NCBI GenBank assembly: GCA_028829895.1
Contig: CM054181.1
Span: 1,367,501 to 1,431,500, forward strand
DNA from: Sinotaia quadrata
Taxonomy: Eukaryota > Mollusca > Gastropoda > Architaenioglossa > Viviparidae
Reading direction: 5' to 3'
DNA: 64,000 nt
The position numbers and the translations under genes were made by a program. How positions within the stretch are numbered: the first letter of the stretch is position 1; every line of letters starts with the position of its first letter. Shown here in pieces: positions 1 through 64,000 of the stretch. Below the pieces are notes generated by a model. That model saw only the letters and a program-made list of their open reading frames with translations. It was not told the origin of the DNA and made no database searches.

Positions 1-2007
1 ATATTTACATGGCCTGCATTCCTTTTCATTTCATCTTTAAGGAATGAAGAAATTAAAGATATTTTTCCCTGTTGTGCCATGCAGCATGACAAGATAAAGT
101 AAGGATAGACTCGAAATATGAAATAAAATAATCAATTCCCCATGCTGTTCCAAAAGTCAAATCAAATCCATTCTTCAATGAGAGAAAGTTTAAAACAAAA
201 TATAAAAATGACTATTCAATTAAATTTTTTTCGCAGCGCAGGCACACAAAATCAAATTTTGCCCAAATAACTCTAATGGAGGATTAATAAAGTCAAATTT
301 AACTCATTTCATCTAATGGAGGGTTAGTGAAGTTAAATTAAACTCATGTAATCCAACACAAGATTAATAAAGTAAAATTTAACTCATTTCTTCTAATGGA
401 GGGTTAGTGAAGTTAAATTAAACTCATGTAATCCAACACAAGATTAATAAAGTAAAATTTAACTCATTTAATCTAATTGATGGACAATTTAAGTCGAATT
501 CAACTCATTTATCTAATGGAGAGGAAAAAAAAAGTCCTATTTAACTCACCTCTTCTGATGGAGGGTCAATGAAGTCAAAATTGAAGACTTGTGTTATGCC
601 CAATCCAAGCAACTGTAGAACAACAGTGGATAAGTTGCATCTGTAATGTCACAGAAAATTACTTTAGAAGAGTGTCATCAAAAAGTCAGTTAAAAAATAT
701 TTCAAGATTAAACTTCCAACATGTGCACCACTATATATCTTTAGAATACAGAACTCTTTCTACCACATATCTTTAGAATACAGAACTCTTTCTACCACAT
801 TTCTTTAGAATACAGAACTCTTTCTACCACATATCTTTAGAATACAGAACTCTTTCTCTCACATATCTTTAGAATACAGAACTCTTTCTCTCACATTCTT
901 GTTCACTAATCTGGCCTAGTCACTGTAAAGAAACAATGCAATGTATTTACAAAGTCATTAAGCAATAAGATGATTACCTAGTTGTCATCCAGTTTATGGC
1001 AAAAATTTTCTTCCCAAATTAGACTACTATAATCTAACTTAAGCTTGGCAACAAAATTTTCTCCCCAAATTAGACTACTATAATCTAACTTAAAAGCTTG
1101 GCAACAAAATTTTCTCCCCAAATTAGAGTACTATAATCTAACTTAAGCTTGGCAACAAAATTTTCTCCCCAAATTAGACTACTATAATCTAACTTAAGCT
1201 TGGCAATAAGCAAATCAGCTAGAAACTCACTGTTCACCTCAATGATAAACAGCAACACATTTTCTACACCAGTATCTCATACTAATGCATTCTTTAGGGG
1301 GCAAAAAAAATTCAAAGGGAAATAGCCATGTTGCAGACCTGCACGTCTTTTACCTGTTTGTGAAAATATTTACTGAACAAGAATTTAAATATTCTATTCA
1401 CCACTATACAGAGCGGAGATGGGTTACTGAGCATGAAAGACAATTTTTATTTTTGTTTGCTTCTATAGCGAAAAGGAAGTTCTTGAGCCACAACAAAAAT
1501 ATTGTTTCTATAACGAAAAGGAATTTCTTGAGCCACAACAAAATATTTTGTTTCTATAGCGAAAAGGAATTTCTTGAGCCACAACAAAAATATTTTGTTT
1601 CTATAGTGAAAAGGAAGTTCTTCAGCCACAAAAAAAATATTTTGTTTCTATGTGAAGAGGGGCTCCTTACTGTCAACAATTATTTTGAGGGATGCTTGTC
1701 CTTCAGCACTGAATTTAACAATATTCTTTTGACAAAACATAAAACCCTAAATATAATCAAAGGCATAAATGACAGAGTTACAAGAAAAGAATTATTATGT
1801 GTAAAAGTGAATATATTACCTTGAATTGCTGTTGTATTTTTTTAATAAAAATATATAAATGGTCTGAATTCTATTGTCAAATTTAAGCAAAACATGCAAG
1901 CATAAAGAGAATAAAAATCTTTTTAAAAAGAAAAAAAACCTGATGGATGGAAATATATCTAACAAATTTAGTTTAAAAATTTAATTTTAATTCAATTTCC
2001 TCTTAAC
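1..2007. other. Intronic tract of DHX33 made mostly of four tandem arrays
   Basis: No helicase exon is recognisable here on the minus strand, so this is read as part of the intron after exon 11. It contains four unrelated minisatellites: about 262-560 (roughly 60-75-bp units with TTAACTCAT), 735-897 (about 32-bp units with TCTTTAGAATACAGAACTC, 5 copies), 1009-1206 (about 52-bp units with CCCCAAATTAGACTAC, 4 copies) and 1456-1650 (about 46-bp units with TTCTTGAGCCACAAC, 4 copies). The long open frame at 1285-1824 runs through the last array and is not a gene. Confidence 0.7.
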
Positions 2008-16873
<14,866 letters not shown>

Positions 16874-17720
16874 TACTGTTATGTATGTTTCGTTGTATAC
16901 TAAATGAGAACGTTATATTTTAGAAATTGTTGACATGAAGGATACTTCATACAAATTAAAAGTTGTGCATTAAATATTTGATTATCTTCACAAGACTGAT
17001 ATGTGTGTTTATTAACGATCCATGTTCAAATAATTTAGAAGCCTATAATTTGAATTAGTCTTCAATTGAATTTGAACAATCTTCAACTGGATTTCGTCTC
17101 TTAGTTCCCCAATATCTCATATTATCCGTGACGAAAGCACAAGGGTGAAAAAAGTGTCTAGCCGTCGGACGGCCTCAAGTACTGTGTGTAGTTTTAAATA
17201 GGGCTGAGTTGATAGCTTAGGACTAATGTTGTTAAGAAGTGTTATGAGAGTCTTGGTTTATTCACTTTGACTAGTCGCATACTTCTCTACTAACGAAGCT
17301 AGTCGTTTGAAGTGCTTTGTCAGTTGGATGTGAATTTATCCTGTATACTATCATGTTATGCGCCGATGTGCTTGGATTTTCTATTTTCTTCCTATAATTA
17401 ACGTTGAAGTCACTTAAAGTCACTGTGTACATTAAGTAAAATTTGTTAATAGATGCTATTAAAAAAAAAATTCTGCTCAAGCTAATCCAGCTGGTTTGCA
17501 AGTGTCAGTAAAAGTGATATCAAATTTTATCCTGGTCATTTAACAAAGGTGTTCAGCATTTCGGATTATTTACAGCGATTTTGCCATTTATCTGCACAAA
17601 TTTCTGGTGATGTCCATCATTTTGTGTGTTGTGTAATCATATAAGCAGTTGCTTACACACTAGCACAGTTTTATGTTGTGAACTTAATTACACAGCTTGG
17701 CTTCTAAGCCTCACAACAAA
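16874..17720. promoter_or_regulatory. Putative divergent promoter of DHX33 and AMBRA1, with a possible AMBRA1 non-coding exon
   Basis: The region separates two genes transcribed away from each other. A strong donor (AAA|GTAAGT) sits at 17721. AMBRA1 exon 1 starts after an acceptor at 19418, ten bases before its ATG, so an upstream untranslated exon is required. The sequence ending at 17720 is the best candidate. No clear TATA box or transcription factor site was identified. The 5' limits of both transcripts are unknown. Confidence 0.4.
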
Positions 17721-19418
17721 GTAAGTTGTAATTTAGTTTTGAATATTAATTATTATAATTGCAAATCATATGAAATAAAATCATTTGTGTTTGATGCATT
17801 CAATTAGGCCTATAGTTTTATTTGTGTGTATTTTCCTTCATAAACATAGTTTTATTTTGTTCCTGAGTTAGCTAACTAAAAGTTAGCAATTTGTTCACTT
17901 CATATCTTTCCCTCAGTCATCCGCTCATCGTTTTGCCCATTCATCCTGTCCAAAATTATCCATAAAAATAATATTTTATAGATAATGAAAATAATTTTTA
18001 AAATATGTATTTTTTCTTTCTACGAGATCTACCTTTAGTCTACAATCAACCACACAAGTCATGAATACAGAATAATACAGACATACTAGTTACTACATAG
18101 GCATACATCATTAGTACAAATGAAAGTAAAGAATGAATTTTAGAATACAGACTATAGCAGTTGAAGTTGTCCCCATAGCAATACATCCGCAATTAGAGAA
18201 CATTAACTAAAGAAAATTAAATCTTCCATAATCTATTTCATTTTCATTATGCTCTACCATTATATTTATTTTAATAGAGACTTCTAGCATTGCCAACTGA
18301 TTTAACTTATAAAATTGTAAGCCTATATTTAAGAACATTTTTTCACTCTCAGTTATTGCTAAATGTTTTTCATTTTACTGTTAAAATTATTATATCAACT
18401 TAAAGCATCAAAAGTGCCAGCATAACCCCCTCCTAAGAGTACCATGCGGTGTAGGTTATAATATTTATGATTGTTATTATTACACTACAGTAGGCTTATT
18501 TGTTAATGTTTACTTTGATCTGATAAAGTAGAATGTTACAAAATATATTTTCTCAAAGTAATTTTATTTTTAATGTTTGCATTCAATTTGAAATACTTCT
18601 CAGTCAATCTGTAAAATATGTTTCTCTGCATGTATTCTGCTTTTGATAAGTCTAAATAAAACAAAGCCCCAGATGTACATGTTTTAGTACTGCTTTTTTC
18701 TTGCTCATCATTCTTTTTGTATTTATTTCTAATCTATATGAAGCTATTAAAGTATTATACTTTAGATACATAAATAAAAATTCTTATTTTGTACTTTTTT
18801 TCTTCATAATTTATTTTTAATATATAAATCTTTAATTGTATTGTTATCATTTGTTTTTGTGTGCTTTATTGACTCATCTCACTTTGTAAAACTATTCCAT
18901 GTTGCATTCTTTTGTGCCATTTAAAATATTAATTAGTTTTAGACATTCTTCCATAAATTATTGATCTTAACAAGACAAGTTACACATTTTTAATTTTATT
19001 ATTTAATTCTTTTTAAAAAAAGATTGACTTATTTGATAATTCTTCTTGATGAGAGTTATATTATTTATATTAATTGGTTATGATTGGATCTTTTTTTTAA
19101 TACAAATAATAGATGATATTACTGTATAGCCTTTTTTTTAAAACTGCGTCTTGTAAACTTAACCTGTTTGACTCATAGTATGACTTTGTGAGTAAAAAAT
19201 CATTTTATGGTGTTGTTTCCTGCTGTTAAAATGTGCAGTAGGCCTATTTTTCTTTGCTACATCATAGTTCAATACAAGAAAATATCCATTTTCCTTTCTT
19301 TGACATCATATCCTGGCATTTGTACATTGCAGAAGCATGCTAAAAAAAAATTAAAATAGTCATTGGTACTCACTACTAAGTACTGTTGACTTGCAATTTT
19401 TTTTCTTTCTTTCAACAG
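17721..19418. other. Probable first intron of AMBRA1: no gene seen
   Basis: AT-rich sequence with TTTCTTTCTTTCAACAG at its 3' end. No supported coding or RNA feature. Confidence 0.5.
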
Positions 19419-21213
19419 TTCACTCATAATGAGTTTTCTTAACTTTCTTAAAGAAAGAGAATGTGGATCATTCACATCCTATCAGTATAGACATGGGGTG
19501 CAGGTTGTTAAAACCAGACTAGAGGAGCTTGCTTCAACCCCATCTCTTAACCAGGTAAATTAATTAATAAAATCATCATAACATCATAATATTGCTTATT
19601 TATTATATTATATGCAGCTCAATCTGTAATAATAATATTCCAGATACTAAAACTTTGAAGTGTATTATTGTTTTGTTGGTTTTTGTAAATCCTTGTAAAT
19701 GTACAATATGTAACTGTGGTGGAGTAAATTTTCCTATCCCTATTTTAAAACAATTTTTATATAAATTGTTAAATTGTCAAAGTGACCCAATCTTGGGCAC
19801 TCCTTTTGATGGCATTTTTTGTAAGTGTCTGAGTTGGAAGTTAACAACTCAAGAATGCTGAATATGCTAGAAAATTGCTGATGCAATCCAAACCATTTCC
19901 AACTGGAGAGTAGTTTTTTCTGACTAATAATCTCACACTTGTTCATAAAAAAAATTATCCAATGGGAAGGGACCAGAAGTTTCTTTGTTGAAGAAATACT
20001 CTATTCTAATTAAATCACTTTGAATTTTAATATGACTCAAGTCCAGTCATAAACTAGGTGAACGTTAGCTTATGAGCAAGTGCAAAACTATACTTTTACA
20101 TTAATTATTATAATAGTAATAAACTGTTATTGCATTATTAATAGTAATAAACTGTTATTGCATAATAGTAATAATACTAATCATATGTAAATTTCAAGAA
20201 AAAATCAAAAATGGAGTGCAAAACTATGTTTTTATTGTATAATACTTTAATAGCATTAGCAGTAGTATTGATGTATGAATTTCAAGAAAAATGGAATGCA
20301 AAACTTATGCTTTTTTGTATTAATAGTAATAGTACTAATCATGTGTAAATTTCAAGAAAAATGGAGTGTAAAATTATACTATTATTGTATAATACTATTA
20401 ATAGTAATACTTTTAAATAGTACTAATAGTCAAGGTGTAAATTTCAAGAAAAATGGAGTGCAAAATTATACTGTTATATATAGTGTTAATAGTGTTATTG
20501 TATAATGGTAATGGTAGTAGTAGTAGTAGTACTAATCATATGTAAATTTCAAGAAAAATGGAGTGCAAAACTATGCTTTTATTGTATAAAAGTAAACTAA
20601 TAGTACTAATCATGTTTAAACTACAAGCAAAATAGAAGTGCAGACTATCATTATCAAGTATCCGTACTGGTATCACTATCACTATCAGCTGCTGCTCACA
20701 TATGCAACATATAAATTTTCATTAGATGTGGTTATCTAGAGACTTTACAATTTCACTATACAGTTTTACACTTAAAAGTAGTGATGATCGATGTAGTTAA
20801 TTTACTCACTTAACTTTTCCATTCATTTTTCCAAAATTAGTATATTTTCTAATTCTATTTCTGATGTGTTGATACAATCGGTATATCAGTATGTTATTAA
20901 ATTTATACCATTATTATGTTTTGTAGTTGGATGTTGTAAAGTGGCTTGCTTGTGCAGCTTATTAATGTTAAAATAGTTTTGCCTTATGCATAACAGTATT
21001 AATTGCTGTTGTTTTTTTAATGTATGGAAGTTTTACTTTATAAAGAAAGAAATAGTAACTGTGTGTAAAAGCAAACTTTTTCTTCTTTTGTTATTTTTTG
21101 TCTAACCATGAAAACCTGATGGTATTTAACTTTAAATTCTTATTTATTTTTCAGCCATGTGAATTTTCTGGGGAACCTAGGGCCACGTTTCTTGTTGACT
21201 TTAATCCCAACAG
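19419..21213 (+). CDS. AMBRA1: AMBRA1 exons 1-2: N-terminus
   Basis: Exon 1 (coding 19429-19554, 42 codons) starts MSFLNFLKERECGSF and is preceded by TTCAACAG. Exon 2 (21155-21213) encodes PCEFSGEPRATFLVDFNPN, matching the conserved strand before the first WD blade. It ends in phase 2 and joins exon 3 across a 12.3-kb intron to give NRTKMASTHG. Confidence 0.87.
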
Positions 21214-24200
21214 GTAAATCAACATTTTAAAATTGAAGTTTGTGAAAATTTAAATCCTTTTGAATAGTAAATTAGTAGTAAATATATATTGCTGTATAGC
21301 AGGCATTTTAAGTAAACTAGTCTGTTTAATTAATTTAACTATTTTTTCCTGTTACTCCGTCTACAATTTGCTGTTTTCCTATTGTGAAATTGTTTAATTT
21401 AAAAAAAATATTAATTATCATCCTGTGACCACCAGAGAAAATAACATACACATTATGTGTCATTTAATAATACCAATACATTGGAATAGTGACAACATAT
21501 ATCAAATGCAATCTTAGCTACAAAATTGTTATCATTGAAAAGTAGAAGAAATCTGTGATAGAATCAGTAGTGGAATAGTGACAACATATATCAAATGCAA
21601 TCTTAGCTACAAAATTGTTATCATTGAAAAGTAGAAGAAATCTGTGATAGAATCAGTAGTGGAATAGTGACAACATATCTGAAGGCACAGTGAGCATTGC
21701 TTATAATTATACCAAATGCAGTCTCAGCTGCAAAATTGTCAGCATTAAAAACTAGGAAGTTGCACCCAATTTCTGCTTTCTTCAGTATGCACAAACTGGC
21801 TCTCAGTACCCCCAGGTCAGAGGTCAGTGGCCGGTCACTCAGCCATTTGCAAATTACCACTTGGCTAGCTGACCAGTGGGCAGTTTATTGATAGCATACT
21901 TTTCTGTGTCAGTGTGTCAAAGAAAGAACAACTTCTTTCTAGTTTCTTTTTTTTTTTAAATTCCATTTACTCAGTCAATGTTCATTCGGTTGCAGCTCTG
22001 TTTGTCTTATGTTCCTTTACCATTAATTTATGTCAGATTTGTCAACAGCATTTTATATTATTTGGATAAGGTGATTTTTACATTACATATAATATATATA
22101 TTTTAATTTAAATTAGAATTAGTATATGTGTGTAATGTATGTCATTCTCCATCACTGTAGAGATAGTGTGTTGTTAATGTATCAGTATCTACAATAATAC
22201 TCTTGGGATTGGGACCTAAAACAGTATCACCAGAGCTGTGAGCGATTTTCAGACACCAGCTTGTTGAATGATTTTATGTTGTTTTTTTTTAGTAAAGGAG
22301 AGGTTGGCTGTATTGACTTAGATTGTAGTAAATTATTTTCAAATCTGATTTTTAATACTATGACTATGCTATGCTACTATCACTGGTATGTGTGTGTGTG
22401 TGTGTGATTACATAATTAATATACTGTATTAATTTATTTGTTTGTTTTACTGACATACAATTTATAGATTTTATTTAAAGCTGCGTACTGTTAAAACTAA
22501 TAACAGTTTTGTAAATTTAGTACTATTTGTGGCATAGTGTGGAGGTTGTTTTTTTTTTTAAATATATTAAAATTATTTCAACTATTCTCATAATATATGG
22601 TTATTGATATTTTATTTATTTCAGTCCTTTTCTTAAAGTTAAACACTAAAATTATTTGTTTACAATTGTTTATTTGTTGGATAAGCAACTATAGTACTGT
22701 AGTACTAGTAGTACTAATAATAAATAAATGCAATTTAGTTTTTAAATTACTTTCATTAGTCTGGATATATTCTTTCTTTGTCTTTTTACAAATACATACA
22801 CACAGTTAATCCCAGCAGTTAAATTCTCTTAATTTTTTTACTGCCCACTCATTCACTCTCTCCTGCCCTGAGATTCAACTTGAGAAATCTACTATTGAGG
22901 TTAACTTTCCCACCCCAAAGGCCAGGTCTGTTCATTGCACATGTCCATGACCCTTCAGTGACCCATGATTGCTAGTTAGATTTAAGGATGGACACATGTT
23001 GATCACTGGGCTTTTAACAAATATTATCTGAGCTGGAAATCAAATTATGTGGAAAATTTTGCTGGGTTTTGTGGTTGATAAAAGTGAGATGTGTGTATGG
23101 GAGAGGAGTGATTGTAATTAGGATTATTTTTTAATTTTTTGTTGGCTTATGCTATAAACTAAACACAGTTTATCAGTAGTAATTGTTTACACATGTGTAT
23201 TTTTAACATTAATTCAAACTTGTACCTGTATTAGTAAGTTTTTAAAGTTTAAATATTATAAATAGAGTGTATCATAATTCATATATTATTTATTGTTTAG
23301 AACTGAGATTCAAATCTTGATTATAATAATGGTAATGCTGATATAATTTTGAAAAACCACAAATTTATATACTAATTTAGTAATTATGATATAGCAATAA
23401 GAATTGAAAAGGATACTTTCAGAGATAATCTCTTTGGGCCTATATTTATAAGGATGCATTAAATAATATTTGTACTCTCATTGGATAATTGAATAAATAT
23501 TTTTACTTTATTGAAAAATATAGTCATAGACTGTGGTTTACTTTAATCATAATTATAATCTTTTCTCAGTGTAGTATTCATACTGATTTAATTATATTAT
23601 GAACATTTTAGGGGATTCATTGCTTATTGCTCACTACATGTACTCATCAGTTTTTAATACACCTCAGTCACTCTCAGAAATACATGTAAAATGTACTCAT
23701 CAGTTTAATACACCCAGTCACTCAGAAATACATGTAAAATGTACTCATCAGTTTAATGCACCCAGTCACTCAGAAATACATGTAAAATGTACTCATCAGT
23801 TTAATACACCTCAGTCACTCTCAGAAATACATGTAAAATGTACATTCATAGTGTTTTGTGCACTCAAGTGTGTAATGACCAGCCCAGAGGATAGCTTAAT
23901 GACACTGTTTCTCTAGTGTTCTCGACAATTTAAAAGGTCAGAAAAGCAACCATTGGGTCAGATTTTGATGGCCAACAGAGAAAAGTTCAATCATCTTACA
24001 GTAAGATGACTTGCCTCTTACCTTCATGTTTTGTGCTAAGTGCTAAAATGTTTTCAAACAAATGACGCTATATCGTAATCATTGATGATTATTCCTTTTG
24101 GGACATTCGTGTTGATACTGTAACACAAATGATGCTATATCGTAATCATTGATGATTATTCCTTTTCGGTCAATAATGTTGATACTGTTACACAAATGAC

Positions 24201-27200
24201 GCTATATTGTAATCATTGATGATTATTCCTTTTCGGTCATTCATGTTGATACTGTTACACAAATGATGCTATATCGTAATCATTGATGATTATTCCTTTT
24301 CGGTCATTCATGTTGATACTGTTACACAAACTAAAGTGACACAAGATTAGAAATAGAATTTAGTGTCAGTTTGCTTTTCAGTTTTATATGAAGCTGTTTA
24401 CCTTTCTCTCTCTACAAGTATAATGTAGTGGGACACAGATTTCTAGCTGGCATGATTGTAAATAGGATAATATACATTTCTGGGCAACAGAACAGGCATG
24501 ATGATTGTAGATCTTTGAAATATTATTTCTTTTTCGGTAATCAGTAACAGTTATTGTATATTTCTTGAAATAGTAGTCACATTTAGAAAATGGTCAATAT
24601 AACTAAAAATAGTGACTGGTCTTCTCTAGAGCTTTCAATGACCATAGAACAAACTTTGGCTAGCCTTTTCAGTACATATCTATGGTCAAAAAACCCCATC
24701 CACTCCTGAGCTCTCTCTTCTAACACCCCACCCCACCCCACCCCCGCCGCCAATCCTCCAGTTCCTTTTTCCTTTCCTCTACCCAATACTTGTTCTACTT
24801 CTAGTGGTCTTTCACAACCAGCGGTGTCAGTCTTCACACTTTTCGCCCCAATTTATCGCCCTTCATTTAGAGAGAAACAATCACGCTGTTTTATTCAACT
24901 GGTTAATATTTATCAGACCAGAACTCTTTCCTCCCTGCAACACAGAAGTGACCAAAGCATAACTTGTCGTGCGGAGGATTACAGTAAAAGACTGTTGAAC
25001 TTTGTACTCTCCACTGCCTTGCATCATATTAAAATGAGAGCTCAGTAGATAGTCACAAAATGAACCATGGCCGATCACCGTTTCATCACTCACTTCTGAT
25101 ATCGGTCCTGTAACGGTCGAAAGGACGTGAAGCTTTACAGTGACTGGAGCATTTATGCGACAGGAGCTTTTCAGTGACTGAAGCTTTTGCATACCAGCGC
25201 GAAATCGGCCTAGGCCAGAAGTGCTCCCCATAAATTAAGAAAGTAAAGATTTTGCATACATGTAATTTTGTAATTGAAATACTCAGGTCGGAGCGTCAGA
25301 GTTTGGGGTGTTGCTTTTTATTCCCAGTAAGCAACACTTTGACATTTATTTTTTTTAAGATATGACGGTCGAGACGCTGGAGAAAGTACAACTTTCCTTC
25401 CAAGCAGTGTGATGATATCGTGAGACCCAGTTAAAAGCTGGAGTTTTTAATTATGCGAACACAGGATTATTGAGTTGTTTTTTAAGCAGTGTGATGATAT
25501 CGTGAGACCCAGTTAAAAGCTGGAGTTTTTAATTATGCGAACACAGGATTATTGAGTTGTTTTTTAAATTTAAAATCTTGACGTTCGAATCATAAGAGGG
25601 CTGATGAAATCCCAGTCTTAAGAGACCATTTAAGGAAAAAATGTGAAGTGATTTTTTATAATGAATTATTAAAATTTGAATGGGACAGTGATAGCTATTG
25701 TTAACGCGACCTCTGGCTGCTTGACAAGAATAAGAAAAAAAAACGTTTCTTTTTAAAAAAAAAAAAAAAAAATTCTAATGAATAAAGTACGTGCAGTTCA
25801 TACAAAAGATTTTTGTTGCTGTTTTTGAATATTTTCTCTGTACACTTCTTACCGGTTGTGGATTAGCCGGGATTTCAAGTATCCGAGATTCCCTACCACC
25901 ACTACCACCTGCTTTTTTTCACCGGCTAATCGAGACGGCTACACAATACTCCCTAGTCATTTAGCATGCAGCAAGTATTGGCGTACTACTGACACTAATT
26001 AACTGATTTGTATGACGTAACCTAGCAATCAAGTATTGACGTACTACCGACATTAATTAATTCCTGATCTGCTTGATGTAACTTAACAATCAAGTATTGA
26101 AGAACTATGTAACTTAGAAATCAGGTATTAACTACCGACAATAATTAATGCCTGATATGTAAGATGTAACCTAGCAATCAAGTATTGATGAACTATCTTC
26201 AGCAATTAATGCCTGATCAGTATGATGTAACCCAGCAACAAAGTATTAACTACCGACAATAATTAATGCCTGATATGTAAGATGTAGGTAACCTAGCAAT
26301 CAAGTATTAATGAACTGCTGACACTAATTAGTACCTCAAATTAAGACACTTTATCGAAGATGGCAATAACGACGCTAGATTAAAAGAATTATTTCCCTTG
26401 AAAATGGAAGTCAAGCGTATTTCCTACGCTGGAAGTTCGATGTTGTAGCGATATGGTTAGGAGTGCGCATTGTATTTGTTTGCAAGCGTAAAAGGGTTTG
26501 ATTACTTCTGGCAGAAAACAAAACAGCGTGTGTATTTATTTGTGCTTTAAAACTAATATCCTCCCATAGGTCCCTTACACCCCTCTTGCGAAATCATCAT
26601 TATCTGTGTTTCCTTTTTAGGGGTTATCACTGACTATGTTCAGTATGCCGGTATTAATCTGCAAGAAGTGTGTGCATGCTTATATGTGTATGTTTCAAAC
26701 TTTAGTGCTGAAGCCAGTTTGGGTGGCCCATTTTCTTTTTAGGGGTTGTCATTGAATATGTTCAATATGCCGGTACTAACCTGCAAGATGTGTGTGCGTT
26801 GGTGTATGTGTATGTTTAAAACTTCATTGCTGAAGCGAGTGTGAGTGGCCCATTTTCTTTTTAGGGGTTACTTTTCGGTGCACTGCATTGTGTTTATTTG
26901 CGTGAGGCTGTGTGACTGTCTATTATTTGTGTATGTGTTTTTAAAATGGCACTTAAAACGTGATTTACGGGATTATTTTGGGGTGTCCTATATTGTGTTG
27001 AGGATATTTCATGCATGAGGATATGTGTGTATTTAAAACTTTGCTGCAGAGATCAATACAGTGTCCCTTTCTGCTTTAAGGGATTAGTTTTTGCAGCACT
27101 GTATTGTGTGTCTGTGTGTATGTTTTACGTCATCGCGTGAGGATGTGTGAGTGTACATGATAGTGATGAATTTGCACGTTTCTTTTACTGTTGATGTTTT

Positions 27201-28436
27201 ACAAAAACCTTTGTATGTTCACTTATAACTCACTTCTCTCAGATCTACTGTAGAGTCATGCTACAGAAACCCTTGTATATTCACTTATAACTAACTCACT
27301 TCTCTCAGATCTACTGTAGAGTCATGCTACAGAAACCCTTGTGTGTTCACTTATATTTTATAACTCACTTCTCTCAGATCTACTGTCATGCTACAAAAAC
27401 CCTTGTATGTTCACTTATAACTAACTCACTTCTCTCAGATCTACTGTCATGCTACAAAAACCCTTGTATGTTCACTTATAACTCACTTCTCTCAGATCTA
27501 CTGTAGTGTCATGCTACAGAAACCCTTGTATGTTCACTTATAACTAACTCACTTCTCTCAGATCTACTGTAGTGTCATGCTACAGAAACCCTTGTGTGTT
27601 CACTTATATTTTATAACTCACTTCTCTCAGATCTACTGTCATGCGAAGAAACTTCACAGGGTTTAATTCTTTGCAGCTAGGATTTGTCTCAAGATCTTAG
27701 AGATACGATCATACCACATGACTTTTCCATTTTCATTCTTCACTGTCTACCTGTTGACTGTAGACTGCAGTACATGATGTCTTCTCTTTGTTAAACTTCA
27801 CTGTCTACCTGTTGACTGTAGACTGCAGTACATGATGTCTTCTTTGTTAAATGTCACTGTCTTGTTCCAACCGTTAGTACCTGTCTGATTATGTGATATC
27901 ATGTATGTGTGCTCTTGTGCTGAAGCTTGCATTCACGGTCAGAAACACGCAGTTTTTACATTCCAAAAGAGGTTTTTAATAACGTGGTCAGAAACACGCA
28001 GTTTTTACATTCCAAAAGAAGTTTTTAATAACGCGGTCAGTTCGTTTACGTATCACGATCCATCTACCCGGAATTTGCTGCCTTATGAACTGAGATAGAG
28101 AGACCATGGTCATTGTCAAGGGACTCTTAAAACGCTTTCAACATCAGCCACTTGTTTCTTCTAGGTCATTGTTTGTTCAAACTGCTCTGTTGTAAATACA
28201 TTTGTTTGTTATAAATTGTATTGACTGAATTATGTATGTATGTGTGGCTGACCATTCAGAAAGATTGTCACACTTGGATAAGGATTAAACCCCTAAACAT
28301 CCCTTTGTGACACCGACTTTTAACACCCCTCCCCAACTCCTAAAATCAGAATACATGCTTGAAGGCACATTTTAACACCCTACCCAAAGTCCTAATATCA
28401 GAATCAATGCTTGGAGGCACATTTACACTCAAGTAT

Positions 28437-28470
<34 letters not shown>

Positions 28471-31400
28471 CAGTAACTGAAAGCAATGCAATTTCAAATT
28501 ATTTTGTTTATTAAATGTTATATTAGAACGAAATTATTCAGTGATGTTCTGTGTCAAATTTAATGAGCAAGCTTAATTAATAAAATTCTGCAGGAAACAG
28601 GCGACATTTACAGAATCTATCAACCTCTGAAAACTGTGTGTGTATGTGTGTGTGTGTGTGTGTTCTAGGTTCGACTTAGGTTTAACTCAATCAAGAGATA
28701 CCAACCAATATTGTTTATTGCTATAAATATCAAACTTTACACAACCACCTCTGCTACATGACCACAAGAATGTGTTTTTGTTAATTACGTCGATATCATT
28801 ATGTGGATAATATTCTTGCTACATCATACATGCTATAATAATAGGCTGCATAACTATTCTTGCTACATCATACATGCTATAATAATAGGCTGCATAACTA
28901 TTCTTGCTACATCATACATGCTATAATAATAGGCTGCATAAACCAAGAGATCGAATTGGTAGCACACCAAAAATTCTAGGCAAATTATTTGTTTTGTTGA
29001 TAATGTGATGATATCATTCTGCAAATGTATTCCTAAATCAGTAGTAAAATGCCACTATTTAAAACGCAAGCAGTCAATCACACACACTGCTGATGTAATA
29101 CTATTTAAAACGCAAGCGGTCAATCACACACACTGCTGATGTAATACTATTTAAAACGCAAGCGGTCAATCACACACACTGCTGATGTAATACTCGAGGC
29201 CCACGACCTTTCCTCTTTTGGTTTGGGTCAAACTAACCTTTGGCTTTGGGTCAAACTAACCTTTGGCTTTGCGAGGGGAAAATTCCTAGGCCATTCAGAC
29301 TCCAGGAGGCCGAGAGATGTTAGTGTCTTTACATAATTAATCGTCGTAATGGCGTTATCTTTGACGGACAATGACAGATTTGCATTTTGAATAATAAAAT
29401 GCTGCTTCAAAACTCATCGTTAATACTGTCGTTTGTTAATATTGCCTTGAAGTGTGTGCGTGCATACGTGAAGAGTGGGGGACTGTTGCTATTGTTTTGG
29501 GGGATGGGGGAGTTAAGCAAAGTTGCAGTGCAACGAACGAATTTGGGAACGTTTCTCTTCTCTTCCCAGCGCAAAGATACTGATACTATGTTTGTATGCT
29601 GACGTCAGATTCTAGTAATCTGCAAAGTGCATTTATTTCGCAGTAGAGATCAGACGCATCTGTATCACCACCATTACTCACACATAGCATTTGACATGAT
29701 TGCAGCAGTGCAGATTTTGGATGGCATTTCAAATTTAGAAATCTACATGTATACGTATCTTCAATTGTATTCAGGACGTTCCGTTAGAGTCTGCATCGTC
29801 ATGTCAAGCACTGCATCAAAGAAGTTGACCTGCATGCGTGTAGCTAGGTCCGAAATAGGCTCATCAGTGCATATTTCCCCGGTCATTTTCTTACGCTTTC
29901 TCAGAGTAATTTCTTTAAACCGTGGCTGAACGTCACACCTCAGCCAGTTGACGAGATTCATGGATTTTCGCTTCAAAACCATTTTCGCGCATTTCACTAA
30001 CAAAGTTAATAACATTCTTGTCATGTGCAAGCGCATTTCACTAACAAAGTTAATAACATGTGCAAGCGCATCATTTAGCGCACTTTGCCTGCCTTGCATA
30101 ACTTTCCTGGCACTTGTGCCAAAATTTCATGCCAAACAACTAAACAAAAGATTAATTTAAAATCGATATTTCTTATTATAGTCTGACTCTCAGAAACTGT
30201 GTTAGCATCACTCTCGTCATGATCTGTCAGTTCTTCTAAAGCATCAATTAACTGATTCAGTTGGGTATGAATTGCCTTAATGACATTGATTTGGACTTCC
30301 CAGCGAGTATCAGGTAACGGCTACAGTGTAAACAACGCAGATGCTTTTTGACGACATTCCATTGTTTTGTACTAGCACTGAAAAATGTATATATGCGCTG
30401 TACAACATAAGATGTTTTTTACATTCCATTGTTTTGTACTAGCACTGAAAAATGTATATATACGCTGTACAACATAAGATGTTTTTTACGACATTGTTTT
30501 GTACTAGCACTGAAAAATGTATATATGCGCTGTACAAAGTAAAAAAAAATCTTTGCTTCTACTGTGCAGTGTACTGCATCACTTACAACCAAATTAAGGC
30601 TGTGGTTGTAACACGGCAAATAAAGAGCTTTGGGATTTAATTTTGAAATCCTGCTTTGGACACCTTTATGTTTTCCTTTCATATTGCTACCATTATCGTA
30701 GCTCTGACCACGATAATTATCCAAAGATAAGCCAAAAAAAATCAATCTTTCCATCAAAATTTCATCAAATGTTTTCTCCAGTAGACGCCAGAGTGTTTGG
30801 AATGAATTCAAAAAAACGTTCCGCTATTGTTTTGTCACTCTGTTCGCCATGTTTATCATATCTGACTACAAGCGACCACTGTTCAGTGCGTGAACAATTA
30901 GGAGTTGAACCTAATAGAACACTGTAGTATTTCGCAGCTTTACACTCAGCCAAGATTTTCTGCTGGACTGCTTGCCCAAGCAATGAGATAAACTCATTTT
31001 GAACATCATGACTTAAGTAGTGCACATTTGCGCCTTCTGGATAAATTTGCTTCTGCTTTTGCAAGAAGTTCGATAATTCCTAAGAAATTAGAACCTCGAA
31101 AAGGCAAATTCCTTTCAGCCAAAAATAAAACATAATCCAAAAATACGACAAAGAAATTGTTGCCATTTCAAAGATTCATTTTCTGTCTGCCTTAATATCT
31201 GATTGACAGTTGCCTTATTGCAAGCCAAACGTTGTCGTAGTTCACAGCATCTGATTGACAATTGCCTTATTGCACGCCAAACACTGTCGTAGTTCACACC
31301 AACTGATAAAACAATCTTGGTGAGTACGACTGGATTCGTGAGCCTTTACATTTTTTGACAAGGACCGCCAGGCTGAAGTTCCTTTCACAAATATTTTGAT

Positions 31401-34400
31401 TGGATGTAGGGGACGCTTCCGGCTTTCGCGTACCACAAATGTACCATTACATATACTATTAGTACTAAATACTTTGAAACAATAATAGTATACCTTGTCC
31501 TCAGACACGGAATACACCAAAATACATCCGTGGAAATGAAGAACCAACCGGTAAAGTTCGGTGATCGTATGATTTGCAGAATCTTCTACCATTTGTCACA
31601 GGAAAATCGCTTCCGCCTGGAAGTCAGCAGACTTGTACGGGATGTACGGGATCATTAGCGGCACACAACAGACTTGTACGGGATCATTAGCGGCACACAA
31701 CGGACTTGTACGGGATCATTAGCGGCACATAACAGACTTGTACGGGGTCATTAGCGGCACACAACAGACTTGTACGGGATCATTAGCGGCACACAACGGA
31801 CGTGTACGGGATCATTAGCGGCACACAACAGACTTGTACGGGGTCATTAGCGGCACACAACAGATTTGTACGGGGTCATTAGCAGCACACAACAGACTTG
31901 TACGGGGTCATTAGCGACACACAACAGACTTGTACGGGGTCATTAGCGGCACACAACAGACTTGTACGGGATGTACGGGGTCATTAGCGGCACACAACAG
32001 ACTTGTACGGGATGTACGGGGTCAATAGCGGCACACAACAGAAGTGATTGCTCTGTCATTAAGCTTTGATCTGGCCACTTTGCGGGGTCGCTATCTGGGT
32101 GAACGTTGTGTAAGTGACAGGGTCGCCTAACTCGCCTTTGCTTGATTTCATTTCTATTGTTTCAACTGTTTGTGCAGTATCCAAATTGAAATCATAATTG
32201 TCGTTTGTCCTTTCTGATTCGAAATCAACTACATCAATGTTGTCAGTAATGTCGTTATCTTCACCGACTGTTCTACTCCTTCCGACCTCGATTTATCACC
32301 GCGATCAGATTTACAGAAATAGGAATCAAGCTTCAGCACTTTGGCTAATAAAGCGTCATGCTGATTTTCTGCTTCCTTGCAAACTTTTCAGTTTTTTTGC
32401 TCCACTTAATGACATTGTATTGATTTGCAATGAAAACATTAATACATCTTGAAACTTATAAATTATCAACAACGTTGAATCAGCTTTTACCCTTTTAAAA
32501 CAATGTAATATTTGAAATATTTTTCAAGTTGATAATGCGTCTGATTTTTATTTCTATTATCGCTTATTACGACTACTGAAAACGTATTTAAATTCACATT
32601 AAAAAATAGAACATATTTATGTAGTGCCTTAAGCGGGTTACAGATCACTGGTACATCATGAAACTAGAACATATTTATGTAGCGCTGTAGCTAAGCAGGG
32701 TTACACATCACTGGTACATCATGAAACGCCACAGAAATGGAGCCATGGTTACTAAGATTGTATGATATTATTTTCTTTTCTAAGCCGTAGCTGTAAATAC
32801 CACCCCAAAAAAATTATTCTTTGGATGGGCCCCTGTGACTGCCAGGCCCACCGCCTTTGCGGACTTTGCAGATGCCTAGCGCCGGCCCTGCTGAAAAGAA
32901 ACATCCTACCCACCTTATTCTTGGCGGTACGCCCAAATGACAAGCGCGCTGCCATTGCATCGCGAAAACTAGCAAGGCTGTTGTTAACTTCCGGTTTAAT
33001 TGTTTTAAAGTGTTCTTCATGTTCGAACTCATTCGACGATTTGAATTATCTATTTTAGTGAGTTATAAAAGTAATGTTCATCATTGTGCAGTATATGGAT
33101 GCATATATAATAGAAAGAAATCGAAGAACGATTATTTATGCCCTGTTTTTGTAAATGTAATAGTAACAACTTATGTTTTTAATACACTAACTACCATATG
33201 AATCATCCATAAATATAGCATAAATTAAAATTTATATGAATCAGAGCTGTGGATGGGCAGAGCTGAACATTTAAAAAAATATATTTACAAAAGTTCTGAA
33301 AATGGTACTTGAAACCATCCTAGCTTATAAGTGTTTGGGGTTTTCTAATTGGTGACAAAAATAAATTTGCCAAAACCCTTTAGAATATTTGCATTATTTT
33401 TAATTGGTAACAAAAAATAACATTGTCGAAAACCTTTGAAATTTTGCATTAATCAATCAAGAAACATGGAGGAGACTACAGTGAAAGGAATAGCCATATT
33501 TGTTAATGGGCAAATGTTTCTCATTGTGTTTTTTTTCAGGACAAAGATGGCTTCTACTCATGGTGACCACACAGTGAGAGTGACAGACATAGTGACTGGA
33601 AAGTGTACACACATCTTGACTGGACATCCACGCACGCCATGGTGTGTAGCATTCCACCCTGGATCCAATGACATACTTGCTTCAGGATGCCTTGGTGGGG
33701 AGGTTCGCATATGGGATTTGAGGGTAATATTTTATTAAGCAAATTACACAAAGTGAATGTACTTTCTTTTTGTTAGTTGATTATTAATATTATTGATAAT
33801 GCTATGAAAGGACTATCTAACTCAAAGTATTATAATTATCCTTGCTTGGAAATGGGATTTTGAGGGTAATATTTAAGTAAGCAAATTAAAAAAGGTGATG
33901 TCAATGGAATCTTGATGATAGGACACTTTTAGACTTACATTCAGAAGCCTGAAGTGGGATTTTAGACTCCAGAACACCCCAAATAACAGAAAGACAGCTC
34001 AAGAAGAATGTATTTCCTGCAGTAATATTTCCTTATTCTTATAAAAGCAGTCCTGGTCAACAGGCTGGACGAGATATTATGTGGTGTAGCCCAGATGATT
34101 GTTCAATGACCAGAGAGCTAAATTGGTAAATTGGTCTGAAGTGCGTTTGATAGAGATTTATTGAGTAAATACATAGTTTAGACTGAGACATTTTGGGCTA
34201 TAAGTGCATTTGGTAGAGATTTATTGAGTAAATACAGTTTAGACTGAGACATTTGGGGCTATAAGTGCATTTGGTAGAGATTTATTGAGTAAATACAGTT
34301 TAGACTGAGACATTTTGGGCTATAAGTGCATTTGGTAGAGATTTATTGAGTAAATACATAGTTTAGAGTTAGACTGAGACATTTTGGGCTATAAGTGCAT

Positions 34401-37400
34401 TTGGTAGAGATTTATTGAGTAAATACAGTTTAGACTGAGACATTTTGGGCTATAAGTGCATTTGGTAGAGATTTATTGAGTAAATACAGTTTAGTCTGAG
34501 ACATTTTGGGCTATAAGTGCATTTGGTAGAGATTTATTGAGTAAATACAGTTTTGACTGAGACATTTTGGGCCATAAGCAATATCCCAATCAGACTTCTC
34601 CAGTGTGCAAATGGTAGACAATGATAGTTTTATTGGTTTGAATAAATAAATGTAAATATAATAATTTAATATACACCAGAATCTGATACCTGTCCCTGCC
34701 CACAGAACTCCCATCTATTGTTTTCCATAAGCACCCTACAATTGGCCTAGTGTTCATTGGGTGAATATTAAATGATTATCCATGTGGTCATCTGCACCTA
34801 AGTCAACAAACAAAACTTCCTCAGTTGGAAAAAATCACCAACTGCCACCCATTTATTTTGAGTGTGACATATTTATGCACCATCATCTGCCATGTGTGCT
34901 TTACTCATTGCATAAAAGATGGCATCAGACAGTAAAATAAAAGGGAATTAAAATAAGCATGATATAATTACTCAACAGGTCATCTGTATGTAAGTTGGCT
35001 AAATGGGGAGTATTGTAGGTTGTATTCAGTGCAAACATATATATCAATAGATTGGCCTTGATGATGGATTTATCAGTGGGTTAAAAAAACAAACATTTAT
35101 ACAGAACTATTTAAGCAAGTCTTATTTTTTTTCAACTAATAAAAGCTATTAAAAGTTCAGTTATTTTTTTTTCACACCAGCAAAGTAAGTATATATCTGC
35201 TGGTATTATATATATGTAAGTATTTGATTGAATTACAGAGTATAACCTAACATCTGGTTTTGGTTTTGCTAGCGTTGTTTCACTCCTTGACCTGCAAGAA
35301 CTTTTCATTGGTTAAATGTTATCAATGATGGGTTGGCCTATGGAGGAACTTGGCTCCCCTCATTGGATTCTGAAAAACTGACTACCTAAAGTATAAATGT
35401 AATATCAAAGCCCTTCAAGAATTGGATTCTGAAAAACTGACTACCTAAAGTATAAATTTAATATCAAAGCCCTTCAAGAGTTGGGGTATCAGATACTTTT
35501 GGCTGTCATAGTGCTTACTTTAAGAATTATAATTATATTTTGTCAGAAAAATAATGCATGTCAAAACCTGTTTTCCTACATTTTAAAACACCAGATACCA
35601 CCTTATCATAATGGGTTGTTTGGTGTTTTTATTTATTTTTTAAGTACAAACAAATTACCTTTTTAACTTAATTAACAGGGAGGTGGCAGTGAAGTATGGA
35701 AATCAAGTAACAATGCGATGATTGCCTCCCTTGCCTTTCATCCAATGGACCATGTTTTGGTGTTTGCCACAAAAAACTCCATTTATTTTTGGGACTGGAG
35801 TCAGCCCCAGCCCTTTGCCTGTTGCCGCACAAGTTATGAGTATGAACGCATCAGGTATGAAATGAGAAATGCTTTCTCATGTTGTAGCATCCAATGTCGT
35901 GAGTTTGGCAGGTTACTTTAGTTTTTTTTGTGTTTCTTAAGATTCTGATTTTTTTCTTTATTCTTTAATAAATAACTTGATAACTCCAAGAAGAAATCAT
36001 TTTCTGACCATTGAAAGTCCTTGATAACATTAACTTGACTAGCTTAATGTTGCAGTTAAGGAAAGTGGATGTCATTAAAAGTGTCATTAATACAATTATT
36101 ATTTATATTATGCATAGTATTCAGTCTAGTTGTATGAATGCATAATAATAAATATTTAATTACTAGTTTGTTAATGTTAATTTATATTATGCATATGCAT
36201 AATTTTCAGTTTTATATAATATTCAGTCTACTAATATGATATTAAAATATAGTATTAATATTTATTAATTGGTACAATTTTCAATTATTTACAATAGTCA
36301 GTCTGTATAAACTGTACATGCATATTACTACCTGAAAAATAATCTAAACATATAACTTTAGAAACAGCATTACCAGTTAAAAATAAGCATACATATTTTA
36401 TATATATATCCAGTTGTGATTTTTATGCTTTTCAGGTGGTTGAGGTTTGATACTTGCGGTCATTACCTCTTTACAGGCATTTGCAATAACACTACTATGC
36501 AGAGTGTCCGAATGTCCAACATTGTTCATATTGGGTATGGAGATTTCATTCCTTGAATCTTGTGTTCTTAGTGAATATATCTGAATAGTTGCATTCATTA
36601 TTAGAAATCATGAAAGTGCTATAATTTGCATATTTTTAAATACCATTTTTGCTGTTTTGCTGACTGGATTTTATGGATTTCGGACTGGACATACCACATT
36701 GCTTCAAAGGAAAGCTATGGAAAATGAAGGGTTCTTTGTTTAACATTAATGATAAAGTTTTTTGAGAAGTTAAAGCAGAGTATCTGCTGTTAAGATTTAC
36801 AAGGAGTTATATATTTCTAATCAGATGTTATCTGTTGTTAAGATTTACAAGGAGTTATATATTTCTAATCAGATGTTATCTGCTGTTTTGAAATAAATCA
36901 GTTTCAAGACATTTCTTCATAAATTCTTTTTATTTTTAATATTTTCTAAACATAATTACAGAATTAAGAGAAATATTGCTTTGTATACTTGGGGAATGAT
37001 TCCTTATTATTGATTCCATGATTTGGAATTTAGCACATAATAAGATTATAAATAATAAGGTACAATATTGGGAACTTTAGAGGGTCAATGTTAAAGCATG
37101 CTTAAAAATATAATAAAATCGTTAAAATAACAAATCATATTTTGAGAAATACTAAGATCATTAGTTATAAGATGTAGTTTGATGATACAACAGTAGCATC
37201 CATGTTAACCCATATGTCGGTGTTGGGATGAAATGGGTCATGCAAGCAAGCAGGCTTAGTGTTAGCGTGCTTGCCATTCTAATTTTAACAATCAGTCTGA
37301 AGTAAACATGTGTACTCAGCAGCCAGTGTGTTCTAATTTTTTTCATTGGATACTATATTTGGAATGATCAGTATCATTCAGAAAGGGGTTTTCCCACAAC

Positions 37401-40400
37401 AACCCATGCTTGGTACACGCTTGGCAGCCATTTTGAACAAAGTTTTTTTGGTAGCCTGGCAAGTTTGGAGGCCAATGGCATGTTGACTGCTTGATCCTAC
37501 CTAATAAAGTGAATTGTGTGGCTGATTCTAATTAACTGTAGATTAAATAACTAGCTCCTACTGGAATTTTTGATGTGACCATGTGATAATACCACGAAAA
37601 CCGGTCGTCATTTGTCAAAGTACCATGTGGCTTCATGTGGTTTTCAAGAGCTTCCACATTAAAAATTTCACCTTTTTTTTTTTTTTTTTACTTAAATATA
37701 CATATAGATTGTATCTACAGGTTGACGAAAGGTTTTCTTTTTATCAATTATACTTTTTTAATTATTTTTTTTTCAAAAATACATCAGTTTTAATGTTATT
37801 ATTTGCCATTTCCCAACTTTCATGGCAGAGAGAATAAAACTAATTAATATAACTAAATTTCCTTGTGTCTCCCTGTACATAACACTACCTTGAAATTGAA
37901 TAAATGTGCAAAGTGTCATTCAGATATGACTGCTAGATTTTAAAAAAATCTTGTTCATAATATCTGATAAAATGCTAAATGGAAAAATGAAAAAAATGAA
38001 AATAAAAATTTCAAACTTGCATTAACTTAATTTAAAATGATTTACAATTATGATTTTCAGCTTAGCAAACAAAGTACAATGCCACTGAGCCCAGAAAAGC
38101 TTCTTAAAAGTTTCCTGTAGTATATGCAGATCACACATGCACGCACACATACACACACACAAACACACACATACACCTCAAGCTGAATTAGCTTGTCTTG
38201 CTGCCTCAGTTTTGCAGTATTCTGCTTGTCCTTTTAAAATGTAATCCTGTTTCTCACTCTCTCCTGCATTCTTGCAACTCACATTCTCTCCATATTGGCA
38301 CCAATGGTAAAGCAGAATCAAAGTTAACTTCCCTAACTGCAGTTATTGTAGCAAAACGAACTCACCTGGGTGATGCAAATTTATCTTTAGTATAGCCTGA
38401 CCAGATCAAGCTATGCTGGCATTCATTTGAATACTGTGTTCTGCCTGCAACACATCTACTGAGAAGTTGTTATATATAGGTTTTTATTGGACAAGGTGTT
38501 TTCAGAATGAAGTTGTTATATATAGGTTTTAATTAGACAAGATGTTTTCAGAACGAAGTTGTTTTATATAGGTTTATATATTGGACAAGATGTTTTCAGA
38601 ATGAAGTTGTTTTATATAGGTTTATATTGGACAAGATGTTTTCAGAATGAAGTTGTTTTATATAGGTTTATATTGGACAAGATGTTTTCAGAATGAAGTT
38701 GTTGTAAAGAAAAATGGAGAGGGAAATATATAGATATTAGACAAGATGTTTTCAGAGACTATTTGGTATAATACTCAGCGTTTTTATTCACATGTTGACA
38801 GTGATGAAGCAAATGCTGGAGGCAGATTAAATTTTAATGCAAACCCGGTTCCAAACTGGCAACAGATGCAGTCCAATCGTCGACGATATCAGCAGCTTGT
38901 TCGGCGTTTCTTCCACTATCAACAGGAACGTTTGCGAGGAGGATCACGAGCTTCAGGTATTTGAAAGGAGTTGTTAACTATTCTTTGTACTATTTATTAT
39001 TACACAGTAAACATTTGATGACGTGTACATGACTATGATGTGCAGTACAAAATGAAGGCAGTACATTTGACTGTTACCTTTGAATGTAGTTTCATTTGTG
39101 TAGTAGATACAACACTTTAATGGTAGTTCATTTTTAAGGTGCAGCGGAAGTTCGAGATGGAGAAACGAATGAAGGTGAGCGGCCTACTTCACCTGTGCAC
39201 GTTGATGCTTTGAACCAAGCTCGAGATTATGCCAGCTTTGTAACTCGCAATACCCATGATGGTGATTTGACTGGCTTCAATTACTTCCGACCATCAAGGT
39301 TTGTAAACATTTGAAGTAAACAAAACAGTCAGTTACAATGATTCTTGACCACTCAAAGTCTGTTTTCATAAAACATTTTCCACTTTGAATGCTACTTCAC
39401 ATAGGCTGCTTTTCTGCTTGAATTTGCATTTCGCATACAAGACAGTTACTTAATTTTGCGGCAGATATAGCTGTTACTATTATACATACTGCCAATCTTT
39501 TTCAGCCAAAGACTGACAGATGGTAGACATGTCACAGTCGTAAAATATTGTACAGCGATTCATAAGATTTCTCAAACAACTACTGCAGATGTGTCACAAT
39601 TATGAATTTGTTTAAAGTGGTTAATAAGTTTTCTCAAACAACTACTGCAGATGTGTCACAATTATAAATTTGTTTAAAGTGGTTCATAAGATTTCTCAGA
39701 CAAATATTAAAACATCTCACATTCATAAATTTGGAAGTGATTTATTATTAAATTTCTCACACAGCTGTTATAAACATGTCACAATCATAAATTTGGAAGT
39801 GATTTATTAAATTTCCCACACAGCTATTTGTAGACATGTCACAATTATAAAATTGAGTGAAGTGATTTATTATTGTCACAGGAAATGAGGGACAGAAATT
39901 TTATTTTATTTCATTTTAATAAACCGCTAACAAAACTAGTTGAAGTAACCCGAGTTTTGTTATTTTACGTATGTAGCATGTAACTTCCAGTAACGGTCAC
40001 CTAAGATCTCTTTAGTAGACAGACGTTCGTGACGCAGTGTGTGTTAAATATCATATTGAATATATATATTAGTTTATGAAGAATATGTATATTAAATAAA
40101 TTGGGACAACTGCGTAGTACGAGTCACATGTTGTTGACGAGAGAAATGGCCAGTGCGCATTAGAATTGACCACAGAAAAGCGTGCATCACGATTACCACT
40201 AAATATCCAAGGCAAAAATCATGTCACAGGACATAGCTTCTGGAAAGTTCTGGAGACCTTCAGTAAAGCTATATAAAGAGGCAAAAGGAAGATTTTACTC
40301 CCAATGTTGAAAACGTCGATTCGTCTGAAGCCAGTCTAACTTCACGTATGAATTATCTCATGTACAGAGATTTCATAAAGGAAAGCTGCAATAATCTCTT

Positions 40401-43400
40401 TCCATCCGTTTTCCATCCGTCTGATGCCATATATTGAGTAACGAGGCAAAATTACTCAGTATAACTTTTGGCAAAGTGGGGAGTTCACCGTCAAGAAAAA
40501 CCCATGCATGCGACGCTGGTTGTATGCAGTTAACGACACGAGGGACCAATTTTGTCATCCCCCCTGTCTGAGTTTGGTTGACACATCTATTCCGCTAATT
40601 GAGAGGCTAGCACCGTGATCGTCTCACAGACAATCCGGATTTCTACACTCAATGTAATGCGACGACACATCCCACTGGACGACTCTACCCGATAATGCTA
40701 AACGTCGTTGGGGGGTCCGTTTCCACGACAACCAACAAACAACGATAATTATCGAGGCTGACAACAGTCAGCTAAATTTCAGATTTCTCCCCAGTGATAA
40801 TCTGAAAGTGGTGCCTAGATTCTGCAGAATCTTCACCTGTAATGCGACGCCTCAATTGCGTCCTATCTTCACTTTGAAGTGCCGCTTATAAGTGACGTGT
40901 GAGCTTACGTCATCTCCTTGGAACTCTGACATTAATAGTGAGTAATAATTCGCATGGCTAACGCGCACATACTTAACTCTAGAACTCTAAGAAAATGAAC
41001 ACTATTATATCGTTTGCAAAATAAGAACTCTAATGTTAAAAGTAATGCTTATTTATATGTGAACTATTGTTAAAGCGGCCACATTTGCCGCATAAGAATT
41101 GTGTAATTAATTTTTATTTTATATTTTGAATTTCATCATTTTCATCTCCCCTTATTTCCCACAGAGTGTATGACATTGGAAAGTTGAATGAATGATTAAT
41201 CACTGTGCGAAAGAGTAGTACCCCTTTTAAATCGGGAAATAAATAACCTGATTTAAACATCTTTCAACTCTCTTGTTATTCATAGTTTTTGAGAGGGACG
41301 AAAGAATTTGTACTATTGTTTTGCACCGTTCGTCTGTTCGTCCATTTATTCACATTTATGATACACACTCACAACACACACCGCCAATAAAACGTTCCTT
41401 GGCATGACATTAATAAACTGGGCCCCACCCAAACATCAATGGAGTATGTCATGTGTGTCTATGTAACAACTTGACGCGACGTAGTACTGGCATACGTCAC
41501 CGGGCTTTTCTTGGAGGTGCACCGGAGCAGGCCAAAATTAGACTTCACCCCTTGCATCTCTAACTTCAGCTCGAGGTCGGCTTGTAACGAGCCCTCCCGT
41601 TTTGTAAACATCTGGTGACCACTGACCGTGATCTGACAAGGTAAATTGTGTTGTTGTAAGAAAGTGTCATCTCTTTTCTGCTTTTCTATCTCATCACCAT
41701 TATGCATTGTTTATTGCATGTTAGGGCTTTGCTATTGAGACTTAGGTGAACTGGATTTTGATAAGACTTATTATTGTGTTGAAATAAGTTTTATAATCTT
41801 TACGCTATTATCGTTAACGCGTACCGACTCGTGTTTAGACGTACATAGATCGATATTTTGTACGCTACATTAGCAACTGTTGTTTTGCTAATTTTGCTAA
41901 CTTTGCAAATTTGCGATTAGGATCTCTTTTATTCGTGTTTGTCATAATCCTAATCACGTGGTGGCTGGTGTTCATACGCACACCATTGCACCACTTTTGA
42001 CCGACAGAGGTCAAAATCCCGCGAATATTCTAAGTCATTTTATCCATACTCGTGATAACTAGCAATTTTAAAAATGGCCGAGCTAGTAAACGTGAAGAAA
42101 GAACTCATGGCTATGGGTAGAGAATTCGGGTATGAGAAAGCCGACCTAAAGAAATACGTGGATGAGGAGATAGCTAAATGGTATGTTGTGAAAGAAAATG
42201 AGGCGAAAGAGGTGAGAGAGCTAGAGGAAAAAAGATCGAAAGAGGCTATAGAGCTAGAAGATAAGAGACAGTTAGCTAAACAGCTAGAGATGCAAACTTT
42301 GAGAGAGCTAGAGGAGAAAAGAGCGAAAGAGGCGAGAGATTTTAAAGAGAAAGAAATCCAAGATATGAGAGAAATAGAGTTATTAAAGATTCAGTCAGCT
42401 AGGGATTTAGAAGATAAAAGGCAGGAAGTAGAAGAGAAAAAGCTTAAGTTAAAAGCTAGAGCACATCAGGAACAGCTTGAATTAGCTAAGCAAGAGGTAA
42501 CAGCTAGAGAGAAGTTGTTAGATGGGACTGCTAAGCAACAGGCCGAATTAAATAAACCCCGTACACGGCTAGCTTTCTTTAACCCTGAAGTCGAGACGAT
42601 TGACGAGTTTTTGACACGCTTTGACAGTTTCATTGCCAACTTTAATTACACTGACATTGAAAAGAAACAACAACTCGGTCAAATACTCCAAGGTGAAAGC
42701 TCGCGCGCATTTACTGATCTAACGCGCGATCCTGCTATTACTTATGCAGATCTCAAAACGGGTTTGATGCGTACTTTTCAATGTACAGCAGAAGGCTTTC
42801 GAAAAATGTTTAGGAGAGCCATACCCAAAGCAAATGACACCATGCAAGCCTTCGGTACCCGGTTACGCCATTATCTTGATAGATGGATTGATTTGACAGA
42901 CATCAGGAAGACATATGAGGGCCTATTTGATTTGATATTAAGAGATCAATTTCTCCATATTGCTCCGCCTGCAATGACGACATATTTGCAGCGAAATCCC
43001 CCGACTAACTTCTGTGATATGTTGAAGCTAGCAGACACGTATAATGATTACCCTGATCCGGTAATTACGAGGAGTGCACCACGCCCTCCTCTTACAAATC
43101 GGCAGAAGTATACACCGAAACTGAACCGACCGATGACGAAATCGGAAAAACCCGAACCGGTACAACGGACATATACTAAGTCACAAGACGTACGACGTCA
43201 CACACGTGACTCCCCACCTATGACATGTTACACTTGCAAAGGGAAGGGGCATAGTTCTCAGAACTGTCCCAGTCCACGTGATGTAAAAGTATGCACTGAA
43301 ACAGGTGCTACTCTAAAGACTCAACAGGCTACAGTAAACGGAAAAAGAGTCAAAATACTGGTCGATACAGGCGCGTCCATAAGCTGCATAAATGCTAAAC

Positions 43401-46400
43401 TTGTACGCCCAGAACAGTATCTAAGAGGTAGTGTCCGCATTCGATGTGTTATGGGACACCTTAGTACATGTCCAAGAGCCACTGTACATGTTACGTCATC
43501 CGTATTTTCCGGTACAGTCACCGCCGCAGTAATAAGAGACATGCAGTTCGGATTCATACTATCGCCCGGTCAGTGTGACGCACACACTGATGGCATCTAT
43601 CCTGTTCTCCCCGTAACCACTAGAGCACAACGGGAACGTAGTAAACAAGGACCCCCAGCTCTAAAGATAGTCGAGAATACATTCCCGCAGTTGACCCCAA
43701 GTCAACTCAGTCACCTGCAGCAGGAGGACAAAAGCTTGTCCTCATTGCTAAAGCTGGCACGGAAAAACACTATTACGTCCAGCAAGTACGCAACAATGAC
43801 GTATTTCCTGAAGGACGGGCTAGCGTTTCGGCGCACCGACTATAAGGAAAATGATACTAGAAGCACCACGTGTTTATTTACCCCTACACCACTCAGACCG
43901 CTGATTCTTAGCTTTGCACACGACTCAATCATGTCTGGACATCAGGGCGCACGGCGCACTGAGCAGCGAGTTCGCGAAGATTTTTTTTGGCCAGGCCTGA
44001 GTAGGGATGTTCGCTCGTACGTTCGTACATGTACGCAGTGTCAACAACATATTGACCGAGGGCGTGTCAGTCGAGTTCCCCTCGAGATAGTACCAACAGT
44101 AGAGGAACCATTCCTAAAAGTCGCAGTAGACATTATTGGCCCAATCATTCCCGCGGCCGAAGGAGGATATCGCTATATCCTAACAATCGTGGATTTTGCA
44201 ACACGATATCCAGAAGCAGTCGCATTAAAGGGCATCACAGCGATCGAAGTCGCAGACGCTTTAATAGACGTATTTTCTCGCACGGGCGTACCTCGAGAAA
44301 TATTGAGTGACCAGGGCACTCAATTCACCTCAGCAATGATGGCTGAAACAATGCGTCTACTAGCGTGTAAACAGTTGTTCTCATCACCATATCACGCTCA
44401 GTCTAATGGTGCCGTTGAACGTTTCAACGGTACAATAAAGAAAATGTTAATTAAAATGGCCTCGGAACAACCCGACCAGTGGCCGCGTTTTCTAGCACCA
44501 TTACTCTTCGCGTATCGCGAACTCCCACAAGAGAGTACCGGCTACTCACCGTTCCAACTACTATACGGCAGGCAACCTCGTGGTCCCCTTAAGCTAATAA
44601 AAGAAACATGGGTCAAGGGAGACACTGTGACCGATGGTAAAGATGTTCACACGTACGTAGCCGAACTACGTCAACGTCTGACCGAGACATGTCACTTAGC
44701 ACAGGAAAACATTCGCGAAAAACAACCCCGATACAAGCGAAATTTTGACCGTACTGCTGTGGAACGTGACCTCGAACCAGGTCAGCTCGTGTTACTCTTG
44801 CGGCCCACGCATAACAACCGCATGCAAATGCACTGGCGTGGACCCTACCGCGTTATTAAGCGTGTGAAGCAGAACGACTACAGCATACAGATAGGAAATA
44901 AGCAGAAAACCTATCACATAAATATGCTCAAGCGTTACTATGAACGCAGCGACGAACAGATACAAAACGTGAATGTCGCACTGATACAATTGGAAGACTC
45001 CAATTTCAGAACAGACATGATGTCCGCCGAAACCACGCCTAACCCCGCAGTTACAGTCGATCAAGTCGAGATTGACTCGAACTTAACTGTCGAACAGCGC
45101 GACGCAATGTCAAAACTCTTACACAGACACGCGCGCATATTCACCGACCAACCGGGCCACTCAGATTTGGTTGAACACCGCATCAAACTTTTAAGTGACA
45201 AACCGATACGCTTAAAACAGTACCCACAGAAATATGAGAGCACAAAGTACATAGCAGAACAGGTGCGTGAAATGCAAAAACAGGGCGTGATTGAACAGTC
45301 AATCTCCCCATATTCATCACCGGTCGTCTTAGTTAAAAAGAAAGACGGTACGCTTCGTTTTTGTGTGGACTACAGACAGTTAAATGAGATAACTGAATTC
45401 GATGCGGAACCTATCCCAAATCAGGACGAATTATTCGCAAAACTAACTAAGGCACATTACTTTTCAAAGTTTGACATGTGCAAAGGGTACTGGCAACTGT
45501 CAGTTGCTATTGACGACAGACCAAAAACAGCATTCCCAACTCCGCTAGGCTTATTTCAGTTTTGCCGACTACCGTTCGGACTAGCGAACGCACCCGCAAC
45601 ATTCGCGCGCTTCATGCGAAAATTACCGTTAGAGAGCGTTGACGCATTGAATTTCTTTGATGACATACTGGTAGCAACAGGAACATGGGACCAACATTTA
45701 TCCTCAGTGGGTGGTCTACTTGATATTCTCGAGCGCCATAAATTGACCGTGAAACCCTCCAAAGTACGCGCGGGCTTTCGGGAGATTGAGTTTCTTGGCC
45801 ATATTATAAGTGACGGACAAATAGGCCCTAATCTAGACAACTGCAGCCATTCGTGACATGACCTTACCGACTACAAAGAAACAGGTCAGGGCAGTTTTGG
45901 GGCTAGTGGGGTACTACCGAAAATTTGTCCCAAACTTCAGTACGCTTCTTAAACCACTGACGGACTTAACTGGAAACAAACAACCCACGAAAATACGATG
46001 GACGGCAGAGTGTAGCACCGCCCTCGAAAAAGTGAAGGACATCTTGACCAGTAAACCCGTCCTACAGTTACCAGACTTTGACAAGAGATTTATTGTCAGG
46101 ACCGACGCATCAGACGAAGGCCTCGGTGCCATACTTCTCCAAGAGACAGATGACGAATACCTACCGGTAGCATACGCTTCTAAGAAACTGTTAGATCGTG
46201 AGACGCGGTACTCTACGATTGAAAAAGAGTGCTTAGCAATCGTATGGGCACTCAAGAAATTTAGTGCTTATCTGTACTCTAAACCATTCATCCTGCAGTG
46301 CGATCATAAGCCGCTGACATATCTGCGCACTAGCATGTATGATAACGCTAGGCTAACTAGATGGACACTCCTGCTACAGGAGTATAGCTTCGTTGTCGAA

Positions 46401-49400
46401 CACATCGCGGGCAGAGAAAATTCGGGTGCCGATGCATTATCCCGGCATGCCATAACCGCGATATAAACAAGAGAGAGGATAGTCTCTCCACAGATGCGCA
46501 TATAATTCCTGTGGGGACTATCGTGTGAAATAAAATTTTTTTGTTCCTATTTGATTTCCACTCTGTGAGCTCCAATCAATTTTAAGAAGGGGGTTGTCAC
46601 AGGAAATGAGGGACAGAAATTTTATTTTATTTCATTTTAATAAACCGCTAACAAAACTAGTTGAAGTAACCCGAGTTTTGTTATTTTACGTATGTAGCAT
46701 GTAACTTCCAGTAACGGTCACCTAAGATCTCTTTAGTAGACAGACGTTCGTGACGCAGTGTGTGTTAAATATCATATTGAATATATATATTAGTTTATGA
46801 AGAATATGTATATTAAATAAATTGGGACAACTGCGTAGTACGAGTCACATGTTGTTGACGAGAGAAATGGCCAGTGCGCATTAGAATTGACCACAGAAAA
46901 GCGTGCATCACGATTACCACTAAATATCCAAGGCAAAAATCATGTCACAGGACATAGCTTCTGGAAAGTTCTGGAGACCTTCAGTAAAGCTATATAAAGA
47001 GGCAAAAGGAAGATTTTACTCCCAATGTTGAAAACGTCGATTCGTCTGAAGCCAGTCTAACTTCACGTATGAATTATCTCATGTACAGAGATTTCATAAA
47101 GGAAAGCTGCAATAATCTCTTTCCATCCGTTTTCCATCCGTCTGATGCCATATATTGAGTAACGAGGCAAAATTACTCAGTATAACTTTTGGCAAAGTGG
47201 GGAGTTCACCGTCAAGAAAAACCCATGCATGCGACGCTGGTTGTATGCAGTTAACGACACGAGGGACCAATTTTGTCATCCCCCCTGTCTGAGTTTGGTT
47301 GACACATCTATTCCGCTAATTGAGAGGCTAGCACCGTGATCGTCTCACAGACAATCCGGATTTCTACACTCAATGTAATGCGACGACACATCCCACTGGA
47401 CGACTCTACCCGATAATGCTAAACGTCGTTGGGGGGTCCGTTTCCACGACAACCAACAAACAACGATAATTATCGAGGCTGACAACAGTCAGCTAAATTT
47501 CAGATTTCTCCCCAGTGATAATCTGAAAGTGGTGCCTAGATTCTGCAGAATCTTCACCTGTAATGCGACGCCTCAATTGCGTCCTATCTTCACTTTGAAG
47601 TGCCGCTTATAAGTGACGTGTGAGCTTACGTCATCTCCTTGGAACTCTGACATTAATAGTGAGTAATAATTCGCACGGCTAACGCGCACATACTTAACTC
47701 TAGAACTCTAAGAAAATGAACACTATTATATCGTTTGCAAAATAAGAACTCTAATGTTAAAAGTAATGCTTATTTATATGTGAACTATTGTTAAAGCGGC
47801 CACATTTGCCGCATAAGAATTGTGTAATTAATTTTTATTTTATATTTTGAATTTCATCATTTTCATCTCCCCTTATTTCCCACAGAGTGTATGACATTGG
47901 AAAGTTGAATGAATGATTAATCACTGTGCGAAAGAGTAGTACCCCTTTTAAATCGGGAAATAAATAACCTGATTTAAACATCTTTCAACTCTCTTGTTAT
48001 TCATAGTTTTTGAGAGGGACGAAAGAATTGTACTATTGTTTTGCAGCGTTCGTCTGTTCGTCCATTTATTCACATTTATGATACACACTCACAACACACA
48101 CCGCCAATAAAACGTTCCTTGGCATGACATTAATAAAGTGGGCCCCACCCAAACATCAATGGAGTATGTCATGTGTGTCTATGTAACAACTTGACACGAC
48201 GTAGTACTGGCATACGTCACATGAGCTCTTCTTGGAGGTGCACCGGAGCAGGCCAAAAATAGACTTCACCCCTTGCATCTCTAACTTCAGCTCGGGGTCG
48301 GCTTGTAATGAGCCTCCCGTTTTGTGACAATTATATTTCTCAGTAACTAGTGCAGATATATTAGTTATAGAATTTGTGAAATGATTCACTAAATTTCTGA
48401 GATAGTTATTGCAGATATGACACAAAGGGTCTTAGGACACATAATAAACTTGTAAAGTGATTTCATTAAATTTCTCAGATAGTCATTGCATATATGACAC
48501 AAAGGGTCTTAGGACACATAATAAATAAACTTGTAAAGTGATTTCATTACATTTCTCAGATAGTCATTGCAGATATGACACAAAGGGTCTTAGGACACAT
48601 AATAAACTTGTAAAGTGATTTCATTACATTTCTCAGATAGTCATTGCAGATGTGACACAAAGTGTCTTAGGACACATAATAAACTTGTAAAGTGATTTCA
48701 TTACATTTCTCAGATAGTCATTGCAGATATGACACAAAGGGTCTTAGGACACATAATAAACTTGTAAAGTGATTTCATTACATTTCTCAGATAGTCATTG
48801 CAGATATGACACAAAGTGTCTTAGGACACATAATAAACTTGTAAAGTGATTTCATTACATTTCTCAGATAGTCATTGCAGATATGACACAAAGTGTCTTA
48901 GGACACAAACCATAAGATTGTGCGAAGCAGTTCATTGAATTTTAACATCAGACCTATGGCATGGAGAAAGAGTTAATCTGTGCAAAGTTGCTAATGTTTT
49001 TATTATACTAATATAGTTTAAACCTATAAATTATTGTTATACAGTGTATGTCCTTCAGAGAGTGTTTTTTTTTTAACCAGTAAACATCTCTTTTGTCAGC
49101 TGCATTTTCCTAGCTTACCCCACCTCTAACCAATTCTCCTTTCACACACACACACACATTCATCTATACATATGATAAAATAGTTACATCTATGGGTTTG
49201 TGCCACCTTAAGTAAAAAAAAAATACTGGACAGTTTTTGTTTGGACTTTTACTGTTGTATACCATAATGCCATAGAATCGAAATAGGCTGTATAACATCA
49301 CACTGTCCCTTAAGGTAGATCACCAGTAGAAGTAAAGCACATGTATGAAGGCTGTATAACATCACACTGTCCCTTAAGGTAGCTCACCAGTAGAAGTAAA

Positions 49401-52400
49401 GCACATGTGTGAAGGCTGTGGCCTTTATACCACATTTACAATATTTTCACCATTTCAGATTTCTTTACTTCATCTTTTGCAGATATGAATATGGGAATTA
49501 TAATCTCTATGGTGCAGTTCCACCTGGCACTCACAGTCCTCCACCTCGTCCAGGAGTTCACAGCCCCCCACCCCGTCCAGGTGCTCACAGCCCCCCTCCC
49601 CGTCCAGGAGTTCACAGTCCACCACCACGCTCAGAAGTTTCTTGTCCCAATCTGCGACCAAGCGCTTTCAGCTCTGCAACAGGTGGGCATGAGGCTGGTG
49701 GAACAGAAGTTTCTTGTCCCAATCTCCGACCAAGTGCTTTTAGCCCTACAACAGGTGGGCATGAGGCTGGTGGAACAGAAGCAGTAAGTTGTAAAATATG
49801 TAGTTTTAAAAGGCACAATACTTTTTCTGAGCATATATTTGGCCATTAGCACTCAAAGACCATGAATATGAGGGGGACCCATAATTGTTTGTTTTGAAAA
49901 TTCATTCCCTACATTTTTAATTTGCATCTGAATTAAGCTGCATATCAGAGTTGAATTTTAACTAGTAAAATGTTTGTAAACTAAGCTTACTCAAGTATAT
50001 ATTGGGTTGTTTTTGTTATTTAAATTATTTTAAATTATAAGTATTTTATTTTCATTTTATTATTTTAATTTAAGAAGAAAATTACTTTCTGTTTGTTATA
50101 TGGGGAAATATCAGTTTAATGAAGTACCACACACACACATATATACACTTCTATTAAAACTATATAGAGAGAGAGAGACATGTGGTACTTCATTAAACAA
50201 ACTGATATAAATATTAATATATGTCAGAGATAAACAAATAACTAAATATGAGGGGAAAAAGATCATTATTTTGAATGTGCTGCGTATTTAAAATAATGGT
50301 CTTTTCCCCCTCATTTTTAATTATTTGTTTATCTCTGACATATTAATATTTTAGCACTTCACTACCGAAAAAAATCAAATAGTAGCGATGTAAAAATTGT
50401 AGCAACATTAAAGGATGTATGTATTCAATAGCTTGGAAATTCCTAACTACAGATTCAAAACCTGTTTCACAGAAAACTGTCTTTAATTATTTGACATTTT
50501 CATTATTCATCATATTCATTTATTGTTCTAGAAATTCATCAGAGATACTTTTTGTCTAATTTACACTGACCCTCCATTCAAACAATTTGATTTTGCATAT
50601 CACAGAATATTAATATTTACTGTTGCCATGCATTTGCTTATGGCTGATACAGTATTGATTTCAATCTTTTTGCATTTACAAACCAAAATCATTTTTATTT
50701 TATTTTATTAGTCAAATTAACCTGGATGGGATGACTTGGAGCAGAAACATGTGAAACATGTGAAAAAATAAAAACAATGTTTGGGTTGAAACAATTTAAA
50801 ATATTGCAGGCCTTGATAATTCTCAAGAATATATGGCAGATCCTGTTAATTCTCAAGAATATATGGTGGTCTTGATATAGAAGAATATATGGCACATACC
50901 AACAATTCTCAAGAATATATGGCATGCACCAATAATTCTGATATATATATAATCCTGGTTAGAATTGTAAGATTTTTTTTTTTATTGAAGGCATTAAATA
51001 GAAGTGTATTTACATCAGTTTGTTGTTTCACCTTCAATATAGAACTATTTTAACTCATAGCTTAGTGTTCATAAACAGGTATTTTTGGGGGAAAATTGCC
51101 TAGAACTATTTTAACTCATAGCTTAGCATTCATAAACAGGTATTTTGGGGGAAAATTGCCTAGAACAGTGGTTTAAAATCAAAGCACGCTTCTTCATGAT
51201 GCCCTACATCTTTTTGGTAGTTGAAACTTATAATTTACATTAAACATTTTTATATTTACATTGTTGTTCAATAAGTATTCCATTTTTTTCTATATTCATG
51301 ACTGATGTGTTTTAGAGTTATAAAATTTGCAGTTCTAAAGTTTTGGTCATAAACTCAGATCACAAACTGTGTCATTTTAGTATTATTTCAAAAAAAACAA
51401 TTCAGAAATAAAAGAAAGTACCAAATTATTACAGTAAATATGGTCGATGACCTTACAGTTTTTAGAACCTGCCTCAGTCACAAAAAAATCCCTCTTCTAA
51501 TCTCTATGACTTTGTTTTGTGGCTTTTCTCATCTTGCTTGAAGGAGCTTCATACATTATATCACAAGTGGTATTAATGGACTTCCGCATATTCATTCTCA
51601 TAAGCATTAAATTCCATCCATTTGTCAGTGATTTTCTAACAGATGTAGGCATCCGGTTGTTTGATGAATAAGTTTTTGTAGTTGTTTTTAAATTTTTTTT
51701 TTCTGAATTGTTACCATGCATGTCTATATCCATAATGGATGGATTCATCTTGTCTTCTCATTCATTTACTCATTTTCTCACAAGAGGATATTGATGTATA
51801 GGGACTTGTAAATAAGGAAGATTAATCTTTGAGAAATTCTTTATTTCTGACAGTGTTTTGGTTTATTGTGGAGGCTTTGCATATCAGCAATAAGCATGAT
51901 GGAATGAAAGAAAAAAGAGATGTTAAGGAAATTAGCAGTGGAATATTTTTTTTAAATAGTAGATTTTTATTTTTTTTTAAATTTTTTTATTAAAAGAATA
52001 AATGAATGTATTAGATCTGTTAAGCATGTTACAAAGCTACTTATTAAAGGATTTGCATCTTTGCATCTTACTCCTTTTATTTAATTAGATCTGTTAAGCA
52101 TATTACAAAGCTACTTATTAATGGATTTACATCTTTGCATCTTACTCCTTTTATTTAATTAGATCTGTTAAGCATATTACAAAGCTACTTATTAATGGAT
52201 TTACATCTTTGCATCTTACTCCTTTTATTTAATTAGATCTGTTAAGCATATTACAAAGCTACTTAAACATTAATGGATTTACTTCTTTGCTCCTTTTATT
52301 TAATTTCCATTTGCATTTTGCAGACCCATTCCAGAAGCAGGCTACAGTCTCTGTCTGCTGGCACAGATTCAGTGCTGAATGCAAGGGAAGTTTTAGCAGC

Positions 52401-55400
52401 AAGGGTTGCCTTGACAGCTCGCAACATAAGGGATGCATTTACAGCAAGCAATGCAAGAGATCCCTTAACAGTTTGTGCTACAGAAGGTGATGTTCACAGA
52501 CAGGACATTGTTGACAGAGGGGCTTTGGAGAACACTTCAGCACAAGCCCTCGGCTCATCAGTGTCAGAGTCAGTAGCAAATCAAGACACAGCGATGAGCA
52601 GAAATTTATTTTCAGACTGTCCATCTACCTCAGTGCCTTGTGATAATAGAGATAGATTATTACGAGAACAGGCTTCTCAACAGTCTGGTACATTAGTGGC
52701 ACTACGATTGAGAAATAGTTTACAACAGGAACCCTCAGGAATTGTCTCCAGTGGCCAAGTCGCATCAGAAAGATTTACAGACAGTGATATGCAGTGTTTG
52801 GATACCTTGACCGCTAGGACTGGACTGGGTGAAATGGCTGCTGACCATTTTTCTGAGGACTCTGTTAACAGGGTTGCCTCACAAGCCTCATCAGATGCTA
52901 GTATTTTGGATCAGAGGACAGATTCACATTGTGTACCCAGTGGATCTAGTACAGGAACCCGAGCTCCTTCACTCAAACGCACTTATGCAACTGCATTTGG
53001 AGCTGCAGAACTGGAGACTCCAACTGCATCTTCTGTGATAGATAACTCTGCTTCTTCTTTTGTCATGGATAACCCTGCTTCATCTTCACAGCTCAATACT
53101 CTTTCCTCATCTGGTGCAAGATTATATCAAAGTGGTAATTCAGATCAGAGATCAGATGGTGTCCACTGGATGCCTGAAACAGAGATGGCATTAGTTTCTG
53201 CTTCCAGTGATGCTAGGACTAGAGTTGAAACAGGGAACCACCAACTTACCAATTCTGCTGCCTCTGGTACTTCTTCTAGAATCTCTGGTCTTTCACTTCA
53301 CAGACAGAGTTCCCAGTCAGGATCTGATGAATCCTCCCATCGTAACCCCAGCAGTGCCTCTCTCCTCCATTCTCGCCTCTTTGGCACCAGGGAGAGCATT
53401 GGCAGTAGTGCAAGCAGCAGTGTCACTACAGGAACTGCCCACCCCACATCACCAACTCGCAGCAGAACCTCCTCTGCACCCCCTTGCAGCCATGAGGGGC
53501 AAAACTCAGAAGGATGCCCCATCTGTGGCAATTTTAATATGGATCTTTTACGCTCAAGATCCTTAAATAGTTCTGCTTGGCGAGGGGCAGGGGCTGCAGG
53601 GCAACACCCTTGGTCATCTGCTCATGCATCTGCATCTGGCAGAACTTCATCAGCTTCCAGCAGCGTGCCCATGTTGCAGGTTGTAAGTGATTTGATGTCA
53701 CGTGTTGCGGTTCATTCAAGAAATGGTACTGGCATCATTGGAAGCCAGCAGGAAAGGACACAGAAAACAGATGGCACAAGTCAGACCCAGGGAGAACTGC
53801 ACCAACCTGAACATACAGACCAAGGTACAGATGTGTGTGGCTTGGCTCCACTTTGGCACAGATTGGATGAAAGTGAGTATGAGGGCTCCAGAGACACTGA
53901 GATGGAGGCTGTACCTATTGTTTCATCAGGTAAGCTTTTACTTTTATTATTTTTTTAAATTCTGTTTTAATTTAATTTAAAAACTGTGTTTAACAAAACT
54001 GTTATTCATGCACTAATAAATACATATTCACTCTTTATTATTTCTATTTTATAAAATCAAAATGATTTTGTATAATATTTTGTCAGTGTTTGTAAATTTG
54101 GTTTTGCTCAGTATTCACTTGTGGGGTTTTTTCAGTTTGTAATCCCGTCTTGATTGTTTTTAATTATATTTTATTATTTTTTATTAATCAGAAGTCCAAG
54201 AAGATGGAAGCATGCAAGCAACAATATCAAACTCCTCGGAACAGAAGCTTACATGTACTTGTGCCCACAATAGTCCATTGAACAAGGTTGGTGCCATTGC
54301 TGAACATGAAGTTACCAATGGTAATCTCACTACTCCTGACAACTTTTTGGCGGCGCAAGTCCATTGTCAGAGAGATGATCACAATATGTCTGCTTTACCT
54401 GCTTTGTCATCAGCCTTAGTCTCGCATATATCAGTTGAGAATTCTCATTCTGCCACGCCAACTGCAGCACAAACATCATTGCAGACAGCTGAATTGGGCT
54501 CAGTGCCTTTGTTGCTATCCCCCATGACTTCTGATTCCGCTTCATCATTGCAAAGCTCTTCATCATTGGTGTCAGGTCTTACAGAACACCTGGAGCAGCA
54601 GGTAAGTTCATGATCTTAATCACTATTTCATTTCAGGATCATTATTTATTCTAAACTAACGTTAACCTTACTGAAATAAATGTTGATACCTCTGACACCT
54701 ATGACACTGTTGACACCTCTGACACTGAGTACATTTGCATTAAATATTGTGTTTTATTTTCATAGTCTAAGTCAGGGTTTCTCAACCAAGGTTCCACAAA
54801 ACTTTTAAAAGGTAGCTAAAGGTTCCCTGAGAGATCGTGATTGGAAAAAAATAAGCTTCATAATAATTTTAATGCAGGGGTTCCCTGAGGCCTGAAAATT
54901 ATTTCAAGGATACCTCCAGGCTAAAAAGGTTGAGAAAGGCTGACCTAAGTAATGTATTAGGGCACTTTTAAGCTGTTTATCTTTTTTGAAAAAAATGTTG
55001 GCTAGCAACTGGTAAAAAGGTTGAGAAAGGCTGATCTAAGTGATGTATTAGGGAACTTTTAAGCTGTTCATCTCTTTTGAAAGAAATGTTGGCTAGAGAC
55101 TGGTATATGATGTCATCATCTTAGATCTTTTTCATAAACAGTCTTTTTGATGGATTAATTATCTTGTTAGGAGTTATACATGCCATGTGTTGGGATTTTA
55201 TCTGTGTATCTTGAACTCTGAGAACCGTCACTAAAAGAATGGAAAAGAAAAGAGACAGACCACCACCACATATTGGAAGGCAAAGAAACCAACAAAATGA
55301 TGTATAACATTGAAACACAGTCAGCAACAACAAAATGATGTATAACATTGAAATACAGTTGGCAACAACAAAATTATGTATAACATTGAAATACAGTTGG

Positions 55401-58400
55401 CAACAACAAAATGATGTATAACATTGAAACACAGTCAGCAACAACAAAATGATGTATAACATTGAAATACAGTTGGCAACAACAAAATGATGTATAATAT
55501 TGAAACACAGTCAGCAACAACAAAATTATGTATAACATTGAGTCAGCAACAACAAAATGATGTATAACATTGAGTCAGCAACAACAAAATGATGTATAAA
55601 ATATGATTGAAACACAGTCAGCAACAACAAAACAATATTCTCTACTTTCATATGGTTTTCTGAATTAGATCTTGTATATGTCATTTGCTTTTAAAAAAAA
55701 CAAAAAACTCCTTAATTAATAAATGAACGTGCCGAAATATAACTTATTTATTTCATTATTTCATTTATTTGATTTATTTCAGTTTCTGTTTGCACCAGAA
55801 CTCAGGAGTGCATTTATAACCATAGATTTAGCGGTGTCTAACTTGATTTCAGAAACTAGCCACCATTTAAGTGATTGAAAGGAATTAAATCAATCATTAT
55901 TATTATTCAGCCTCTTTCCATGACTTCTGTTTGACTTTCGGTTGTGATTCAAGGTCTCGGAATCTTACCAAGATTTGGGGGATCCAAGGTTTTACGGAGG
56001 ATGGGGGCACTTTCGAGGAGCACTGCTCTAAGTAGTGCAGCAAGTCTGTGGTTTCCAAGGATTTTATTCATTTATAATAATAATAATAATTATTATTATT
56101 ATAATTATTATTATTATACTGGTGTTGTTAATTATACTTTTATAGTAAATCAGCCTAAACCAAATTATAAAATGATACTTTCCAAAGAAGGATAATATTT
56201 TTTTGTATTGTTTATATATATATGGAATATAATATTATGTACAGCAACTTATTGTGCTTATATCTTGTAATAGATGAGTGTTTTTATTTTTGCAGGTTAG
56301 TGAACTAGACAGACGAATAAATGTTCTTCGAGACACATTCAATGAGCGAATGCGCATGTTGCATGAAGATCGCCAACGCCTCCTCTCCAGCTTACGGGTG
56401 CGAGTTTTTCAGTCTGGCAATGCTGCACGTACTCTCTCATACACACGCTGTTCATCTGTCCCACCCTACTATTCACCACCAGCAGTTGAAGAGAGCACAA
56501 CTACACCAGACTTCAGCGCACCAAGGCAGTCAGCCAACTTAAATTATCTTCCAGATTTTGATTCTAGTCAGAGACCAGGTTCGAGCTCCATGTTAAGACA
56601 TCAGCTACTGAGGCCGGACACCTCGTCCTCAGCTTCACACTTAGGTAGGTCTAGATTGCAGCCTGAAAATGTGTGGAATATACCATTAGAAACTTCTGGT
56701 GGTCCCACTGTTGTGTTTGGGACAGATTCAAATTCTACTGGACAATCCAGAACTAGTTTAGAAAATAGTGTAATGACTGGCATGGGCATGACTCCGGAAT
56801 CTGATAGAAACAGTTACACTTCTGAACCCAGTTCCAGTTTTGTTTCTGGGTCTAGTGCTAGTTCTAGAGGAGGACGGACTATTGAAGTTCTGGGTCCCTC
56901 AGGGGAAAGTGAGACAATCAGTTACAGAGAGCTTGCACGACGAATGGCCAATCGTGAGGATGTAACAGTGGTTGGTGAACACCGTCTTCGACAACCAGCA
57001 TCAGCTGTACCTCCAAATACTTCAGGTACAGCTCAGTAGTAGTTTTTTTTTACTTTATTTAATAACAGTGATAAAACTAAAGCAGAGTATGACGTGGTAG
57101 TAAAGTTTAACTAATAACAGTGATAAAAGTAAAGCAGAGTATGACATGGTAGTAAAGCTTATCTAATAACAGTGATAAAACTAAAGCAGAGTATAACGTG
57201 GTAGTAAAGCTTATCCTATAACAGTGATAAAACTAAAGTAGAGTATGACATGGTAGTAAAGCTTAACTATTAACAGTGATAAAACTAAAGCAGAGTATGA
57301 CGTGGTAGCAAAGCTTATCTAATAACAGTGATAAAACTAAAGCAGAGTATGACGTGGTAGTAAAGTTTATCTAATAACAATGATAAAAGTAAAACAGAGT
57401 ATGACGTGGTAGTAAAGCTTATCTAATAACAGTGATAAAAGTAAAGTAGAGTATGACGTGGTAGCAAAGCTTATCTAATAACATTAACAATGATAAAAGT
57501 AAAACAGAGTATGACATGGTAGTAAAGCTTATCTAATAACATTAACAGTGATAAAAGTAAAGTAGAGTATGACATGTTAGTAAAGCTTAATTAATAAAAA
57601 ATTGATAAAAGTAGAGTATGACATGGTAGTAAAACTTATCAAATAACAGTGATAAAAGTAAAACAGAGTATGACATGGTAGTAAAGCTTTTAGCTGCTAC
57701 AAGAGAGTTTATGGTGGTAGTAAATAAATTAGCTGATGAAATTTAATAACTGGATTATCAGGGTGGTAGTAAACGTTTTAGCTGCTTAAAGTAAAATTGA
57801 GTTTAGGCAAGCATTTAGCAGCTAACAATAAAAGATAGTTTAGGCTGTGGTAAAGTGTTTAGTAGCTAACAGTAAAAGATAGTTTAGGCTGTGGTAAAGT
57901 GTTTAGTAGCTAACAATAAAAGACAGTTTAGGCTGTGGTAAAGTGTTTAGTAGCCAACAATAAAAGACAGTTTAAGCTGTGGTAAAGTGTTTAGTAGCTA
58001 ACAGTAAAAGACAGTTTAGGCTGTGGTAAAGTGTTTAGTAGCTAACAGTAAAAGATAGTTTAGGCTGTGGTAAAGTGTTTAGTAGCTAACAGTAAAAGAT
58101 AGTTTAGGCTGTGGTAAAGTGTTTAGTAGCTAACAGTAAAAGATAGTTTAGGCTGTGATAAAGTATTTATCAGCTAACAGTAAAAGAGCGCATACATGGT
58201 AGTTAAGTGTTGAGCTGATTTTAAAAAAAAAAGAGTATGGGAGTTTGTAAAGTGTTTAACTGATAAAAGTTTGAGTAGCTAAGAAAAGAGTGCTGGTAAA
58301 GTGTTTAACTGATAAAAGTTTGAGTAGATAAGAAAAGAGTTTGTCTGCTGGTAAAGTGTTTAGCTAAGAAAAGAGTTTGTCTGCTGCTAAAGTGTTTAAC

Positions 58401-59267
58401 TAAGAAAAGAGTTTGTCTGCTGGTAAAGTGTTTAGCTAAGAAAAGAGTTTGTCTGCTGGTAAAGTGTTTAACTAAGAAAAGAGTTTGTCTGCTGGTAAAG
58501 TGTTTAGCTAAGAAAAGAGTTTGTCTGCTGGTAAAGTGTTTAGCTAAGAAAAGAGTTTGTCTGCTGCTAAAGTGTTTAACTAAGAAAAGAGTTTGTCTGC
58601 TGGTAAAGTGTTTAGCTAAGAAAAGAGTTTGTCTGCTGGTAAAGTGTTTAACTAAGAAAAGAGTTTGTCTGCTGGTAAAGTGTTTAGCTAAGAAAAGAGT
58701 TTGTCTGCTGGTAAAGTGTTTAGCTAAGAAAAGAGTTTGTCTGCTGCTAAAGTGTTTAACTAAGAAAAGAGTTTGTCTGCTGGTAAAGTGTTTAGCTAAG
58801 AAAAGAGTTTGTCTGCTAGTAAAGTGTTTAGCTAAGAAAAGAGTTTGTCTGCTGGTAAAGTGTTTAGCTAAGAAAAGAGTTTGTCTGCTAGTAAAGTGTT
58901 TAGGCTAGCTAAGAAAAGAGTTTGTCTGCTGGTAAAATGTTTAGCTAATAAAAGAGAAAATGCAAGGTAATAAAGGTTTTGGCTGATGTAAGAAAGTACA
59001 GATGGTAATCAAACTCAAAGTCTTATGTGATTAGTGAGAAACTGTACTCAGGCCACAAAATAGACCATATAGTCTCCAGAAGATAAGAAGTCATTAGAAA
59101 CAAAAACTGATAGTTTATAATACTGTAGTAAAACAGGAGTAAAAAAAAAAATGCTTATATAATTTCTGAAAGATTTGCTTGCAATTTTTTTTAAAATCAT
59201 GAAATGACACCTCACTTTCAGTATGTTTTAGTTGAACTTTGTATTGTCCTCTCTCCTTAGTTTATAT

Positions 59268-59307
<40 letters not shown>

Positions 59308-59773
59308 CTCATTTGTAATATCTCCTATCTCTCCTTTATACTGTCTTCTCTCTCTCTTTCTCTCTTGTATTTTTCTCTCTCTTGTATTGTCTCCTCTCTC
59401 TCCTTTGTATTTGTTCTCTCTCTTTGTATTGTCTCCTATCTCTCCTTTGTATTTTCTCTATTTTGTATTGTAATTTGTATTCTTTGTATCTTTTGTATTA
59501 TCTTCTTTATCTCTCTTTGTAAGTTTGTATTCTCTGTTTCTCATTTGTACTGTCCTCTCTCTATTGTCTTCTCACATTTGTATTCTCTCTCTCTGTCTGT
59601 ATTGTCTTCTCTCATTTGTATTCTCTCTGTGTCTGTATTGTCTTCTCTCATTTGTACTGCCCTCTCCATAGTATTGTCCTTTTTTCTCCTTCATTCCTTT
59701 GTGTAGCCTCTTCCTTTTCTGTCTGTCCACCATGTCTGTCTAAAATAACTATATATATCTGTAATCCTATCTA

Positions 59774-59809
<36 letters not shown>

Positions 59810-62800
59810 ACTATGCATCTTCCTCTTTATAATTCATTTTCTTTTTCTTACACTCGTTACAGCAAATAGCTGTTAATTAAAAATGCAAAGCAGAAAGTCA
59901 TACTGGAAAAGTATATGGACAGTGTAATCCTACATTAAAAATAAATTATAATTTATATTGGATATGTATAAAAAAAATAATAATAATTTATAATATAATC
60001 ATATCTTTACTCAGTTCTTCTAGTTCTATACAGTGAATATAAATGAAAACTATAATTTTTCACTTTCATTTTTTACCATCACTGTATTGTAGAGATAAAA
60101 TAATACACACTATTTCATTTTAAATACAAAATTATTCATAGTTTGAACTCTGAGAGTCCCTCTTTTTATTAAGTAAGCAAGGAATGGTTTTATGTTGTTT
60201 CTTTACTATAATTTATATTTATACTTTTTTATTTGCTGTTAATGACAAATATATCTGCCTACTTCCTGTGAGTAGGGCTTTTGGAAAAAAATTCTAAAGC
60301 CAGACCCCTAAAACTAAGTTTAATTGATTTGTTACAGATATGCAATAGATTTGATCAGTGATTTGATTATTTATTTTTAATTCTGTTTCATTTATAAATC
60401 TTAACAGTCTAATAACAGTAACACATTCACCTCTCCTAGTCTCATCATCTTTATCTGTCTAGCTATCTAGCTAACTATCTACTTCTCTGAGTGTTAGCTA
60501 GACAGATAAGAGACAGTGAGTGTGAGAAAAATATCTGCTAGGTGTATTCGTAGCTAGTCACTATTGTTTGTATTCATTGTCTTTATACTTTTTTTTTTTT
60601 ATTAGAGTGATGTATATAATTCCTTTCAGTATATAATTCTGATGTTACTTGTTAGTTATCTTTTATAAAGTTAAATGATAGTGATCACAGTCATTGTAGT
60701 AGTTATCATGTAGTTCCTTACAAATTCTGCTTATCTCTCACAAAACACAATAGCTGTACTTAGTTTTGTATTTGTGATTAAATGTTCCACATACCTTTAA
60801 AATTGGATTTATTGGTGGTGGTTGTTGCTGTTGCTGTTGTGAAATAAGTGATTAGCCTAATTATTTATTTAGAAAAGAAATGAGATTAATAAGAATTATG
60901 ATATATTCATTTATGTATTTTGACATCATTAGCATTAGCCCATTAGACATATGGCTTGTTACTTGAATTTTTGCATCTCTTTCCAAACAGCCACTGTAGA
61001 TAAATAAATAATACCATATTTATTTTGGTTTTCATTTTTATAGCATAGTTCTTTGGCCTGTGGTGGGTTAACTCAATCTAAACTGGCTTAGTCTGGCTAA
61101 GTTTCATTTTGACTTCCTGATTCAACACTCAGAATAGTATTGTAGCAGTTATCATTCAGCACTTTACTCCATGCATCTGATTGTATGATGCTAGATCAAA
61201 AAGGTTAACCTTGGTAAAAGTTTTGCAAGCCCTAATGAGTAATTTTCACTCCAGATGGAGAGCAGTCAACAGTTCAGCACCCACTCCTAGAGACATTCCT
61301 GAGAAGAGAGTCTCACCATCGTCCTGCGTCTAGTCACTACAGGAATGTGCCCACGTGAGAATTTTTTCTTTTTTACTTGATTTGGTGTTCATTCTACTTT
61401 TTCTACTACAGCATTGCAATAGAACTTAACTACTAGTAGTAGTACTAGACTTTCTTCTTTGTTATAAAATTGTTGCATCATCCAGTAGCACAGATTCCAT
61501 TAGTATTAATTTTATTAGTAATCTAGTATACATTTTAAATTCTTCTTGGTAACATTGGAATGAGTTGCTTTCCCATTTGCATAACAATAGTGGCCCAGCC
61601 AATATCACACTTTGTAATGAAAATACTCTGTATATTAAAAAGCAACTTGCCTAATAATGTAAAGTGTACTTAATATTTTACAACCTTAATTTTTGCCTTG
61701 TGCCGAAATTTCAAAATTGATTCTTCCTGAAACATTGCTTCTCAGCATCAGGGTGGATTCAGCTACCCATGATCATCGGCAGCCTGAAGGAGTCAGCAGC
61801 AGCCGACGCATGATGCACGAAGAACACAGCTGGCATGCCTTGCAGCAGCGTCATTTACATCCTCATTATTCTGTCAGCATCTTAGATGAGACCATCAACA
61901 GACCAAACGATGCCTTGCAGACAGCCATTAACAGAGCAATAGCTGGTTTGTATTTAGATTGAGTTGAGTAAATTATAATAATTGATAGTGGACCTTTGAG
62001 TTATTCATCAGGCCAAACGATGCCTTACAGACAGACATTAACAGAGCAGTAGCTGGTTAGTATTTAGATTGAGTTGAGTAAATTATAATAATTGATAGTG
62101 GACCTTTGAGTTTTTCATCAGCTTGGTTAAGACAAGTAACACTCAACATTAAAAGTCACCACTTGACACAGCAATAGCTAGTAGTGCCCTGTATCTGAGT
62201 GAAGTTAACCACTTAAGTGCCATGAATAGAACGTTTATTTTATCATACTGAATAGTGGAAATTATCACTTTCTGTGTTATCTGTATATCAATCCATTCAC
62301 ATTTTGAGCTGTTAATAATAAATTGATAAAAATAATTTTTAGATAAAATACTATATTTTGTAAGGAAAGTCAAGCTACATTTTTAGAAAGTACTCTATAT
62401 TTTTTAATTTTTTAAAATCTTTATTTATAAATGGTATAGTACTTGTGAATGATTTATTTACAATCCATTTATCCATATTACCACTACTACTGTAAAGTCT
62501 GTTGACGCATCAAACATATAACAGAACAGCAATAAAAAATTAAATTTTTGTGCAATATAATTGTAGGTCTAAAATAGCTGACTACATATAAATTAGAGCT
62601 ATTATTTTGCTACTGAGGTGTTCAGCTATATTTTAAAGTTTATATATTATAAATATTTGGGTTTAGAAGGGGAAAATATTTGCAAGTTGTTTATTTATAA
62701 ACTTGCTTGGGGGGGGGGGGGGCTAGGGGACACTTTCAATGTGCTCAATTTTGCAGTTTGTTTTTATAAACTGTATTTTGGGCCATGTCAAATTCATAAA

Positions 62801-63025
62801 AATAAATCATATTGTAATTGCTTTGTTATTGCTATGGTTTTTATTCTAGCACCATCAAAAATCCCACATGTTAATTATTTAAAAGTTTAAATGTAGGCTT
62901 ACTGTCGGTTACAGGTGTGTTTATGAGCACAGGTGAGCAAGCAGTTGCCAGTAACATTGTACCACAAACACATCGCATCCAGCGGTGGGATTTCAGACAG
63001 TGCCAACTACCAGATTTAACTCAAA
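19419..63025 (+). CDS. AMBRA1: AMBRA1, autophagy/CRL4 adaptor with split WD40 propeller (3' end off the right edge)
   Basis: Fourteen exons join in frame, with the ATG at 19429: 19419-19554, 21155-21213, 33540-33723, 35679-35854, 36436-36534, 38802-38956, 39139-39298, 49483-49783, 52324-53929, 54192-54601, 56296-57025, 61255-61354, 61746-61945 and 62915-63025. They give about 1,472 codons, all introns are GT-AG, and no stop is met. Diagnostic matches are TGHPRTPWCVAFHP...SGCLGGEVRIWDL, IASLAFHP...IYFWDWS, and late in the protein ILDETINRPNDALQTAINRA and AVASNI...RIQRWDF. In vertebrates AMBRA1 binds DDB1 through a propeller built from both ends of the chain, directs cyclin D turnover, and links Beclin 1 and PP2A to autophagy. 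The human protein is about 1,300 residues. This one is already longer before its C-terminal part, because the disordered linker is expanded. The remaining propeller blades lie beyond the window. Confidence 0.94.
19555..21154. other. AMBRA1 intron 1 with a diverged tandem repeat
   Basis: About 20180-20640 carries five or so copies, roughly 90 bp each, of TAAATTTCAAGAAAAATGGA followed by GTGCAAAACTATG and runs of TAATAGTA. Open frames here follow the repeat. No gene is supported. Confidence 0.7.
21214..29760. other. First two thirds of AMBRA1 intron 2: serial minisatellites
   Basis: Arrays in order: 21480-21680 (96-bp duplication plus a partial copy), 23640-23850 (CAGAAATACATGTAAAATGT, 4 copies), 24060-24330 (68-bp, 4 copies), 25395-25565 (two ~85-bp copies), 25970-26340 (~60-bp, CTAGCAATCAAGTATT, ~6 diverged copies), 26560-26900 (~130-bp diverged), 27190-27640 (~62-66-bp, AACCCTTGTATGTTCAC, 7 copies), 27735-27850 and 27930-28040 (duplications), 28437-28468 (CA)n, 28636-28662 (TG)n, 28815-28940 (45-bp, 3 copies) and 29050-29195 (~54-bp, 3 copies). 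No gene was recognised. Confidence 0.75.
24700..25250. other. Less AT-rich block of unknown origin in AMBRA1 intron 2
   Basis: This stretch is visibly richer in G and C than its surroundings and has open frames on both strands (24824-25048 plus, 24881-25231 minus). Neither resembles a protein I know. It could be a worn transposon fragment. Confidence 0.3.
30360..30540. repeat. Tandem duplication within the hAT relic
   Basis: TTTTGTACTAGCACTGAAAA occurs three times with a period of roughly 60 bp, splitting the transposase frame. Confidence 0.8.
31640..32040. repeat. 32-bp satellite of about 12 copies inside the hAT coding region
   Basis: The unit is GACTTGTACGGGGTCATTAG followed by CGGCACACAACA, repeated every 32 bp with a few substitutions and a short local insertion (GGGATGTAC). 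It is richer in G and C than the flanks. It lies between the DPAKWPD segment and the TTF finger of the transposase. Confidence 0.93.
32620..32730. repeat. Direct duplication beside the hAT relic
   Basis: Two copies of ~64 bp share AGAACATATTTATGTAG and CACTGGTACATCATGAAAC, within the 5' untranslated part of the relic or its flank. Confidence 0.75.
32891..33539. other. End of AMBRA1 intron 2: no gene seen
   Basis: Includes a diverged duplication (about 33335-33455, AATTGGTGACAAAAATAA and AATTGGTAACAAAAAATAA) just before the exon 3 acceptor TTTTTTTTCAG. A short plus frame (33010-33201) is not supported as a gene. Confidence 0.55.
33540..36534 (+). CDS. AMBRA1: AMBRA1 exons 3-5: N-terminal WD40 blades
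   Basis: Exon 3 (33540-33723) covers residues 62-123 with GKCTHILTGHPRTPWCVAF and GGEVRIWDLR. Exon 4 (35679-35854, residues 124-181) has SSNNAMIASLAFHPMDH and IYFWDWS. Exon 5 (36436-36534) has RWLRFDTCGHYLFTGI. These are WD strands that, in the human protein, pair with the C-terminal half to form one propeller holding DDB1. Phases 0, 2 and 2 agree on both sides. Confidence 0.92.
34140..34570. repeat. ~61-bp minisatellite, seven copies, AMBRA1 intron 3
   Basis: The unit contains GCATTTGGTAGAGATTTATT and TTAGACTGAGACATTTTGGG. Copies are nearly identical apart from small indels. The rest of intron 3 (33724-35678) has a ~76-bp duplication near 35360-35480 and no gene. Confidence 0.9.
36535..38801. 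other. AMBRA1 intron 5 ending in a repeat array at the exon 6 acceptor
   Basis: A duplication of AGATTTACAAGGAGTTATAT lies at about 36780-36880, and CA-rich microsatellite at 38130-38175. At 38465-38760, five or six ~46-60-bp copies contain TTGGACAAGATGTTTTCAG and GAAGTTGTT. The last copy ends 40-50 bp before exon 6. No gene is supported. Confidence 0.75.
38802..39298 (+). CDS. AMBRA1: AMBRA1 exons 6-7: start of the linker
   Basis: Exon 6 (38802-38956) encodes DEANAGGRLNFN and a basic helix-like stretch with RRRYQQLVRRFFHYQQERLR. The acceptor GACAG at 38801 was chosen because it alone keeps the phase with exon 5. Exon 7 (39139-39298) encodes GETNEGERPTSPVHVDA and RDYASFVTRNTHDGD. Its acceptor may be AAG (39138) or, six bases on, CAG (39144); both keep frame. 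The nearby TTTTCAG at 38748-38754 was rejected because it breaks the frame. Confidence 0.75.
39540..39868. repeat. Minisatellite in AMBRA1 intron 7, left of the retrotransposon
   Basis: Diverged ~62-70-bp units contain GTGTCACAATTATAAATTTG and AAGTGATTTATTAAATTTC. The same type of unit resumes to the right of the LTR element, so the insertion split one array. Confidence 0.85.
39874..41610 (+). repeat. 5' LTR
   Basis: 1,737 bp starting TGTCACAGG. A TATA-like TATATAAAG lies at 40270-40278 (offset 396), and possible poly(A) signals AATAAA at 41386-41391 and 41412-41417. Its last bases, TGTAAACA, differ from TGTGACA at the end of the 3' LTR. Confidence 0.93.
41611..42073 (+). other. Retrotransposon leader with candidate primer-binding site
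   Basis: TGGTGACCACTGACCGTG begins at 41613, two bases after the LTR. A TGG start in this place is normal for a tRNA-primed site. The tRNA was not identified. The remainder is an untranslated leader to the ATG at 42074. Confidence 0.55.
42074..45856 (+). CDS. Gag-Pol polyprotein: Gag, protease, integrase, reverse transcriptase
   Basis: A single frame of 1,260 residues. Residues 1-160 are a highly charged coiled-coil tract full of ELEEKR-like blocks. Residues about 165-330 are capsid-like, and 240-325 resemble the SCAN domain. A CCHC knuckle (C385, C388, H393, C398) follows, then the aspartic protease motif DTGA (431-434). Next comes integrase with its HHCC finger (H616, H623, C653, C656), the D686/D746/E782 triad with 35 residues between the last two, and a GPY module (HWRGPYRV, 920-927). 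Only then comes reverse transcriptase (about 1030-1245) with SKFD (D1134) and FFDD (1194-1197). The frame ends prematurely, after LGHIISDG, by a frameshift. Confidence 0.93.
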   Translation: MAELVNVKKELMAMGREFGYEKADLKKYVDEEIAKWYVVKENEAKEVRELEEKRSKEAIELEDKRQLAKQLEMQTLRELEEKRAKEARDFKEKEIQDMREIELLKIQSARDLEDKRQEVEEKKLKLKARAHQEQLELAKQEVTAREKLLDGTAKQQAELNKPRTRLAFFNPEVETIDEFLTRFDSFIANFNYTDIEKKQQLGQILQGESSRAFTDLTRDPAITYADLKTGLMRTFQCTAEGFRKMFRRAIPKANDTMQAFGTRLRHYLDRWIDLTDIRKTYEGLFDLILRDQFLHIAPPAMTTYLQRNPPTNFCDMLKLADTYNDYPDPVITRSAPRPPLTNRQKYTPKLNRPMTKSEKPEPVQRTYTKSQDVRRHTRDSPPMTCYTCKGKGHSSQNCPSPRDVKVCTETGATLKTQQATVNGKRVKILVDTGASISCINAKLVRPEQYLRGSVRIRCVMGHLSTCPRATVHVTSSVFSGTVTAAVIRDMQFGFILSPGQCDAHTDGIYPVLPVTTRAQRERSKQGPPALKIVENTFPQLTPSQLSHLQQEDKSLSSLLKLARKNTITSSKYATMTYFLKDGLAFRRTDYKENDTRSTTCLFTPTPLRPLILSFAHDSIMSGHQGARRTEQRVREDFFWPGLSRDVRSYVRTCTQCQQHIDRGRVSRVPLEIVPTVEEPFLKVAVDIIGPIIPAAEGGYRYILTIVDFATRYPEAVALKGITAIEVADALIDVFSRTGVPREILSDQGTQFTSAMMAETMRLLACKQLFSSPYHAQSNGAVERFNGTIKKMLIKMASEQPDQWPRFLAPLLFAYRELPQESTGYSPFQLLYGRQPRGPLKLIKETWVKGDTVTDGKDVHTYVAELRQRLTETCHLAQENIREKQPRYKRNFDRTAVERDLEPGQLVLLLRPTHNNRMQMHWRGPYRVIKRVKQNDYSIQIGNKQKTYHINMLKRYYERSDEQIQNVNVALIQLEDSNFRTDMMSAETTPNPAVTVDQVEIDSNLTVEQRDAMSKLLHRHARIFTDQPGHSDLVEHRIKLLSDKPIRLKQYPQKYESTKYIAEQVREMQKQGVIEQSISPYSSPVVLVKKKDGTLRFCVDYRQLNEITEFDAEPIPNQDELFAKLTKAHYFSKFDMCKGYWQLSVAIDDRPKTAFPTPLGLFQFCRLPFGLANAPATFARFMRKLPLESVDALNFFDDILVATGTWDQHLSSVGGLLDILERHKLTVKPSKVRAGFREIEFLGHIISDGQIGPNLDNCSHS
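45858..46466 (+). pseudogene. Displaced frame: end of reverse transcriptase connection and RNase H
   Basis: 202 residues in another frame continue Pol: AVLGLVGYYRKF, then RNase H with RTDASDEGLGA (D83), TIEKECLAIVWA (E122), LQCDHKPL (D149) and GADALSR (D192). The first Met is not a true start, because Pol-like sequence precedes it in this frame. A one-base type shift separates it from the main frame, so this copy is unlikely to make complete Pol. Confidence 0.88.
46595..48329 (+). repeat. 3' LTR
   Basis: 1,735 bp, with TATATAAAG at 46991-46999. It is preceded by the polypurine tract AAGAAGGGGG and followed by the target duplication ATTAT. It matches the 5' LTR with about 14 differences, nearly all in the last ~310 bp. 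Confidence 0.93.
48335..48910. repeat. ~75-bp minisatellite, seven copies, right of the retrotransposon
   Basis: The unit contains GACACAAAGGGTCTTAGGAC and TTTCTCAGATAGTCATTGCA. Copies differ by a few bases. It is a homogenised relative of the array left of the insertion. A further duplication (GGCTGTATAACATCACACTG) lies at about 49285-49415. Confidence 0.9.
49483..49783 (+). CDS. AMBRA1: AMBRA1 exon 8, with two in-frame coding repeats
   Basis: 101 codons (320-420). After RYEYGNYNLYGAVPP come four 9-residue units of the type GVHSPPPRP (27 bp each, 49526-49633). Two 24-residue units beginning EVSCPNLRPSAFS follow (72 bp each, 49634-49705 and 49706-49777). Donor GTAAGT at 49784. The proline-rich repeats are low-complexity linker. 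Confidence 0.88.
50107..50350. repeat. Two adjoining foldback hairpins in AMBRA1 intron 8
   Basis: The first has arms near 50108-50131 and 50180-50208, with TCAGTTTAATGAAGTACCAC matched in reverse complement by GTGGTACTTCATTAAAC. The second has long arms of about 60 bp (50210-50274 and 50288-50350), with GTCAGAGATAAACAAATAA against TTATTTGTTTATCTCTGAC. They resemble MITE or foldback remnants. The rest of intron 8 up to 52010 has a duplication near 51040-51170 and no gene. Confidence 0.8.
52010..52285. repeat. ~83-bp repeat, four copies, just before AMBRA1 exon 9
   Basis: The unit contains TTAGATCTGTTAAGCATATT and TCTTACTCCTTTTATTTAAT. Each copy carries a pyrimidine-rich stretch ending TTAATTAG, similar to the region before the real acceptor at 52321-52323. 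Confidence 0.88.
52324..53929 (+). CDS. AMBRA1: AMBRA1 exon 9: large serine-rich linker exon
   Basis: 535 codons (421-955) in one exon, dominated by S, T, A, N and Q, with no predicted fold. A conserved CxxC (CPICGN, C818 and C821), preceded by PPCSHEG, corresponds to the CRACHN motif of vertebrate AMBRA1 and may bind zinc. SLKRTYATAFG (near 220 codons in) is another dense patch. The linker in vertebrates carries the Beclin 1 and PP2A binding parts. The donor at 53930 (GTAAGC) is in phase 1. Confidence 0.88.
54192..57025 (+). CDS. AMBRA1: AMBRA1 exons 10-11: linker with a coiled-coil
   Basis: Exon 10 (54192-54601, residues 956-1092) is low-complexity, with CTCAHNSPLN and many serines. Exon 11 (56296-57025, residues 1093-1335) begins with a heptad-like helix, SELDRRINVLRDTFNERMRM, and continues HEDRQRLLSSLRVRV. 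It then becomes disordered and ends in the conserved GRTIEVLGPSGESETISYRE and RELARRMANRED region. Both splice phases fit (1 to 0, 0 to 1). Confidence 0.88.
54773..54942. mobile_element. hAT-type MITE in AMBRA1 intron 10
   Basis: 170 bp with terminal inverted repeats: left CAGGGTTTCTCAACC, right GGTTGAGAAAGGCTG. The flanks are 8-bp near-duplications (GTCTAAGT at 54765-54772 and ACCTAAGT at 54943-54950, six of eight matching). It has no coding capacity. Its right end and ~90 bp of flank are duplicated at about 55010-55105. Confidence 0.75.
55290..55635. repeat. 38-bp minisatellite, about eight copies, AMBRA1 intron 10
   Basis: The unit is AACAACAAAATGATGTATAA plus CATTGAAACACAGTCAGC. Some copies are shortened. 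An (AAT/ATT) microsatellite follows at about 56076-56118. Confidence 0.9.
57050..57700. repeat. 52-bp minisatellite, about twelve copies, AMBRA1 intron 11
   Basis: The unit contains TAATAACAGTGATAAAACTA and GTATGACGTGGTAGTAAAGC. It starts only about 35 bp after the exon 11 donor. Confidence 0.92.
57775..58190. repeat. ~44-bp minisatellite, about eight copies
   Basis: The unit contains GTTTAGTAGCTAACAGTAAA and AGATAGTTTAGGCTGTGGT. It shares TGGTAAAGTGTTTAG with the next array. Confidence 0.92.
58230..58950. repeat. 36-bp minisatellite with a 180-bp higher-order unit
   Basis: About 18 copies of AAGAAAAGAGTTTGTCTGCT plus GGTAAAGTGTTTAGCT. A variant with CTGCTGCTAA and TTTAAC recurs at 58381, 58561 and 58741, and bases 58381-58560 repeat identically at 58561-58740, so five units form a higher-order unit. 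Confidence 0.95.
58951..61254. other. Rest of AMBRA1 intron 11
   Basis: A pyrimidine-rich TCTC/TTGTATTG tract spans 59240-59700 (source of a long false ORF), and (TCTG)n plus (ATCT)n lie at 59765-59812. An imperfect hairpin lies at about 60449-60510 (TTATCTGTCTAGCTA against TAGCTAGACAGATAA). No gene was recognised. Confidence 0.75.
61255..61945 (+). CDS. AMBRA1: AMBRA1 exons 12-13: conserved end of the linker
   Basis: Exon 12 (61255-61354, residues 1336-1368) encodes DGEQSTVQHPLLETFLRRES. Exon 13 (61746-61945) ends with SILDETINRPNDALQTAINR followed by AIAG, a conserved AMBRA1 signature just before the second propeller half. Phases 1, 2 and 1 are consistent. Confidence 0.9.
62013..62122. repeat. 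Duplicated tail of AMBRA1 exon 13 plus donor (pseudo-exon)
   Basis: Bases from 61903 (CCAAACGATGCCTTGCAGAC) through the donor into the intron are repeated 110 bp later, from 62013, with a few substitutions. The copy is preceded by CATCAG and followed by GTTAGT, so it has both splice signals. A 44-base exon would shift the reading frame. Confidence 0.85.
62915..63025 (+). CDS. AMBRA1: AMBRA1 exon 14: start of the C-terminal half propeller
   Basis: 37 codons: GVFMSTGEQAVASNI and HRIQRWDFRQCQLPDL. These match the human segment with AVASNIA and WWDF, where the second part of the propeller begins. Donor GTAAG at 63026 in phase 1. The gene continues beyond the right edge. Confidence 0.9.
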
Positions 63026-63064
63026 GTAAGTTGAAGTTGGGGTTGTTGTTTTTTTTATTTTCTG

Positions 63065-63410
63065 TTTGTGTTACTATTGATGGTGATTATTTAGAAGTGT
63101 GGGCTGTTTTTGTTGATGTTCTTGGTGATTATTTAGAAGTGTGGGCTGTTTTTGTTGATCTTGGTGATTATTTAGAAGTGTGGGCTGTTTTGTTGATGTT
63201 CTTGATGATTATTTAGAAGGTGTGGGCTGTTTTTGTTGATCTTGGTGATTATTTAGAAGTGTGGGCTGTTTTGTTGATGTTCTTGGTGATTATTTAGAAG
63301 TGTGGGCTGTTTTGTTGATGTTCTTGGTGATTATTTAGAAGTGTGTGCTGTTTTTGTTGATGACAATCATTTAAAAGTTTTGGCTGCATTTGTTCTTGGT
63401 GATTATTTAG
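63065..63410. repeat. ~42-bp minisatellite, about eight copies
   Basis: The unit contains GATTATTTAGAAGTGTGGGC and TGTTTTTGTTGATGTTCTTG. It starts about 40 bp after the exon 14 donor. Confidence 0.92.
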
Positions 63411-63412
63411 TT

Positions 63413-64000
63413 GCATGAATTAGTTATAATGTTAGTGACTTGTTAGTTGTGTGAATTAGTTATAATGTTAGTGACTTGTTAGTTGTGTGAATTAGTTATA
63501 ATGTTAGTGACTTGTTAGTTGTGTGAATTAGTTATAATGTTAGTGACTTGTTAGTTGTGTGAATTAGTTATAATGTTAGTGACTTGTTAGTTGTGTGAAT
63601 TAGTTATAATGTTAGTGACTTGTTAGTTGTGTGAATTAGTTATAATGTTAGTGACTTGTTAGTTGTGTGAATTAGTTATAATGTTAGTGACTTGTTAGTT
63701 GTGTGAATTAGTTATAATGTTAGTGACTTGTTAGTTGTGTGAATTAGTTATAATGTTAGTGACTTGTTAGTTGTGTGAATTAGTTATAATGTTAGTGACT
63801 TGTTAGTTGTGTGAATTAGTTATAATGTTAGTGACTTGTTAGTTGTGTGAATTAGTTATAATGTTAGTGACTTGTTAGTTGTGTGAATTAGTTATAATGT
63901 TAGTGACTTGTTAGTTGTGTGAATTAGTTATAATGTTAGTGACTTGTTAGTTGTGTGAATTAGTTATAATGTTAGTGACTTGTTAGTTGTGTGAATTAGT
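63413..64000. repeat. 36-bp minisatellite, at least 16 near-perfect copies, running off the window
   Basis: The unit is GTGAATTAGTTATAATGTTA plus GTGACTTGTTAGTTGT. After the first copy I see no substitutions. The array continues past the right edge. Confidence 0.95.

Follow-up and report, generated by a model that had tools for sequence, protein, structure and literature searches.

Does a gypsy-like retrotransposon of Sinotaia quadrata that encodes its integrase ahead of its reverse transcriptase (RT) represent a lineage with that domain order, or a single disordered copy? The question was raised by a 64,000-nt stretch of contig CM054181.1 (hereafter, the window), in which a first-pass annotation had proposed a Ty3/gypsy element with the swapped order known from Gmr1. 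This order is described in passages of PMC8220671, PMC6238403, PMC3587641 and PMC2774666, and the first two credit the Gmr1 clade to Goodwin and Poulter 2002. We conclude with high confidence that a Gmr1-type Ty3/gypsy LTR retrotransposon inserted recently into the window and is preserved there at full length. We infer the clade name from the domain order, the SCAN-type Gag and the hosts of the relatives, the trees having been built without a named Gmr1 sequence.

Anatomy of the element

The whole LTR retrotransposon occupies positions 39874-48329 (8,456 bp) of the window, on the plus strand. It is therefore larger than the interval first proposed (42074..46466), which does contain the two open reading frames. 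The 5′ LTR (39874..41610, 1,737 bp) and the 3′ LTR (46595..48329, 1,735 bp) both start with TGTCACA, and the 3′ LTR ends with the inverse of this, TGTGACA. The five bases ATTAT stand on both sides as an identical target-site duplication (39869..39873 and 48330..48334), and the polypurine tract AAGAAGGGGG (46584..46593) lies just 5′ of the 3′ LTR. Paired LTRs, target duplication and polypurine tract together identify an LTR retrotransposon. A putative primer-binding site, starting with TGG two bases past the 5′ LTR (41613..41630), is suggested by position; a search with a presumed primer-binding pattern found 0 matches, and no tRNA genes or Rfam families were found in the window. A scan of the LTR for bacterial promoters, uninformative on eukaryotic ones, yielded 5 against a mean of 5.5 in shuffled sequences.

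Global alignment of the LTR pair gave 11 mismatches in 1,734 aligned bases (BLAST counted 10 mismatches and 3 gaps, an identity of 99.25%), a Jukes–Cantor distance of 0.0064. This corresponds to an insertion age of ∼0.25 million years at 1.3 × 10−8 per base and year, a rate borrowed from its application to Lamellibrachia in PMC8220671 and perhaps not that of the present host. Tandem arrays flank the element, with 62-bp units on the left (39525-39873) and 77-bp units on the right (48374-48907), the insertion site apparently being an array of this kind (a minisatellite). BLAST searches with the LTR and the internal region (E 1e-5) revealed no second copy elsewhere in the window.

The coding region reads, in order, Gag (SCAN-type capsid and CCHC knuckle), protease, integrase (HHCC, DD35E and GPY), RT and RNase H. 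The first open reading frame (42074..45856, frame 2, 1,260 amino acids) carries everything from Gag to RT. Its capsid domain (42791..43045) matches the SCAN model PF02023 (8.4e-07; 29.1 bits against a cut-off of 27). The zinc knuckle (43226..43267) is recognized by its motif, its match to PF00098 (0.001; 19.5 bits) falling just below the cut-off of 20.8. The aspartic protease region (43289..43573; PF13975, 1.2e-06) contains DTGA within LVDTGAS at 43358. The integrase begins with the HHCC zinc-binding domain (43883..44050; PF17921, Integrase_H2C2, 3.7e-21; H616/H623/C653/C656), followed by the catalytic core, whose profile match (44108..44395; PF00665, rve, 8.1e-12) ends just before the glutamate of DD35E, found in VERFNG at 44414. 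In the translation the catalytic residues are D686, D746 and E782, and exactly 35 residues separate D746 from E782. The C-terminal GPY module (44654..44908) was assigned from the motif WRGPYRV at 44834 and likeness to relatives; Pfam models of the integrase C-terminus gave no match. RT follows (45332..45808; PF00078, RVT_1, 1.6e-25), with NFFDD at 45650 (FFDD at 45653). RNase H occupies the second open reading frame (45858..46466), with a profile match to PF17917 (RT_RNaseH, 1.5e-39) at 46074-46385 and motifs from 46098. Integrase is thus certainly encoded 5′ of RT, on matches far beyond chance. Gypsy-type RT and RNase H, together with a GPY integrase (GPY by motif only), place the element in Ty3/gypsy. 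Pfam and motif analyses recovered every domain named in the first-pass annotation, in the order it gave.

The same annotation, which did not report the SCAN-type capsid, had read its domains in one frame; this holds from Gag to RT (frame 2) and fails for RNase H (frame 3). Comparison with a close relative, P0001 (a protein on a 4,581-bp ENA contig), located the change of frame in 45809..45857 (plus strand), between RT and RNase H: likeness to P0001 runs in frame 2 before this stretch and in frame 3 after it. The frameshift, around 45.84 kb, interrupts pol in the window copy, and P0001 is open through RNase H at that place. Because the frameshift separates RNase H from RT, the window copy is probably not autonomous now. 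As this was the one frameshift seen against P0001 and the LTRs have diverged so little, the description of the copy as nearly intact and recent stands.

From this anatomy a replication route can be proposed. The 5′ LTR would drive transcription into one RNA, to be read as a single Gag-Pol polyprotein that the element's own protease presumably cuts. RT and RNase H would make the cDNA, with priming expected from a tRNA and from the polypurine tract. The integrase, 5′ of RT in this lineage, would then have inserted the element into the minisatellite with a 5-bp duplication.

Relatives with the same domain order

Relatives were sought with the integrase-RT stretch; 7,977 candidates were scored, of which 3,558 passed at E ≤ 0.001, and the best 120 of these form the list analysed here. 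All 120 have integrase first. The order integrase, GPY, RT is that of 119 of them, and P0002, from a newt, consists of two such units in tandem. When segments were counted under an 85% length rule, the listed relatives plus the window gave integrase-RT in 119 of 121 rows, the double P0002 in one and integrase only in one. P0001 is 95% identical to the window element over integrase-RT, with the same order, and 91% over the Gag-RT part; its RNase H lies in the RT frame.

Among these best 120 of 3,558, 26 carry a species name (hand count). Sixteen rows belong to nine mollusc species: Pecten maximus, Argopecten irradians, Mizuhopecten yessoensis, Ylistrum balloti, Saccostrea echinata, S. cucullata, Littorina saxatilis, Babylonia areolata and Gigantopelta aegis. 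The other 10 are echinoderms (7), a coral, Ciona and the newt. A SCAN domain is precomputed for 72 of the 120 listed relatives (hand count).

The contrast set was built from L001, the single usual-order element obtained in three scans of viral contigs with RT queries, two of which gave none. The best 120 of its 4,287 relatives were listed, and these rows carry the usual-order label through the search by which they were retrieved. With L001 itself, the 121 rows comprise 101 with RT-integrase, 19 in which RT or integrase segments are multiple and one with RT only; P0154, a multi-unit protein of this set, starts with integrase. SCAN is precomputed for 0 of the 120 listed L001 relatives (hand count). 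The catalytic xxDD motif of RT reads YLDD in 133 of 140 RT segments of the L001 relatives and is mixed in 120 integrase-first RT segments (YIDD 33, FIDD 27, FFDD 21, YVDD 13, others fewer).

Before tree building, redundancy was reduced by an identity criterion that spared rows with a species name. For the RT tree, 121 integrase-first segments were reduced to 24 rows and 141 other segments to 12 plus Ty3; for the integrase tree, 122 were reduced to 22 and 132 to 26, the last a preset limit. The contrast rows are kin of the one element L001 plus, in the RT tree only, Ty3; named references for Gmr1, mag and copia are absent from both trees. Agreement between the two trees had been set beforehand as a test of the first-pass annotation, and both put the window among the integrase-first rows. 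In the RT tree a branch supported at 92/86, a value that is not starred, and present in 93% of 200 bootstrap trees separates these rows from the others, Ty3 among them. In the integrase tree a branch supported at 97/92 (in 98% of bootstrap trees) sets them apart likewise. Several usual-order branches are long. Both enzymes of the window element therefore fall with integrase-first elements, against a narrow usual-order set.

Within that side, the window element and P0001 pair in both trees (100/100). Beyond P0001 the trees disagree: for RT, P0025 and P0096 join the window element (100/99), and in the integrase tree it lies in an open fork. In the RT tree P0025, a Littorina saxatilis protein that shares the order, is the second nearest row, at a path of 0.97 that makes it a member of another family; it is not next nearest in the integrase tree. 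Inner branches are open in 16 of 34 cases for RT and in 16 of 45 for integrase.

Alternative origins of the domain order

Integrase normally comes first in Ty1/copia elements, so domain order alone would fit that superfamily. The likelihood that this is such an element is nevertheless negligible. Its RT and RNase H pieces match RVT_1, RT_RNaseH and RT_RNaseH_2, with no match of the RT piece to any other RT model at E 0.01, and its integrase bears a GPY module. Among solved structures its RT is closest to 4ol8 (1.1e-35), which we take to be Ty3 RT, and to 7q5b (7.1e-35), a chain named Ty3-G; the aligned residues of the two are the same. A copia-type RT was accordingly considered and rejected, the RT piece having matched RVT_1 only (E 0.01) and Ty3 being among its best solved matches. 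Against the Gmr1-type Ty3/gypsy assignment stands the comparison of the integrase with solved structures, in which foamy-virus integrase came first (1.3e-20) and Ty3-G sixth (2.3e-17).

The order might instead be a private rearrangement, or an assembly artefact, of a gypsy element of the usual kind. We found nothing that speaks for this, the frameshift showing merely an imperfect copy, and we regard it as extremely improbable: LTRs, target duplication and polypurine tract bound one continuous body, and the order recurs in P0001, at the identity given above, and in the other listed relatives. An integrase-first order that arose independently, by convergence outside the Gmr1 clade, gains some room from trees that hold few usual-order lineages and lack a named Gmr1 reference. 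It still appears very unlikely, since RT and integrase fall into a single set, one that also contains relatives from Ciona, echinoderms, a coral and molluscs. The SCAN-type Gag present in 72 of the 120 listed relatives argues against it too: according to passages of PMC3424704, SCAN is a derivative of a Gmr1-like Gag. The domains, the order of all 120 listed relatives, the agreeing trees and this Gag thus support the Gmr1-type Ty3/gypsy assignment made at first pass.

Published elements and host distribution

The window element shares with the Gmr1 clade an integrase placed before RT, a gypsy-type RT and RNase H, and a SCAN-type Gag. The fish Gmr elements described in PMC11117352 have one Gag-Pol frame, whereas that of the window copy is broken by the frameshift; four of them have LTRs of 337-518 bp, against 1.74 kb here (about 3–5 times longer). 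By description only, the element can also be likened to LGF3, a family from the annelid Lamellibrachia luymesi that the authors of PMC8220671 assign to the Gmr1 clade, and to the crustacean elements GyRex4, Gychoro2, GyMaja1 and GyLiva4, which the relevant passage of PMC3587641 calls the first Gmr1-related elements in protostomes.

The first-pass annotation had implied that a lophotrochozoan copy would extend the spread of Gmr1-like elements. That novelty is smaller than stated, given the earlier crustacean (PMC3587641, 2013) and annelid (PMC8220671, 2021) reports, as far as the passages of these papers go, and the integrase-first order in public proteins of nine mollusc species. The copy, and perhaps its family, is new; the kind of element is ordinary, and this one copy changes little. 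What matters is that encoding integrase first is shown to be a stable character of a broadly distributed gypsy lineage, rather than a peculiarity of deuterostomes.

In passages of PMC8556966, Gmr1 is among five clades present in several phyla, and the Lamellibrachia Gmr1 element belongs to a clade absent from that paper's own annelid analysis. In PMC6238403, a survey of molluscs, the table of clades lacks a row for Gmr1, and the main texts of the transposable-element papers PMC10294476 and PMC8905726 mention neither Gmr nor SCAN. The gypsy trees of PMC8556966 and PMC6238403 are described as built on RT/RNase H. Our results suggest that such elements may be listed under other clade names in surveys of molluscs and annelids, where Gmr1 is rarely or never reported. 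Since nine mollusc species have integrase-first relatives in the present set, the same order may characterize some MolGy or MolAn clades. We tentatively extend this, at slightly less than an even chance, to a common presence of integrase-first gypsy elements throughout Lophotrochozoa and in other invertebrates, hidden in surveys based on RT/RNase H only; some MolGy/MolAn clades of molluscs and annelids would then have the Gmr1 order, and the window element, with its long LTRs, would be one young family of theirs.

Other features were seen in the window. Serine-rich open stretches at 52267-57036 (plus strand) resemble exons of a host gene. The two stretches scanned had no Pfam match; the joined stretches gave 7,982 scored candidates and none at E 0.001, low-complexity words being suspected of filling the candidate list; and one stretch compared with solved structures gave a chance-level match only (0.5). 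Repetitive sequence open on both strands lies at 58305-58908, and an inverted repeat with 58-nt arms, 91% complementary and 9 nt apart, at 50219-50343. On the minus strand, 30422-30823 resembles DUF4371, below the curated cut-off, a domain that we take to be of the kind found in hAT-type transposase genes.
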